From positions 1 to 64,000 of the forward strand of contig NZ_JACVPB010000004.1 of the NCBI RefSeq assembly GCF_018882085.1: DNA of 64,000 nucleotides, in the 5' to 3' direction. This DNA is from Polynucleobacter sp. AP-Reno-20A-A9 (GTDB taxonomy: Bacteria > Pseudomonadota > Gammaproteobacteria > Burkholderiales > Burkholderiaceae). The stretch's first letter is position 1; every line of letters begins with the position of its first letter. Below the pieces are notes generated by a model that was not told the origin of the DNA, did not search any database, and was given only the letters and a program-made list of their open reading frames with translations. The position numbers and the translations under genes were made by a program. Positions 1-64,000 of this stretch are shown here, one piece after another.

Positions 1-57
1 ATCTGCCTCTTGCAATATCCGAACAATCTGTTCGTCTGAAAACCGTGCTCTCTTCAT
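1..57 (-). CDS. IS3-family transposase OrfA, N-terminal fragment
   Basis: Only the first 19 codons are in the window; the protein begins MKRARFSDEQIVRILQEAD. This is the typical opening of the OrfA helix-turn-helix subunit of IS3-family transposases, which normally is joined to the catalytic DDE OrfB by programmed frameshifting. The start at 55-57 is supported by an AAGGAG Shine-Dalgarno six to seven bases upstream on the minus strand (around 63-68). Whether the element is intact cannot be seen. Confidence 0.8.
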   Translation of the reverse strand, partial: MKRARFSDEQIVRILQEAD

Positions 58-121
58 ACCTGCTCCTTAGGTTGAAGGAGTCATTATCTCTAAAAGCTTT
101 TGGTCTGAAAATCCCAGGACA
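1..121 (-). mobile_element. End of an IS3-family insertion sequence (partial)
   Basis: The left edge of the window holds one end of an insertion sequence running off the edge. Reading leftward on the minus strand there is a terminal region starting TGTCCTGGGATTTTCAGACC at about 121 (or TGACCTGTCC at about 126), then a leader and an orfA start with a strong ribosome site. IS3-family elements typically begin with TG and have a short leader before orfA. The exact outer boundary is not fixed because the other end and the target duplication lie outside the window. Just beyond it is an interrupted reading frame, which fits an insertion. Confidence 0.75.
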
Positions 122-292
122 GGTCAAAGCGTCTATCTGTTGGCAACCCAATCTATTGGTTGGGAGGGCGGCATCATCTTTTTTTCCATACAAGCATTTG
201 AGCTTACGGTAAGCGCCATACTTATGATGCTTTTAGGACTCAATGTGCTAGATGGTTTAAAGCTTACCGCTAATGCCTCAACTGCTTTCTAG
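122..292 (+). pseudogene. 3' remnant of a membrane-protein gene cut by the IS
   Basis: Immediately after the IS end there is an open frame of 56 codons ending with TAG at 290-292 and lacking any start codon near its beginning. Its product begins GQSVYLLATQSIGWEGG and then has a hydrophobic stretch rich in I, F, L and M (with FELTVSAILMMLLGLNVLDG), so it looks like the C-terminal transmembrane helix of an inner-membrane protein. The frame runs straight into the IS end, so the likely reading is that the IS separated this tail from its 5' part. The family is not recognisable from the tail alone. It is probably not expressed. Confidence 0.6.
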
Positions 293-317
293 GGTATTTA
301 AAGTCTCTTTAATGGTT

Positions 318-740
318 TTATCTAATTAATTGATCTATATATTGATTTAGCTGGGTAGCCTGAAGAGCGCCACTAACCCTTTCCACTTCTTTTCCGCCCT
401 TAAAGAATACCAATGTTGGAATTGATCGAATATTAAATTTAGCGCCTATCCCTGGATATTGTTCGGTATCAATTTTGATGTGAATAACCCGATTAGACCT
501 AGCAACCGCACTTGCTTGGAAGGTGGGAGAGAACATCTTGCAGGGGCCACACCACGGCGCCCAAAAATCTATGATGATTGGAAGGATGGAATCCCTAATG
601 AGTTCGTCGAGGGCGGCCTCGTTGGGCGTAATGGGTAAGGATAATATTTCCTGTTTGCAGACGCCACAAATTGGACTGTTCGCAATCTTTTCAATAGGGA
701 TGCGATTCATTTTGTTGCAATGGGGACATGAAAGTATCAT
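318..740 (-). CDS. trxC: Thioredoxin 2 (zinc-binding thioredoxin)
   Basis: A 140-residue thioredoxin that reduces protein disulfides in the cytoplasm. Residues 5-8 (CPHC) and 25-28 (CGVC) form the two CxxC knuckles of the N-terminal zinc ribbon that separates TrxC from TrxA. The redox site WCGPC is at about 63-67, followed by the cis-proline segment IRSIPTLVFFKGG. Length matches the E. coli TrxC size. The zinc finger and the placement two genes from sodB suggest a role in oxidative stress (known for E. coli TrxC, inferred here). It is on the minus strand downstream of the 72-residue gene, 114 bases away, and may share its transcript. Confidence 0.93.
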   Translation of the reverse strand: MILSCPHCNKMNRIPIEKIANSPICGVCKQEILSLPITPNEAALDELIRDSILPIIIDFWAPWCGPCKMFSPTFQASAVARSNRVIHIKIDTEQYPGIGAKFNIRSIPTLVFFKGGKEVERVSGALQATQLNQYIDQLIR

Positions 741-854
741 TTAATCTCTCCAGCAGGACTATATTCGAGATGGGTGAAAGTATGATCTGGATGCAAAAGA
801 CAGAGCGCTTCATTCTTTAACCTATTGTCACTCTAGTTATATATTGGTTAGGCA

Positions 855-1073
855 TTAAATGGCAAGAACTATTAAAGCGCCCAGTGCAATCTTTTCCTCA
901 AACTGTGCCAGTTTGATATAGGCCGTTTCCCCTGTTTCTTTCTGGATAGACAGTCCTTTATTGGGGTCAAAGCTAGCTAGGTAGTCGCCTGGTGAGATTG
1001 GTGAAAATCCACTATCTAAATCATCTGCAGAATGCCTGCGCCCTAAAAACCCATTATTTACGTGTATATGCAT
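855..1073 (-). CDS. Small protein of unknown function (72 aa)
   Basis: A 72-residue protein I do not recognise. Evidence for a real gene is an AAGGAG ribosome site seven bases before the ATG on the minus strand and its position, divergent from sodB and ahead of trxC. The N-terminal half is polar (MHIHVNNGFLGRRHSADDLD) with an ISPGDYLASFDP segment; the C-terminal end is hydrophobic (KIALGALIVLAI), too short and too terminal for a convincing membrane span. The intergenic region shared with sodB carries two FNR-type boxes, so oxygen-linked expression is possible. No catalytic motif or cysteine pair is visible. Confidence 0.55.
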   Translation of the reverse strand: MHIHVNNGFLGRRHSADDLDSGFSPISPGDYLASFDPNKGLSIQKETGETAYIKLAQFEEKIALGALIVLAI

Positions 1074-1180
1074 TGATATTCTCCTTGCTTTGCCGTTCTC
1101 CCTATGGAGTCTTGCTTATTAAGGGGTCGATGTATCAGTCAATCCTCAGTGTAATCATCTCTTTTGAGCGCAAGAATTTC

Positions 1181-1194
1181 TTGATATGTATCAA
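1181..1194. promoter_or_regulatory. FNR/CRP-family box 1 (distal)
   Basis: TTGATATGTATCAA matches the FNR consensus TTGAT-N4-ATCAA exactly. It lies between the divergent 72-residue gene (start 1073) and sodB (start 1313), exactly 41 bases upstream of a second such site, so the two dimers would sit on nearly the same face of the helix (about four turns). Seen from sodB it would be an upstream site; seen from the minus-strand gene it could be activating. Binding by FNR rather than another CRP-family protein (Anr, Dnr, FixK) is inference. Confidence 0.65.
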
Positions 1195-1221
1195 AAAACA
1201 ATATGAAATTTACTGTTTTTA

Positions 1222-1262
1222 TTGACCTGTATCAAAAAAATTATTTTCATGTGGTCTATCTT
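1222..1262 (+). promoter_or_regulatory. FNR-type box 2 and probable sodB -10
   Basis: TTGACCTGTATCAA (1222-1235) differs from the FNR consensus at one base. A possible -10 hexamer TATCTT lies at 1257-1262, which would put transcription start near 1269-1270. The box centre (1228.5) would then be close to -41.5, the usual position for class II FNR-activated promoters. There is no good -35 hexamer, as expected for activator-dependent promoters. The start site is inferred from spacing only. Confidence 0.5.
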
Positions 1263-1312
1263 GATAAATAAGTTATTCGGTGTCATCAAAGCAATAGACT
1301 GGAACAGAGAAA

Positions 1313-1891
1313 ATGGAACACAAGCTACCTATATTGCCTTATGACTTGGATGCATTGGAGCCATATATTTCAAAAGAAACTATGGAGTTTCACTATGGAA
1401 AGCATCACCAGGCTTACGTAAATAACTTAAACACTTTAATTAAAGGTACTTGTTTTGAAGGCTTAAGCTTAGAGGACATCATTAAAAATTCTTCTGGGCT
1501 AATTTATAACAATGCAGCACAAGTATGGAATCACACATTTTATTGGTTGGGTATGGAGCCATCTACGCCAGAAGTGCCATTTGGAAAGCTGGCTAAGGCA
1601 ATTAATGCCAAGTGGGGCTCATTTGAAGCATTCGTTGAAGTTTTTTCTATATATGGCATCGAAACCTTTGGATCGGGATGGGTGTGGCTGGTAAAAAGAG
1701 CTGATGGATCTCTCGAATTGGAGTCCACTAGCAATGCGGGTAATCCTCTAACAACGGGATCTAAGCCATTGCTAACCTGTGATGTATGGGAGCACGCATA
1801 CTATATTGATTATAGAAATGCTCGCCCTCATTACTTACATAGCTTTTGGAAATTGGTAAATTGGGAATTTGTTGAAAAGAATTTTGAATGA
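1313..1891 (+). CDS. sodB: Superoxide dismutase, Fe type
   Basis: A 192-residue cytoplasmic superoxide dismutase converting superoxide to oxygen and hydrogen peroxide. The Fe/Mn-SOD metal ligands are visible: H in [13 protein letters not shown] near residue 27, H in QVWNHTFYW near 73, and the C-terminal [11 protein letters not shown] (Asp and His). The [10 protein letters not shown] form and short length are those of Fe-dependent SodB. The ATG follows a weak purine-rich stretch (GGAACAGAGAAA). The upstream region carries two FNR-type boxes, an unusual arrangement for sodB and possibly giving expression at low oxygen. It sits in an AT-rich accessory stretch next to an IS end, so it may be a second SOD gene (inference). 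Confidence 0.93.
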
Positions 1892-2025
1892 GCGCGCATT
1901 CCCGCGACGAATCTAAATATGCCGTAGATTGTATTTATGCTTTTTATCTCTTTATGTGAGCAAACGCTAGAGCTCAAAATTGCAGAAAAAATATTTGTAA
2001 AACTAACGAAAGGGTGGGGTATCAA

Positions 2026-2334
2026 ATGGATAAAAATGTATTTAAATCAAGCGCTACAGATCCGCTTAGCCTGGCACTTGAAATTCAAAGGTCTACTTTT
2101 CATATGCACAATATTTGGTTAAACCTTTTACTCGGGTCTCCTAGCAGCTCAAACTTTATTGATGACTATAAAAGCGTGCTCAATAATTGCCAGTCAAAAG
2201 GGGTGCAAAGAAACAGAAGATCCTATGATCAACTTGATTTCGATCTTTTCAACATTGTGCCGACTTTATATCTGAATTTTTTCAATGAGATCTCAAAGAT
2301 TAATGAGTCAAAAAAGTATTCTGTGAATCCCTAG
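2026..2334 (+). CDS. Hypothetical protein (102 aa)
   Basis: An unrecognised protein beginning MDKNVFKSSATDPLSLALEI. The ATG at 2026 is preferred over the in-frame GTG at 2014 because AGGGTGGGG (2011-2019) is a good Shine-Dalgarno six bases before it and overlaps the GTG. The sequence is soluble-looking, with a central helix-like segment (IQRSTFHMHNIWLNLLLG) and a polar C-terminus. It follows sodB by 134 bases on the same strand. No conserved motif is evident; the function is unknown and the gene may be specific to this accessory region. Confidence 0.5.
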   Translation: MDKNVFKSSATDPLSLALEIQRSTFHMHNIWLNLLLGSPSSSNFIDDYKSVLNNCQSKGVQRNRRSYDQLDFDLFNIVPTLYLNFFNEISKINESKKYSVNP

Positions 2335-2500
2335 GAAAAGTCCCAATGTGATGGACTCGGGTGAAAGCCCTTCGTAGTTATTATTATCGGTATAGCACTT
2401 GATAGCTTCGGGGGGATAGGTTTCCAATATTTGCCATATTGAACGAATTGTTCCCACGGGCCGCCAATTGGTTGAGGTAAGCAGCTTTTGGGGTAAAGAA

Positions 2501-2528
2501 AAAGCCCCTAGATTGCTCTAGGGGCTTT
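2501..2528 (-). terminator. Intrinsic terminator-like hairpin after tRNA-Asn
   Basis: A perfect 12-bp stem (AAAGCCCCTAGA / TCTAGGGGCTTT) with a four-base loop TTGC. On the minus strand it ends in a T run (CTTTTTCTTT) only a few bases after the tRNA-Asn 3' end at 2536, so it most likely terminates the tRNA transcript. It can also act in the other direction for the gene ending at 2334. Confidence 0.85.
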
Positions 2529-2535
2529 ACTTATT

Positions 2536-2611
2536 TGGCTCCTCGACCTGGGCTCGAACCAGGGACCTACGGATTAACAGTCCGGCGCTCTACCAACTGA
2601 GCTATCGAGGA
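2536..2611 (-). tRNA. tRNA-Asn (GTT anticodon)
   Basis: Minus-strand sequence starting TCCTCGATAGCTCAGTTGG folds as a standard 76-nt tRNA. The acceptor stem is TCCTCGA with TCGAGGA, the anticodon arm is CCGGA-CTGTTAA-TCCG with anticodon GTT, the T arm is CCTGG-TTCGAGC-CCAGG, and G-CCA is encoded at the 3' end (2536-2539). It borders the accessory stretch on its left; I found no copy of its 3' end between 1 and 2500 that would mark an integration site. Confidence 0.97.
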
Positions 2612-2632
2612 ATAAGCCGATATTATAGCAAG

Positions 2633-3517
2633 ATGAAATCACTTCTTCCTACTTCTGTGCAGATCCCCAAAGTACTGACCATTGCTGGGTCCGATAGTGG
2701 CGGCGGGGCGGGGCTGCAGGCCGATCTCAAGGTGATTACGGCATTAGGTGGCTACGGGATGTCTGTGATCACGGCAATAACCGCCCAAAATACCTTGGAT
2801 GTCACGCGTATTCAGGACGTTGATCTTGGTGTTGTTGAAGCCCAGATTGACGCAGTTTTAATGGATATTGGTGCCGATATTGTCAAAATCGGTATGTTAG
2901 CCAGCCCAGAAATAGTTCGGACAGTTGCCAAATCTTTACGCAAACACGGCGTTAAACGGATTGTTCTGGATCCCGTTTTGCGCGCCACCTCTGGTGCAAG
3001 CTTAGGCGGTGACGATACCGCTCAAGCCATGATCGCCGACTTATTTCCGATTGCATCACTAGTTACGCCTAATCTAGATGAAGCTTCATTGCTGCTTGGT
3101 CGTGAAATAAGTGGTCCTAATGATTTCAAACTGGCTGCCGAAGAATTGCTCGAGATGGGCCCGCAAGCAGTGCTTATCAAAGGCGGGCATTTAGACAGCA
3201 CGCATACCCAAATTACCGATTACTTAATGTGGCGCACGCTTGAAGACGGCCTTATAGTGGTTCAGTCAAAAGAATTCAGGCACTACCGCGTCAACACAGT
3301 AAATACCCATGGCACCGGATGTTCTTTAGCGTCTGCAATTGCTACCTACCTTGCTGATGGTCATGACCTCGACCATGCGGTTGCTAAGGCGATCGCCTAT
3401 GTAGAGGCAGGATTAGAAGCAGGACGGTTCTTAAGTATTGGCGAGGGTCCAGGACCTTTGTGGCATATGCATGATTTTTTCCCTACAGCATTGCTCGATG
3501 AGAAAGAAAAGAATTGA
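2633..3517 (+). CDS. thiD: Hydroxymethylpyrimidine/phosphomethylpyrimidine kinase
   Basis: A 294-residue kinase of the ribokinase fold that phosphorylates HMP and HMP-P to HMP-PP for thiamin synthesis. The N-terminal motif AGSDSGGGAGLQADLK (about residues 18-33) and the C-terminal anion-hole motif NTHGTGCSLASA mark ThiD; the GTGC cysteine/glycine loop and catalytic Asp region are intact. It is about 25 residues longer than E. coli ThiD because of short tails. The start has no Shine-Dalgarno, but TATTAT at 2621-2626 ends six bases before the ATG, which suggests a leaderless transcript. It is transcribed toward thiE and is separate from the riboswitch-controlled operon. Confidence 0.95.
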   Translation: MKSLLPTSVQIPKVLTIAGSDSGGGAGLQADLKVITALGGYGMSVITAITAQNTLDVTRIQDVDLGVVEAQIDAVLMDIGADIVKIGMLASPEIVRTVAKSLRKHGVKRIVLDPVLRATSGASLGGDDTAQAMIADLFPIASLVTPNLDEASLLLGREISGPNDFKLAAEELLEMGPQAVLIKGGHLDSTHTQITDYLMWRTLEDGLIVVQSKEFRHYRVNTVNTHGTGCSLASAIATYLADGHDLDHAVAKAIAYVEAGLEAGRFLSIGEGPGPLWHMHDFFPTALLDEKEKN

Positions 3518-3546
3518 AGCAGGCCCTAAAGAAGAAAAAACGGGCT

Positions 3547-4473
3547 CTAAGCCTGCATTAATTCTTGTAAGTGCTTGACTGCTGCCTTGGGGTCTTTGGC
3601 TTGGGTAATTGCTCTCACGACAGCTACTGAACCAACACCACTTTTTGCCACCGCATGAATGCTATCTTGATCAATACCGCCAATAGCTACTAGCGGGTAG
3701 TTGCTCATGAGTTGCGCGTATCGATATAGGCGGCCAAGCCCTTGCGGTGCGGTAGGCATCTTCTTTAAATTTGTCGGAAAGATGGCGCCCATTGCAATGT
3801 AACTTGGGCAAAAGCGATCTGCATAAGCCAGCTCTGCATAGCCATGAGTGCTGAGCCCCAGTCTTAAACCCGCACCCCGAATCTCTTCCAGGTTGGCATC
3901 TACCAAATCTTCTTGGCCTAAGTGGACACCATAGGCTCCGGCATCAATCGCCTCTTGCCAATAATCATTAATGAAGAGCAGGGTCTTGCTATCTTTGACC
4001 GCAGCAACGGATTCTTTAATCTGTTTTCGGATTTTGGATTTCTCATCCGACTTAAAGCGAAGTTGTACTGTAGGTAGCTCCGCTTCAACCATGCGCTTCA
4101 CCCAATCAGCGTCTGGCATTACGCCATACAATCCTAAGCGTTTTGGGCACTCTTTAAAGGCATTAGGATTCATATTACGAGTCCAGGGCAATAAATCAAA
4201 ATGCTCTGGCCTGCTAGGCCATTTAAAGGGATTAAAGCCGCCATCTTGCAATGTCATGCGTGACCACGCTTTACCCAAGATTCTGGCATCGGACTCAATA
4301 AATCCCATCTCAATAGCAGCTAGTGCACCCGCTAATTCGTAATGATCAACAGCAGCTTCGTTATCAATCAGCGGAGGAGGGGAGTTCAGACTAAAGCTCG
4401 GAATCGGAATACATAAATCCTCATTGCGATGTGCGGCAACGATTTGGTCTGCAAGGTCTCGAATCAGGCTCAT
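3547..4473 (-). CDS. thiE: Thiamin-phosphate synthase with N-terminal extension
   Basis: A 308-residue protein joining HMP-PP and the thiazole phosphate to give thiamin phosphate. The ThiE barrel occupies about residues 112-305: VQLRFK near 136-141, NDYWQEAIDAGAYGVHLGQED, LGLSTH, the MGAIFPTNLKKMPTAPQG loop, PLVAIGGI and GSVAVVRAI. Ordinary ThiE is about 210 residues, so roughly 110 residues are added in front. That part (for example MTLQDGGFNPFKWPSRPEHF) is not a second known thiamin enzyme that I can recognise. It is the last gene of the thiCOSGE operon, 13 bases after thiG, and converges on thiD. Confidence 0.9.
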   Translation of the reverse strand: MSLIRDLADQIVAAHRNEDLCIPIPSFSLNSPPPLIDNEAAVDHYELAGALAAIEMGFIESDARILGKAWSRMTLQDGGFNPFKWPSRPEHFDLLPWTRNMNPNAFKECPKRLGLYGVMPDADWVKRMVEAELPTVQLRFKSDEKSKIRKQIKESVAAVKDSKTLLFINDYWQEAIDAGAYGVHLGQEDLVDANLEEIRGAGLRLGLSTHGYAELAYADRFCPSYIAMGAIFPTNLKKMPTAPQGLGRLYRYAQLMSNYPLVAIGGIDQDSIHAVAKSGVGSVAVVRAITQAKDPKAAVKHLQELMQA

Positions 4474-4486
4474 GAGTTTAGTGTAC

Positions 4487-5305
4487 TTAAGATTGATGCC
4501 AAAAAGGAGTGCCCACCAATGGGGTGCTTGCTTGGGCTGACTCTTGGGGCTTCATGGCGCCAGATAAATAGGCTGTACGACCTGCATCAACTGCCATAGC
4601 AAAGGCTTTGGCCATCACTACAGGATCATCCGCCAAGGCCACTGCTGTATTAAGTAGTACGCCATCAAATCCCCATTCCATGACAGTGCAGGCATGAGAA
4701 GGAAGTCCTAGGCCAGCATCAACCAAGAGTGGAACCTTTAATCGATCACGCAATAGTTTCATGGCATACGGATTTAAAGGGCCTTGACCTGTGCCAATCG
4801 GAGCAGCCCAAGGCATCACTGCTTGGCAACCGACATCAACCAATCGTTGGCACAAAATGAGATCTTCTGTGCAATACGGCAGAACCTTAAAGCCATCTTT
4901 AATGAGAGTTTCCGCTGTCTGCACTAAACGCAAGACATCAGGCTGCAAAGTGTAATCATCGCCAATCAACTCTAATTTGATCCAATCGGTTTCAAACACT
5001 TCGCGCGCCATTTGCGCAGTCGTAATCACTTCTTGTGGACTGTGGCAACCAGCAGTATTCGGTAGAACAGGAACCGCCATCTTCTTAAGTAAATCCCAAA
5101 AGCCGCTATGCGCTTCAGCCGTTGATGTTCCCTGGCGACGCAAGCTCACAGTAATCATGCCAGGATTAGATGCTTGTACTGAGTTCTCTAGCACCTGTGG
5201 AGAAGGGTAGCGTGAGGTCCCTAATAGCAAACGACTAGCAAAGCTCTCGCCATAAAGGACAAGGGTATCGGCGCTATTGAGGTTATTAGGTAAAGGGGCG
5301 TTCAT
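4487..5305 (-). CDS. thiG: Thiazole synthase
   Basis: A 272-residue TIM-barrel enzyme forming the thiazole phosphate from DXP, dehydroglycine and ThiS thiocarboxylate. The Schiff-base lysine is K110 in [11 protein letters not shown]; other conserved segments are [47 protein letters not shown] and [29 protein letters not shown]. It lies 21 bases after thiS and 13 before thiE. No Shine-Dalgarno is visible, so it may depend on coupling with thiS. Confidence 0.96.
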
Positions 5306-5326
5306 ATCAAAGTAGTTTGTTCTAAA

Positions 5327-5524
5327 TCAGCCGCCAGTAACGGGGGCGATGATTTCAATTTGATCATTCTCATTTAAGACAAAATCTGCATGCTTGGTCT
5401 TGGGTACAAAATGGAGATTGACAGCAACAGCATAAGGCGGCTTCGCATTGATGAGAGTCAGAGCATCACTCACCATGCTCTTGCTGGGCAATTCATAAGC
5501 TACTTGATTAACGATTACGCGCAT
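5327..5524 (-). CDS. thiS: Sulfur carrier protein ThiS
   Basis: A 65-residue ubiquitin-like sulfur carrier for thiazole formation. It ends with the required Gly-Gly (IIAPVTGG), which is adenylated and converted to a thiocarboxylate. Its length is typical. The start overlaps the end of thiO by 10 bases, indicating translational coupling. No thiF is found in the window, so activation must be by an adenylyltransferase encoded elsewhere. Confidence 0.95.
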   Translation of the reverse strand: MRVIVNQVAYELPSKSMVSDALTLINAKPPYAVAVNLHFVPKTKHADFVLNENDQIEIIAPVTGG

Positions 5525-6663
5525 ACCGCCTCAATCTGATTATGATCTTGAGACATGCTCAATCCCAGATCCAATGCAGTTTTGCTTGCGCCGAACTCTA
5601 AAAGTTCTAAAGCGCAATCGAGCACTGCAGGAGAAATCATAAAACCATGGCGATATAAACCATTGATTATGATCAAATCAGCAAGCCCTTTATCTTTCTG
5701 AGACCGAATTTCTGGGAGATTATTTTTTAAAGTGGGGCGACACTGCGTCGCCATCTCTAAAATACGCGCTTCGGCAAACCCGCTATGAACGGTATAGACG
5801 GCGCTAAGTAATTCCATGGCAGAACGCACGCTCATTTCTGACAGATCATCGGATTCAATCTCCGTTGCACCCACCACATAGACATCGTTTTCTTTTGGCG
5901 CTATATAAATCGGGTAGCGCGGGTGTATTAGGCGTGTAGGCCGACGCAACTTGACCTCTGGTGCGTATAGTCGAATAACCTCACCACGAACACCGCGTAA
6001 GCTATTAGGCTTATCACCAGATGACCAAGATTCTTTGGCGCCAGTGCCTCGGCAATCAAGCACTGCTTTGTAGTTTGACTGTTTGCGTAACTCTTGAGGG
6101 TCGATCTCGGTATGCCAGTGACAACTTACCTTAAGAAGATCCAATTCACTTACTAGAGCATCCAATAGCTGGCGGTTATCCAATTGCCCTTCATTGGGTA
6201 AATAGAGTCCCTGGGTAAACCGATCCGCAACTCCTGGCTCTAGTGCGCGCAAAGCTTCATTATTGAGTTTTTGCGGCGCGCTTAAACCGGCATTGGAGCG
6301 ACAGTTCTTTTCTAGGTGAGCGGCAAAGCGTTCCGCATCACTAGAGTCTTGCCGATGCCACAAGATCAGGGTGCCGTCCTGCTGAAAGTAAACCGGGGTA
6401 GACAAATCGTCTATCAGTTCTTTCCAGCGGGGCAAGCTATGCAAACCCATGCGAACTACAGAGTCTTCAGTAATGGCGGATTCAGCCAATGGTGCCAACA
6501 TTGCTGCAGCAATGCGCGCAGCTGCATGAGAGCCATCTGGACCGCCCTTATCAAATAGATCGACTTGAGCGCCGCCTTTAGCAAGTGCAAGAGCCAGTAG
6601 GCGACCCATGAGGCCGCCACCAACAATCGCATACTTGCTATTGGAAAAGCTTGCGCTAGTCAT
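5515..6663 (-). CDS. thiO: Glycine oxidase ThiO
   Basis: A 382-residue flavoprotein that oxidises glycine to dehydroglycine, the oxygen-dependent route for the thiazole precursor. The FAD Rossmann motif is YAIVGGGLMGRLLALALAKGG at about residues 11-31, followed by the acidic strand end VDLFDKG. C-terminal conserved parts include the segment with ATQCRPTLKNNLPEI and INGLYRHGFMISPA, as in D-amino-acid-oxidase-like DAO proteins. It follows thiC by 25 bases and overlaps thiS. Use of ThiO instead of the radical-SAM ThiH fits an aerobic organism. Confidence 0.94.
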   Translation of the reverse strand: MTSASFSNSKYAIVGGGLMGRLLALALAKGGAQVDLFDKGGPDGSHAAARIAAAMLAPLAESAITEDSVVRMGLHSLPRWKELIDDLSTPVYFQQDGTLILWHRQDSSDAERFAAHLEKNCRSNAGLSAPQKLNNEALRALEPGVADRFTQGLYLPNEGQLDNRQLLDALVSELDLLKVSCHWHTEIDPQELRKQSNYKAVLDCRGTGAKESWSSGDKPNSLRGVRGEVIRLYAPEVKLRRPTRLIHPRYPIYIAPKENDVYVVGATEIESDDLSEMSVRSAMELLSAVYTVHSGFAEARILEMATQCRPTLKNNLPEIRSQKDKGLADLIIINGLYRHGFMISPAVLDCALELLEFGASKTALDLGLSMSQDHNQIEAVCA

Positions 6664-6688
6664 CGCTTATCTGTTCGCTGTGAATGAC

Positions 6689-8657
<1,969 letters not shown>

Positions 8658-8675
8658 GAAACCGGGCGTCGGTCT

Positions 8676-8769
8676 GATGTAACTCCCCACGCCAGCATTA
8701 CCTGGATCGGGTTATAGGGTCTTTCTCAGCACCTTCTAAAACTGCTATGAAGGGCACCCCTGTTTCATC
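8676..8769 (-). promoter_or_regulatory. TPP riboswitch (THI element)
   Basis: The minus-strand leader of thiC contains the thi-box core: AGGGGTGCCC, then TGCTGAGA, ACCC, CCCGATCCAGGTAATGCTGG and GCGTGGGGAG. Helix P1 closes with GATGAAAC (8769-8762) against GTTACATC (8683-8676), with one internal mismatch. This is the standard TPP-binding aptamer that switches off thiC operons when thiamin diphosphate is abundant. The aptamer covers thiC-thiO-thiS-thiG-thiE but not thiD. Confidence 0.95.
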
Positions 8770-8845
8770 CTTAAGATGAATTTAACCACGAATTGACCGA
8801 TTACTGTATGACGCCAGTCAAGCCCTGCCAAACAGCCCCAATAGG

Positions 8846-9679
8846 CTACTTATTGCGGCGCAATATGAAGTCTGCGGTCACAAAGGCAGCGTCAGAGGTA
8901 AATTCATCAGCAAGGATTCTGGCGGCAGCCTCTGGCAGGGAGATTTCAATAAAGCCACTGACTTCACCATCATGGTTAGTGGGGACAAAGTTGTCGGACA
9001 ACTCTAAATCATAGATATACAGCTGCTCATCGTGAAAGCCTCGATCTACTGATGGGCGGCGCATATGTATACGCCCCACAGGTTCAATTTGATCAGAGAT
9101 GTGTTCAGGAACGCCAGCTTCCTCCCAAAGCTCACGACGCGCACTAACCCAGGGTGTTTCATCGGCAGTAATACCACCAGCAGCCAAGTTATCTAACTTA
9201 CCTGGATCGGTCGGCTTGGTCTCACTGCGCCTACCTAGCCAGATGGTATTGCCGTGGGTATAGCCATTAATATGGGTTGCCATGCTACGAAAGCCAAAGG
9301 TACGAAACGCAGCGCGTTCCATGCGAAAGTATTTGTGACCATTTAAATCAACCCACGCAAAGTCTTCGTTACGCCAGCCTGGAATAAACCCACCCAATCT
9401 CATACGATTGGCCAATTGATAAAGGCTGTTAGATAAATCTCTAGGCTTGCCCAATTGAATGGTGAGTTTGTCATGACCCATTGCAATCAGTGCAATGGAT
9501 TCTTTTTGTAAAGACTCTTGCAGATAAGGAATGAACTCTGGATTGAGGTGACCAATCAGTTGCTCGCCGGTTGCGCCACGTGATAAATAAATCGGTAGGT
9601 AATCCGCGGGAGCAGAGCGTGCCGTATTTTGGAGCATTTCCTCGAGGGCCGCTAGAGTACTGGTTGAGAGACTGGTCAT
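8846..9679 (-). CDS. Nudix hydrolase, DUF4743/Tnr3 type (thiamin-diphosphate related)
   Basis: A 277-residue two-part protein. Residues 1-125 resemble the DUF4743 domain found before the Nudix domain of yeast YJR142W, plant Nudix20/24 and fungal Tnr3. The Nudix box is GGITADETPWVSARRELWEEAGV (shown as two parts: GGITADETPW and ARRELWEEAGV), matching GX5EX7REUXEEXGU. That family hydrolyses thiamin diphosphate analogues, with preference for oxidised, toxic oxo- and oxythiamin diphosphate. Its position beside the riboswitch-controlled thi operon on the same strand supports a thiamin repair role (inference). The start lacks a clear Shine-Dalgarno; TACACT lies six bases upstream. Confidence 0.85.
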   Translation of the reverse strand: MTSLSTSTLAALEEMLQNTARSAPADYLPIYLSRGATGEQLIGHLNPEFIPYLQESLQKESIALIAMGHDKLTIQLGKPRDLSNSLYQLANRMRLGGFIPGWRNEDFAWVDLNGHKYFRMERAAFRTFGFRSMATHINGYTHGNTIWLGRRSETKPTDPGKLDNLAAGGITADETPWVSARRELWEEAGVPEHISDQIEPVGRIHMRRPSVDRGFHDEQLYIYDLELSDNFVPTNHDGEVSGFIEISLPEAAARILADEFTSDAAFVTADFILRRNK

Positions 9680-9686
9680 GGCCTAA

Positions 9687-9737
9687 GTGTAAGGGAACTT
9701 TCCGTTCTGCGCCCTGATTCAAAAAGTTCCCTAACAC
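9687..9737. repeat. Imperfect 15-bp inverted repeat upstream of the Nudix gene
   Basis: GTGTAAGGGAACTTT (9687-9701) and AAAGTTCCCTAACAC (9723-9737) are inverted copies with one mismatch, separated by 21 bases. The repeat begins eight bases upstream of the Nudix start codon on the minus strand. It could be an operator, an RNA hairpin in the leader, or a remnant of a mobile element end. No T run follows, so it is not a standard terminator. Confidence 0.6.
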
Positions 9738-10269
9738 AAAATATTATAGGAACTAGCATAAATATTTATAAGAAAAGACAGAAAGTAGGGAAAGATATTC
9801 TGCACACAAATTAGGCAAGCTAGGTCTGCCTATACAAATCTGTGACTTACGAAAACTTTTGAGGATTTATCCACAAGGCCTGTGGATAAGTATGGCAAAG
9901 AAACGGTTCAATTTTGATGAAATATTGCTTTACTTGAGTCTAAACCTAAGCCCAAAGGAAATTGGGGCGTTATAAACACACAAAATCGATAGAGACAAAA
10001 ATTGATCATTAGAGCTTGAGCTATCGCTCATTAATTCGGGCCAATATTAGATTTTGAGGGTGTAAAGCTATCTTTTGGGTGCTTGTTAATATGGAAAGCC
10101 AGATCTGGTTTGAGGATGAAAACAAGCGGCTTAATGTAATTAATTTTGCTGGCTAAATCAATTTGGCAAACATTATTCTACAAAGGGCCTAGTGTAAGAT
10201 CTTGCCCATGCCTAGAAAATAATTCAAGTTTATTGGGCGCTTATTCTCCAGCAATGAATCGATGCAGAA
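9738..10269. other. Non-coding stretch with DnaA-box pair
   Basis: Together with the flanking inverted repeat this makes about 590 bases without a supported gene, the longest gap in the window. It is AT-rich. Apart from the DnaA-box pair at 9867-9889 I see only short frames without ribosome sites (for example a 21-codon frame from an ATG near 10091). No tRNA, known riboswitch or transposon end is recognisable. It separates the Nudix gene from the secreted-protein gene and must carry the promoter of the latter. Confidence 0.6.
9867..9889. promoter_or_regulatory. Inverted pair of consensus DnaA boxes
   Basis: TTATCCACA (9867-9875) and TGTGGATAA (9881-9889) are two perfect high-affinity DnaA boxes facing each other across five bases (AGGCC). 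A perfect match to the nine-base consensus on both strands at this spacing is unlikely to be chance. The site lies in an intergenic stretch with no dnaA or dnaN nearby. It may titrate DnaA or regulate a neighbour, or mark a replication-linked locus. The symmetrical arrangement also makes a 9-bp hairpin. Confidence 0.6.
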
Positions 10270-10833
10270 ATGAAAAAAATAATTATTCTTTTAGTCTCAA
10301 CGTTAATGTTGGCCCCAGCATTAGTTAGCGCACAAACAACGCCATCAGTTATCGGCACCCTATCTTGGACATTGAGTCCGGGATTAACTAGCCCATCAAC
10401 CACTGTATATCCGCCGACTTGGCAAGGTAAATGTGGGCCAACCCCTCCATCTGCATGCATTCAGCAGATGAATACACCGAATACTCCTTACTGCCCTCCG
10501 CCAACACCAAACCTATATCCATATTGCTCTGTAACTGCAGGCGCAAGCTTTACTGCACTGACGGCAACGGTCACAGATACAGGCAATGGTTATTACTCAC
10601 TATCTGGTCAAGGAACTATTAACTTGGTGGTTACTGAGCCTTCGCATCAAACCTTTAGTACCGCTAGTGCGCTTACTGGCAGCATGTTTCTGAATGATGG
10701 TTGGTACTTGATGACCTTAATTTTTACTGCGTACCCTGTGCCTGTAGGTTGCTCCCTCAATGCCGTGACATTATCGGGGGAGTGTGTTGGTGTAACTGGA
10801 TCCACCTCTCCTATCACTTTGGTTGTTAAGTGA
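10270..10833 (+). CDS. Secreted six-cysteine protein of unknown function
   Basis: A 187-residue protein with a clear Sec signal peptide (KK, then hydrophobic residues 4-18, cleavage after VSA at 19-21). The mature part is rich in Thr, Ser and Pro with a Pro/Cys-rich segment around residues 48-86. It has six cysteines at about 55, 63, 75, 86, 161 and 172, enough for three disulfides, so an envelope or extracellular location is likely. The C-terminal half alternates short hydrophobic and Gly/Thr segments, suggesting beta structure. No family is recognised. The ribosome site is weak. It is followed directly by a lipoprotein gene and probably shares its transcript. Confidence 0.7.
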   Translation: MKKIIILLVSTLMLAPALVSAQTTPSVIGTLSWTLSPGLTSPSTTVYPPTWQGKCGPTPPSACIQQMNTPNTPYCPPPTPNLYPYCSVTAGASFTALTATVTDTGNGYYSLSGQGTINLVVTEPSHQTFSTASALTGSMFLNDGWYLMTLIFTAYPVPVGCSLNAVTLSGECVGVTGSTSPITLVVK

Positions 10834-10834
10834 T

Positions 10835-11137
10835 ATGTTGGGTCCTAAAAAGTTTAGTCTTATTTCATTGGTGAAAATTTCGGGAGTTCTTGCGCTTTCT
10901 GTTTTATTGCTCTCCTGCAGTGGTGGGGGCTCATTTTCCTCTGGTGGATCTACAAGCTCATCATCGCAACTTGCCACTACAGTAGCTGAATTATGTCCAC
11001 GGTGTTTATCTACTCAGCCCAGTGGCGCGAGTCAATTGGAAAGTACTATTAGAAACATCAGTCCTGGCTCGATAAACAATCCAAGTTCTGGGCCTTCACA
11101 GTTGAAAGTAACACTTGAAACTATAGGCACCAGATAG
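10835..11137 (+). CDS. Small repeat-bearing lipoprotein
   Basis: A 100-residue protein whose ATG lies one base after the stop of the secreted-protein gene. Residues 7-28 form a lipoprotein signal with lipobox LLSC and lipidated Cys28, followed by a Gly/Ser linker. The mature part has a CPRC motif at 54-57 and three copies of a short motif starting SQL at residues 44, 66 and 88, exactly 22 residues apart (SQLATTVAEL, SQLESTIRNI, SQLKVTLETI). No family is recognised. Coupling with the secreted protein suggests they act together in the envelope (inference). An in-frame TTG at 10823 is a less likely start. Confidence 0.65.
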   Translation: MLGPKKFSLISLVKISGVLALSVLLLSCSGGGSFSSGGSTSSSSQLATTVAELCPRCLSTQPSGASQLESTIRNISPGSINNPSSGPSQLKVTLETIGTR

Positions 11138-11149
11138 TCCCATAGAGCT

Positions 11150-11224
11150 TGGTCCCGCCGACAGGAATCGAACCTGTATCCCACGCTTAGGAGGCATGTG
11201 CACTATCCATTGTGCTACGGCGAG
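11150..11224 (-). tRNA. tRNA-Arg (CCT anticodon)
   Basis: The minus strand starting CTCGCCGTAGCACAATGGAT folds as a 75-nt tRNA. Acceptor CTCGCCG pairs with CGGCGGG, the anticodon loop CTCCTAA gives anticodon CCT (reads AGG), the T arm is ACAGG-TTCGATT-CCTGT, and A-CCA is encoded at 11150-11153. It ends 12 bases after the lipoprotein gene, which is transcribed toward it. Confidence 0.95.
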
Positions 11225-11267
11225 ATGCTAGGAAAACAAAAAAGTGTGCTAAGTCAATTCTAATGAA

Positions 11268-11411
11268 TTACCAACCACACAGTGCCCATACTTGATTTGT
11301 CACTGCTACCATCATATCGGGTGCGAAGTACATTGAGAAAACAAACAACAAAGTGAATAAAGCAAACCCATAAAAGATGATCCTCCCAATGCCCGGTTTT
11401 TTCTTAAGCAT
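11268..11411 (-). CDS. 47-residue membrane protein coupled to the MFS gene
   Basis: A short gene of 47 codons starting MLKKKPGIGRII, with a single hydrophobic helix (about residues 10-28, FYGFALFTLLFVFSMYFA) and a short tail ending WALCGW. Its ATG (11409-11411) overlaps the last codons of the upstream MFS gene in another frame, which indicates translational coupling. Lys residues before the helix predict an N-in orientation. Small single-helix partners are annotated behind some oxalate/formate-type MFS carriers, so an accessory subunit is a reasonable guess. I have no direct evidence of the function. Confidence 0.6.
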   Translation of the reverse strand: MLKKKPGIGRIIFYGFALFTLLFVFSMYFAPDMMVAVTNQVWALCGW

Positions 11412-12636
11412 TAGCCACTCTATGAATTGCTCGTTCCTTTACAGGAAGGTTAACTAAGAAAGCAAAGACGCCTAAGCCAATCGCGATTTCCCAAACAACT
11501 AAATAAGAGCCAGTTTGGTCAAACAGATAACCGCCTAAGAAGGCGCCACAGAAGCTACCCAATTGATGTGAGAAAAAGATGAGACCAGAAAGCATTGTCA
11601 AATACTTCACGCCAAAAATTTGCGCAACGATACCGTTGGTCAGTGGAATGGTTGAGAGCCATAAGAAACCCATAATGGCAGCAAAGATGTAAGTGCTCAT
11701 CGGTGTAGGTGGCAACAATAAGAATGCCGTAATGGCAATGGAGCGCCCAATATAGATGGCAGACAGCAAATAGCGCTTAGGAAAACGCTGGCCTAGGATG
11801 CCAGAACTATAGGTACCGAAAATATTAAATAGGCCGATTAAGGCTAGCGCAGTAGTTGCCACTACTGGGGCACCAACCGCTGGATAGTTTGAGGAAAGAT
11901 CTTTGAGGTAAGGCGCCAAATGCACGGCAATAAACACCACCTGAAAGCCGCAAACAAAATACCCTAGGGTTAAATAGCGAAAGCTTGAATTACCGATAGC
12001 TTCTTTAAGCGCCTGCTTAATCGTTTGATCGCCCAGCTTATGGTTGTATGTGAAATTCTTTTCACGCAACATAAATGCGGTTGGAATCATCAGGCTGGCC
12101 ATTAATGCCAACATGAGCAGCGCATCTTGCGTACCAAACATACTGAGCAAACCTTGCTCGGCCGGAATCATGAGGAACTGACCAAATGAACCTGCGGCAG
12201 CAGTAATGCCCATTGCCCAAACCCGTTTTTCTGCTGATACGTTGCGACCTAAGATTCCATAGACCACGCTGTAGGTAGTTGCGGTTTGTGCCAAGCCAAT
12301 GAGCAGGCCACCAGCCAACGTGAAGTTCATTACATCGGTAGAAACGGCCATACCAGCCAATCCTAAGGCATACAAAATACCACCAGCAACCATGATTTTG
12401 AATGCGCCGTAACGATCAGCCAAGGCCCCAGTGATCGGTTGAACTGCACCCCAAATGAGGTTTTGTAAAGCAATAGTCAGGGCAAAGGTTTCACGACCCC
12501 AGCCGTTGGCTGAGGTAATGGGCAAATTAAATAGTCCAAAGCCATGACGTATACCCATGGATAAGGTAACCATGAGTCCGCCATAGATGAGGACTTCCTT
12601 CATTGAAAGCCCTGGTTTGGAAGTCTGTGCTGTCAT
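11404..12636 (-). CDS. MFS transporter, monocarboxylate/oxalate-formate type
   Basis: A 410-residue inner-membrane carrier with about 12 predicted helices. The loop motif GALADRYGAFK between helices 2 and 3 is the MFS signature, and a cytoplasmic linker rich in charged residues (REKNFTYNHKLGDQ) lies mid-protein. It resembles the OFA/monocarboxylate carriers. The gene begins five bases after the CoA-transferase stop, so the two form an operon; a shared role in uptake and CoA activation of an organic acid is inferred. The substrate is unknown. A second ATG 12 codons in (MKEVLIYGG) is an alternative start. Confidence 0.85.
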   Translation of the reverse strand: MTAQTSKPGLSMKEVLIYGGLMVTLSMGIRHGFGLFNLPITSANGWGRETFALTIALQNLIWGAVQPITGALADRYGAFKIMVAGGILYALGLAGMAVSTDVMNFTLAGGLLIGLAQTATTYSVVYGILGRNVSAEKRVWAMGITAAAGSFGQFLMIPAEQGLLSMFGTQDALLMLALMASLMIPTAFMLREKNFTYNHKLGDQTIKQALKEAIGNSSFRYLTLGYFVCGFQVVFIAVHLAPYLKDLSSNYPAVGAPVVATTALALIGLFNIFGTYSSGILGQRFPKRYLLSAIYIGRSIAITAFLLLPPTPMSTYIFAAIMGFLWLSTIPLTNGIVAQIFGVKYLTMLSGLIFFSHQLGSFCGAFLGGYLFDQTGSYLVVWEIAIGLGVFAFLVNLPVKERAIHRVANA

Positions 12637-12641
12637 GGGTC

Positions 12642-13862
12642 TTAGATAACTCCCTTGGTGCGCAGCGCTTCAATCGCTTGATCATCTAACTTGAGACGTT
12701 CATGCAGGATCTCTTTCGTATGTTGACCCAGCGTAGGTGGTGCCATACGCACTTCAGTAGGAGTTTTTGATAGACGCATTGGGCTGGCCACCAGTTTCAT
12801 ATTGCCAACTGTAGGGTGTGGAACATCAATTTGAACGCCGCGATGGATAACTTGCTCGTTTTCAAACACTTCTTTGAAGTTATTGATAGGGCCGCAAGGA
12901 ACATTCGCTTTCTCTAGTAATGTAATCCAGTCGCCTTTGGTTTTCTTGCGTGTCATTTGCTCTAAGAGTGGAATGAGTTGCTTGCGATGCTCAACACGCT
13001 GCGGGTTAGTAGCAAAGCGGGAGTCATCCGCCAGCTGGGGTTCACCACCCGCAGTCACAAAATGTCTAAATTGACCGTCATTGCCGGCACCCACAATCAT
13101 CCAGCCATCAGATGTTGGGAAGGTTTGATAGGGAACGATGATCGGTGAAGCATTGCCCCAGCGTTTTGGCACTTCACCCGAGGTGAGGTAGGCACTAGAT
13201 ACATTCGCCATCACAGCAACCTGCGTATCTAGTAGCGACATATCAATGTATTGACCTTCGCCTGTATGGTCGCGGTGCACGATGGCGGCCAAGATGGCTG
13301 TACTTGCATACATGCCAGTAAATATATCGGCAATCGCAACGCCAGATTTTTGTGGGCTAGCGCCTTCGAAGTCATGAGCTTCACCTGTGACGCTCATGAA
13401 GCCACCCATGCCTTGAATAATGAAATCGTAGCCAGGGCGGTGGGCATATGGACCAGTTTGACCAAATCCAGTAATCGAGCAATAGATCAAATCCGCTTTA
13501 ACCTTCTTGAGGCTTTCGTAGTCGAGGCCATATTTAGCCAGGTCACCCACTTTGTAGTTCTCAATGACGACATCAGACTCAGCGGCAAGTTGGCGGATTA
13601 GCTCTTGACCATCGGGCTTGGCAATATCAACCGTAATGGAGCGTTTATTGCGATTGATGCAAATAAAATAGGCGGATTCGTCAGTTTCCTTGCCATTGGC
13701 ATCTTTGGCGAATGGAGGACCCCAATGACGGGTATCGTCTCCAACGCCTGGTCTTTCGACTTTTATGACATCCGCACCCAAATCAGCTAGATTTTGAGCG
13801 CACCAAGGACCCGCCAAGACACGGCTGAGGTCTAAAACGCGAATATGACTTAAGGCTCCCAT
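12642..13862 (-). CDS. Class III CoA-transferase (CaiB/BaiF family)
   Basis: A 406-residue protein of the formyl-CoA transferase family, moving CoA between carboxylic acids. The N-terminal signature IRVLDLSRVLAGPWCAQNLADLGADVIKVERP is present in full (seen as LDLSRVLAGPWC and LGADVIKVERP), as is the GYDFIIQGMGG region and the catalytic aspartate in DMSLLDTQVA. Length is typical. It is the first gene of an operon with an MFS carrier, suggesting catabolism of an imported acid. Substrate choice cannot be read from the sequence. The start is adjacent to GGGGG, an atypical ribosome site. Confidence 0.92.
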   Translation of the reverse strand: MGALSHIRVLDLSRVLAGPWCAQNLADLGADVIKVERPGVGDDTRHWGPPFAKDANGKETDESAYFICINRNKRSITVDIAKPDGQELIRQLAAESDVVIENYKVGDLAKYGLDYESLKKVKADLIYCSITGFGQTGPYAHRPGYDFIIQGMGGFMSVTGEAHDFEGASPQKSGVAIADIFTGMYASTAILAAIVHRDHTGEGQYIDMSLLDTQVAVMANVSSAYLTSGEVPKRWGNASPIIVPYQTFPTSDGWMIVGAGNDGQFRHFVTAGGEPQLADDSRFATNPQRVEHRKQLIPLLEQMTRKKTKGDWITLLEKANVPCGPINNFKEVFENEQVIHRGVQIDVPHPTVGNMKLVASPMRLSKTPTEVRMAPPTLGQHTKEILHERLKLDDQAIEALRTKGVI

Positions 13863-13927
13863 CCCCCAATTTTGGCATGGATGACGGGGGAATTCCCGAA
13901 AAATTCGGTCTGGATCTCAGACATGAC

Positions 13928-13933
13928 TACAAT
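13928..13933 (+). promoter_or_regulatory. Putative -10 element of parE
   Basis: TACAAT ends eight bases before the parE ATG, and no Shine-Dalgarno lies between. Transcription would begin within a few bases of the start codon, giving a leaderless or nearly leaderless message. No convincing -35 is visible, so this is tentative. Confidence 0.4.
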
Positions 13934-13941
13934 TTGCGCGC

Positions 13942-15930
13942 ATGGCTACCCGTAAAACTTCCGAATACAGCGAATCGTCGATTCAGGTCCTAAAAGGACT
14001 GGAGCCAGTCCGTCAACGGCCTGGAATGTACACCCGCACCGACAATCCACTCCACATCATTCAGGAGGTGCTGGATAACGCATCTGATGAGGCCCTGGGC
14101 GGTTTTGGCAAGCAAATTATCGTCACGATGCATGCCGATGGCAGCGTAAGCGTTGAGGATGATGGGCGCGGCATTCCAGTGGGGATGCATCCTACCGAAA
14201 AATTACCGGTAGTCGAGATTGTGTTTACCCAACTTCATGCTGGCGGCAAGTTTGAAAAAGGTACTGGTGGTGCCTATGCATTCTCGGGCGGCTTACACGG
14301 CGTTGGTGTGTCGGTAACCAATGCTTTATCAAAAAGATTGGAAGTCACCGTTTGGCGTGATGGCCAAATGTCGACATTGACCTTTGCTGATGGCAAAGTG
14401 ATTGAGAAGCTCAAAACGATTTCCTCTTCAAAAGAAGATAAGTCACACGGTACCCGCGTACGTGCTTGGCCAGACGGTAAGTATTTTGATAGCTCGGTTA
14501 TTCCAATGCCTGAGCTCATTCGCTTACTGCGTTCCAAGGCCGTTTTATTGCCTGGCGTGAAGGTAACGCTGATTCAAGAAAAATCAGGCGATACTCAGAC
14601 TTGGCAGTATGCACAAGGCTTGCGAGGCTATTTAAATGAAGCGATTGCGCAAGCTGGTCATGGTGCCGAAGTCATTCCACCATTTGAAGGCGAGCAATAT
14701 GCCACCGGCACTGGAGATGAAGATTCTTTTGCTGAAGGCGAGGGCGCGGCTTGGGTAGTTTGCTGGACTGAAGATGGTGCACCAGTGCGCGAGAGTTATG
14801 TGAATTTGATTCCAACACCCGCTGGCGGTACCCACGAAAGTGGTTTGCGTGAAGGCTTATTTAATGCTGTTAAAGGCTTTATTGAGATGCATGCATTGCA
14901 ACCGAAGGGTGTGAAGCTAATGCCTGAGGACGTATTTGCTCGCGCATCCTTCATTTTGTCTGCCAAAGTATTAGATCCTCAGTTCCAGGGGCAAATTAAA
15001 GAGCGCCTCAATTCTCGAGATGCCGTACGTTTAGTTTCTGGCTATGCGAAATCTGCCTTAGAGCTATGGCTTAATCAACACGTTGACTACGGTCGTAAAT
15101 TGGCCGACCTAGTGATCAAGCAGGCGCAAGCGAGAACCCGTGCAGGCCAGAAGGTTGAGAAGAAAAAATCCTCTGGTGTAGCTGTTCTGCCTGGCAAGCT
15201 GACGGATTGTGAGAGCGAAGATATCGGTATGAATGAAATCTTCCTAGTAGAGGGAGATTCTGCAGGTGGTTCAGCCAAGATGGGTCGTAACAAGGAATAT
15301 CAAGCCATCCTGCCATTACGTGGCAAAGTATTAAACACTTGGGAAGCGGAGCGCGACCGCTTGTTTGCCAATAATGAAGTGCATGACATCGCCGTAGCGA
15401 TTGGTGTTGATCCACATGGAGCGAATGACACCCCCGATCTATCCAATCTGCGCTACGGTAAGGTATGCATTCTTTCTGATGCGGACGTTGATGGTGCGCA
15501 CATTCAGGTATTGCTCTTAACCTTGTTCTACAAACATTTCCCCAAACTCATTGAGCTAGGGCACGTGCATATTTCTAGGCCGCCACTTTTTAGGGTCGAT
15601 GCGCCAGCGCGTGGCAAGAAGCCTGCGCAAAAGATTTATGCTTTGGACGCTAATGAGCTTCAGGCTATTGAAGATAAATTGCGTAAAGACGGCGTCAAAG
15701 AAACTGCATGGCAGATCTCCCGCTTTAAGGGCTTGGGAGAAATGAGTGCAGAGCAACTTTGGGATACCACTTTGAATCCAGATACTCGACGTTTACTGCC
15801 GGTCACATTGGGGACATGGACTGAAGACGAAACATTTAAAACAATGGACATGTTGATGGGTAAGTCAGAGTCTGGTGCACGCCGTGATTGGTTAGAAGAG
15901 CGCGGCAATGAAGTGGAGGCGGACATCTAA
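13942..15930 (+). CDS. parE: DNA topoisomerase IV subunit B
   Basis: A 662-residue ATPase subunit of topoisomerase IV, which decatenates sister chromosomes. The GHKL ATPase motifs are present: [27 protein letters not shown] and the [15 protein letters not shown] loop. The TOPRIM domain has [22 protein letters not shown] and the DADVDGAHI metal site. The size is that of ParE rather than the 800-residue GyrB. It overlaps parC by one base (TAATG), so the two subunits are translationally coupled. Confidence 0.96.
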
Positions 15931-18377
15931 TGACAACTAAAAAAAATCCCGGCACAAATACTCCGGCCGATCAGGCGGATTTGTTTGCCAATCCCGTTGA
16001 AATTAATATTGTTGAGGTGGATGAGGCCCCTGCGGTAGCTGCAACTTCTGGAGGCGGATCAGACAATCATGATCCAAAAACGATCGATCTGAACGAAGAT
16101 GGCAAAGATAGCTTAACGCTAGCGGTATACGCAGAGCGTGCCTATTTGGATTACGCAATTAGTGTTGTAAAAGGCCGCGCACTACCAGACGTATCCGATG
16201 GTCAAAAACCGGTACAGCGCCGTATTTTGTTCTCAATGAGCGAAATGGGTCTGCGTGCAGATGCTAAACCCGTCAAGAGTGCGCGTGTAGTTGGCGATGT
16301 ATTGGGTAAGTTTCATCCGCATGGCGACCAATCTGCATACGATGCCTTGGTACGCTTGGCACAAAGCTTCTCACTGCGTTACCCATTAATCGATGGTCAA
16401 GGTAACTTTGGTTCACGCGATGGCGATGGCGCAGCAGCAATGCGTTACACCGAGGCGCGTCTTACTAAGATCGCTAGCTTGCTGTTGAGTGAAATCGATG
16501 AAGGTACGGTAGATTTTGCTCCAAACTATGATGGATCATTTCAAGAGCCGAAATTATTGCCAGCTCGCTTACCGTTTGTATTGCTCAATGGGGCATCCGG
16601 TATTGCAGTGGGTATGGCTACCGAGATCCCTTCACATAATTTGCGTGAAGTCGCTACGGCTGCTGTTGCTTTAATGAAGTCCCCTAAGATGAGTACTTCA
16701 GAGTTATTGGAAATCATGCCTGGCCCTGACTATCCAGGCGGTGGACAAATTATTTCTTCTTCTACAGAAATTGCCCAGATCTATGAAGCAGGACGCGGCA
16801 GCATCAAAGTACGTGCACGTTGGTCTGTCGAAGAATTGGCTCGTGGTCAATGGCAGATCGTTGTTAATGAACTGCCTCCAGCGACCTCTTCGCAACGGGT
16901 GCTACAAGAGATTGAAGAGATTACCAATCCGAAGGTGAAGGTCGGTAAAAAGACCTTAACGCCTGAGCAAAATAACCTTAAATCAACCATCTTGAATGTG
17001 CTTGATGGTGTGCGTGATGAATCCAGTAAGGATGCGGCAGTACGACTTGTATTTGAACCGAAGAGTAAAAATATTGACGTAAATGAGTTTGTCAATTTAT
17101 TGCTTGCGCACACATCATTGGAATCCAATGCACCAATGAACTTGGTGATGATTGGTAATGATGGTCGTCCTCGTCAAAAAGGCTTAAAAGAAATTTTGTC
17201 TGAGTGGGTTGCATTTAGGGTAGCCACAGTGACTCGCAGAACGCAGCACCGCTTAGGCAAAGTCAAAGATCGTATGCATATTTTGGAAGGACGCTTAACC
17301 GTTCTTCTCAATATTGATAAGGTCATTAAGATCATTCGCAATAGCGATGAACCTAAAGCGGATCTGATTAAAGAATTCAAGCTGAGTGATCGCCAAGCAG
17401 AAGATATTCTGGACATTCGTTTGCGCCAGTTAGCTCGCTTGGAAGGCATCAAGATTGAGCAAGAGCTTAAACAGCTCAAGGCTGAACGCGATGACCTAGA
17501 GGGCTTATTGCAAAACGACACCGTCTTGCGTAAGCGCATCATTAAAGAAATCGAATCTGATATGAAAGACTTCGGTGATGATCGTCGCACCCTCATTCAA
17601 GAAGATAAGCGTGCCGTTGCTGAGACCAAAGTCATTGATGAGCCAGTCACAGTGATTGTTTCTCAAAAAGGTTGGGTACGTGTTCGCCAAGGTCATGAGC
17701 ATGATGCAACTCAATTTGGCTTCAAAGCCGGCGATGCTTTATATGCGACCTTTGAAGTGAGAACCGTGGACGTGATTCAGGGCTTTGGTAGTGATGGACG
17801 GGTATATACAGTTCCCGTCAGCGAATTACCAGGTGCTCGCGGCGATGGCTCGCCATTAACTAGCTTCGTCAATTTGGCTGCTGGCTCACAAATGGTCGCC
17901 TATTACGCTGGTCAACCCGATGATTTGGTATTGCTTTCTACTAAAGCGGGTTATGGATTCTTGGCTAATGTTGCTGATATGACTACTCGCAATAAAGCGG
18001 GTAAATCATTTTTGAGCATGGATGCTAAAGTTCCAGGAGATGCACCTTTAGGCGCGGCTAAGGTGAAGGTAGGCATGAAGCAAGTCGCCTGCCTTTCGGA
18101 GACTTCTAAGCTACTAGTTTTCCCGTTAGATGAGCTCAAGCGACTTCCAACCGGCGGCAAAGGGGTAATCCTAATGGGCTTGGACGACAAAGAACACTTG
18201 GCTTCTGCTATCGCTGTTGGACCTGATGGCGCTACTTATTCAGGTGCGGGACGTGCTGGCAAGCCAACTGAACTCGGTTTGGATGCAAAAACCTTGAAGT
18301 CATTTGCTGGTAATCGTGCGCGCAAAGGTCACTTTGTTGAGCCACGCTTGAAAGACGGCAAGTTAACGGCAAACTAA
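15930..18377 (+). CDS. parC: DNA topoisomerase IV subunit A
   Basis: An 815-residue cleavage subunit of topoisomerase IV. The catalytic tyrosine is in [15 protein letters not shown], and the quinolone-region segment [17 protein letters not shown] and the [16 protein letters not shown] stretch are intact. The N-terminal 60 residues are a low-complexity, acidic tail ([15 protein letters not shown]) not expected in most ParC proteins. The C-terminal beta-pinwheel is shorter than in GyrA and lacks a GQRGG-type GyrA box. It follows parE with a one-base overlap. Confidence 0.96.
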
Positions 18378-18398
18378 GTGGCGAACTAAGTAAGACGT

Positions 18399-19358
18399 TT
18401 ACGTTTTTTTAGGAATACTCACGCCATATTTAACGGCAATCACTTCTGCCAGAATCGATACAGCGATCTCTGGCGGAGTGAGGGCGCCAATATATAGCCC
18501 AACAGGGCCATGTAACTTTTCAACTTGTTCTTGGCTCACATCAAACTCGAGCAAGCGTTCTTTGCGCTTCTGGGTGTTCTTCCGACTACCCAGTGCGCCC
18601 ACATAAAAGGATGGAGACTTGAGAGCCTCCATCAAAGCCATATCATCGAGCTTTGGATCATGCGTTAGTGCCACAACTGCTGTGTGAGAGTCAACACCAA
18701 TTTCTAGAAGCACATCATCCGGCATGCCCTTCACAAAGGTAATATCGGATCGATTCAAGCCTTCGGCATACTCTTCACGTGGATCAATCACAATCACCTC
18801 AAAGTCAGAAGCCAATGCAAAGTCAGCCGTGTACAGGGAAAGTTGACCGGCACCAATAATCACCATACGCCAACGGGGACCATAAGTGGTTTGCATTTCT
18901 TGTTCGGTACAAAAAAATTCATCACTACGATCACCCAAGCCAAGAGTAGACTTGCCAGTCGCTAAATTGACAGAGCGACGGGTCACTTGATGGGAAGAAA
19001 TTTTCTCCAGCAGTTTCTCTAAAATCGCTAATTCTGGTTTTGGCTCAACCAGCAGACGTAGTGTGCCTCCACAAGGCAATCCAAAACGAGCGGCCTCTTG
19101 TTGGGTTACTCCATAAACCACCATCTCCGGGGTATTGCGTGTGAGGATTTCAGTTTGAACGCGGCGTATCAGGTCATCTTCAACACAGCCGCCTGAAACA
19201 GACCCGGCAACTTGCCCGTCCGCTCTGATGGCTAGCCAAGAGCCGACTGGACGGGGTGCCGAGCCCCATGTCTGCACTACGGTCGCAATCGCAACGGATT
19301 GACCCGCTTTGAGCCATTCGACGGCAGATTTGAGTACGCTTAAATCGGTGCTATTCAT
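18399..19358 (-). CDS. XdhC/CoxI-family molybdenum cofactor insertion factor
   Basis: A 319-residue protein of the XdhC family, which binds sulfurated molybdenum cofactor and hands it to xanthine-dehydrogenase-like enzymes. The N-terminal domain has WGSAPRPVGSWLAI, GSVSGGCVEDDLI and FGLPCGGTLRLLVEP; the C-terminal NAD-binding-like domain has RMVIIGAGQLSLYTADFA and VALTHDPKLDDMAL, with FYVGALGSRKN and IGALTPPEIAVSILAE near the end. It sits back to back with mocA and near coxE and moxR homologues, all factors for such enzymes. No molybdenum hydroxylase gene is in the window. Confidence 0.9.
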   Translation of the reverse strand: MNSTDLSVLKSAVEWLKAGQSVAIATVVQTWGSAPRPVGSWLAIRADGQVAGSVSGGCVEDDLIRRVQTEILTRNTPEMVVYGVTQQEAARFGLPCGGTLRLLVEPKPELAILEKLLEKISSHQVTRRSVNLATGKSTLGLGDRSDEFFCTEQEMQTTYGPRWRMVIIGAGQLSLYTADFALASDFEVIVIDPREEYAEGLNRSDITFVKGMPDDVLLEIGVDSHTAVVALTHDPKLDDMALMEALKSPSFYVGALGSRKNTQKRKERLLEFDVSQEQVEKLHGPVGLYIGALTPPEIAVSILAEVIAVKYGVSIPKKT

Positions 19359-19398
19359 GCTTTATCTTTTTTTACTAAAACTTTTATTAATAACTAAT

Positions 19399-19404
19399 TA
19401 TTAT
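19399..19404 (+). promoter_or_regulatory. Putative -10 element of the mocA-like gene
   Basis: TATTAT ends seven bases before the ATG at 19412, with CACTCTA between and no Shine-Dalgarno. The spacing fits a leaderless message. The 53-base gap to the divergent XdhC-type gene is AT-rich and must hold both promoters. Confidence 0.4.
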
Positions 19405-19411
19405 CACTCTA

Positions 19412-20071
19412 ATGACTATTTCTAGTGAATCCTCAAAAAGTCCCAATTTGCGCCTAGCCATCCTGATATTGGCAGCAGGTGAGGGGAGTCGTTTGGGTGG
19501 ATATCCTAAAGCCTTGTTAAAAAAGGGCGGGGATAGTTTGTTAAAGCACTTTGTCCAATCAATCCAAACTCTTGAACCCTTAGAGACTCTGATTGTTACC
19601 GGCTTTTACTCGGATCAAATTGAAGTAGAAATTAATTTACTCAAGCGTGAGCTTGAAAGTCCAATAAGTTGGGAGAAAAATATCCATCCGGAATTGGGTC
19701 AAGCCTCTTCTGTGCGGCTTGGTCTTGAGTCTCTCAAAAGTGACTACGATGTTTTGTTAATTGCCTTATGCGACCAGCCTGAAATAGGCCTTAAAGAAAT
19801 AGAATCCTTGGTGGAACAATACAAGCACAGAAAGTTAGATCAAGAAATCGTATTGCCGATGGTAAATGGTCAAAGAGGTAACCCGGTGTTATTTTCAAAA
19901 CTAGTCATTGAGAAAATCTTAGCAATACCCGGAATGGTCTGCAGACCCTTTATGGATCTGCATCCCGAGCTAGTCAAAACGTTTGTCACTGATAACCAAG
20001 CATTTGTAATGGATGTCGATACGCAGAACGATATCGAGAAACTAGGGTTGGATAGAATCCAACCCCATTAA
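19412..20071 (+). CDS. mocA: Molybdenum cofactor nucleotidyltransferase, MocA/MobA type
   Basis: A 219-residue protein of the MobA-like NTP-transferase family. The nucleotide-binding motif LAAGEGSRLGGYPKALL is at about residues 18-34, the QASSVRLGL segment and the metal-binding CDQPEI follow near 107-127, and the end has MDVDTQNDIEKL. MocA attaches CMP to molybdopterin for xanthine-dehydrogenase-type enzymes, and the adjacent divergent XdhC-type gene supports that. A sugar-nucleotidyl transferase is the alternative. A 9-bp hairpin covers its last codons. Confidence 0.85.
   Translation: MTISSESSKSPNLRLAILILAAGEGSRLGGYPKALLKKGGDSLLKHFVQSIQTLEPLETLIVTGFYSDQIEVEINLLKRELESPISWEKNIHPELGQASSVRLGLESLKSDYDVLLIALCDQPEIGLKEIESLVEQYKHRKLDQEIVLPMVNGQRGNPVLFSKLVIEKILAIPGMVCRPFMDLHPELVKTFVTDNQAFVMDVDTQNDIEKLGLDRIQPH
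20045..20065. terminator. Hairpin at the 3' end of the mocA-like gene
   Basis: GGGTTGGAT-AGA-ATCCAACCC is a perfect 9-bp stem with a three-base loop, placed within the last codons of the coding region just before the stop at 20069-20071. No T run follows, so it is at best a weak or factor-assisted terminator between convergent genes. Confidence 0.4.
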
Positions 20072-20082
20072 GCCGTATTGAA

Positions 20083-20541
20083 TTAAATCTCGGCGATTAA
20101 TTCGATTTCTACACAAGCCCCAAGCGGTATTTGAGCGACACCAAAGGCGCTACGCGCATGTTTACCAGCATCGCCAAAGACTTCAAACAGTAGTTCTGAG
20201 CAGCCATTCACCACCAAATGTTGCTCCGTGTAACTGTCGGTGGAGTTCACTAATCCCATGACTTTAACGATGCGCTTTACTTTATCTAAAGAGCCTAAGT
20301 GGTTTTGCAAGGTAGAAATCAAGTCAATCGCAATAGAGCGTGCAGCTGCTTTACCGGTTTCTGTATCCAAATCTTTACCGAGCTTCCCAACCCAAGGCTT
20401 GCCATCGCGTTTGGCAATATGGCCAGAAAGAAAAACGGTATTGCCCGAAGTGGCAGCCATGACATAGGCAGCGGCAGGAGGCCCTGGTGGAGGCAAGTCA
20501 ATTCCGAGGGTTTTAAGACGTTCGCTAATGGTTGTGCTCAT
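20083..20541 (-). CDS. RidA/YjgF-family protein
   Basis: A 152-residue member of the RidA superfamily, whose best-known members hydrolyse reactive enamine/imine intermediates. Motifs include the segment AATSGNTVFLSGHIAKRDGKPWVGKLG, and ARSAFGVAQIPLGACVEIELIAEI near the end (conserved Arg and the C-terminal IPLGA.VEIE strand). It is longer than E. coli RidA (128 residues) and belongs to a divergent subfamily, so the substrate is uncertain. The ATG at 20541 (MSTTISERL) is preferred over a longer frame reaching 20613, which would overlap the upstream gene's 3' end. It follows the VWA gene by 34 bases and is probably co-transcribed. Confidence 0.88.
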   Translation of the reverse strand: MSTTISERLKTLGIDLPPPGPPAAAYVMAATSGNTVFLSGHIAKRDGKPWVGKLGKDLDTETGKAAARSIAIDLISTLQNHLGSLDKVKRIVKVMGLVNSTDSYTEQHLVVNGCSELLFEVFGDAGKHARSAFGVAQIPLGACVEIELIAEI

Positions 20542-20575
20542 ATTGTGTTTCTGTAATTGAATTGAAAAAAGAATC

Positions 20576-21751
20576 TTACTTGGAAAGCTGACGCATGGCG
20601 CTTTCAAGGCCATTCAGAGTGACTGGGTACATACGATCTTTCATGAGGTTTTGCATGATGTCTATCGATTGACGGTATTGCCAAATCGATTCTGGCTCAG
20701 GATTAAGCCATGCAAAATGGGGGAAGTGATCAATGAGTCGATTGATCCAAACTGCACCCGCCTCTTTGTTGTTGTACTCAACCGAACCATTGGGACTCAA
20801 AATTTCATAAGGAGACATCGTCGCATCTCCAACAAAGATCAATTTATAGTCTGGCCCATATTTATTAATGATGTCTTGCGTTGCGGTAACTTGATCACGT
20901 CTACGGCGATTGCTTTGCCACACGTTTTCATAAACACAGTTATGGAAGTAGTAAGCTTCTAAATGCTTAAATTCAGCTTTAGCGGCAGAAAATAACTCAG
21001 CAATGCGCTGGATGTGGTCATCCATCGAACCGCCAACATCCATGAGAAGCAGAACTTTGACCTGGTTGTGTCGCTCAGGCCGCATTTGAATATCCAGCAT
21101 GCCTGCATTGGCGGCTGTTGAATGAATGGTTTTGTCTAAATCCAACTCTAGCGTAGACCCTTCGCGAGCAAAGCGACGTAAGCGTCGTAAAGCAACTTTG
21201 ATGTTACGTGTGCCTAAGGCTAAATCGCTGTCGTAGTCCTTAAATTCCCGGGCTTCCCAGACTTTGATGGCTGTTCTATTGCCAGCACTTTCTCCGCCAA
21301 TGCGAATGCCTTCTGGGTGATAGCCGCTGTGACCAAATGGAGAGGATCCGCCGGCACCAATCCACTTATTGCCACCACCATGCCATTCTTTTTGCTCTTT
21401 TAAAAGTTCTTCAAGACGCTTCTTTAGGGCATCCGGCCCACCTAATTTCTGCAGTGCCGCTTTTTCTTCATCGGTCAGTACGCGTTGAAGTTTTTTCTCA
21501 AGCCAGTCAAGCGGAATATCCGGGGAGAGGGCGATGATTTGCTCGATCCCGTTGAAGTAGGATCCAAACACTTGATCAAAGCGATCAAAGTGTTGTTCGT
21601 CCTTAACCAAGGTTAAGCGCGAGAGCTGATAAAACTCATCAATCGATGGTTTAATAACGCCGGATTTCAAACCTTCCAAGAGTGTTAAAAACTCTCGCAC
21701 TGAAACAGGCACCTTGGCCTCTTTCAGATTAAGGAAGAATTGAATCAACAT
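20576..21751 (-). CDS. VWA-domain protein, CoxE type
   Basis: A 391-residue protein with a C-terminal von Willebrand A domain. The MIDAS-like metal site is VLLLMDVGGSMDDH at about residues 218-231 (DVGGS instead of the common DxSGS). The upstream part is charged and includes a Gly-rich WHGGGNKWIGAGGSSPFGHSG stretch. CoxE proteins work with CoxD-type MoxR ATPases in maturing the copper/molybdenum site of CO-dehydrogenase-like enzymes. Here the ATPase gene lies directly upstream, 27 bases away. The target enzyme is not encoded in the window. Confidence 0.88.
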   Translation of the reverse strand: MLIQFFLNLKEAKVPVSVREFLTLLEGLKSGVIKPSIDEFYQLSRLTLVKDEQHFDRFDQVFGSYFNGIEQIIALSPDIPLDWLEKKLQRVLTDEEKAALQKLGGPDALKKRLEELLKEQKEWHGGGNKWIGAGGSSPFGHSGYHPEGIRIGGESAGNRTAIKVWEAREFKDYDSDLALGTRNIKVALRRLRRFAREGSTLELDLDKTIHSTAANAGMLDIQMRPERHNQVKVLLLMDVGGSMDDHIQRIAELFSAAKAEFKHLEAYYFHNCVYENVWQSNRRRRDQVTATQDIINKYGPDYKLIFVGDATMSPYEILSPNGSVEYNNKEAGAVWINRLIDHFPHFAWLNPEPESIWQYRQSIDIMQNLMKDRMYPVTLNGLESAMRQLSK

Positions 21752-21778
21752 AACAAAATGGCGTAATCAAGAATCAAC

Positions 21779-22648
21779 TTAGCGATGGTTGCGATTCATC
21801 ATGACCAAGCGTTCAAATAGATGAATATCTTGTTCATTTTTGAGTAAGGCGCCATGTAAAGGCGGCACAACAATCTTTTCATCACTGCTATGGAGTGCTG
21901 CAGGTGGAATGTCTTCCGCCAATAGGAGCTTTAGCCAGTCAATGAGTTCGGATGTAGAGGGTTTCTTTTTAAGGCCTGGCAATGACCGTATCTGGTAGAA
22001 GGCCTTGAGAGCCGCATCTAATAGATCCTGTTTGATATTAGGGTGGTGGACATCCACGATGCTCTGCATCGTATTGGCATCTGGGAAGGTGATGTAATGA
22101 AAGAAGCAGCGGCGCAAGAAGGCATCGGGCAATTCTTTTTCATTATTTGAAGTGATGATGACGAGCGGGCGATGTTTTGCCTTAATTAACTCGCGAGTTT
22201 CATACACATAAAACTCCATACGATCAATTTCGCGCAATAAGTCATTCGGAAACTCAATGTCTGCTTTATCGATTTCATCAATGAGCAATACGGTAGGCTC
22301 GTCTGCCTCAAAAGCCTGCCAAAGAACACCTTTCACGATGTAGTTCCGAATATCGTTTACTTTTTCATCGCCCAATTGGGAGTCGCGCAAGCGGCTTACG
22401 GCATCGTATTCATAAAGACCTTGCTGAGCCTTCGTTGTGGATTTGATATGCCATTGCAACAGCGGCATGTTTAGGGCGGCAGCCACTTCTTCGGCAAGCA
22501 TCGTTTTTCCGGTGCCTGGTTCGCCCTTAATTAGTAGGGGGCGCTGTAACGCAATGGCCGCATTAACTGCTAATTTCAGATCATCAGTGGCCACATAGCT
22601 TTGGCTACCTGCAAAGCGATTTGGGGAAGGTGAGGTGAATTTGCTCAT
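21779..22648 (-). CDS. MoxR-family AAA+ ATPase (CoxD type)
   Basis: A 289-residue AAA+ ATPase with Walker A GEPGTGKTM (about residues 40-48), Walker B VLLIDEIDKAD and sensor segment PLVIITSNNEKELPDAFLRRC. MoxR proteins act as chaperones with VWA partners in metal-enzyme assembly; the next gene is exactly such a partner. Two ATGs are possible (22654 and 22648); AGG at 22656-22658 is placed seven bases from the second, which I chose. It is the first gene of a moxR-coxE-ridA unit. Confidence 0.92.
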   Translation of the reverse strand: MSKFTSPSPNRFAGSQSYVATDDLKLAVNAAIALQRPLLIKGEPGTGKTMLAEEVAAALNMPLLQWHIKSTTKAQQGLYEYDAVSRLRDSQLGDEKVNDIRNYIVKGVLWQAFEADEPTVLLIDEIDKADIEFPNDLLREIDRMEFYVYETRELIKAKHRPLVIITSNNEKELPDAFLRRCFFHYITFPDANTMQSIVDVHHPNIKQDLLDAALKAFYQIRSLPGLKKKPSTSELIDWLKLLLAEDIPPAALHSSDEKIVVPPLHGALLKNEQDIHLFERLVMMNRNHR

Positions 22649-22777
22649 GGACATACCTAATTAAGGGCTAGATTAAGCATTCAAGTATAGGTAAATGAGG
22701 GGAATTTTTCAGTGTTTTTACTGATTTTGGCTTCTGAAATGGCGAGAAGGGCGTCTGTCCGCTATACTCTTCCCAAA

Positions 22778-22791
22778 TTGATCTAAATCAA
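22778..22791. promoter_or_regulatory. FNR-type box before the cytochrome pair
   Basis: TTGATCTAAATCAA fits the FNR consensus TTGAT-N4-ATCAA exactly. It lies 20 bases before the start codon of the first cytochrome gene. A possible -10 TATACT at 22763-22768 would place transcription start near 22775, so the box would lie just downstream of the start, a position where FNR-like proteins usually repress. If another promoter is used the effect could differ. Confidence 0.6.
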
Positions 22792-22811
22792 ACTCATTAA
22801 TACTGATTTCT

Positions 22812-23177
22812 ATGAAAAAACTCTCATTTCTTCCTCATTTGGCCGTTGCTGCAGCTTTAGCTTTTGCAGGTTCTGTTGCCCAGGCTGATGAAGTTAAAGG
22901 CAATGCCGCCGCAGGTAACGCCAAGGTTTGGCTTTGTGTTGGCTGCCACTCAATCCCTGATTACCGCGCCGACTACCCATTGGTATACAAAGTACCTATG
23001 TTAGGTGGTCAAAATGGTGCTTATATTGCTACCGCTTTGTCTGAGTACAAAAAGGGTGAGCGTAAGCATCCGACTATGCGCGCTATTGCTGCCAGCTTGT
23101 CTGACCAAGATATGGCTGATATTGGCGAATACTATGCCGCGCAAACTGCCAGCTCACCTAACAACCCATTGAAGTGA
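22812..23177 (+). CDS. Periplasmic cytochrome c (class I)
   Basis: A 121-residue monohaem cytochrome c. A Sec signal peptide ends at about AQA (residues 23-25), and the haem site CVGCH is at about 42-46. The likely axial Met is M56 or the later M in HPTMRAIAASLSDQDM. It resembles the c4/c553-type electron carriers. No Shine-Dalgarno is obvious before the ATG. An FNR-type box precedes it, suggesting oxygen-dependent expression. It pairs with a second cytochrome gene 31 bases downstream. Confidence 0.92.
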   Translation: MKKLSFLPHLAVAAALAFAGSVAQADEVKGNAAAGNAKVWLCVGCHSIPDYRADYPLVYKVPMLGGQNGAYIATALSEYKKGERKHPTMRAIAASLSDQDMADIGEYYAAQTASSPNNPLK

Positions 23178-23208
23178 TTCATTGATCAAGATACATAGAG
23201 ATACTTTT

Positions 23209-23562
23209 ATGAAATTCGCACTAATTACAGCAGTTTTGCTCTCAAGCATTGGTTTGGTAAACGTGGCAAATGCTGCTAACGTGGATAAAGGTCAGGCATT
23301 GGTAGAGAAGGCGAACTGCGCTTCCTGTCATGGGGCAGGACTCAACGCCCCAATCTTGCCGGCTTACCCAAAGTTAGCTGGTCAGTATGCTGATTACTTG
23401 TATTACGCCTTGAAGGCATACAAAGTAGGCAACGGCAATGCACAGTATGGTCGTAATAACGCCATTATGGGCTCACAAGTTCAAGCCTTTAATGATGCGG
23501 ATTTGCAAGATATTGCCGCTTATGTTTCAAGCTTGCCTGGTAATTTTGTTATCAAAAAGTAA
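23209..23562 (+). CDS. Periplasmic cytochrome c (class I), second of a pair
   Basis: A 117-residue monohaem cytochrome c with signal peptide to about residue 22 (VANA), haem site CASCH near 38-42 and a Met ligand probably in NNAIMGSQVQAF. The start at 23209 (MKFALITAV) gives a normal signal peptide; an in-frame ATG further upstream (23182) would add nine charged residues before it. Both cytochromes likely form one transcript ending at the hairpin at 23590. They may carry electrons from the bc1 complex to a terminal oxidase (inference). Confidence 0.92.
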   Translation: MKFALITAVLLSSIGLVNVANAANVDKGQALVEKANCASCHGAGLNAPILPAYPKLAGQYADYLYYALKAYKVGNGNAQYGRNNAIMGSQVQAFNDADLQDIAAYVSSLPGNFVIKK

Positions 23563-23589
23563 ACCTTGCTAGCTTAGGTTGCTTACTTA

Positions 23590-23624
23590 AAAGGCTTAGA
23601 ATAATCTTCTAAGCCTTTATTTTT
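23590..23624. terminator. Intrinsic terminator between cytochromes and gntR
   Basis: AAAGGCTTAGAA (23590-23601) pairs perfectly with TTCTAAGCCTTT (23607-23618) across a five-base loop and is followed by ATTTTTAT. A-rich sequence on the other side lets it serve the convergent gntR gene as well. Confidence 0.88.
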
Positions 23625-23633
23625 ATATAGGTT

Positions 23634-24272
23634 TTATCTTAACGCCTCAAGCCCTCGGGCGAGATGTTTGCGCATAACAGCTTCAGCAGTTTGTTCATCG
23701 CGTTTGAGAAGTGCTTGAAGGATTTCTCGGTGCTCAACCAGTGAGTTTTGTAGTCTACCGGTGCTCGTTAAGGAGTCTCTGCGGTGGAGCTTGAGAACTT
23801 TACGCAGGTCGGCAATGACGCCATTCATCCATTTATTGCCTGCAATTTCCTGTATTAGCTCATGAAATTTGCCATTTATCTCAAAAAACTGCTCAATATC
23901 ACGATCAGCAGCAGCTTTCTCTAAGCGGTGATGCAAGTGGTCCAGCATGTTTAGCTCTGCTTCAGTTGCTTTTGTCGCAGTTTCTTTGGCTGCCTGACCC
24001 TCTAAAAGGGAGAGGATGGTAAAGATCTGCTCCAAGTCCTTTCTCGTAACTTCCGTCACATACGCCCCGCGACGCATTTTGATGGTGATGAGGCCTTCAG
24101 AGGCTAGGACCTTGATTGCCTCACGCATTGGCGTGCGACTGATACCGAATTGTTCAGCAAGAGATTGCTCATCTAACCAACTTCCAGGAGCTAGTTGCTT
24201 ACTAAAAATCTGCTCCCGCAGCCGATCGGCTACGTCTTCATATAGGGGTCTATTATTCAGTTTTGTATTCAT
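23634..24272 (-). CDS. GntR-family regulator, FadR/FCD subfamily
   Basis: A 212-residue regulator. The winged-helix domain (about residues 6-72) contains LYEDVADRLREQIFSKQLAPG and the recognition part FGISRTPMREAIKVLASEGL; the C-terminal helical FCD ligand domain covers about 78-205 with conserved histidines in FFEINGKFHELI and the LVEHREIL helix. The ATG at 24272 gives the normal GntR length; a longer frame would add 23 unlikely residues. It is divergent from the methylmalonyl-CoA mutase operon and is probably its regulator, sensing a metabolite of that pathway (inference). A perfect palindrome covers its start codon. Confidence 0.9.
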   Translation of the reverse strand: MNTKLNNRPLYEDVADRLREQIFSKQLAPGSWLDEQSLAEQFGISRTPMREAIKVLASEGLITIKMRRGAYVTEVTRKDLEQIFTILSLLEGQAAKETATKATEAELNMLDHLHHRLEKAAADRDIEQFFEINGKFHELIQEIAGNKWMNGVIADLRKVLKLHRRDSLTSTGRLQNSLVEHREILQALLKRDEQTAEAVMRKHLARGLEALR

Positions 24273-24284
24273 AATTATGAATAC
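24265..24284. promoter_or_regulatory. Perfect palindrome over the gntR start codon
   Basis: GTATTCATAATTATGAATAC is a perfect 20-bp palindrome spanning the gntR ATG (24270-24272). FCD-type GntR dimers bind short AT-rich palindromes, so this is the obvious candidate operator for autoregulation. It is 84 bases from the mutase start codon, close enough to influence that promoter as well. Confidence 0.65.
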
Positions 24285-24367
24285 ATGATAGCTAGACAAA
24301 TAATCAATAGTCAAGCAGAATGTAAAGATATTTCGATGCAATGCAGCAAAAATAAACGGGAGTTTTT

Positions 24368-26542
24368 GTGAGTTCTAAAGAAAACAATTCATGGCCATCA
24401 TTTCCAGATACCAACTTAGAAGCCTGGAAAAAGTCAGCGCAAAAATCTGCACCGAATGGTGACGTTGATTCCTTGGGTTGGAAAACCCCGGATGGCATTC
24501 ATTTAAAAGCCTTATACACATCATCGGATGTTGAAGGCCTTAATTACACCGATACATTGCCTGGGTTTGAGCCATTTGTTCGTGGTCCACAAGCGACGAT
24601 GTACTCAGTTCGTCCTTGGACCATTCGTCAGTACGCTGGTTTTTCAACTGCTGAAGAATCCAATGCCTTCTATCGCAAAGCCTTAGATGCAGGTGGTCAA
24701 GGTGTGTCAGTTGCTTTTGACTTAGCTACTCATCGTGGATATGACTCGGATCATCCGCGTGTTACAGGCGACGTTGGTAAAGCTGGTGTTGCCATTGACT
24801 CTGTTGAAGATATGAAGATCTTGTTCGATGGCATTCCATTGGATAAGGTATCCGTCTCGATGACGATGAATGGCGCTGTATTGCCAGTATTAGCTGGTTA
24901 CATTGTGGCCGGTGAAGAACAAGGCGTAAAACAGGAGCAGTTATCAGGAACGATTCAGAATGACATTCTGAAAGAGTTCATGGTTCGCAACACCTACATT
25001 TACCCACCAGAACCTTCGATTCGCATCATTGGTGACATTATTGAGTACACCGCCAAGCATATGCCGAAGTTCAACTCGATTTCTATTTCGGGTTATCACA
25101 TGCAAGAGGCTGGAGCCAATCAAGTATTGGAGTTGGCATTCACCCTGGCTGATGGCAAAGAGTATGTAAAAACAGCACTTGCTAAAGGTCTTGATGTTGA
25201 TGGCTTTGCTGGCCGACTCTCTTTCTTCTTTGCTATTGGCATGAATTTCTATCTTGAAGTTGCCAAGTTGCGTGCCGCACGTTTGTTGTGGTGGCGCATT
25301 ATGAAATCTTTCGAACCAAAAAATCCAAAGTCATTGATGTTACGTACGCATTGCCAAACATCGGGCTGGTCTTTAACTGAGCAGGACCCCTATAACAATG
25401 TAGTGAGAACTACGGTAGAGGCCATGGCGGCAGTATTTGGCGGCACACAGTCGCTGCATACCAACTCTTTAGATGAGGCGATTGCCTTGCCTTCCGAGTT
25501 CTCCAGCCGTATTGCGCGTAACACCCAGTTGATTCTGCAAGAGGAGACACATATTCCAAGTGTGATCGATCCATGGGCGGGTTCTTACATGATGGAGAAC
25601 CTCACCCAAGAGATGGCAGACAAAGCTTGGGAAATCATCCAAGAAGTAGAGGCTATGGGTGGTATGACCAAAGCCGTTGAAAGTGGATGGGCCAAACTCA
25701 AAATTGAAGCTGCTGCTGCTGAGAAGCAGGCCAAGATTGACTCTGGCTCTGATGTGATTGTTGGCGTCAATAAATACAAGCTTGGCAAAGAAGATCTCGT
25801 TGATGTACTGATGATCGATAACGACAAGGTTCGTGACGGCCAGGTTGCGCGCCTTAAGGAAATTAGGGCTAAACGCGACTCTAAAAAAGTAGATGCTGCA
25901 TTAAAAGCATTAACCAAAGCTGCTGAAGATAACTCTGGAAACTTATTGGAGTTGTCGGTAAATGCAATCCGATTGCGTGCCACAGTAGGTGAGGTTTCTG
26001 ATGCATTAGAAAAAGTTTACGGGCGCCACCGCGCCGATACTCAAAAGGTGACCGGTGTGTATGCAGCCGCTTATGACTCAGCAGAAGGCTGGGCAAAACT
26101 TCAAACAGAAATTGCAGACTTTGCAAAAGACTTTGGTCGTCGTCCTCGCGTGATGATTGCTAAGCTTGGGCAAGACGGCCATGACCGCGGTGCGAAAGTT
26201 GTTGCAACGGCTTACGCTGATTTAGGTTTTGACGTTGATATTGGACCCCTGTTCCAAACTCCGGAAGAATGTGCTCGTCAAGCAATTGAGAATGACGTCC
26301 ATGCATTGGGCGTCTCTACCTTAGCGGCTGGCCATAAAACATTGGTGCCAGCCATCATTGCAGAGTTGAAGAAGCAGGGCTCAGACGACATCATCGTCTT
26401 CGTTGGCGGAGTGATTCCAAGGCAGGACTACGAGTTCCTCTACGAGGCAGGTGTAAAAGGTATTTACGGTCCAGGCACACCCATCCCAGCCTCGGCTAAG
26501 GATGTGCTTGAGCAAATCCGCAAATCTGTTAAACCAGCTTAA
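24368..26542 (+). CDS. scpA: Methylmalonyl-CoA mutase
   Basis: A 724-residue B12-dependent mutase converting (R)-methylmalonyl-CoA to succinyl-CoA. The N-terminal barrel has [18 protein letters not shown] and [12 protein letters not shown]; the C-terminal cobalamin domain carries the DxHxxG motif in [12 protein letters not shown], with [11 protein letters not shown] and [11 protein letters not shown] following. It is a single-chain homodimer type, like E. coli Sbm/ScpA. It starts with GTG behind CGGGAG, five bases away. It leads an operon with meaB, pccB, pccA and a VOC gene. Confidence 0.96.
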
Positions 26543-26556
26543 TACGGATCATAGGC

Positions 26557-27582
26557 ATGCTTGAAGCTGCTGATCAGGTTCTAGTGAATGATCTCACTGG
26601 TGCGCCATCGCTTAAACAGCGACGCGCATTGGCGAAGATCATTACGCTGCTTGAGTCAACTCGCCTAGACCATCGTCATCGCGCTGATGACGTGCTCAAT
26701 TCTTTATTGCCTAAGACAGGTAAATCCTTTCGCCTAGGTATCTCTGGTGTCCCGGGTGTTGGTAAATCAACCTTAATTGAATCTTTAGGTCTTTACCTTA
26801 TTGAAAAAGGACATCGAGTTGCCGTACTCGCGATCGATCCCTCGTCAAGCATCTCTGGCGGCTCCATTTTGGGCGATAAGACCCGCATGGAGCGTTTATC
26901 TGTTCTGGAGCATGCTTTTATTCGCCCAAGTCCATCGTCTTGTACGCTGGGTGGCGTTGCGGAGAAGACGCGTGAAGCCATGTTGGTTGCTGAGGCTGCA
27001 GGCTTTGATGTGATCATTGTGGAGACTGTCGGTGTAGGGCAGAGTGAGATTGCGGTTGCCGGTATGACGGATATGTTCCTCTTAATGCAACTACCAAATG
27101 CTGGCGATGATCTGCAGGCAATTAAAAAAGGCGTGATGGAAATTGCCGATCTCATTGTGATCAATAAAGTTGATATTGACCCTGATGCTGCAATGCGCGC
27201 TCAGTTATTTATTACCAGCTCCTTACGACTACTCGGCTTTCAAGGAAATCCGGATCACGCATCCCATGACAAAGAGTTTTGGCATCCGCAAGTTATGAAC
27301 TTGAGTGCGCTAGAAGGCAAGGGCGTTCCGGAGCTTTGGGATAAGGTGTCTCGGTTTGAATCCCTGCAAAAAGCCAACGGGAAATTTGATTCTCGCCGCA
27401 AAGAACAATCGGGTGCATGGATGTGGGATCGCATCGATGCAGGACTAAAAAATGCATTTCGTAGCAATGTGGCAGTGCAGGAACTTCTACCAAGTTTGAG
27501 TGCGCAAGTAAACCAAGGAACCATGGCGGCATCGGTAGCCGCAAGACGACTACTCGAAGCTATGGGGCATGAATTTTTCTAA
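26557..27582 (+). CDS. meaB: Methylmalonyl-CoA mutase-associated GTPase MeaB
   Basis: A 341-residue G3E-family GTPase that protects and reloads the mutase. Walker [10 protein letters not shown] is at about residues 64-72, the switch segment [22 protein letters not shown] follows, then ETVGVGQSE and the base-specificity motif NKVD. It lies 14 bases after the mutase gene, the usual partner arrangement. The 3' end reaches close to pccB. Confidence 0.95.
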
Positions 27583-27592
27583 GGAGCAGGAA

Positions 27593-29125
27593 ATGAAGGA
27601 AATCATTCAACAACTGGAAGCTAAGCGTGAGCTTGCTCGATTGGGTGGCGGGCAAAAGCGTATTCAAGCTCAGCATGCGAAGGGCAAATTAACTGCTCGT
27701 GAGCGCATTGAGCTTTTGCTTGATGCCGGCACATTCGAAGAATGGGATATGTTCGTTGAGCACCGTTGTCATGATTTTGGCATGGCTGATCAAACCGTTC
27801 CTGGCGATGGCGTTGTCACTGGCTATGGAATGATTAATGGTCGTCTTGTATTTGTGTTCTCACAGGACTTCACCGTTTTAGGTGGTTCATTATCAGAAGC
27901 CCATGCAGAAAAGATTTGTAAGATCATGGATCAAGCGCTTAAGGTTGGCGCCCCTGTAATCGGTTTGAATGACTCTGGCGGTGCGCGTATTCAAGAAGGC
28001 GTTGCCTCACTTGGCGGCTATGCAGAAATCTTCCAGCGCAATGTAACTGCATCTGGCGTGATCCCTCAAATTTCCTTGATTATGGGACCTTCAGCTGGTG
28101 GTGCAGTGTATTCACCAGCCTTGACTGACTTTATTTTTATGGTCAAAGATAGCTCTTACATGTTTGTGACAGGGCCAGAAGTAGTGAAGACTGTTACTCA
28201 TGAGGATGTAACGGCCGAAGAATTGGGTGGAGCGGTAACGCATTCAACAGTATCCGGTGTTTGCGATTTGGCTTTTGATAACGATGTTGAAGCAATCATG
28301 ATGCTGCGTCGTTTCTTTAACTACTTACCGCTCTCGAACCGCGAGAAACCACCTTTAATCAAGGGTGCGAACCGTACCGAAGAGCCTGATTTTTCATTAG
28401 ACACATTAGTGCCATCCAATCCAAATCAACCCTACGATATGAAAGAGTTGATTGAGAAGATCGTGGACGATGGTGAATTCTTTGAGTTACAGCCTGACTA
28501 CGCAAAAAATATTGTGATTGGCTTTGCTCGTATCGAAGGACGTTCTATTGGTATCGTAGCCAATCAACCACTGATTCTTGCTGGCTGCTTGGATATTAAG
28601 GCGTCAATTAAAGCTGCACGTTTCGTGCGCTTCTGCGATGCTTTTAATATTCCAGTGGTGACTTTAGTGGACGTTCCTGGCTTTATGCCTGGTACCGCTC
28701 AAGAATACGGCGGCATTATTAAGCATGGTGCGAAATTGCTCTATGCGTATGCTGATTGCACCGTGCCTAAGGTGACATTAATTACTCGCAAAGCCTACGG
28801 CGGCGCCTATGACGTGATGGCTTCTAAGCATTTACGTGGTGACGTCAATTTTGCCTGGCCTTCAGCGGAAATTGCTGTGATGGGTCCTAAAGGTGCTGTC
28901 GAAATTATTTTCCGCGAAGAGAAATCTGACCCAGAAAAAATCACTGCACGCGAAGCCGAGTACAAATCAAAGTTTGCTAACCCCTTCGTGGCAGGCCGTC
29001 GCGGCTATATCGATGACGTCATTCTCCCGCACGAAACTCGTAAACGTATTGCTCGTTCACTTGCAATGCTTAAAGACAAAGACTTGAAGAATCCTGCGCG
29101 TAAACACGGCAATATTCCTCTGTAA
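27593..29125 (+). CDS. pccB: Propionyl-CoA carboxylase beta subunit
   Basis: A 510-residue carboxyltransferase subunit, using carboxybiotin to make (S)-methylmalonyl-CoA from propionyl-CoA. The crotonase-fold carboxylase domains are clear: [42 protein letters not shown] and [12 protein letters not shown]. The ATG at 27593 has AAGGAG six bases before it; an in-frame upstream ATG at 27569 overlaps meaB and lacks one. Biotin-independent decarboxylase is unlikely, because the biotin carboxylase subunit follows. Confidence 0.96.
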
Positions 29126-29140
29126 AGGCGCTGATAAATT

Positions 29141-31177
29141 ATGACTACGAAAATGTTTAAGAAAATTTTGATTGCTAATCGCGGTGAGATTGCGTGCCGT
29201 GTGATGATGACTGCTAAAAAGATGGGCATCAAGACAGTAGCTGTTTACTCTGAAGCTGATAAAGAAGCGCGTCATGTTCAACTGGCCGATGAAGCTGTTT
29301 GTATTGGGCCAGCACCTTCACGCGAATCCTATTTGGTGATGGATCGCATTATTCAGGCCTGTAAAGACACAGGAGCCGAAGCGGTTCATCCTGGGTATGG
29401 CTTCTTGTCTGAGAACGAGCAGTTTGCTAAACGTTGCGAGGAAGAGGGCATTGTCTTTATTGGCCCTAAGCATCAATCCATCGCCGCCATGGGTGACAAG
29501 ATAGCCTCCAAGAAGCTCGCGTTAGAGGCTAAGGTAAATACTATTCCTGGCTATAACGAGGCGATTGATACCACCGAAGAAGCGGTCAAGATAGCCCAAG
29601 GTATTGGCTACCCAGTCATGATTAAAGCCTCCGCAGGTGGTGGTGGCAAAGGTTTGCGTGTTGCATTTAATGACAAAGAGGCTGCCGAAGGCTTTGCAGC
29701 TTGCAAGACTGAAGCAATGAACAGCTTTGGTGACGACCGTATCTTTATTGAGAAGTTTGTTGAAGGCCCGCGCCATATTGAGATTCAGGTTCTAGGTGAT
29801 TCATATGGCAATGTGGTTTACCTCAATGAACGTGATTGCTCCATTCAGCGTCGCCATCAAAAGGTAATTGAAGAAGCGCCATCACCATTTATCGATCCAG
29901 CAACTCGTAAAGCGATGGGCGAACAAGCGGTTGCCTTGGCTAAGGCCGTGAATTACCAATCCGCTGGCACAGTGGAGTTTGTTGTTGGCAAAGACAAATC
30001 TTTCTACTTCCTAGAAATGAATACTCGCTTGCAAGTTGAGCATCCAGTCACCGAGAGCATTACTGGTCTTGACTTGGTAGAGCAGATGATTCGGGTTGCC
30101 GCAGGTGAGAGGTTGGCATTCAAGCAAGAAGATGTGAAGCTGGATGGTTGGTCTATGGAATGCCGCATCAATGCTGATGACCCGTTCCGTAATTTTCTCC
30201 CTTCAACCGGCCGTCTTGTTAAATACCGTCCACCAGAGTCTATTAACGGAGTGCGTGTTGATACTGGCGTGTATGAGGGTGGTGAAATTCCGATGTACTA
30301 CGACTCAATGATTGCTAAATTGATCGTGCACGGCAAGGATCGTACTGAAGCCATTGAAAAGATGCGTGCAGCATTGAACGATTTTGTGATTCGCGGCATT
30401 CATTCAAACATTCCATTTCAGGCGGCATTACTTCAGCATCCTCGCTTTGTAAATGGTGACTTCACAACCGGCTTTATTGCTGAAGAATACCCAGAAGGCT
30501 TCAAAAAGGATTCTGTCCAGCCTACCGATCCTAAGCGTTTAGCAGCATTAGCTGCGTTTATGCGCTATCGCTATCTTGAGCATATCAAGATGATTGATGG
30601 TCAATTGGCTGGCCATGAAATGATTATTGCGAAGAAATTTGTAGTGGTGACAGGTAAAAAAACCGGCTCCATGAATGATCCGTATGAAGTACCTATTCGC
30701 GTTGAGTTGAAAGATGGCATCTATTCTGTCTACATCGAAGAAGCCGATGGTGTAAGTCGTTATGACATTGTGAGCGATTGGCGTCCTGGACAAATTTGTC
30801 TGCACGCAACCATTAACGGAACCCATAAGATTACTGCGCAAGTCGAGCGCCGTGGCGTGAGGTACGCATTGATTCTCGATGGCGCCCATTACGAATGTAT
30901 GGTTCTGAGCCCCTTAGGTGCAGAATTACAACGACGTATGCCTGTTAAGCTCCCACCAGACACCTCTAAATTAGTCATGTCTCCAATGCCGGGCCTTTTA
31001 ACGAAGATCGCTGTCAAGGTTGGTGAAGCAGTTACTGCCGGTCAGAAACTGGCTTCGATTGAGGCAATGAAGATGGAAAACACGTTATCCGCTATGCAGG
31101 ATGGCGTGGTTGCTGAAATCTGCGCCAAAGAAGGTGATAGCCTGGCGGTAGATCAATTAATCATTCGCTTTGAATAA
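29141..31177 (+). CDS. pccA: Propionyl-CoA carboxylase alpha subunit (biotin-containing)
   Basis: A 678-residue protein with biotin carboxylase (about 6-450, including KILIANRGEIACRV, the Gly-rich ASAGGGGKGLRV loop and EMNTRLQVEHPVTE), a biotin-transfer linker region, and a C-terminal BCCP domain with the biotinylated lysine K644 in EAMKMEN. It pairs with pccB, 15 bases upstream. The length matches PccA/MccA-type alpha subunits, and context favours propionyl-CoA as substrate. Confidence 0.95.
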   Translation: MTTKMFKKILIANRGEIACRVMMTAKKMGIKTVAVYSEADKEARHVQLADEAVCIGPAPSRESYLVMDRIIQACKDTGAEAVHPGYGFLSENEQFAKRCEEEGIVFIGPKHQSIAAMGDKIASKKLALEAKVNTIPGYNEAIDTTEEAVKIAQGIGYPVMIKASAGGGGKGLRVAFNDKEAAEGFAACKTEAMNSFGDDRIFIEKFVEGPRHIEIQVLGDSYGNVVYLNERDCSIQRRHQKVIEEAPSPFIDPATRKAMGEQAVALAKAVNYQSAGTVEFVVGKDKSFYFLEMNTRLQVEHPVTESITGLDLVEQMIRVAAGERLAFKQEDVKLDGWSMECRINADDPFRNFLPSTGRLVKYRPPESINGVRVDTGVYEGGEIPMYYDSMIAKLIVHGKDRTEAIEKMRAALNDFVIRGIHSNIPFQAALLQHPRFVNGDFTTGFIAEEYPEGFKKDSVQPTDPKRLAALAAFMRYRYLEHIKMIDGQLAGHEMIIAKKFVVVTGKKTGSMNDPYEVPIRVELKDGIYSVYIEEADGVSRYDIVSDWRPGQICLHATINGTHKITAQVERRGVRYALILDGAHYECMVLSPLGAELQRRMPVKLPPDTSKLVMSPMPGLLTKIAVKVGEAVTAGQKLASIEAMKMENTLSAMQDGVVAEICAKEGDSLAVDQLIIRFE

Positions 31178-31185
31178 GCGGGTAA

Positions 31186-31659
31186 ATGACTATGAGCGCT
31201 AAGCCATTCAAGATTTTAGGTATTCAGCAAATCGCCATTGGCGGTGAGAGTAAAGACCGACTCAAGAAGTTGTGGGTTGATATGCTGGGGTTTGAATACA
31301 AAAGCACTTTTGTTTCTGAACGTGAAAACGTTGATGAGGATATTTGTGCGATTGGTTCTGGTCCCCATGAGATTGAAGTCGATCTCATGCAGCCATTTGA
31401 TATCGAAAAAAAACCAGCCGTACATCAGACACCTTTAAACCATATTGGTTTGTGGGTGGATGACCTCCCTAAAGCGGTCGAGTGGCTCTCTGCTAATGGC
31501 CTGCGCTTTGCTCCAGGCGGCATCCGTAAGGGTGCTGCAGGCTATGACATCACCTTTGTCCACCCCAAGGGAAATGACGAGTTCCCAATTAGCGGTGAAG
31601 GGGTACTCATTGAGCTGGTTCAAGCGCCGCCTGAAGTAATTGCAGGATTGGGTTCATAA
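31186..31659 (+). CDS. VOC-family protein, probable methylmalonyl-CoA epimerase
   Basis: A 157-residue vicinal-oxygen-chelate protein with two beta-alpha-beta modules. Candidate metal ligands are in GIQQIAIGG (Gln rather than His in the first strand), the [17 protein letters not shown] strand and helix, and the final [10 protein letters not shown] (Glu). Carboxylation gives (S)-methylmalonyl-CoA and the mutase needs (R), so an epimerase is needed and this is the only candidate in the operon. It is a divergent VOC member, so a lactoylglutathione-lyase-like role is possible. Start could be the ATG at 31186 or 31192. Confidence 0.75.
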
Positions 31660-31691
31660 TTTGGTTTTGTAATTAGTAAATAGGATTCAAA

Positions 31692-32396
31692 TTGGCAAAT
31701 ATATTGGCCATCGACACCTCTTCAGCATGGTGTTCGGTGGCTTTATCTTTAGGTGATAAAGCATCAGGGTTCAGGCATGAAGCTTTATCAGCGGGTGCTA
31801 GCCAACTCCTATTGCCTTGGGTTGAGTTACTACTGGCTAATGCCAGGCTATCCTTAAAAGATCTTGATGCTATTGCAGTTGGTATTGGGCCCGGAGCATT
31901 CACAGGTGTTCGATTGGGTGTGGCGGCGGTTCAAGGCCTAGCTATTTCGAGCGATCTTCCAGTGATACCTGTATGCAGCTTAGATGCAATAGCTGCGCAA
32001 TTCATAGGTACTGACATTTATAAAAAGACTCAGCCCCAGTGTTTCATGATCGCCATTGATGCGCGCATGGAGGAAGTGTATTGGGCAAATTATGAGTCTC
32101 GTGCTAATCAATTGCCAAAACGCATGAGCGATATTCACCTTACAAAGCCTGAAGATCTTAACTTTGATGGTGTGCAGCTCTTAGCTGGTAGCGCTTTAAA
32201 CGCTTACAGCAGTCGTTTCCCGATATTTAACGGCCCAAAGGATGCTGAGATCTCAATCTCTGCATTGGGTGTTTTAGAGTGTGCTAAACAATCGCTCAAA
32301 GAAGGTTCGCAGGGCGATGTGCGACTGCTTGAGCCAATGTATGTTCGCAATAAAGTAGCCTTTACTACCGCAGAGCGTAAAAAGGGAATGAAGTAA
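31692..32396 (+). CDS. tsaB: tRNA t6A37 synthesis protein TsaB
   Basis: A 234-residue ASKHA-fold partner of TsaD in making threonylcarbamoyl-adenosine in tRNAs. The N-terminal ILAIDTSSAWCSVAL, the KDLDAIAVGIGPGAFTGVRLGVA segment and the C-terminal EPMYVRNKVAF are typical. It starts with TTG, supported by AGGA six bases before. It overlaps rimI by one base, the common tsaB-rimI arrangement. Confidence 0.94.
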   Translation: MANILAIDTSSAWCSVALSLGDKASGFRHEALSAGASQLLLPWVELLLANARLSLKDLDAIAVGIGPGAFTGVRLGVAAVQGLAISSDLPVIPVCSLDAIAAQFIGTDIYKKTQPQCFMIAIDARMEEVYWANYESRANQLPKRMSDIHLTKPEDLNFDGVQLLAGSALNAYSSRFPIFNGPKDAEISISALGVLECAKQSLKEGSQGDVRLLEPMYVRNKVAFTTAERKKGMK

Positions 32397-32926
32397 TGTC
32401 TGATATTTCCCCGGCAGGAGGTCTTGCAGAGCTCTCCTTTATGCCAATGCAAACTGCAGACTTAGATGCGGTTCTCAAGATTGAGTCTGTCTCGCATATA
32501 CATCCTTGGACAAAAGGTAATTTCTCAGATTCTTTAGCGGCTGGACATTGGGCTTATTGCATTCGGCCTCAGGTAGATCAAATGGTAAAGGGTTCGTATT
32601 TGGATCCAGCAGTGCTTTGGGCTTACTGCATTCTATTTCCTGCGGTAGACGAGTTGCACCTACTTAACATCACGGTATCACCCCATTTGCGTAAGCTTGG
32701 TCTAGGCCAAAGAATGATGGCTGCGATTGAGGGTGTGGCAGCCCAACAAAAAATGCCCCGTATTATTTTGGAGGTAAGACCAACCAACATGGCTGCGATA
32801 ACGCTCTATAAAAAATTGGGTTACGAGCAAATCGGTGTGCGTAAGAACTACTATCCAGCCAATCCAGAGACAGGATCTCGTGAGGATGCACTCGTTATGG
32901 CCAAATCGATTAAGCTAGAGCCATGA
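32396..32926 (+). CDS. rimI: Ribosomal protein S18 alanine N-acetyltransferase
   Basis: A 176-residue GNAT-family acetyltransferase. The acetyl-CoA-binding motif A appears as HLRKLGLGQRMMAAIEG, and the C-terminal ILEVRPTNMAAITLYKKLGYEQIGVRKNYY matches RimI closely. The sequence is longer than E. coli RimI, with an insert near residues 60-85 (IRPQVDQMVKGSYLDPA). It overlaps tsaB and the following UDG-like gene, so all three are coupled. Confidence 0.93.
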   Translation: MSDISPAGGLAELSFMPMQTADLDAVLKIESVSHIHPWTKGNFSDSLAAGHWAYCIRPQVDQMVKGSYLDPAVLWAYCILFPAVDELHLLNITVSPHLRKLGLGQRMMAAIEGVAAQQKMPRIILEVRPTNMAAITLYKKLGYEQIGVRKNYYPANPETGSREDALVMAKSIKLEP

Positions 32927-33447
32927 CCAATACACATTCAGCCTTCTTAAAAGAGATGGGTATTGCCGAATGGACTTCTCGTGATGCCGTGCAATCAGCA
33001 GCCGAAGTATCCCAGCAAGCCAATATCCAACACTCTCCCGATGGGGCGCAGTCATCCCCAAGGGCAAGCAGTGGAATGTGGTGGTTTTTTGGAAATGAGC
33101 CACAGGGCGATGCTCAAATTTTGTTCCAAAATATGATTCGTGTTTTGGGGTTGGCTAAGAGCGAATGGGCTTGGAAAAGTCCAGGGCAGAGCCTGAGTCA
33201 ATTAAGCGCCCCTGAAATGCCCGTTGTTGCTATTGCCTTTGGCGGACCTACGGCACAAAAAATTACTGGCGAAAGAGATCCATTGCCTCAGTTGCGTGAA
33301 ACGGTTTTAGCTTTAAATACTGGCGGTGAAGAAGAGATTCCGGTGATTGCTTCATTTGAACTCAATCAAGTGCTTGCAAAACCTAGTGATAAAGCCTTGC
33401 TCTGGCAGGATATCTTGCTAGCGAGATCTGTACTACAAAACGGTTGA
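32923..33447 (+). CDS. Degenerate family 4 uracil-DNA glycosylase-like protein
   Basis: A 174-residue protein whose position after rimI and its sequence echo family 4 UDG. The N-terminus (FLKEMGIAEWTSRDA) is like the N-terminal tail of those enzymes, and the C-terminal half follows the same order: NMIRVLGL, VVAIAFGGPTAQKI, PVIASFELNQVLAKPSDKALLWQDILLAR. But it has no cysteine at all, so the iron-sulfur cluster cannot form; the GEAPG motif is replaced by GNEPQG and the HPAY motif by SFEL. It is probably not an active glycosylase. It overlaps rimI by four bases. Confidence 0.6.
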   Translation: MTNTHSAFLKEMGIAEWTSRDAVQSAAEVSQQANIQHSPDGAQSSPRASSGMWWFFGNEPQGDAQILFQNMIRVLGLAKSEWAWKSPGQSLSQLSAPEMPVVAIAFGGPTAQKITGERDPLPQLRETVLALNTGGEEEIPVIASFELNQVLAKPSDKALLWQDILLARSVLQNG

Positions 33448-33460
33448 TGCTACGGAGCAA

Positions 33461-34786
33461 TTAATCTGATTGCTTGTGTTCACCGATGAGATGCATGGAG
33501 TCGTACTCTGCTTGGTTTCTGGCGTGTCGTTTAATAACTAGCCACATAATCAGACTTACCATCAAACCAAATCCGATAATCACAAATTGAACTGGTATAT
33601 CCAACCAGATCAGCAGAGAGTAAATTAGCAGCATCATCAAAACAGAAATGTTCTCGTTAAAATTCTGCACGGCAATAGAATGGCCTGCAGACATCAGAAC
33701 GTGACCACGATGTTGTAGTAGGGCGTTCATCGGCACCACAAAGTAACCTGCTAACCAGCCCACTAAAATCAGCAATAAGTAAGCAGGCAATAGGTTCAGA
33801 GATATTTGAAACTTGCCTACTGTAAAAATGCTTGTAATGGGAAGCAGGTCAGAGTTATAGACTGCCATAACGCAGACAACCAGACCCATAGCAATGCCAT
33901 AGGGCAATACATTTAAGGATTTCCGAAGCGGAATACGCCAAGCGGCATAAACAGCGCCGCCAGCAACACCTACGGCTGAAATGGCTTGCAGAATAGCGCC
34001 TTGTGACAGATTCATATGCAAGGCCACTTGCGCCCACTTGATGACGATGAATTGCAAAGTCGCTCCAGCACCCCAAAATAAAGTTGTTACCGCTAAGGAG
34101 ATTTGACCTAGGCGATCATTCCACAGCGTCTTAAAGCAAATGGCAAAGTCTTTGACCAATTCAATCGGATTGGTTTTCTGAGAAACGTATCGTGCGCCGG
34201 TATCGGGAATCTTTAAGTTAATGAGTGCGGCAACGACATAAATCATCATGATGATCAGAATTGCCGACTCAGCTGGCGTATCAATACCCGTATCAAATGT
34301 AGGCATATCCAGAGCCAGGAGACTTTGGGAAACAGTGCTGCTAATCAGTACGCCACCCAAAACGGTGCCCATAATGATTGAGCCCACCGTTAAACCTTCG
34401 ATCCAACCATTGGCAGCGACTAATTTTTCAGGGGGCAGTAGTTCAGTCAGAATTCCATACTTGGCTGGTGAGTAAGCGGCGGCACCCAAACCAACGATGG
34501 CATAGGCCATTAAAGGGTGACTACCGAACAACATAGCAACGCATCCAACAAACTTGATGGTGTTCGTGATGAACATCACATTGCCTTTGGGGCGGGAGTC
34601 TGCAAAGGCTCCAACAAAGGCTGCCAGAAGAACGTAGGACAATACAAAGAACAATTTGAGCAGCGGCGTCATCCAGGCCGGAGCTTGAAGCTGGGCCAGG
34701 AGCGCAATAGCGGCAATTAGGAGAGCATTATCGGCAAGCGACGAAAAAAATTGCGCCGCCATAATGATGTAAAAGCTACGGTTCAT
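33461..34786 (-). CDS. lplT: Lysophospholipid transporter LplT-like MFS protein
   Basis: A 441-residue inner-membrane carrier with about 12 helices, resembling LplT, which flips lysophospholipids inward for re-acylation. Typical segments are FSSLADNALLIAAIALL, FVGAFADSRPKG, YSPAKYGILTELLPPEKLVAANGWIEG and the C-terminal VPMNALLQHRGH. No aas acyltransferase gene follows, unlike in E. coli. It is convergent with the UDG-like gene and divergent from alr. Confidence 0.9.
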   Translation of the reverse strand: MNRSFYIIMAAQFFSSLADNALLIAAIALLAQLQAPAWMTPLLKLFFVLSYVLLAAFVGAFADSRPKGNVMFITNTIKFVGCVAMLFGSHPLMAYAIVGLGAAAYSPAKYGILTELLPPEKLVAANGWIEGLTVGSIIMGTVLGGVLISSTVSQSLLALDMPTFDTGIDTPAESAILIIMMIYVVAALINLKIPDTGARYVSQKTNPIELVKDFAICFKTLWNDRLGQISLAVTTLFWGAGATLQFIVIKWAQVALHMNLSQGAILQAISAVGVAGGAVYAAWRIPLRKSLNVLPYGIAMGLVVCVMAVYNSDLLPITSIFTVGKFQISLNLLPAYLLLILVGWLAGYFVVPMNALLQHRGHVLMSAGHSIAVQNFNENISVLMMLLIYSLLIWLDIPVQFVIIGFGLMVSLIMWLVIKRHARNQAEYDSMHLIGEHKQSD

Positions 34787-34836
34787 TCGTACAATCTAGT
34801 CATTACTGCAATTAAAGCATGAAAGGAGGGGTGAAA

Positions 34837-35952
34837 ATGGGTGATTCAGCTAAAGGCCTGATTAATAGACCAATTTTGGCATCTATTGATACTGCCGCCT
34901 TTCAGCATAATTTAAACCGAGTTCGGGAAATGGCGCCAGAATCGAAAATCTGGTCTGTCATAAAAGCCCGCGCCTATGGTCATTGTTTTGAGGCTGCATT
35001 AAAAGGACTAGCCTCCACCGATGGCTTTGCCTTGCTAGATATACAAGATGCTGCTTGGCTAAGGGAGCACGGCTGGCAAGGGCGCATCCTCCTTTTGGAG
35101 GGCCTCTTTCATGAAAATGAACTGAGCCGAGCAGAAGATTTGGCGTGCGACCTCGTGGTTCACTGTGAAGCTCAGGTGGAGTGGCTTGAGCGATTTAAAG
35201 GCAAAAACCATAAGCCCTTAAGTGTCTTTCTAAAAATGAATACCGGCATGAATCGCTTGGGATTTAAGCCTAGTGTTTATAGAACGGTTTTCCACCGCTT
35301 ACATGCAGCGGGTTTTCATATGCATCACATGACCCATTTTGCCAATGCTGATCAAGTTGATCAGTTGCCATCGGTTGGGGGGCAGCAAGAACTATTTAAC
35401 GACACGATTGCTGGTTTAGAGGGCGCAACATCCCTGGCAAATTCTGCAGCTATTTTGTGGCACCGCAACGCTTTGGGTGATTGGGTGCGCCCTGGCATCA
35501 TGCTCTATGGGGCATCACCAACAGGTTTGCATGCTGATATTGAGCATGCCAATCTCAGAGCGGTCATGCAGTTGAATAGTGAAATTATTGACATTCAAGA
35601 TCTTCAAAGGGGTGATCGCATTGGTTATGGCGGTCGTTATGAAGCGCCTGATGCCATGCGTATTGGTATCGTGGCTTGTGGCTACGCTGATGGATATCCA
35701 CGCCATGCTAAGGATGGCACCCCGGTTTGGGTTGGTAATAGTGATCATGGGACCATCTGCCCTCTGGTTGGAAGAGTCTCTATGGACATGCTGGCAATTG
35801 ATTTAAGTAATGCGCCAAATGCGGGGATTGGAAGCGTTGTGCAACTTTGGGGTGACAAGGTTCCAGTAGATGTGGTGGCGCAAATGAGTGGCACGATTGG
35901 CTATGAATTACTTTGTGCTGTAGCACCTAGAGTTCCTGTAGCTATTAACTAA
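34837..35952 (+). CDS. alr: Alanine racemase
   Basis: A 371-residue PLP enzyme making D-alanine for the cell wall. The PLP lysine is K43 in SVIKARAYGHC (where many have VKANAYGHG), the second catalytic tyrosine lies in IGYGGRYEAP, and GRVSMDMLAIDLS and CGYADGYPR are present. The ATG at 34837 has AAAGGAGG seven bases upstream; the in-frame ATG at 34819 would place that site inside the coding region. It ends in a strong terminator. Confidence 0.94.
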   Translation: MGDSAKGLINRPILASIDTAAFQHNLNRVREMAPESKIWSVIKARAYGHCFEAALKGLASTDGFALLDIQDAAWLREHGWQGRILLLEGLFHENELSRAEDLACDLVVHCEAQVEWLERFKGKNHKPLSVFLKMNTGMNRLGFKPSVYRTVFHRLHAAGFHMHHMTHFANADQVDQLPSVGGQQELFNDTIAGLEGATSLANSAAILWHRNALGDWVRPGIMLYGASPTGLHADIEHANLRAVMQLNSEIIDIQDLQRGDRIGYGGRYEAPDAMRIGIVACGYADGYPRHAKDGTPVWVGNSDHGTICPLVGRVSMDMLAIDLSNAPNAGIGSVVQLWGDKVPVDVVAQMSGTIGYELLCAVAPRVPVAIN

Positions 35953-35977
35953 GCCAGTCATTAGCGAATCAACAAAT

Positions 35978-36007
35978 AAAAAATCCTCCAGAACGGAGGA
36001 TTTTTTT
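35978..36007. terminator. Bidirectional intrinsic terminator between alr and bamD
   Basis: AAAAAATCCTCC (35978-35989) pairs perfectly with GGAGGATTTTTT (35995-36006) across a five-base loop AGAAC, followed by T on the plus strand and a mirror-image T run on the minus strand. It serves alr and the convergent bamD. Confidence 0.93.
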
Positions 36008-36024
36008 ATGAGATCTAAATAATT

Positions 36025-36939
36025 TTACTTATTCCAGAACTGCCACCACCTGCGTTCTTTTTGAACACGTTGGCCAGTGATCATCATTTGACTGTCTGGG
36101 AAGTTTAATTTGAAGACGCGAGCAGAATCATTGCTGAGATCAACCATGCCAAGCTTCTCATAAGACTTGGTGAGAATGTAGAGCGCTTCTTCAACGGCAG
36201 GTGCGCGATCATAATCACGAATAACTAGCTGAGCACGATTGGCTGCGGCCAGATAGGCGCCACGTTGATAGTAGAAGCGCGCAACAATAACATCCGCCTC
36301 TGCAAGTGAGTTCACGATATAGCGCATGCGATCCAATGCATCTGGAGCGTACTTACTATCTGGGAAACGTTCCACCACTACTTTGAATGACTCAAAGGCT
36401 TCTTTTGCGGCTTTAGGATCGCGCTCACTGAGATCCTGGCCAGTGAACTTGCCAAGCCATCCCAAATCATCGTTAAAAGTAATGAGACCTTTTAAGTAAT
36501 AGGCGTAATCTAGGCTTTGACTACCTTGATGTAATTTAATAAAGCGATCAATCGCAACCAGTGCTTGAGTTTGTTCTTGTGCCTTCCAATAGCAATAAGC
36601 AGCATTAATTTGTGCCTGTTGTGAATAAGGCCCAAAAGGAAAGCGCGCCTCTAATTTTTCAAAGTACTTGCCGCACTTAGCAAAGTCAGCATCATTGAGC
36701 TTGTCGGTAGCTTCAGAATAGAGTTTTGCCTCTGACCAGATATCGGTGTCATCTTTACTGCCATCACTACCTGCGCATCCACCCAAAAGCATCAATACAA
36801 ACACGAGGGCTAAAAGTAGGGCAAAAGGAGTGCAACTTACATGGAAGCTCTTTTTTTGTGGGGAAGAATTCCCAGCAAGCCTTAAACTGGCGTCTGATAT
36901 TACGTCGGACATAACTGAAAGGCTCTCTAAGCGTGGCAT
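36025..36939 (-). CDS. bamD: Outer membrane assembly factor BamD
   Basis: A 304-residue lipoprotein of the BAM complex. A hydrophobic segment ends in lipobox LLGGC (Cys near residue 55), followed by TPR-like repeats: YSEATDKLNDADFAKCGKYFEKLEARFPFGPYSQQAQ and later RFPDSKYAPDALDRMRYIVN (typical BamD/ComL signatures, here quoted in part: EARFPFGPYSQQAQ, FPDSKYAPDALDRMRY). The stretch before the lipobox is unusually long for a signal peptide; an ATG at 36912 would shorten it to about 45. AGGAG lies eight bases before the first ATG. Its start codon region overlaps that of the divergent rluD. Confidence 0.92.
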   Translation of the reverse strand: MPRLESLSVMSDVISDASLRLAGNSSPQKKSFHVSCTPFALLLALVFVLMLLGGCAGSDGSKDDTDIWSEAKLYSEATDKLNDADFAKCGKYFEKLEARFPFGPYSQQAQINAAYCYWKAQEQTQALVAIDRFIKLHQGSQSLDYAYYLKGLITFNDDLGWLGKFTGQDLSERDPKAAKEAFESFKVVVERFPDSKYAPDALDRMRYIVNSLAEADVIVARFYYQRGAYLAAANRAQLVIRDYDRAPAVEEALYILTKSYEKLGMVDLSNDSARVFKLNFPDSQMMITGQRVQKERRWWQFWNK

Positions 36940-37970
36940 TGCCGCAAACTCCTGAATCGAATCCCATTGATTATATCGATGATGAGGATTTCATCTCCCT
37001 AGACATCCCTTTAGAGATGGCTGGCGAGCGCTTGGACAAGGTGCTAGCAGGGTCTTTGCCTGATTATTCTCGCAATCGCCTTAAGGCTTGGGTTGAGGCA
37101 GGGGCTGTTATGGTCGACGGAAAGGTTACCAAAGCCCGTTATTTGCTCCATGGCGGCGAGAGTATTAAGGTCTTTCCACAAGAAATGCCCGAGCAATTTG
37201 CCTTCAGCCCTGAAAATATTCCCCTGGATGTTGTTTATGAGGATGAGGCCATCATTGTGGTCAATAAGCCGCCAGGTCTGGTGGTTCACCCGGCAGCTGG
37301 AAATTGGTCTGGAACCCTGTTGAATGGCCTTTTATTTCATTATCCTGAGCTCAAGACGCTTCCCAGAGCTGGAATTGTCCATCGCCTGGATAAAGACACT
37401 TCGGGCTTGATGGTGGTTGCCAGAACATCGCAAGCCCAAACCTCCCTGGTGCGTCAACTTCAGGAAAGAACAGTAGGGCGTCGCTATTTAGCTTGGGTGT
37501 GGGGTGATGCCCCAAGTCAAGGCAAGGTCCTAGCTTCTGTTGGGCGGGATCAGCGAGACCGCCTCAAGATGGCCGCAGGTAGTCCACAAGGAAAGCCAGC
37601 AGCTACTTTATTTCGACGCTTGGCTAAGGGTCTAGTGGGAGAGTCTGCTGTTGCACTGTTGGAGTGCCGCCTAGAAACCGGGCGCACACATCAGATTCGC
37701 GTTCATCTAGAATCGCTCGGCTTTCCTTTGGTGGGCGACCCGGTATATCGCAAAAAGGCGCCGGGTGCAGCTAAAAATCTTTCATTTAATCGTCAGGCAT
37801 TGCATGCTTTTGCTTTAAGTCTTCAACATCCGGTAAGAAATGAATTAATGACTTGGTTCCGCTTACCGCCTCAAGATTTATTGGATTTGTTGCCCCAGCT
37901 TGGAATGAATGATGATGTTCTTCCTAAAGAGTCTGTTGTGTTGGCCTCTATTGAAAATGAAGCGCGCTGA
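36933..37970 (+). CDS. rluD: 23S rRNA pseudouridine synthase RluD
   Basis: A 345-residue pseudouridine synthase with an N-terminal S4 domain (GERLDKVLAGSLPDYSRNRLKAW, about residues 31-53) and catalytic motif HRLDKDTSGLMVVA. C-terminal GRTHQIRVHLESLGFPLVGDPVY is typical of RluD/RluC. It starts at a GTG whose position overlaps the divergent bamD start by seven bases; the purine-rich stretch upstream is distant. It overlaps pgeF by one base, as in many proteobacteria. Confidence 0.93.
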   Translation: MALPQTPESNPIDYIDDEDFISLDIPLEMAGERLDKVLAGSLPDYSRNRLKAWVEAGAVMVDGKVTKARYLLHGGESIKVFPQEMPEQFAFSPENIPLDVVYEDEAIIVVNKPPGLVVHPAAGNWSGTLLNGLLFHYPELKTLPRAGIVHRLDKDTSGLMVVARTSQAQTSLVRQLQERTVGRRYLAWVWGDAPSQGKVLASVGRDQRDRLKMAAGSPQGKPAATLFRRLAKGLVGESAVALLECRLETGRTHQIRVHLESLGFPLVGDPVYRKKAPGAAKNLSFNRQALHAFALSLQHPVRNELMTWFRLPPQDLLDLLPQLGMNDDVLPKESVVLASIENEAR

Positions 37971-38731
37971 TGAGTTTGCTCGAGCCTCAATGGCCCGCTC
38001 CAAAGTCGGTGCGCACATTAGTAAGCACAAGGTCGGGTGGTGTAAGTCAAGCCCCATATGATTCCTTAAACCTAGGCGATCATGTCGGTGATCGCACTGG
38101 GGATGTTTTAGCTAATAGAGTTATTTTTACTAAAGAGATGCCAGGCGAGCCGCTTTGGTTAAAGCAGATTCACCGAACAACAGTGAGCACTCCGCAAACC
38201 CGGCACTTAAACCAGGGAATGCCAATTGAGGCAGATGCCTCGGTCACCAACACTCCTGAAGAAGTCTTGGTGATCATGACGGCAGATTGCCTGCCTGTTT
38301 TATTTACCAACTCCAATGGGACTGCTATTGGTGCTGCCCACGCCGGCTGGAGAGGGCTTTGCGCAGGCATTCTGGAAAATACAATTGCCGAAATGTTAAA
38401 AATTGCTGGCGACTCTACTGCTGCGGATTTGATGGCATGGCTGGGACCAGCTATAGGACCTCAATCATTTGAGGTTGGCGAGGATGTTGTGAAATCCTTT
38501 CAAGACTCCGGCTTTCCGGTTCCAACAAATGCATTTAAAGCAATACCCAATAAGAGTGGAAAGTACCTTGCAGATATTTACCTATTAGCAAGAGGGCGTT
38601 TAGAGGCTTGCGGTATGAGAATGATTTTTGGCGGCGAATACTGCACCGTTAGAGATCAACAGCATTTTTTCTCTTATCGTCGCGATGGTGAGACCGGAAG
38701 ATTTGCCTCAGCTATTTGGATTGAAAAATAG
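37970..38731 (+). CDS. pgeF: Purine nucleoside phosphorylase / laccase-domain protein YfiH
   Basis: A 253-residue DUF152 protein. Zinc-site motifs GAAHAGWRGLCAGI (His) and TADCLPVL (Cys) are intact, with the C-terminal CTVRDQQHFFSYRRDGETGRFAS. The family has been described as a purine nucleoside phosphorylase and as a peptidoglycan editing factor. Start overlaps the rluD stop (TGATG), giving coupled translation, a common pairing. Confidence 0.9.
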   Translation: MSLLEPQWPAPKSVRTLVSTRSGGVSQAPYDSLNLGDHVGDRTGDVLANRVIFTKEMPGEPLWLKQIHRTTVSTPQTRHLNQGMPIEADASVTNTPEEVLVIMTADCLPVLFTNSNGTAIGAAHAGWRGLCAGILENTIAEMLKIAGDSTAADLMAWLGPAIGPQSFEVGEDVVKSFQDSGFPVPTNAFKAIPNKSGKYLADIYLLARGRLEACGMRMIFGGEYCTVRDQQHFFSYRRDGETGRFASAIWIEK

Positions 38732-38847
38732 GCTCTGCACAAAAGCATGCGGGTTAGTACTAGCCCGTGCACCAAGCTAGGGTTATTGCGTATAACTCTA
38801 TAGCGCTTAAGGGCGGAGAATGTCCTTAATTAATTGAAGAGACCACT

Positions 38848-40482
38848 ATGTTTGCAGGCATGAATACCGGTGCAACACCATCTTTGGCGCCGCATCATAT
38901 GGCGCTAATTCCGCCAGAGCGTTTGTCTGAAATCCAGAAAGAATATTTCACGGAGTTGGCACACATTGCAACCAACCCCGAAGCTATTGAAGTCAAAGAT
39001 CGTCGTTTTGCAGGGAAGGCTTGGCACTCCTCGTGGAGCAAAGTGATTGCAGCTACTTATTTACTCAATTCCAAACATCTTATGGAATTGGCAAAAGCGG
39101 TTGAGACTGACGAAAAATCAAAGCAGAAAATCCTCTTTACTACTGAGCAAATGATTGATGCGCTATCGCCATCAAACTTTATTGCCACCAATCCAGAAGT
39201 ATTGGAAAGTATCATTAGTTCCCAAGGTCAATCCATTCAAAAGGGGATTGTTAATTTGTTGGGAGATATGAAAAAAGGCAAGGTCTCTCAAACCGACGAA
39301 TCTGCTTTTGAAGTTGGAAAGAATATTGCCACCACAGAAGGTCATGTGGTGTTTCGTAATGAGTTATTTGAGTTAATTCAATACACGCCATTAACGGAGC
39401 ATGTATTTGAGCGGCCTTATTTAATGGTGCCACCCTGTATCAACAAGTATTACATTCTCGACTTACAACCCGATAACTCTGTAGTGCGCCACATGGTGAG
39501 CCAGGGCCATACCGTGTTCTTGGTTTCCTGGAAGAACCCAGATGCATCCATGGCTCAAGTGAGCTGGGAGGATTACGTAGGCAAGGGCGTTATCAAAGCG
39601 ATTGATGTGGTTAAAGAGATCGGCGACACGAAGCAAATTAATATTTTGGGATTCTGCGTTGGCGGAACCTTAACAAGCTCAGCATTAGCTGTGCTGGCTG
39701 CTCGAGACGAGCACCCAGCAGCAAGCTTGACACTCTTAACTACCTTATTGGATTTCACGGATACCGGGATTCTCGATGTCTTTATCGATGAAGGCATGGT
39801 GGAAATGCGTGAGAACTCCATTGGCGGCAAAGGTGGCAAGTACGGCATGATGTCAGGCCTTGATTTGGGTAATACCTTTTCATTCTTGCGGCCAAATGAT
39901 TTGGTATGGAACTACGTAGTGGAAAACTATCTCAAAGGTAATTCACCTCCACCATTTGATTTGTTGTATTGGAATGGTGACTCCACTAATCTTCCTGGCG
40001 CAATGTATTGCTGGTACCTACGCCACACTTATTTGCAAAATGATTTAGTGAAGCCAGGTAAGGTAAAAATTTGCGGAGAGAAAGTGGATCTCGGAAAAAT
40101 TCATTGCCCTGCATATTTATATGCATCGCAAGAGGACCATATTGTTCCTTGGCGGTCAGCTTACGAGTCAACCCACCTTCTTAAAGGTAAAAATCGTTTT
40201 GTATTAGGTGCATCTGGACATATAGCGGGTGTGATTAATCCTCCAGCAAAAAATAAGCGCTATTACTTTGAAAACAGCAAGATTGCAGCAACAGCACAGG
40301 AGTGGTTGGAGGGCGCAAAACAGATTCCAGGTAGTTGGTGGCCCGATTACACCAAATGGCTTGAGCAATTTGGTGGTGAAAAGAAACCCGCAAGCACTAC
40401 TTTTGGAAATGCTAAGTACAAAAAAATGGAAGCGGCACCTGGTGTGTATGTAAAAGAAAAAGCAACACCAGAACTCAATTAA
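38848..40482 (+). CDS. phaC: Poly(3-hydroxyalkanoate) synthase, class I
   Basis: A 544-residue enzyme polymerising (R)-3-hydroxyacyl-CoA. The nucleophile is Cys270 in the modified lipase box GFCVGG; Asp (in QEDHIVPW) and His (in GASGHIAGVINPP) complete the triad. Length and context are those of class I short-chain synthases, though somewhat shorter at the N-terminus than the Ralstonia enzyme. GAAGAG lies before the ATG. phaB and phaR follow. The 116-base gap before it contains an inverted repeat (38750-38768) without a T run. Confidence 0.95.
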   Translation: MFAGMNTGATPSLAPHHMALIPPERLSEIQKEYFTELAHIATNPEAIEVKDRRFAGKAWHSSWSKVIAATYLLNSKHLMELAKAVETDEKSKQKILFTTEQMIDALSPSNFIATNPEVLESIISSQGQSIQKGIVNLLGDMKKGKVSQTDESAFEVGKNIATTEGHVVFRNELFELIQYTPLTEHVFERPYLMVPPCINKYYILDLQPDNSVVRHMVSQGHTVFLVSWKNPDASMAQVSWEDYVGKGVIKAIDVVKEIGDTKQINILGFCVGGTLTSSALAVLAARDEHPAASLTLLTTLLDFTDTGILDVFIDEGMVEMRENSIGGKGGKYGMMSGLDLGNTFSFLRPNDLVWNYVVENYLKGNSPPPFDLLYWNGDSTNLPGAMYCWYLRHTYLQNDLVKPGKVKICGEKVDLGKIHCPAYLYASQEDHIVPWRSAYESTHLLKGKNRFVLGASGHIAGVINPPAKNKRYYFENSKIAATAQEWLEGAKQIPGSWWPDYTKWLEQFGGEKKPASTTFGNAKYKKMEAAPGVYVKEKATPELN

Positions 40483-40514
40483 CAATTAACGAAGGTTTTA
40501 ATAAGGGGAAAGCA

Positions 40515-41255
40515 ATGTCTCAAAAAGTCGCATATGTAACTGGTGGTATGGGTGGTATTGGTACCGCTATCTGCCAACGTTTGGCTAAAGATGGCTTCAA
40601 AGTGATCGCAGGCTGCGGCCCCAATTCCCCGCGTAAGGATCGCTGGATCGGCGAACAAAAGGCGTTGGGCTACGACTTTATCGCTTCAGAGGGTAATGTT
40701 TCTGATTGGGATAGTACAGTTGCCGCCTTTGAGAAGGTCAAGGCTGAAGTGGGTCGTGTGGATGTATTGGTGAACAACGCCGGCATTACGCGTGACAGCG
40801 TTTTCCGCAAAATGACTCCAGATGCCTGGAAAGCCGTTATTGACACCAATCTGAACTCCTTGTTTAACGTTACCAAACAAGTGATTGATGGCATGGTTGA
40901 AAATAATTGGGGCCGAATCATCAATATTTCTTCAGTAAATGGTCAAAAGGGCCAGTTTGGCCAAGCTAACTATTCAACAGCAAAAGCAGGCCTTCACGGC
41001 TTCACAATGGCTTTAGCTCAAGAGGTTGCCACTAAGGGCGTCACTGTAAATACAGTATCTCCTGGTTATATCGGCACCGACATGGTTAAGGCCATTCGGG
41101 AAGATGTTCTTGAAAAGATTGTTTCCGGGATACCAGTCAAGCGTTTGGGTACACCTGACGAGATTGCTTCTATTTGTTGCTGGATTGCATCAGAAGATGG
41201 TGGCTATGCTACTGGAGCAGACTTTTCATTAAACGGCGGCATCCACACTGGTTAA
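40515..41255 (+). CDS. phaB: Acetoacetyl-CoA reductase
   Basis: A 246-residue short-chain dehydrogenase reducing acetoacetyl-CoA to (R)-3-hydroxybutyryl-CoA with NADPH. The cofactor motif TGGMGGIGTAIC is at about residues 10-21, NNAGITRD follows, and the active site is Ser in INISSVNGQKGQFGQ and Tyr-Lys in NYSTAKAG. It lies 32 bases after phaC, with GGGGAAAGC before its ATG. Confidence 0.95.
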   Translation: MSQKVAYVTGGMGGIGTAICQRLAKDGFKVIAGCGPNSPRKDRWIGEQKALGYDFIASEGNVSDWDSTVAAFEKVKAEVGRVDVLVNNAGITRDSVFRKMTPDAWKAVIDTNLNSLFNVTKQVIDGMVENNWGRIINISSVNGQKGQFGQANYSTAKAGLHGFTMALAQEVATKGVTVNTVSPGYIGTDMVKAIREDVLEKIVSGIPVKRLGTPDEIASICCWIASEDGGYATGADFSLNGGIHTG

Positions 41256-41383
41256 TATTGCACCGCAACAATTAATTCAGTATTTGTTGTATGTGCAGTA
41301 CGCAACACAACGTATTTACCTTTTGGTCAACTTAAGGCTAAACTACGTTGATGTTGCGATGCAGTAAATAGTTAGGAAAATAC

Positions 41384-41944
41384 ATGGTTACCCGCGCTAA
41401 ACGAGCTGGCGAAGATCGGCTCATCAAGAAGTACCCGAATCGTCGTCTCTACGATACCCAGACAAGTACGTATGTCACGCTATCCGACATTAAAAACTTA
41501 GTCATGGCTAATGAAGTTTTTAAAGTGGTCGATGCTAAAACTGAAGAAGATTTAACCCGCAATATTTTGCTGCAAATTATTCTTGAAGAAGAAGCTGGTG
41601 GTGCTCCAGTGTTTTCTTCACAAATGCTTTCTCAAATCATTCGCTTTTACGGAAACTCCATGCAAGGTTTGATGGGGAATTATCTTGAAAAGACCATGCA
41701 ATCATTTGTGGATATTCACAATAAGCTTGGCGATCAAACGAAGGGTCTTGGTGCTGGTAGCACACCAGAGGCCTGGTCACAAATGATGAATCTCCAAAAT
41801 CCTCTGATGCAGGGTTTAATGGGAAACTACATGGAGCAAAGTAAAGATCTCTTTATCAAAATGCAAGAGCAGGTACAGGGTTCACAAAATATCTTTGGAA
41901 ATTTCCCATTCAACCCCCAGTCCAATAAAGCTGAAAAAGAATAG
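41384..41944 (+). CDS. phaR: PHA synthesis repressor PhaR
   Basis: A 186-residue regulator with the PHB/PHA accumulation N-terminal DNA-binding domain ([21 protein letters not shown] at about 12-32) and a central region that binds PHB. PhaR represses phasin and its own gene and is released when PHB granules form (known). The C-terminus has Gln/Met/Asn-rich helices ([16 protein letters not shown]). The 128-base upstream gap contains several TGCA and GCAAC elements that may be its own binding sites. It is followed within two bases by rimO. Confidence 0.93.
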
Positions 41945-41946
41945 TT

Positions 41947-43305
41947 GTGGCCGGAAAAATTGGATTTGTATCCTTAGGATGTCCTAAGGCACTTGTAGAC
42001 TCTGAGCTTATCCTGACGCAGTTAAGTGCTGAAGGGTATGAGACCGCCAAGGATTATTCTGGCGCCGATCTTGTAGTTGTGAATACCTGCGGCTTTATTG
42101 ACTCTGCTGTAGAAGAAAGTCTTTCTGCTATTGGCGAGGCTCTTGCTGAAAATGGCAAAGTCATTGTGACTGGCTGTCTAGGCGCGAGAAAAAATGCCGA
42201 CGGCAATGATCTCATATCGAGTATTCACCCCAAAGTCCTCGCTGTTACTGGTCCCCATGCAACCGACGAGGTAATGCAAGCAATTCATTTGCATCTGCCT
42301 AAGCCGCATGATCCATTCGTAGATTTAGTTCCCCCGGCTGGCGTCAAACTCACGCCAAAGCATTACGCCTATCTCAAAATTAGTGAAGGCTGTAACCATC
42401 GCTGTACTTTCTGCATCATTCCCAATATGCGTGGCGATTTAGTTTCGCGGCCGATTGGTGAGGTGTTGCTTGAAGCTAAACGATTATTTGAGTCTGGCGT
42501 AAAAGAGCTGTTAGTTGTCTCCCAGGATACGAGTGCTTATGGTGTTGATATTCAATATCGCACCGGCTTTTGGGATGGCAAACCAGTTAAAACCAAAATG
42601 TTTGATTTGGTCAATGCATTAAACCAAATTGCTCGCGAACATCAGGCTTGGGTGAGATTGCATTATGTTTATCCATACCCACACGTGGATGATGTATTGC
42701 CTTTGATGGCTGAGTTCTCAGAGCATGGCTATGGTGTCCTTCCGTATTTAGATATTCCTCTGCAGCATTCCCACCCAGACGTCTTGAAGCGCATGAAGCG
42801 TCCAGCGAGCGGTGAGAAGAATTTGGAGCGCATCTTAGCCTGGCGTGAAGCTTGCCCAGATTTGGTTATTCGTAGCACCTTTATTGCGGGCTTTCCTGGC
42901 GAGACTGAGGAGGAGTTTGAACATCTCCTCAATTTTTTGGAAGAGGCTCAAATTGATCGTGCTGGTTGTTTTGCCTACTCGCCTGTAGATGGGGCTACAG
43001 CAAATCAATTGGATAACCCAGTTCCTTCTGCTCTAAGAGAAGAGCGTCGCGCTAGGTTTATGGCTAAAGCCGAAGATATTTCCATCAAACGGCTTGCTAA
43101 AAAAATAGGCAAACGTATCCAGGTCATCATTGATCGGGTGGATGATTCTGGCGGAATTGGCAGAACAATCGGTGATGCCCCAGAAATTGATGGTCTAGTG
43201 AGGGTTTTGCCCCCTAGCAAGCCTTCTAAGCGCTATCGCGCCGGTGAAATCATTAAGGCTAATGTTATCGGCTCCCAAGGGCATGACCTAATAGCCGAAA
43301 CTTGA
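41947..43305 (+). CDS. rimO: Ribosomal protein S12 methylthiotransferase RimO
   Basis: A 452-residue radical-SAM enzyme adding a methylthio group to Asp of ribosomal protein S12. The radical cluster cysteines are C149, C153 and C156 in CNHRCTFC; the N-terminal cluster uses C12, C48 and C77. A C-terminal TRAM domain (about 385-450) is present, and its ending with [25 protein letters not shown] supports RimO. It starts with GTG two bases after the phaR stop, an unusual partner for a PHA regulator. Confidence 0.94.
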
Positions 43306-43352
43306 CGAATGCAATAAAACTGAGAGCTGGTTTACCTATTTAGTACAAAGTC

Positions 43353-43369
43353 AGCCCAATAATTGGGCT
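43353..43369. repeat. Perfect small palindrome between rimO and the thiolase
   Basis: AGCCCAATAATTGGGCT is an 8-bp inverted repeat around a single central base. It lies 48 bases after rimO and six bases before the thiolase ribosome site. No T run follows, so an operator or RNA hairpin affecting thiolase translation is as likely as a terminator. Confidence 0.5.
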
Positions 43370-43386
43370 TAGCAAAGGGGATTGAT

Positions 43387-44571
43387 ATGAGTCGTGATGT
43401 CGTTGTCTTAAGTGCAGTTCGTTCCGCAATTGGCACCTTTAATGGTTCCCTCAGTAGCTTTGAGCCTTCCGAGCTCGGCGGCATTGTGATGAAAGAAGCG
43501 GTCGCTCGCTCAGGTGTTGATCCAGCATTGATAAATTACGTGACTGTTGGCAATACTATTCCCACAGATAGTCGTTATGCCTATGTAGCGCGCGTTGCAT
43601 CAATTCAGGCTGGCTTGCCAATGGAGTCCGTAGCGATGGCTTTGAATCGTTTGTGCAGCTCAGGATTGCAAGCGATTGTCACTACTGCGCAGCAAATTAT
43701 GTTGGGTGATTGTGATTATGGTGTTGGTGGTGGTGTAGAAGTGATGTCGCGTGGAATGTACGGTTCACCAGCTATGCGTAGTGGTGCTCGCATGGGCGAC
43801 ACCAAGATGCTTGACTTGATGGTTGCGGTTTTGACAGACCCATTTGGCGTTGGTCATATGGGTGTTACGGCTGAAAACCTCGTTGAAAAATGGAAGCTGA
43901 CTCGCGAAGAACAGGATGCATTGGCAGTAGAGTCACATCGCCGTGCAGCAAATGCCATTAAAGAAGGTCGCTTTAAGTCTCAGATCGTTCCAATCACTAT
44001 CAAGACTCGCAAAGGCGATATCGTCTTTGATACGGATGAGCATTGCAAGCCAGATACCACCATGGAAACGCTTGGCAAGATGAAGGCGGTGTTTAAAAAA
44101 GAGGGTGGTTCCGTAACAGCTGGAAACGCTTCTGGCATCAATGACGGCGCCGCATTCTTTGTATTGGCTGACGCTGAAACTGCAAAGAAGGCGGGGCATA
44201 AACCTATCGCTCGTTTGGTTTCATATGCAGTTGCTGGTGTGCCAAACCACATCATGGGCGAAGGCCCAATTCCTGCAACTAAGATTGCTCTTGAGCGTGC
44301 TGGCCTCAAATTAGATCAAATTGATGTGATTGAATCTAATGAGGCGTTTGCGGCTCAAGCTTTGGCTGTTACTAAAGGTCTAGGATTGGATCCGGCCAAG
44401 ACTAACGTCAATGGTGGCGCGATTGCTTTGGGTCACCCAATTGGATGCTCTGGTGCTGCGATTGCCACTAAGGCAATTCATGAGTTGCACCGCGTTCAAG
44501 GAAAATATGCTTTGGTAACAATGTGTATTGGCGGTGGACAAGGTATTGCAACTATTTTTGAGCGTCTTTAA
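43387..44571 (+). CDS. Acetyl-CoA acetyltransferase (beta-ketothiolase)
   Basis: A 394-residue thiolase condensing two acetyl-CoA or cleaving beta-ketoacyl-CoA. Catalytic Cys is in NRLCSSGLQAI, the second region has GGAIALGHPIGCSGA and the third the CIGGGQG cysteine. The start at 43387 (MSRDVVVLS) has AAGGGG six bases before; a longer frame would begin within the intergenic palindrome region. It probably supplies acetoacetyl-CoA for phaB and could be called phaA or bktB; sequence alone does not separate them. Confidence 0.92.
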   Translation: MSRDVVVLSAVRSAIGTFNGSLSSFEPSELGGIVMKEAVARSGVDPALINYVTVGNTIPTDSRYAYVARVASIQAGLPMESVAMALNRLCSSGLQAIVTTAQQIMLGDCDYGVGGGVEVMSRGMYGSPAMRSGARMGDTKMLDLMVAVLTDPFGVGHMGVTAENLVEKWKLTREEQDALAVESHRRAANAIKEGRFKSQIVPITIKTRKGDIVFDTDEHCKPDTTMETLGKMKAVFKKEGGSVTAGNASGINDGAAFFVLADAETAKKAGHKPIARLVSYAVAGVPNHIMGEGPIPATKIALERAGLKLDQIDVIESNEAFAAQALAVTKGLGLDPAKTNVNGGAIALGHPIGCSGAAIATKAIHELHRVQGKYALVTMCIGGGQGIATIFERL

Positions 44572-44617
44572 GCCCTTAAATAGGAATTGAAATTACGCTG
44601 ATCTCTTGGGTAAAAAC

Positions 44618-45508
44618 TTAAGATATCAGTAGTAAAGCAGCATCTAAGCCGACTCGGTCAAAAGCCGCGTCGGCTTTTTCTTTGACGACAGGCTTTGCTT
44701 GGTAAGCAACGCTAATGCCCGAACCGTTCATCATGATTAAGTCATTAGCACCATCACCCATTGTGATGGCGTTAGCCTTGGTGCAGCCAAGACGGGCGCA
44801 GGCCGCATCTAAATGAGCTGCTTTAGCGGCACCATCAACGATGTCTCCAAGGACTTTGCCAGTTAGCTTTCCATCATTGATTTCTAGGGTATTGGCTTGC
44901 GTCTGCTTAAATCCCAATTGCTGGCGTAACTTTTCTGTAAAAAAGGTGAATCCGCCTGAGACAAGCAGGGTGTACAAGCCACGCTCATGAGCTCCAGCCA
45001 AAAGTTCTGCTGCGCCAGGGTTGGGTCGTAAGCGCTCTCTATAAACAGACTCAAGCGCATCAGCATGAACGCCTTCTAATAGAGCAACACGCCTTCTTAA
45101 GCTTTCTTTAAAGTCTTTAATTTCACCGCGCATAGTGGCTTCAGTGATTTCAGCCACAGCAGATTTCTTACCAGTAAAGTCTGCAATCTCATCGATACAT
45201 TCAATATTAATCAATGTTGAATCCATATCCATCGCTAGTACACGGATGTCCTGCGGCAATAGATCTGGCTTTAGAAAGCAAAGGTCTGCATTAAAGCTGG
45301 CGGCAATCGTTCGCAGCTGCTCTCGTTGAGCGATATCCAGATGTGCCTTAGATTCAAAGCGCTCGCAGTAGTAGCTCCTATTGCTGGTTTGGCCGCCAGT
45401 TGAGTGCAGCGAAATGCCAAACCTTAAGGCTTGATCCTTTAATGAAAAGATGAGCTTCTCAGCAATGGGCTCCCTTGACAGGGTTACAAGGACTTGGTGA
45501 TTAGTCAT
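44618..45508 (-). CDS. serB: Phosphoserine phosphatase
   Basis: A 296-residue HAD phosphatase completing serine synthesis. The DxDST motif is MDMDSTLIN with nucleophile D94 and acid D96; motif II is LLVSGGFTFF and motif III/IV is MGDGANDLIMM. The N-terminal 85 residues match the SerB regulatory-like domain. It lies 21 bases after mfd on the minus strand. Its last codons overlap a plus-strand terminator for the thiolase. Confidence 0.94.
   Translation of the reverse strand: MTNHQVLVTLSREPIAEKLIFSLKDQALRFGISLHSTGGQTSNRSYYCERFESKAHLDIAQREQLRTIAASFNADLCFLKPDLLPQDIRVLAMDMDSTLINIECIDEIADFTGKKSAVAEITEATMRGEIKDFKESLRRRVALLEGVHADALESVYRERLRPNPGAAELLAGAHERGLYTLLVSGGFTFFTEKLRQQLGFKQTQANTLEINDGKLTGKVLGDIVDGAAKAAHLDAACARLGCTKANAITMGDGANDLIMMNGSGISVAYQAKPVVKEKADAAFDRVGLDAALLLIS
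44646..44679 (+). terminator. Thiolase terminator inside the serB coding end
   Basis: On the plus strand AAGCCGAC (44646-44653) pairs with GTCGGCTT (44669-44676), followed by TTTC, with a 15-base loop that can pair further. It lies 75 bases after the thiolase stop but within the 3' coding region of the convergent serB, so the same bases encode SerB residues and form the hairpin. Confidence 0.65.
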
Positions 45509-45529
45509 GACTTAATAATAATCGGATTG

Positions 45530-48500
45530 CTAGCTTGCTTTTGCAGTGCTTAATACCGCGGATTCATTAAGGCGTCGCAAGATATTGCGTATAGCATCTA
45601 GACGTTGCTCTAGCTTCTCGAATTCACGTTCTTTCTGGGGCAATACTTTTAACTTATCCTGGCCATTTAGCTGGATGTGCTTGGACGACTGAATGAGCTG
45701 AATGATCTTCATCGGATCAATCGGCGGGTTAGGTATAAATTGGATCTGAATCGAAGTAGGCGATGCATCAATCTTTTTAATGCCAAAACCGGTCATTTCA
45801 AGTCTTAGGCGGTGAGTCTCATAAAAGGATTTAGCTTGATCTGGAAGGTCGCCGAAACGATCAACCAATTCTTCGCGCAATCCCATGAGTTCAGAAAAGT
45901 CATTCGTACCGGCAAAGCGCTTATATAGGGATAGACGCTCGTGAACGTCAGGGCAGTAATCTTCAGGAAATAAGGCAGGAACACCGAGATTTACATCAGT
46001 AGTAGCTTGTAGCGGTGACAGTAAATCAGGCTCCTTCCCACTGCGTAGAGACGTAACGGCGCGATTGAGCATCTCGGTATACAGCTGGAAGCCTATTTCA
46101 TGAATTTCACCGGACTGCTTATCGCCCAAGACCTCACCAGCCCCCCGAATTTCTAAATCATGCATGGCTAAGTAAAAGCCAGAGCCGAGCTCTTCCATGG
46201 CCTGAATAGCATTGAGGCGTAGCTGTGCTTGCTTGCTGAGCGCTTCAGGATCTGGCACCAGTAAATAGGCATAGGCCTGGTGATGTGAGCGACCCACGCG
46301 TCCACGTAATTGATGTAATTGAGCTAACCCAAACTTATCTGCGCGGTGCATGATGATGGTGTTGGCGGTTGGAACGTCAATACCCGTTTCAATAATCGTA
46401 GTACACAGCAAAATATTGGTACGCTGGGTAACGAACTCACGCATGACGGATTCTAGTTCTCGTTCATGCATCTGCCCGTGAGCAACACTAATACGAGCCT
46501 CTGGAATCAATTCTTGTAAGGCGTGTTTACGATTTTGAATCGTTTCGACTTCGTTATGTAAAAAATATACCTGGCCGCCGCGTTTAATTTCTCGCAGGAC
46601 GGCCTCGCGAATAACGCCATCTCCTTCGCGGCGAACAAAAGTCTTAATTGCCAGACGCTTCTGAGGGGCAGTGGCAATAATAGAAAACTCTCGCAAACCC
46701 TCCATAGCCATACCCAACGTCCTTGGAATAGGTGTAGCAGTTAGCGTCAGAATATCGACTTCTGCACGGAGTGCTTTAAGTGCGTCCTTTTGACGCACCC
46801 CAAATCGATGCTCTTCATCAACAATGACTAAGCCAAGATTTGCAAATTGCGTCTCTTTGGAAAGCAACTTATGTGTGCCAATAATGATGTCTGCATCACC
46901 TTTTGCAATGGCCTCTAGAGCTGCATTAATTTCCTTGGTTGTTTTAAAGCGTGACAACTCAACAATGCGAACTGGCCAATCAGCAAAGCGATCTTTCCAG
47001 GTGGCCACATGTTGCTCAGCCAGTAGGGTAGTTGGCGCCAAAATAGCTACCTGTTTCCCCCCCATTACGGCTACAAAGCTTGCTCGGAGCGCTACTTCGG
47101 TTTTTCCAAAACCAACATCCCCGCAGACTAGTCGATCCATTGGTGTGCCGCTAGTCATATCGCCAATGACCGCTGCGATTGCATTGGCTTGGTCTGGAGT
47201 TTCTTCAAAGCCAAAGCTTTCTGCAAAAGCGGCATAGTCATGGGCTGAGAATTCGAAAGCATGGCCTTTGCGTATTGCTCTGGCTGCATACAGACCCAAT
47301 AGCTCTGCAGCGGTATCTCGAATTTGTTGGGCGGCCTTGCGTTTGGCCTTATCCCATTGACCTGAGCCTAATTGATGCAGCGGTGCTGAATCGGGATCCG
47401 AGCCTGCATAACGTGTAACCATTTGTAATTGCTGAACAGGAACATACAAGGTTGCCTGACCCGAATATTGCAAATGCAAGAACTCTTCAAAAATAGGCGC
47501 TTCTTTAGGCGGAGCTAAATTGAGAAGTACTAAACCTTGATAGCGCCCAATACCATGTTCGGTGTGAACTACGGGGTCACCAATCTTCAGTTCAGACAGA
47601 TCCTTAAAGAGCATGTCAGGATCGGCATTATCACTACCTTTTGCTTTACGTCTCTGTCTTGCTGTAGTGGTGAATAGCTCTGCCTCGGTAACAACTAAAA
47701 GGTTTTCAGCGGGCCATGAAAATCCATTAAAGAGTGGCGCAGTCACTAACCCAAATAATGAATCGCTCTTAATGAACTCAGCAATACTTTCAAAGCCTTC
47801 TGGCTTTAGCGGATAGAGCGGTTTGCCATCCAGGCCGGCAACTGAATTACTCTCTTCAAAGAGTTGGCGAATCGATTCTTTACGTCCGGCACTGTCACTG
47901 CAAATTAATACACGAACCTTTTCGGATGAAACTACTTTGCGCAGAAGATTGATTGGATCAGCATCGCGGCGATGGACAGCAATATCCGGTACCGCTAAAA
48001 ATTGACTTTTCTCAGCGCCGTGTTTCTCGAGTGTTAGGCGTGCATACGATTTAGATGTGGTGAAAAATTCATCAATATCAAGGAATAATTCTTTTGGTGG
48101 AAGAACGGGGCGATCAAGATCGTGCTTAAGGAACTCATATCGAGAGAGGGTGTCCTTCCAGAAGCTTTTGATAGTTTCTTCAACATCGCCAATGCTTACT
48201 AGCCATACGGGATCGCCTGATCGCGGGAAGTAGTCAAAAAGATTTGATTGCTCTTCAAAGAAAAGGGGTAGGTAGGATTCAATGCCTGCACTAGGTATCC
48301 CTAGATTGGCGTCCTTATAAATAGAGCAGCGACTCGGATCACCTTCAAATACTTCTCGCCAGCGCCCCCTGAAGGCAGTGCGCGAGGCATCATCAAATGG
48401 AAATTCATGCCCAGGAAGAAGACGAACCTCCTTAACGGGGTAGAGGCTACGCTGAGTATCTGGATCGAACGCACGAATCTGTTCAATTTCATCACCAAAT

Positions 48501-49072
48501 AGATCTAATCGGTAAGGTAGATTTGAGCCCATTGGAAATAAGTCGAATAGGCCACCACGGATGCTGTATTCGCCAGGACGCATCACTGCGCTGACAGGAT
48601 CATAGCCAGCTTGTTGCAGTTGTAGCTTTAAAGCAGCTTCATTGAGTTTGTCGCCTTGCCGAAAGAAAAATGTATGGCCAGATAAAAAGTTTGGAGGCCC
48701 TAATCTTTGCAAGGCAGTTGTTATTGGAACCAAGACAATGTCGCAACTACCGTTGAGTAATTCATACAGTGTGGCGAGTCGTTCAGAAACCAAATCTTGA
48801 TGCGGTGAAAAATGGTCATACGGGAGTATTTCCCAATCGGGTAAAAGTCTGGACTTTAACTGCGGTGCAAAAGCAGGAATTTCTTCAAGGAGCCTCTGCG
48901 CTTCCTGAGCTTGTGCACAGAAAATCACCATGACCGAGAAATTATTGCGAAAGCGAAGGGCGGTTTGAGCAATTAGGGCGGCATCCGCTGAGCCTACTAG
49001 CCCCGAAAAGGTAAAGCGCTGCCCAGCCCGCGGAGCGGGTATAGGGGGTACAAGATTTAATGCATCAGACAT
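45530..49072 (-). CDS. mfd: Transcription-repair coupling factor Mfd
   Basis: A 1180-residue ATP-dependent translocase that removes stalled RNA polymerase and recruits UvrA. The order is UvrB-like N-terminal domain, CarD-like RNA polymerase interaction domain (near DPVVHTEHGIGRYQGLVLL), and RecG-like motor with Walker A GDVGFGKTEVA, DEEH box IVDEEHRFGV, TATPIPRTL, and the motif VI HQLRGRVGR. The C-terminal TRCF domain is complete. A -10 sequence TATAAT lies eight bases before the start on the minus strand. The ATG region overlaps the longest possible ispD frame. Confidence 0.97.
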   Translation of the reverse strand: MSDALNLVPPIPAPRAGQRFTFSGLVGSADAALIAQTALRFRNNFSVMVIFCAQAQEAQRLLEEIPAFAPQLKSRLLPDWEILPYDHFSPHQDLVSERLATLYELLNGSCDIVLVPITTALQRLGPPNFLSGHTFFFRQGDKLNEAALKLQLQQAGYDPVSAVMRPGEYSIRGGLFDLFPMGSNLPYRLDLFGDEIEQIRAFDPDTQRSLYPVKEVRLLPGHEFPFDDASRTAFRGRWREVFEGDPSRCSIYKDANLGIPSAGIESYLPLFFEEQSNLFDYFPRSGDPVWLVSIGDVEETIKSFWKDTLSRYEFLKHDLDRPVLPPKELFLDIDEFFTTSKSYARLTLEKHGAEKSQFLAVPDIAVHRRDADPINLLRKVVSSEKVRVLICSDSAGRKESIRQLFEESNSVAGLDGKPLYPLKPEGFESIAEFIKSDSLFGLVTAPLFNGFSWPAENLLVVTEAELFTTTARQRRKAKGSDNADPDMLFKDLSELKIGDPVVHTEHGIGRYQGLVLLNLAPPKEAPIFEEFLHLQYSGQATLYVPVQQLQMVTRYAGSDPDSAPLHQLGSGQWDKAKRKAAQQIRDTAAELLGLYAARAIRKGHAFEFSAHDYAAFAESFGFEETPDQANAIAAVIGDMTSGTPMDRLVCGDVGFGKTEVALRASFVAVMGGKQVAILAPTTLLAEQHVATWKDRFADWPVRIVELSRFKTTKEINAALEAIAKGDADIIIGTHKLLSKETQFANLGLVIVDEEHRFGVRQKDALKALRAEVDILTLTATPIPRTLGMAMEGLREFSIIATAPQKRLAIKTFVRREGDGVIREAVLREIKRGGQVYFLHNEVETIQNRKHALQELIPEARISVAHGQMHERELESVMREFVTQRTNILLCTTIIETGIDVPTANTIIMHRADKFGLAQLHQLRGRVGRSHHQAYAYLLVPDPEALSKQAQLRLNAIQAMEELGSGFYLAMHDLEIRGAGEVLGDKQSGEIHEIGFQLYTEMLNRAVTSLRSGKEPDLLSPLQATTDVNLGVPALFPEDYCPDVHERLSLYKRFAGTNDFSELMGLREELVDRFGDLPDQAKSFYETHRLRLEMTGFGIKKIDASPTSIQIQFIPNPPIDPMKIIQLIQSSKHIQLNGQDKLKVLPQKEREFEKLEQRLDAIRNILRRLNESAVLSTAKAS

Positions 49073-49080
49073 CTGTGCTC

Positions 49081-49090
49081 ATTATAGAAT
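49081..49090. promoter_or_regulatory. Shared, near-symmetric -10 for mfd and ispD
   Basis: ATTATAGAAT reads TATAAT on the minus strand (49086-49081), ending eight bases before the mfd ATG, and TATAGA on the plus strand (49083-49088), ending seven bases before the ispD ATG at 49096. The same base pairs could therefore nucleate opening for both genes. Neither gene has a Shine-Dalgarno at the proper spacing in this arrangement. Confidence 0.5.
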
Positions 49091-49095
49091 CAGGT

Positions 49096-49845
49096 ATGCA
49101 CTCCGGAATTCATTCGAACAAGAAATGCCATGCGCTTTTGCCTACAGCGGGCACGGGTTCACGTCTTGGCGGTGAGTTGCCTAAGCAATTTCAGCTGTTA
49201 GCTGGCAAGCCGATGGTCTCTCATGCGCTAGAGGCCTTTAAGGCTTCCCCGCAAATCCAGTCTATTTGGATTGGCGTGAGCCCCGGCTTTATTGAGAACC
49301 CTATTTTGCAAACTATTGCTGAGACTGTGTCGGGTATTCACGTGGTGCCAACCGGCGGCCCAACTCGACAAGAAACGGTCCGAAACACTCTGGCGGCAAT
49401 GCTTAAGGCTGGTATCCCCCACGATGACTGGATTCTGGTCCATGATGCAGCCAGACCAGGGATTACTCCCGCATTAATTAATAAGCTTATTAGCTCAGTA
49501 CAGGCATCTAATAGCGGTGGCATCTTAGCCGTTCCATTGGCCGACACCTTAAAACAGGCCGATTTAGATTCTGTTGTTGCAGGAAATATTCCACGCTCTG
49601 AAAAAACGATTCCACGCGAGCATCTTTGGCAAGCGCAAACGCCACAGATGTTTGGTTTAAAACAGTTGCATGATGCTCTTGAGAGCGCCATTCGCCTTGA
49701 GGCCGATGTTACTGATGAAGCTAGCGCAATCGAGTTAACCGGAGCTAGGCCTTTATTAATTGAAGGTGCTGCGCGTAACTTTAAGGTGACGCACCCAGCT
49801 GATTGGGATTTAATGCAATTGCTATTAAGTTCAAGCGCTAAATAA
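49096..49845 (+). CDS. ispD: 2-C-methyl-D-erythritol 4-phosphate cytidylyltransferase
   Basis: A 249-residue enzyme of the non-mevalonate isoprenoid pathway. The CTP-binding motif [19 protein letters not shown] is at about residues 13-31; VHDAARPG and the C-terminal [15 protein letters not shown] are typical. The ATG at 49096 gives the usual size; the next upstream in-frame ATG at 49060 overlaps mfd by 13 bases. ispF follows 14 bases later, a standard pair. Confidence 0.94.
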
Positions 49846-49859
49846 ACGAGAGATCCAAT

Positions 49860-50363
49860 ATGACTCAAAGCAATCTTCATATTCCACAATTTCGTATTGG
49901 TCAGGGTTACGATGTTCATGCATTGGTAGCGAACCGAAAGTTGATTCTGGGTGGGGTCCATGTGCCCTATGAAAGGGGTTTATTGGGCCACTCGGATGCG
50001 GATGCCTTATTGCATGCCTTGACAGACGCTTTATTGGGGGCTGCAGGCTTAAATGATATTGGGCAGTTATTTCCGGATACAGATCCTCAATTTAAGGATA
50101 TGGACAGTCGAATCCTCCTCAGGGCGGCCTTGCAGAAGATCCAAGCAGCAGGATTTCAGATTGGTAACGTGGATGCCACCATTATTTGCCAAAAGCCGAA
50201 ATTAGCCGATTTTTTGCCAGAAATGGTCCGCAATATTGCCGCCGATTTGGCTGTGACCCCCAGCCACGTTAATCTCAAGGCCAAGACAAATGAATCCCTG
50301 GGCCATTTAGGCAGAGGGGAGGGCATTGCCGTCCATGCCGTAGCTTTGCTCTACAAGGCCTAA
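49860..50363 (+). CDS. ispF: 2-C-methyl-D-erythritol 2,4-cyclodiphosphate synthase
   Basis: A 167-residue zinc enzyme of the non-mevalonate pathway. Metal ligands are in GYDVHALV (Asp and His) and [21 protein letters not shown] (His), and the [10 protein letters not shown] and [24 protein letters not shown] segments are complete. It has 14 bases to ispD and is followed by 77 non-coding bases before tRNA-Leu. Confidence 0.96.
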
Positions 50364-50440
50364 AAGATCCTCTAAAACCCTAGGCATTGTAGAATTACGG
50401 TCTTTAGAGTGAAGTCTAGGCTTGGCAGTTTGCGGATATC

Positions 50441-50527
50441 GCGAGGATGGCGAAATTGGTAGACGCACCAGGTTTAGGTCCTGACGCCAGAAATGGTGTG
50501 GGGGTTCGAGTCCCCCTCCTCGCACCA
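50441..50527 (+). tRNA. tRNA-Leu (TAG anticodon)
   Basis: An 87-nt class II tRNA with a long variable arm. Acceptor GCGAGGA pairs with TCCTCGC, the anticodon arm CCAGG-TTTAGGT-CCTG gives anticodon TAG, the T arm is GGGGG-TTCGAGT-CCCCC, and A-CCA is encoded at 50524-50527. It lies between ispF and tig. Confidence 0.97.
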
Positions 50528-50584
50528 CAAGATTGCTACTTGGCTTGGACTTCACATTTCCAGATCTTCAATTAAGAGACGAGA

Positions 50585-51922
50585 ATGGCTGTGCAGATAG
50601 AAAATTTAGGTTCACTAGACCGCAAAATGACTTTGGAATTCGCTCGTGCCGATTTGGCAAAAGCGCGCGAAGCCCGTTTGGCTAAAGTTGGTAAGACCAT
50701 GAAAATGGCTGGCTTCCGCCCAGGCAAGGTACCAAAGAACCTCGTTGAAAAACAACATGGCATGCAAGTGGACTTCGAACTCCAATTTGATAAAGCTGCC
50801 GAACTCTTTTATGACCAGGCTCAAAAAGAAGGTGTTGCTTTAGCTGGTCAACCTCGCCTTGAGCCAAAGAGCGAAATCGATGCTGACAAGATTGTTTTTG
50901 ATGCATTCTTTGAGGTATTGCCAGAAGTAAAGATTGGCGATTTCTCTAAGGCTGAAGTTAGCAAATACACAACCGATATTGGTGAAGCTGAAATTGACCG
51001 CGCCTTAGATGTATTGCGTAAGCAGCAAGTTCATTACCACCCACGTGGTGAAGCTGGTGCCCATGGTGATGGCGGCTCTAATGTTGCAGCACAAAACGGT
51101 GACCAAGTGGTGATCGATTTTGTTGGCAAGATTGATGGCGTTGAGTTTGCTGGCGGCAAAGCAGAAAACTTTGAATACGTATTGGGCGAAGGGCGCATGC
51201 TTCCTGAGTTTGAAGCGGCAACCCTGGGCCTCAAGGCAGACGAGAGCAAATCTTTCCCATTAAGTTTCCCAGCTGATTACCACGGTAAAGATGTAGCAGG
51301 TAAAACTGCTGAGTTCACTATCACTGTGAAATCAGTCAATTGGCCGCACCTCCCAGCCGTAGACGATGCATTTGCATTGTCTTTGGGTGTTACTGAAGGC
51401 GGCGTAGCCAAAATGCGCGCTGAAGTAAAAGAAAATTTAGATCGTGAAGTTAAGCGTCGCATCACTTCCTTGCTCAAGAATGAAGTGATGGACAAGCTCA
51501 ATAGCTTATGTGAACTTGATGTTCCTAAGTCTTTGGTCGCTTCCGAGCAAGAGCGTTTAGTTGAAGGCGCTCGTCAGGATTTGATGCAGCGTGGCGTTCC
51601 GAATGCTAAAGATGCTCCCATTCCTGCTGAGATTTTTGCAGAGCAAGCTACTAAGCGTGTTCGTCTTGGCTTGATCCTGAGCGAGTTGGTTAAGAAACAG
51701 AACTTAGCCGCTACCGCTGACCAAATCAAAGCTGAAATTGATGAGCAGGCCGCTACATATGAAGATCCAAAAGAAGTAGTGCGTTGGTTTTATAGCAATC
51801 CAAGTCGCTTGAAGGATATCGAGAATCTCGTGCTTGAAGATAACGTGATTAAGTATTTCACGTCCCAAGCTAAGGTAAGCGATAAAGCTGTTACCTTCGA
51901 AGAACTCAGCAAGCTAAACTAA
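50585..51922 (+). CDS. tig: Trigger factor
   Basis: A 445-residue ribosome-bound chaperone and peptidyl-prolyl isomerase. The N-terminal ribosome-binding motif is the FRPGKVPKNLVEKQHG segment near residues 38-53 (seen as GFRPGKVPKN), the FKBP-type domain covers about 150-250 with GDQVVIDFVGKIDGVEF and SFPADYHGKDVAGKTAEF, and a C-terminal helical cradle follows. It heads the quality-control block tig-clpP-clpX, a common order. Confidence 0.95.
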   Translation: MAVQIENLGSLDRKMTLEFARADLAKAREARLAKVGKTMKMAGFRPGKVPKNLVEKQHGMQVDFELQFDKAAELFYDQAQKEGVALAGQPRLEPKSEIDADKIVFDAFFEVLPEVKIGDFSKAEVSKYTTDIGEAEIDRALDVLRKQQVHYHPRGEAGAHGDGGSNVAAQNGDQVVIDFVGKIDGVEFAGGKAENFEYVLGEGRMLPEFEAATLGLKADESKSFPLSFPADYHGKDVAGKTAEFTITVKSVNWPHLPAVDDAFALSLGVTEGGVAKMRAEVKENLDREVKRRITSLLKNEVMDKLNSLCELDVPKSLVASEQERLVEGARQDLMQRGVPNAKDAPIPAEIFAEQATKRVRLGLILSELVKKQNLAATADQIKAEIDEQAATYEDPKEVVRWFYSNPSRLKDIENLVLEDNVIKYFTSQAKVSDKAVTFEELSKLN

Positions 51923-51964
51923 GTTAACTACTAAGTCATCCATTTACCCATAAGAGGTTTCGAA

Positions 51965-52594
51965 ATGATCCACAACCATTCTCAGTCTGAAAATCTAAAA
52001 CCAAAAGGCTTGGGCTTGGTTCCTATGGTGATTGAAACCTCTGGAAGAGGTGAGCGTGCATACGATATCTACTCTAGATTGTTGCGTGAACGCGTTGTCT
52101 TTTTGGTTGGCGAAGTAAACGACCAAACAGCTAACTTAGTAATCGCGCAATTGCTGTTCCTTGAGAGTGAAAATCCAGATAAAGAAATTTCTCTGTATAT
52201 CAACTCTCCAGGCGGATCAGTTTCTGCAGGTTTAGCCATCTATGACACTATGCAATTCATCAAGCCTCATGTCAGCACATTATGTATGGGCATGGCTGCA
52301 AGCATGGGTGCGTTCTTATTATGTGCCGGTGAAAAAGGTAAGCGCTATGCGCTACCGAACTCACGTGTCATGATTCACCAGCCATTAGGTGGTGCACGCG
52401 GACAAGCTTCCGATATTGAAATTCAAGCACGTGAGATTTTGTATTTGCGTGAGCGCCTCAATAAAATTTTGGCTGATCGTACCGGTCAATCAATCGAAAC
52501 AATTGCCAAGGATACCGATCGCGATAACTTTATGTCTGCAGAGCAAGCCCGTGATTATGGCTTGATCGACAAAGTTATCGAGAAGCGTCCTTAA
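51965..52594 (+). CDS. clpP: ATP-dependent Clp protease proteolytic subunit
   Basis: A 209-residue serine protease. The catalytic Ser is S113 in [10 protein letters not shown], His is H138 in VMIHQP, and the Asp lies in [11 protein letters not shown]. The N-terminal propeptide includes the [23 protein letters not shown] stretch (here partly quoted: [16 protein letters not shown]). It forms a tetradecamer fed by ClpX. It follows tig by 42 bases and precedes clpX by 26. Confidence 0.97.
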
Positions 52595-52620
52595 ACCCTC
52601 ATAGATATTTAGAGCCCATT

Positions 52621-53982
52621 TTGAGCGATACCATCACTACGAATTCATCAGACAAAGTTCTGTATTGCTCTTTTTGCGGCAAGAGCCAGCATGAAGTAAA
52701 AAAACTCATCGCTGGCCCATCTGTTTTTATTTGTGACGAGTGCATTGATCTATGTACTGACATTATTCAAGAAGAAATTGCTAAGCTTCCTAAGGAAGAG
52801 GGCGATGATTCCTTGCCAACTCCACATCAAATTCGTGAAAACTTAGATCAATACGTTATTGGTCAAGATCATGCCAAGAAAACACTAGCGGTTGCCGTAT
52901 ACAACCACTACAAGCGCTTGCAGTACTTGCCTAAGCCCAAGAAAGAAAAGCTGGATAAAGATGGTAAGCCGGTAGAAGGTTCTGATAAAAAGGAATCCAA
53001 GCTCCCAGCCAAGGCAATGGTTGATGGTGTAGAGCTTGCAAAGAGCAATATTTTGTTGATTGGACCAACTGGTTCAGGCAAGACATTGCTAGCTCAGACA
53101 TTGGCGCGCATGCTAGATGTACCATTTGTGATGGCCGACGCAACCACCCTAACTGAAGCTGGTTATGTTGGCGAAGACGTTGAGAACATCATTCAAAAGC
53201 TATTACAAGCTTGTGACTACAACGTAGAAAAAGCGCAGCGAGGAATTGTTTACATTGACGAGATTGATAAGATCTCACGCAAATCAGATAACCCATCCAT
53301 TACTCGTGATGTATCGGGAGAGGGTGTTCAGCAGGCATTGCTAAAGCTTGTAGAAGGCACTATGGCTTCTGTACCACCACAAGGTGGGCGAAAGCATCCC
53401 AATCAAGATTTCTTGCAAGTAGATACAACGAATATTTTGTTTATTTGTGGTGGCGCATTCGACGGGCTTGAAAAAGTCATTCAGCAACGCACTGCTAAAA
53501 CAGGTATCGGATTTAATGCTACTGTTCCAGGTAAAGATGATCGCGGAGTCAGCGATCTCTTAATTGAAGTCGAGCCGGAAGATCTAATTAAGTTTGGTTT
53601 GATTCCTGAATTGATCGGTCGTTTACCAGTTGTAGCTACGCTAGCCCAATTGGATGAAGAGGCCTTAATTCAGATTCTGACGGAACCTAAAAATGCCTTA
53701 GTTAAGCAATATCAGGCGCTTTTGTCTATGGAGGGCTCTGAGCTCGAAGTACGTCGCGAAGCATTGTCAGCTATTGCCAAGAAGGCAATCGCCCGAAAAA
53801 CTGGTGCTCGCGGCCTGAGATCAATTCTTGAGGGTTCTTTGATGGATGTCATGTATGACCTTCCATCGCTCAAGAATGTGCAAAAGGTAGTTATTGACGA
53901 AAGCAGTATTGCTGAAGGCGGAAAACCACTTTTAGTCTATAAACAAGACGCTGATCAGGTAGATTTAAGCAAAAAAGCCTAA
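52621..53982 (+). CDS. clpX: ATP-dependent Clp protease ATPase subunit ClpX
   Basis: A 453-residue AAA+ unfoldase. The N-terminal zinc-binding domain uses C16, C19, C38 and C41. Walker A is GPTGSGKTL, Walker B is [10 protein letters not shown], the pore loop includes GYVGED and sensor 2 GARGLRSI is near the C-terminus. The start is TTG (52621), which gives the standard N-terminus; the ribosome site is weak. Residues 115-130 carry a lysine-rich insert ([19 protein letters not shown]). It ends before a strong terminator. Confidence 0.96.
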
Positions 53983-54006
53983 ATTCTCAGGGTTTTCGCT
54001 ATTTTC

Positions 54007-54028
54007 GGGGCATTTTTGCCCCTTTTTT
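54007..54028 (+). terminator. Intrinsic terminator after clpX
   Basis: GGGGCA (54007-54012) pairs with TGCCCC (54017-54022) across TTTT and is followed by six T residues. It lies 25 bases after the clpX stop and separates the clp operon from lon. Confidence 0.88.
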
Positions 54029-54040
54029 GTCTTTTTACCC

Positions 54041-54069
54041 CTTGTTTTTCTCTAAAGCCTACCCATATA
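54041..54069 (+). promoter_or_regulatory. Putative sigma-32 (heat-shock) promoter of lon
   Basis: CTTGTTT (54041-54047) and ACCCATAT (54061-54068) are separated by 13 bases. The heat-shock consensus is CTTGAAA and CCCCATNT; the -10 matches at seven of eight positions and the -35 at its first four. It lies about 105 bases before the lon start and after the clpX terminator. Control of lon by RpoH is well known in E. coli. Confidence 0.6.
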
Positions 54070-54171
54070 GGTAGTATGCTACTCATGAATAATGTCTCTA
54101 TTTAGTGGTTGTTGATTCAATTGCCACTAATGAAGACTTTTGAGGTTTGATTACTTTGGAGGATTTGCCCC

Positions 54172-56604
54172 ATGCCTGGCCACTTATTATTACCCTCTGA
54201 ACCAATTCAACTACCTTTGCTCCCATTGCGGGACGTAGTTGTATTTCCTCATATGGTGATCCCGTTGTTTGTGGGTCGCCCAAAATCGATTAAAGCCCTC
54301 GAGGCTGCCATGGAAACTGGAAAAAATGTCCTATTGGTAGCCCAAAAAACGGCTGCCAAGGATGAGCCCGTCATTGAGGACCTTTATGAGGTGGGCTGTA
54401 TTGCCAATATTTTGCAGATGCTCAAATTGCCTGACGGCACTGTGAAGGTGCTTGTTGAAGGTGTGCAGCGCGCAGAAGTTAGTCAAATAGAAGATAGTCT
54501 TGGTTACTTTAATTGCGAAGCGACACCGACTGCTATTAATGCGATTGATGCCCATGAAACCGAGGCCTTGCGTCGCGCAATCATGGCTCAGTTTGATCAA
54601 TACGTAAAACTCAATAAAAAAGTTCCACAAGAGATTCTGGCATCTCTTGGTGGCATTGATGACCCAAGCCGTTTGGCTGACACCATCTGCGCTCATCTAC
54701 CGGTGAAGCTAGAGCAGAAACAACGCCTACTTGAAATGATGGATGTTGTGCAACGTTTGGAAAGTTTGCTGGCTGATCTCGAGAGTGAGATCGACATACT
54801 GCAGGTTGAGAAGCGTATTCGTGGACGTGTAAAGCGTCAGATGGAAAAGAGTCAACGCGAGTATTACCTCAATGAACAAGTAAAAGCGATTCAGAAGGAG
54901 TTGGGCGAGGGTGAAGAGGGTGCAGATCTCGAAGAGTTAGAGAAGCGCATCAAGGCAGCACGTATGCCTAAAGAAGCTTTGAAAAAGGCGGAGTCAGAAC
55001 TCAAGAAACTCAAATTGATGTCTCCTATGTCTGCAGAGGCTACGGTCATCCGTAACTTTATTGACACCTTGGTAAACCTCCCATGGAAGAAGAAAACCAA
55101 GATTAATAACGATCTCACTAATGCTGAGAAAGTATTGGACGAAGATCACTATGGCTTGGATAAAGTCAAAGAGCGTATCTTGGAGTACCTCGCAGTTCAG
55201 CAACGCGTTGATCGTGTGAAAGCTCCGATTCTCTGCTTGGTTGGTCCTCCGGGTGTCGGTAAAACTTCTTTAGGTCAATCTATTGCGCGTGCGACCAACA
55301 GGAAGTTTGTGCGCATGGCCTTGGGTGGTGTCCGGGACGAATCCGAGATTCGTGGTCATCGTCGCACCTACATTGGTTCGATGCCTGGCAAGATTCTGAG
55401 CAGCCTCACCAAGGTAGGTGTACGTAACCCTTTATTCCTTCTGGATGAAGTGGATAAGATGGGTATGGATTTCCGCGGTGATCCAGCCAGCGCCTTATTA
55501 GAGGTTTTGGACCCTGAACAAAATCACACATTTCAAGATCACTATGTAGAAGTAGATTTTGATCTATCTGATGTGATGTTTGTCGCTACCTCGAATTCTT
55601 TGAATATTCCTGGTCCATTATTAGATCGCCTTGAAATTATTCGCTTAGCTGGCTATACCGAGGATGAGAAAACCAGCATTGCTGTGAATTATTTGATTCC
55701 AAAGCAAATCAAAAATAATGGCTTAAAGAAGGATGAGCTCAAGATTGAAGATAGCGCAGTGCGTAATATGATTCGCTACTACACGCGTGAGGCTGGCGTT
55801 CGTTCTTTGGAGCGTGAAATCAGCAAGATTTGCCGCAAAGTAGTAAAGCTGTTGCTCCTGAAGAAAGAAGCTGCTCCAGTTGTTGTGAATGCGGATAACC
55901 TGGAGAAATTCTTATCAGTGCGCATGTATGACTTTGGTTTGGCTGGTAAAGAAAATCAAGTTGGTCAGGTGACTGGTTTGGCCTGGACTGAAGTGGGCGG
56001 CGATTTACTCACCATTGAGGCTGCTGTTATGCCGGGTAAAGGTGTTATCACTCGCACCGGCTCTATTGGTGACGTAATGAAAGAATCCGTTGAGGCTGCC
56101 AGAACAGTAGTTCGCTCCAGATCCAAGCGACTTGGTATTACGGATGAAGCCTTTGAGAAGAAGGATATTCATATTCACTTCCCAGATGGCGCGACACCAA
56201 AAGATGGTCCATCAGCCGGCATTGCAATTACGACAGCCTTGGTATCGGTATTTACTGGTATCCCAATTCGTTCGGATGTTGCCATGACAGGTGAAATTAC
56301 GCTTCGTGGAGAAGTATTGCCTATTGGCGGATTAAAAGAGAAGCTTTTAGCGGCTCATCGCGGAGGAATTAAATTAGCCTTAATTCCCGAAGAGAACGTC
56401 AAAGATCTGATTGATATTCCGGACAATGTCAAAAATGCGATTGAGATTATTCCGGTTCGCTGGATCGATAAAGTGTTGGAGCTGGCTTTAGAGCGTATGC
56501 CTGAAGCACTGCCAGATCCTACCCCTGAAGAGCTGGCTAAAAAGGCTGCGGAAGCCAGTAAAGCAAACGAGAAGGGTGCAGCCGCAGACGTTCTTAAGCA
56601 CTAA
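54172..56604 (+). CDS. lon: ATP-dependent protease Lon
   Basis: An 810-residue AAA+ protease of misfolded and regulatory proteins. It has the N-terminal substrate domain (LPLLPLRDVVVFPHMVIPLFVGR), the AAA+ module with Walker A GPPGVGKTS and Walker B FLLDEVDK, and the catalytic Ser-Lys dyad in PKDGPSAGIAI and GGLKEKLLAAHR. The start has GGAGG eight bases upstream. The last 25 residues are an Ala/Lys-rich tail not needed for catalysis. It is monocistronic, bounded by a terminator and tRNA-Val. Confidence 0.97.
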   Translation: MPGHLLLPSEPIQLPLLPLRDVVVFPHMVIPLFVGRPKSIKALEAAMETGKNVLLVAQKTAAKDEPVIEDLYEVGCIANILQMLKLPDGTVKVLVEGVQRAEVSQIEDSLGYFNCEATPTAINAIDAHETEALRRAIMAQFDQYVKLNKKVPQEILASLGGIDDPSRLADTICAHLPVKLEQKQRLLEMMDVVQRLESLLADLESEIDILQVEKRIRGRVKRQMEKSQREYYLNEQVKAIQKELGEGEEGADLEELEKRIKAARMPKEALKKAESELKKLKLMSPMSAEATVIRNFIDTLVNLPWKKKTKINNDLTNAEKVLDEDHYGLDKVKERILEYLAVQQRVDRVKAPILCLVGPPGVGKTSLGQSIARATNRKFVRMALGGVRDESEIRGHRRTYIGSMPGKILSSLTKVGVRNPLFLLDEVDKMGMDFRGDPASALLEVLDPEQNHTFQDHYVEVDFDLSDVMFVATSNSLNIPGPLLDRLEIIRLAGYTEDEKTSIAVNYLIPKQIKNNGLKKDELKIEDSAVRNMIRYYTREAGVRSLEREISKICRKVVKLLLLKKEAAPVVVNADNLEKFLSVRMYDFGLAGKENQVGQVTGLAWTEVGGDLLTIEAAVMPGKGVITRTGSIGDVMKESVEAARTVVRSRSKRLGITDEAFEKKDIHIHFPDGATPKDGPSAGIAITTALVSVFTGIPIRSDVAMTGEITLRGEVLPIGGLKEKLLAAHRGGIKLALIPEENVKDLIDIPDNVKNAIEIIPVRWIDKVLELALERMPEALPDPTPEELAKKAAEASKANEKGAAADVLKH

Positions 56605-56710
56605 AAATAGGGTGATTTTTCGTTAGAGCTTTCTCATCTATTGAGGCCGGTTTAGCGGAAAATCCACCTAAAGTTCGTGCTTGGGTTACAATCTCACCTG
56701 TAATATTTTG

Positions 56711-56786
56711 GGGCGCTTAGCTCAGTTGGTAGAGCGTCTGCCTTACACGCAGAATGTCGGGAGTTCGAGCCTCTCAGCGCCCACCA
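56711..56786 (+). tRNA. tRNA-Val (TAC anticodon)
   Basis: A 76-nt tRNA with acceptor GGGCGCT/AGCGCCC, anticodon loop CTTACAC giving anticodon TAC, T arm GGGAG-TTCGAGC-CTCTC and encoded A-CCA at 56783-56786. It lies between lon and the PpiD-like gene. Confidence 0.97.
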
Positions 56787-56893
56787 AATTATTACCGTCA
56801 TGTTTTCCTTTGCCTACTCAGGCATTTCAGTACCCTCCGGCCCAGCGCCTAGTACACTCCTGGTATTGATAATTTTTACTAGCGAACTTTTAC

Positions 56894-58357
56894 ATGTTTG
56901 ATACCGTCCGTAAGCACCAACGAATTCTCCAATTTGTATTAATGCTTTTGATTGTTCCATCTTTTGCATTCTTTGGAATCTCTAGCTATTCCAGCTTCAT
57001 GGACAAAGAGACCGACCTTGTCAAAATCAATGGCAAACCTATCACCGCTCAAGAGGTAGATTCTGCTGCGAAACGTCAGGCAGAGCGCGTAGGTGGAAAT
57101 GCGCAGATTGCTCAAAGTCTCCAATTTAGACAAGCAATTTTGAATGAATTAATGCAGCAGCGTATTCTCGGATTCGCAGTAAACAATTTGCGTTTGCAAG
57201 TTGGCAAAGAGGCGTTAGTTAAAAGCCTGCAAAATATTCCACAGATTCGTGCTTTGTATAAGCAAGATGGCAGTTTCGATGATGCGCGGTTTAAACAACT
57301 CCTAGCTAGCAATGGCTTGAATGAAGAGCAGTTTTATGCAAGCCAAGCATTTGATTTAAAAATCAGTCAGCTGGTGAACTCCGTAGCCCGCACTGAAATC
57401 GGTAGTCCCAAATTATCCGATATCGTTTCAACCCTTTACGAGACTGAGCGTCAAGTTCAGGTGCTATCGTTTGATGCGAAAGATTACTTAAGCAAGGTAA
57501 ATCCATCCCAAGAAGACCTACAGGCTTTCTACAATGCCAACGCTAAGTTATTCGAGAGCCCAGAGTATGTAGATGTCGAGTACATCGTTCTCAAGGCGGA
57601 TCCAAAGGAAGATGCAAAAGTATTTAGCGAAAAAGCTGATCAATTTGCCAATATTACTTATGACCAGTCGGATAGCCTTAAGCCGGCTGCAGATAAATTA
57701 AAACTGAATATTCAAAGCCAGAAGGGCGTAATGCGTTCTGGAGTTGCTGGTGTTGCAAAAGATCACCCATTGGCCAACCCGAAGGTGATTCAATCTCTAT
57801 TTGGCGATGAAGCAGTGAAGAACAAACGAAATATTGAAGCTGTGCAAACTGCTCCAGGCGTTTTTGTTTCAGCCCGAGTGGTGATTTTTCATCCCGCTCA
57901 AACTCTCCCGTATAAAGATGTTGCTGCTGAGGTCAAGCGTCAAGTTAGTCAACGTATGGCCGAAAAACTTGCCATAAGCGCTGCAGCTGATCGCTATGCC
58001 TCATTAGAAAAAGATCCAAAGAATAGCACCGGCTTTGCTAGCCCGATTTGGGTTTCTCGTAACAAGCCTGCAAATTTGGTGGGCGGAGCTCTGGATGAAG
58101 TGATGTCCGTCAATCCCGATAAATTCCCTGCGCTTGTATCAGTTCAAAATCCAGGTGTTGGCACCATTCTGTATCGCGTTGATCAGGTAAGACAGCCAAC
58201 AGGCGTAGACGCAAAGGTCCATAAGGCACAAGCGCAACAAATTCAGGCATTGGCAGCCCAAGCTGAGTTTGCTGCCTTTATGGCTTATTGGCGTGATGTT
58301 GCCGGGGTAAAGACAATCAACCCCCTTAAGCCCCCATCAACTGGATCGGGCAGCTAA
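56894..58357 (+). CDS. ppiD: PpiD-like periplasmic chaperone lacking the parvulin domain
   Basis: A 487-residue inner-membrane-anchored chaperone. Residues 1-10 are cytoplasmic, 11-32 (ILQFVLMLLIVPSFAFFGIS) form the membrane anchor, and 40-165 match the SurA_N-like part of PpiD, including VNGKPIT-type VKINGKPITAQEV. Beta-proteobacterial PpiD is about 620-650 residues with a parvulin domain in the middle. Here the chain passes directly from VDVEYIVLKADPKEDA (about 226-241) to the part beginning SEKADQFANITYDQSDSL, which normally follows the parvulin domain. The domain is therefore missing; catalytic isomerase activity is not expected, while holdase function may remain. Confidence 0.85.
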   Translation: MFDTVRKHQRILQFVLMLLIVPSFAFFGISSYSSFMDKETDLVKINGKPITAQEVDSAAKRQAERVGGNAQIAQSLQFRQAILNELMQQRILGFAVNNLRLQVGKEALVKSLQNIPQIRALYKQDGSFDDARFKQLLASNGLNEEQFYASQAFDLKISQLVNSVARTEIGSPKLSDIVSTLYETERQVQVLSFDAKDYLSKVNPSQEDLQAFYNANAKLFESPEYVDVEYIVLKADPKEDAKVFSEKADQFANITYDQSDSLKPAADKLKLNIQSQKGVMRSGVAGVAKDHPLANPKVIQSLFGDEAVKNKRNIEAVQTAPGVFVSARVVIFHPAQTLPYKDVAAEVKRQVSQRMAEKLAISAAADRYASLEKDPKNSTGFASPIWVSRNKPANLVGGALDEVMSVNPDKFPALVSVQNPGVGTILYRVDQVRQPTGVDAKVHKAQAQQIQALAAQAEFAAFMAYWRDVAGVKTINPLKPPSTGSGS

Positions 58358-58374
58358 GCTTAAGCGCTAGTTAC

Positions 58375-59046
58375 TTATTTACTCTTCAGTAGTGTTTGAT
58401 ATGGGGCCATAGCGCCCCATACGTTTTTCAAGAGAATAGCTTGAGCCTTCTCATTGGGATGCATGCGATCCGCCTGAAATAAATTGATATCAGAGGCAAC
58501 GTTCTTTAGGAAAAATGGCAGGAGTTCAACTTGCTCCTGGCGTGCAAGTTTTGGATATAAATCCTGAAATTGCTTGGTGTACTCTTGTCCATAATTAGGT
58601 GGAATCTGCATGCCAAATAAAAGCACCTTGGCCCCAGAGTTCTTGCTGAGCTGAATCATCTTGCGTAAATTCTTTTCGGACTCCTGTATGGATAGGCCGC
58701 GTAAAGCATCGTTTGCACCGAGCTCTAAAAAGACGATTCCCGGTTTCTTTTGCTCCAATAGTTTTGACAACCTTGATAAACCTCCGGAACTTGTTTCCCC
58801 GCTAATGCTGGCGTTAAATACAGTCCAGGGGCTGGCTTCTTTATAGAGTTGATTCTCTAGGAGCTTTACCCAGCCAGAACCGCGAGTCAATCCATATTCT
58901 GCTGAAAGGCTATCTCCCATAATCAAAATAACTGGGTTACTCTGAGCCTGTGTGCCAAATGGAATAAACAGGCAAAATAGGGCGGTTGCCATTGATATGG
59001 CTCGTATTTTTCTACTCAAGAAGCTCAACCAAATATTTTGATTCAT
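58375..59046 (-). CDS. tesA: Periplasmic GDSL esterase/thioesterase TesA
   Basis: A 223-residue SGNH hydrolase. A signal peptide ends near GTQAQS (residues 30-36), then block I IMGDSLSAEYG (nucleophile Ser), block III LELGANDALRG and block V DRMHPNEKAQ (Asp and His). It corresponds to E. coli TesA (arylesterase, acyl-CoA thioesterase). Its start codon is only two bases from that of the divergent ybbA gene. An internal ATG at 58992 would shorten the signal. Confidence 0.92.
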   Translation of the reverse strand: MNQNIWLSFLSRKIRAISMATALFCLFIPFGTQAQSNPVILIMGDSLSAEYGLTRGSGWVKLLENQLYKEASPWTVFNASISGETSSGGLSRLSKLLEQKKPGIVFLELGANDALRGLSIQESEKNLRKMIQLSKNSGAKVLLFGMQIPPNYGQEYTKQFQDLYPKLARQEQVELLPFFLKNVASDINLFQADRMHPNEKAQAILLKNVWGAMAPYQTLLKSK

Positions 59047-59048
59047 TT

Positions 59049-59723
59049 ATGAGTATTCCAGTCAAAGTCCTTAGTGCAATTCATCTAGGCAAACAAGTTC
59101 TATCTAGCGATGGATCGCTGACCATTTTGCACGACATTAGCTTTGATGTCCTTGATGGTGAAAGTGTTGCCATTACTGGTGCATCTGGATCCGGGAAAAG
59201 TACTTTACTTGGGCTGCTAGCTGGTTTAGATACTCCGTCTAGCGGACATGTTGAGTTGGTTTCCCAAAATCTCAATCGGCTTGATGAAGATGGTCGGGCT
59301 AAATTAAGGGGGCAAAAGGTAGGGTTTGTATTTCAAGCCTTTCAATTGCTACCCCATTTGACAGCCCTTGAAAATATCATGCTTCCGGCCGAGCTGAACG
59401 GGATGGAGATGCCTAAGGAAAACGCTCTTGCCTGCCTAGAGCAGGTTGGTTTGAGCGAGCGAGCCAACCATTTTCCCAAGACTTTGTCGGGCGGAGAGCA
59501 GCAAAGGGTAGCACTGGCCAGGGCCTTCATTATGAAGCCGGCAATTTTGTTTGCCGACGAACCCACTGGTAGTCTGGATGAGGTTAGCGGGAATAGGGTT
59601 ATTGAGCTGCTTTTTGAGCTAAATCAGGCCAATCATTCCACCCTTATTTTGGTCACCCATGACCAAGCCTTGGCTGATCGGTGCCAGCGTCAGTTGCACC
59701 TTCAAGGCGGGCGATTGTTGTAG
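59049..59723 (+). CDS. ybbA: ABC transporter ATP-binding protein, YbbA/LolD type
   Basis: A 224-residue ATPase with Walker A GASGSGKSTLLG, signature LSGGEQQRVALARA and Walker B ILFADEPTGSLDE. It resembles the MacB/LolD/YbbA class working with FtsX-like permeases. In E. coli ybbA is divergent from tesA and followed by the permease ybbP; here purL follows instead, so no permease partner is seen. The ATG at 59049 gives the standard N-terminus (MSIPVKVLSAIHLGKQV). Confidence 0.9.
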   Translation: MSIPVKVLSAIHLGKQVLSSDGSLTILHDISFDVLDGESVAITGASGSGKSTLLGLLAGLDTPSSGHVELVSQNLNRLDEDGRAKLRGQKVGFVFQAFQLLPHLTALENIMLPAELNGMEMPKENALACLEQVGLSERANHFPKTLSGGEQQRVALARAFIMKPAILFADEPTGSLDEVSGNRVIELLFELNQANHSTLILVTHDQALADRCQRQLHLQGGRLL

Positions 59724-59732
59724 GCAAAACCT

Positions 59733-59738
59733 TATAAT
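59733..59738 (+). promoter_or_regulatory. Putative -10 element of purL
   Basis: A perfect TATAAT ends six bases before the purL ATG (59745). This places the expected transcription start on or next to the start codon and leaves no room for a ribosome site. No clear -35 lies 16-18 bases upstream. Confidence 0.45.
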
Positions 59739-59744
59739 CTAGGC

Positions 59745-62700
59745 ATGTCTTGTTTCCACTTTTTACCCGGCGCTGATGCGCTGTCCCCCTTCCGCCAACA
59801 GCGTCTTTTAGCCACTTTGGCTGCTCAAGGGGTTGATCTCGAATCCATTGAGGCTCAATACCTTCATTTCATTTGGTCAGAGGCTGAACTAAACGCCAAA
59901 AACCATGATGTCATGGCTAGTTTGTTGACCTATGGCCAGCCATTTCATTCTCAAATAGATTCAGGAAAGTCTTGGTTTGGAAAGGGCAATGCCGAGAATC
60001 AAGGCGCCATTGTTATCCCTAGATTTGGAACGCTTTCTCCCTGGGCTAGTAAAGCTACTGATATTGCTCGTCAATGCGGATTGGATGTACTGCGTCTTGA
60101 GCGTGGCATACAGTTTTCATGGCAGAGTAAAAAAGCGCTGACTCCAGAGCAAAAACAATTAGTGCTCGCTGCGGTTCACGACAGAATGACCGAAGTAGTA
60201 ATTGATTCAACTGATGCAGCTAATGCCTTATACCAATCGCTCGAAGATAAGCCCTTAACGCGTATACCGGTGATGACCCAAGGTAGGGCCGCCCTCGATA
60301 AAGCTAATCAAGAATTGGGCCTTGCTTTATCTGATGATGAAGTGGCTTATCTTGTTGAAAACTTTATTAAACTTGAGCGCAACCCATCTGACGTTGAGCT
60401 GATTATGTTTGCTCAAGCAAACAGTGAGCACTGTCGCCATAAGATATTTAATTCCAGCTGGACAATTGATGGTGATGATCAAGAGCGCTCTTTGTTCGCC
60501 ATGATCCGCAATACCCACCAATTGCAACCAGAGGGAACGATTGTTGCGTACTCCGATAACTCTGCGGTCATGGTTGGATGTGAAGCAGAAGCCTGGGCTC
60601 CTCAAGGTAAAGATCAACACTACGAAAAAGATACGCGCTTAGTTCACACTCTCATGAAGGTGGAAACCCATAACCACCCAACTGCTATTGCTCCTTTCCC
60701 CGGGGCATCTACGGGTGCGGGTGGCGAAATTCGTGATGAGGGCGCAACGGGCATTGGTGGACGCCCTAAAGCTGGCCTTACCGGATTCTCGGTTTCCAAT
60801 TTGAATATTCCAGGCACAGATCTCCCTTGGGAGAGTCTGAAATACGGTAAGCCTGAGCGCATAGCAACACCTTTACAAATCATGATTGATGGCCCGCTAG
60901 GTGGTGCCGCATTTAATAATGAATTTGGCCGTCCAATTTTGGGTGGTTACTTCAGGGTCTTTGAGCAAACATTAGATGGCACACGTCGCGGTTATCACAA
61001 GCCAATCATGATTGCTGGTGGTATTGGAAGTATTGACGCAATCCATACCAAGAAAAAAGCAATTCAAGCAGGGCACCTGTTAATTCAGCTTGGCGGTCCA
61101 GGTATGCGAATTGGCATGGGAGGTGCTACAGGTAGCTCAGTTGCAACCGGAACAAATACTGCTGATCTTGATTTTGATTCTGTACAACGTGGCAATCCAG
61201 AAATGGAGCGTCGCGCACAAGAAGTCATCAATGCCTGCTGTGCTCTTGGTGAACGCAATCCAATTGTCTCTATTCATGATGTGGGTGCAGGTGGTATATC
61301 GAATGCATTCCCCGAGCTTGCGGATGGTGCTGGATTAGGAGCTGCATTCAAACTCCGTAGCGTCCCGCTTGAGGAGAGCGGTATGAGTCCTGCAGAAATT
61401 TGGTGTAACGAATCCCAGGAGCGTTATGTTTGTGCTATCGATGCAAAAGATTTAGACCTATTTAAATCATTTTGTGAGCGTGAGCGTTGTCCTTTTGCGG
61501 TAGTTGGTGAAGCAACTGCGGAACGTCAGCTGAAATTAAGCGATTCTAAGCAGCCATCATCTGCTGATGCAGCACTTCCAATTGATATGCCGATGGAGGT
61601 TTTGCTTGGAAAGCCTCCTAAGATGCATCGTAATGTTGAGCGCATATCTCAAGAGTTCAAAGAATTAGATGTAACGGATGCTGATCTAGCGCAATCAATT
61701 GCCTGGGTACTGCAACAACCTACCGTAGCAAGTAAATCATTCTTAATTACGATTGGGGATCGAACCGTTGGCGGACTCAATGCTAGGGACCAGTTTGTTG
61801 GCCCATGGCAAGTTCCTGTGGCGGATTGTGCCGTTACTCTGATGGATTACAAGGGTTATCGTGGTGAAGCAATGGCTATGGGCGAAAGAACCCCATTGGC
61901 TGTTATAGATGCTCCAGCTGCTGCACGAATGGCGGTAGGTGAGGCGATTACCAATCTTTTGGCAGCAGATATTATCAGCCTCGAAAGCGTAAAACTTTCT
62001 GCAAACTGGATGGCTGCATGTGGAGCGCCTGGTGAAGACGCGAAACTCTATGACTCCGTTAAAGCGATTGGCATGGAGCTGTGCCCTGCGCTTGGAATAT
62101 CGATTCCAGTTGGCAAGGATTCCCTATCTATGTCTACCGCATGGCAAGATGGTGATGAAGCTAAGAAAGTAGTTGCGCCAGTTTCTTTAATTATTTCTGC
62201 TTTTGCATCTGTGCTAGATGCCCGTAAAACATTGACACCACTGCTTCAATTGAAGAGCAAGGACGGATCTCCACAAGAGACTGAACTGATCTTGATCGAT
62301 TTAGGGCGTGGCAAGAATCGTATGGCCGGAAGTATCTTGGCTCAAGTGCTTGATCAGTCCGGAAAATTGGCGCCTGATGTCGATCACCCAGAAGATTTGA
62401 AGTCTTTGGCTGCCGCCATTATTGAGTTGCGTAAAGAGAACAAGCTTTTGGCTTATCACGATCGCTCCGATGGTGGCTTGCTTGCCTGCGTTGCTGAAAT
62501 GGCATTTGCATCGCATTGCGGCATTTCGCTTAACGTCGATATGATTGCCATGGACGCTGGGCAAGAGCCTGATTATGGTGATGCTAAGAATTGGGCTCAA
62601 CAGGTTTCTGGTCGTCGCCATGAGCAAACCATGCGGGCTTTATTCAATGAAGAGTTAGGCGCAGTAATACAGGTTCGCAAAGAAGATCGTGATGGTGTAT

Positions 62701-63782
62701 TTGCAGTGTTGAGAAAATTAGGCTTAAGCGCACATAGTCATGTGATTGGCAAGCCTAATACCAACGGTCGCATTGAAGTTTGGCGCGATGCTAAAAATAT
62801 TTTTGCTGAGCCGCGCGAAGTGCTGCAAAAGATTTGGACTAACACTAGCTATCAAATTGCTCGTCTACGTGATAATCCTGCCTGTGCCGATAGTGAATTT
62901 TCGCTCTTAGACAATATTGCCGATACTGGCATGAGCCCTAAAATCACATTTGACGCCTCAGAAGATATTGCCGCTCCATTTATTGCGAAAAATGCACGTC
63001 CTAAAGTTGCCATTTTGCGTGAGCAGGGTGTGAACTCTCATGTAGAAATGGCATATTCAGTAAATTTGGCTGGATTTGATAGTTATGACGTTCACATGTC
63101 TGATTTGCTTACCGGTAAAGCAAAATTAGACGACTTTAGAGGCCTCATTGCCTGCGGCGGATTTAGTTATGGCGATGTATTAGGTGCTGGCGAGGGTTGG
63201 GCCAAAACCATTCTGTTTAACCAGCAGCTAAGAGAACAATTTTCTACGTTCTTCAACCGTCAAGACAGTTTTGCCTTAGGCGTTTGTAACGGCTGCCAAA
63301 TGATGAGTAACCTCTCCGGAATTATTCCGGGTGCGGAGGCATGGCCTAAATTTACACGCAATCAATCAGAGCAATATGAAGCGCGCCTAGTGATGGCTGA
63401 AGTATTGGCTTCACCTTCGATATTTACCCAGGGCATGGAGGGTAGTCAGATACCCATTGCCATCGCTCACGGTGAAGGATTTGCTAATTTCAGTCAGCAA
63501 GGAAGCTTAGAGCAGATTCACAAGCAGAGCTTGGCCTCATTCCGCTTTGTAGATCATCAAGGTAACCCAACAGAAACCTATCCAATGAATCCAAACGGAT
63601 CGCCTAATGGCTTAACTGGTGTCACTACACTTGATGGCCGCTTTATGGTCATGATGCCCCATCCAGAGCGGGTATTTAGGGCTGTACAGATGAGTTGGTG
63701 CCCGCCTGAATGGTTGGATAGCCCAGATGGTGCTAGCCCTTGGCTACGCTTATTCCGCAACGCCCGTCGTTGGGCGAATTAA
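59745..63782 (+). CDS. purL: Phosphoribosylformylglycinamidine synthase
   Basis: A 1345-residue large-type FGAM synthase of purine synthesis. The PurS-like N-terminal part, the ATP/substrate motif [21 protein letters not shown], the [14 protein letters not shown] stretch, the second PurM-like half ([20 protein letters not shown]) and the C-terminal glutaminase with nucleophile Cys in [12 protein letters not shown] and His/Glu in AHGEG and the [10 protein letters not shown] end are complete. Gamma-type length (about 1300) with about 50 extra residues. The message may be leaderless. The next gene begins immediately after its stop. Confidence 0.97.
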
Positions 63783-64000
63783 ATGTCATCTACGCAATTA
63801 ATGGAGCCGGTCACTTTTTCAGAAAGTGGTGGGGTGCGCTACCTTCATTTTGGAACTGAATCTATTCAAGGAGCAATGCGCTTGCGTGATCCTGAAGAAA
63901 TTTACCTTGAGTACAACCAGCAAATGATGGCTTGGCTACTATTTCTGGAAACAAAGCCTGGTATGCAGATTGCGCAACTTGGACTGGGAACGGGAGCATT
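63783..64000 (+). CDS. Spermidine synthase-like protein (5' part)
   Basis: The first 72 residues of a gene running off the window. The product opens MSSTQLMEPVTFSESGGVRY and reaches IAQLGLGTGA, the AdoMet/decarboxy-AdoMet-binding loop of spermidine-synthase-type enzymes. The segment YLEYNQQMMAWLLFLE is common to the SpeE-like family found without speD in many beta-proteobacteria. The start ATG directly follows the purL stop. Substrate cannot be judged from this fragment. Confidence 0.8.
   Translation, partial: MSSTQLMEPVTFSESGGVRYLHFGTESIQGAMRLRDPEEIYLEYNQQMMAWLLFLETKPGMQIAQLGLGTGA

Follow-up and report, generated by a model that had tools for sequence, protein, structure and literature searches.

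The window, that is, the whole stretch of 64,000 nucleotides analysed here, contains an intact open reading frame that starts with an ATG at 56894, stops at 58355-58357 and encodes a protein of 487 residues. Upstream of it lie clpP, clpX, lon and then a tRNA-Val gene (names given from sequence, not from annotation), which places the frame in the position after clpP-clpX-lon that is characteristic of ppiD. The interval between lon and the frame (56605-56893) holds only the tRNA gene; no hupB-like open reading frame of 80 or more codons was seen there, the place that hupB occupies in E. coli. In the genome (2.18 Mb, 43 contigs), the sole match of the 487-residue protein is its own gene. The gene is under purifying selection, with a median dN/dS of 0.02-0.05 per segment, calculated from the 6-12 of 14 pairs that were usable and with dS saturated.

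Table 1. Features of the ppiD locus and of its product, in window coordinates
Feature	Position	Strand	Basis
lon	54172..56604	+	named from sequence; syntenic neighbour
tRNA-Val (TAC), between lon and ppiD	56711..56786	+	immediately 5' of ppiD in relatives too (synteny)
ppiD orthologue without canonical parvulin domain, 487 aa	56894..58357	+	ORF, Pfam, genome surveys
Putative N-terminal membrane anchor, residues 9-26	56918..56971	+	hydrophobic helix in sequence and in low-confidence model
SurA_N-like part of NC domain, residues 41-183	57014..57442	+	PF13624 at 1-160, model
Second domain, piece 1, residues 184-221	57443..57556	+	model, E. coli PpiD alignment; domain names after PMC9643414 (available text)
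Third domain, residues 222-345, predicted parvulin fold closed across the junction	57557..57928	+	models, structural matches, PF13145 at 204-343
Deletion junction, residues 236-241; relatives hold ~155 aa with the canonical parvulin there	57599..57616	+	alignments
Second domain, piece 2, residues 346-437	57929..58204	+	model, E. coli PpiD alignment
C-terminal helix of NC domain, residues 440-470	58211..58303	+	model, E. coli PpiD alignment

A preliminary description had taken the product for a PpiD-like chaperone that kept its anchor, its SurA_N-like domain and its C-terminal part and had lost the central parvulin domain, and had suggested a search with the Rotamase profiles. In Pfam, SurA_N_3 (PF13624) matches residues 1-160 (E 1.7e-30), and PF00639 and PF13616 give no match up to E 10. 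PF13145 (Rotamase_2) matches residues 204-343 at E 2e-5 with 25.8 bits, just below its cut-off of 27. A full-length protein from a sister genus, searched for comparison, scores 103, 112 and 111 bits with PF00639, PF13616 and PF13145. A six-frame PF00639 search of the whole genome (E <= 1) found nothing at ppiD, and with the NCBIfam model PRK10788 (PpiD, peptidylprolyl isomerase) the protein reaches 91.7 bits against an equivalog cut-off of 493. When aligned with the proteins of sister genera, it matches in two pieces, residues 1-237 and 240-481. The roughly 155 residues that relatives carry in between, inserted at residue ~237/241, comprise the entire parvulin domain together with its flanking helices, and in the eight Polynucleobacter proteins tested only two or three residues are left in these columns. 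The junction is clean and in frame at residues 237-241, inside the interval of 236-247 described earlier. The putative anchor, the SurA_N-like part and the C-terminal part are all retained, as judged by Pfam, the structural model and the alignment with E. coli PpiD, and outside the parvulin the protein groups with full-length PpiDs, both on a tree and by the two-piece match. The preliminary observation was borne out, and its interpretation in part: the 487-residue protein is confirmed as a PpiD orthologue that lacks the canonical parvulin domain.

The domain that hosted the insert

The published AlphaFold2 model of E. coli PpiD shows domains set one within another: an NC domain (38-186 and 580-622), a second domain (187-223 and 477-578), a third domain (228-261 and 360-470) and, innermost, the parvulin, the second and third domains having the same fold (PMC9643414; this and the other PMC papers are cited throughout for the available portions of their text). 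According to the model and the alignment, the 487-residue protein retains every one of these domains except the innermost. The whole-protein model has a pLDDT of 80.2 and a pTM of only 0.45, so that the arrangement of the domains is uncertain. When residues 200-345 were predicted alone with AlphaFold2, they gave a closed fold that runs straight across the junction (pLDDT 94.5, pTM 0.81).

We compared this third domain with known structures. The PpiD-YfgM entry 8zht aligns over 137 residues (Z 12.3, rmsd 8.9), with the match spanning chain residues 230-575; the domain is therefore split there by the insert. Further matches are SurA (1m5y; Z 9.1, rmsd 3.1, 101 aligned), the SurA P2 domain (4g2p; Z 8.2, rmsd 3.2, 98 aligned) and the parvulin domain of E. 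coli PpiD itself (2kgj; Z 5.7, rmsd 3.4, 92 aligned). Among the first 33 matches, 31 are described as PPIases, PpiD, or proteins of the SurA, PrsA or PEB4 type, and FKBPs follow at Z <= 4.0; many of the Z values are 7-8, a range that the program itself rates as middling. With the whole model as query, the PPIase domain 8sot aligns to residues 223-336 (Z 8.3, rmsd 3.2, 101 aligned). Foldseek returned one match to the third domain at E <= 0.001 (9a7d_B) and 8zht at E 0.8. A phmmer search of the protein against PDB sequences gave no useful match, 8zht was absent from the PDB sequence search with the E. coli PpiD query and from the 60 of 66 matches listed for A2, and hhalign of the third and second domains against canonical parvulins gave nothing significant (third domain: probability 0.3%), a result made uninformative by the narrow alignments.

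Full-length PpiDs own the same third domain (alignment; profile match at 1.7e-50), and in the 487-residue protein, by sequence and model, strands 225-234 and 323-333 of this domain carry none of the histidines of the catalytic strands. On these models, the parvulin fold at about 222-345 is a degenerate host of the insert and not the lost domain. The preliminary description had named a parvulin fold between residues 205 and 330 as a sign against the loss. Taken literally, that sign is present, with such a fold predicted at about 223-345, but the fold is that of the host; the loss stands, and the description needs rewording. As regards parvulin-type PPIases, the protein lacks a PF00639/PF13616 domain and has, in the third domain, the predicted parvulin fold, a matter of fold and not of function. 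Excision of the insert at its root would have left the third domain closed, well folded and without catalytic histidines.

The earlier description had also used the reported inactivity of the E. coli domain as a guide to the one lost here. This does not carry over. The E. coli inactivity has been attributed to a missing critical histidine (PMC9797188), and all 21 full-length relatives from the family that we examined have both parvulin histidines, E. coli PpiD having neither. Moreover, the PpiD of C. jejuni does show PPIase activity (PMC5368265). The retention of the histidines in relatives, together with the activity of the C. jejuni protein, suggests that the domain lost in the ancestor of Polynucleobacter was probably an active one.

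Distribution of the short form

A matching gene is present in 177 of 186 Polynucleobacter genomes, and in all 144 of those with a completeness of 90% or more and a contamination of 5% or less. The complete copies fetched from the genus encode 478-489 residues, as against about 640 in most sister genera. In a second collection, the best 80 of 350 relatives all gave loci of 478-488 residues; these 80 were chosen by their likeness to the short query, and 45 of them are Polynucleobacter, the others being metagenome genomes. We built an HMM of the canonical parvulin, which recognises 20 of 20 full-length proteins from other families of the order, outside its training set, at <= 2e-35. On 153 genus-type loci (73 from the genome surveys and the 80 of the second collection, sets that share genomes, with three loci cut by contig ends) it gave no match better than E 0.3.

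The short form is not confined to this genus. In the family survey, 289 of 299 genomes have a match, and genera g21 (L098-L101) and g22 (L095-L097) are short too, with a looser cut: the proteins extracted from seven of the nine such genomes have 516-524 residues, and none of them matches the HMM below E 0.7. Within the family, one locus (L094, genome G431) has its ppiD match in three pieces with an internal TGA, and is possibly frameshifted; it retains the parvulin. The order survey of 150 genomes yielded as verified short cases three Polynucleobacter, four of four members of family f17, and G486, while the other genomes among the matches listed have open frames of at least 610 codons, save G543, where the frame is split between contigs. 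Family f17 (L206-L209), another family of the order, has an equally tight cut, with 0-2 residues left, and forms a separate clade. Within genus g67, G486 (L211) is short and G565 (L201) full-length, which would make that loss recent. Two genomes of 4.0 Mb from the order survey, G509 and G556, show just other parvulins and no recognisable PpiD, by either whole-gene loss or strong divergence.

In the class survey, 144 of 150 genomes have a match: 124 are full-length by open frame, eight are short, one is our own genome and 11 are unassigned. The canonical parvulin was found at E <= 7e-8 in 25 of the 26 full-length-frame members tested with the HMM; the remaining one, L281, was counted as full-length from its frame despite a match of only E 0.98. 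None of the eight short members has an HMM match at E <= 1, and PF00639 and PF13616 are absent at E <= 1 from all six of the eight that were run. Five of these six exceed the PF13145 cut-off (33-74 bits), a signal that we assign to the host domain together with flanking segments that were kept, since the core with the histidines is gone; they make a weaker case than Polynucleobacter. The residues left at the cut number 0-3 in Polynucleobacter and f17 and 19-50 in the other short PpiDs. Two further loci stand apart: L236 (G608) encodes a 618-residue PpiD with no canonical-parvulin HMM match and 41 bits with PF13145, perhaps a decaying domain, and L233 (G650) is an 811-codon frame that opens with a PpiD N-terminus.

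We inferred a tree of 97 proteins with the parvulin part removed (quick search, midpoint root, SH-aLRT support). Polynucleobacter (SH-aLRT 99), f17 (100) and g21/g22 (100) each form a single clade. Nine changes between full and short states are needed, at least six of them forced by well-supported branches, which implies that the parvulin was lost repeatedly; the loss in other bacteria is independent of that in Polynucleobacter, which is not unique. The tree took every short case and only a sample of full-length ones, so that frequencies cannot be read from it. L233, L236 and genomes G509 and G556 stand outside the tree and the loss counts, and L097, L075, L083, L088, L089, L093, L094 and L238 were omitted from it as redundant or partial.

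Function, alternatives and known systems

Given these data, what does the short PpiD do? We consider it likely that it is the only PpiD of the cell, that a single deletion in the ancestor of the genus removed its parvulin, and that it works as a parvulin-free holdase with YfgM at SecYEG. PpiD would be built like a set of Russian dolls, with the second domain inserted into the NC chaperone domain, the third into the second and the parvulin into the third, and the innermost, probably active doll would have been removed. By analogy with the E. coli protein, the remainder would still be anchored in the inner membrane next to YfgM and SecYEG, where the NC and nested domains could catch emerging envelope proteins without prolyl isomerisation, this task being left to SurA and soluble parvulins. 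A YfgM-like gene (PF09976, 6.7e-46) is flanked by hisS and bamB, the same order as in E. coli, and the genome encodes a SurA with two canonical parvulins, DsbB (1.4e-29) and a DsbA candidate that has a signal peptide and, within PF01323, a CPHC motif; the YfgM, SurA, DsbA and DsbB names come from sequence and family matches. Judged from E. coli PpiD and from the engineered deltaParv variant of it, the protein is probably a holdase at the Sec translocon with no PPIase activity. Complementation of an fkpA ppiD surA mutant by PpiD-deltaParv is complete, and in vitro the variant is better than the wild type at protecting citrate synthase; its protein level is lower, though, and it is slightly less effective at rescuing surA skp cells (PMC2956729).

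The loss could have other explanations. Small genomes might shed dispensable domains, and in the class survey the median genome is indeed 1.75 Mb for the eight short members and 2.9 Mb for the 124 full-length ones (one-sided Mann-Whitney p 0.0024, kinship uncorrected). However, genus members of 2.9-3.2 Mb (L056, L060, L064, L065, L070) also have no canonical parvulin, so that the loss predates the small genomes; one short case (G680) has a genome of 3.7 Mb, and four other parvulins and the two-parvulin SurA have been retained here. We regard genome reduction as an unlikely cause. It is still less probable that the third domain became a pseudo-PPIase and took over the binding once done by the parvulin, making the protein compensated and not simply reduced: the predicted parvulin fold and strong conservation of this domain would fit, but its occurrence in full-length PpiDs shows that it is no adaptation to the loss.

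The four parvulins that score above the Pfam cut-offs besides SurA raise the question of whether the domain moved to a gene of its own. They reach 31-74 bits with a PpiD-parvulin HMM, as against 160-170 for PpiDs (the HMM's own training set), and have signal-peptide-like starts; relocation was rejected on the HMM scores and strikes us as highly improbable. For an assembly error or a pseudogene we found no point in favour, and its chance is negligible: the gene is in all 144 good genus genomes, the best 80 of 350 relatives are uniformly 478-488 residues, and selection is purifying. An assembly error was rejected because the short form occurs throughout the genus-type loci, which agrees with the earlier description of a clean junction without a frameshift.

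Returning to the parvulin-free holdase, one might tentatively go further, in a reading that we would put at somewhat less than even. The PpiD parvulin may act as a removable cartridge, seated in a nested host domain, that several proteobacterial lineages have dropped independently of one another. Two of these, Polynucleobacter and f17, share the same tight cut, and the relatives of Polynucleobacter have an enzyme that looks active. The conserved work would then be done by the NC domain and the two pseudo-parvulin shells, and docking of DsbA on the parvulin 'hand' would not be general, since this genome codes for DsbB and for the DsbA candidate but lacks the hand. Such docking has been proposed (PMC9797188). 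In the form given in the available text of that paper, it cannot hold in Polynucleobacter.

The role of the PpiD parvulin is debated: the E. coli domain is inactive, C. jejuni PpiD has activity, an engineered variant can do without the domain, and DsbA has been proposed to dock on it. Polynucleobacter and the independent losses provide natural minimal PpiDs for structural and functional work and a comparative test of these proposals; in effect, whether PpiD needs its isomerase domain has already been put to the test in nature. The earlier phrase 'natural minimal version' is fair if the two remaining pseudo-parvulin shells are added to it; the case is not a singular one, as the domain was lost several times. 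The label 'peptidylprolyl isomerase' on such short PpiDs would mislead. The literature searched, which covers few subscription papers, yielded no report of a natural parvulin-less PpiD and none pairing Polynucleobacter with PpiD. Dispensability of the parvulin is already shown in E. coli by the engineered deletion (PMC2956729, in the text available). What we describe is a domain loss that is real and extends across the genus, in a chaperone already known; it recurs elsewhere and was anticipated by that engineered variant.

PpiD of E. coli K-12 (b0441, 623 aa) likewise follows clpX-lon and has a SurA_N-like part and nested C-terminal parts, with a membrane anchor that corresponds to the putative one here, but it keeps the innermost parvulin, with both histidines missing, and has the order lon-hupB-ppiD. 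E. coli PpiD-deltaParv is, in the available account, also a parvulin-free PpiD that functions in E. coli; it is artificial and cut at the parvulin itself, whereas the Polynucleobacter cut is natural and old and has removed the flanking helices too. The PpiD-YfgM structure 8zht is the one that matches best, both for the third domain and for the whole model (in the latter case Z 12.2, rmsd 11.7, 400 aligned), yet its chain of 663 residues contains the insert; we know it here from its structure-search entry alone. SurA shares the combination of an NC chaperone module with parvulin-fold domains, but is soluble, and the one encoded here carries two canonical parvulins. The closest natural parallels are the short PpiDs of f17, g21/g22, G486 and eight other class members, which equally have no canonical parvulin; these are separate losses on the tree, f17 with the same tight cut and the others with more of the insert still in place.
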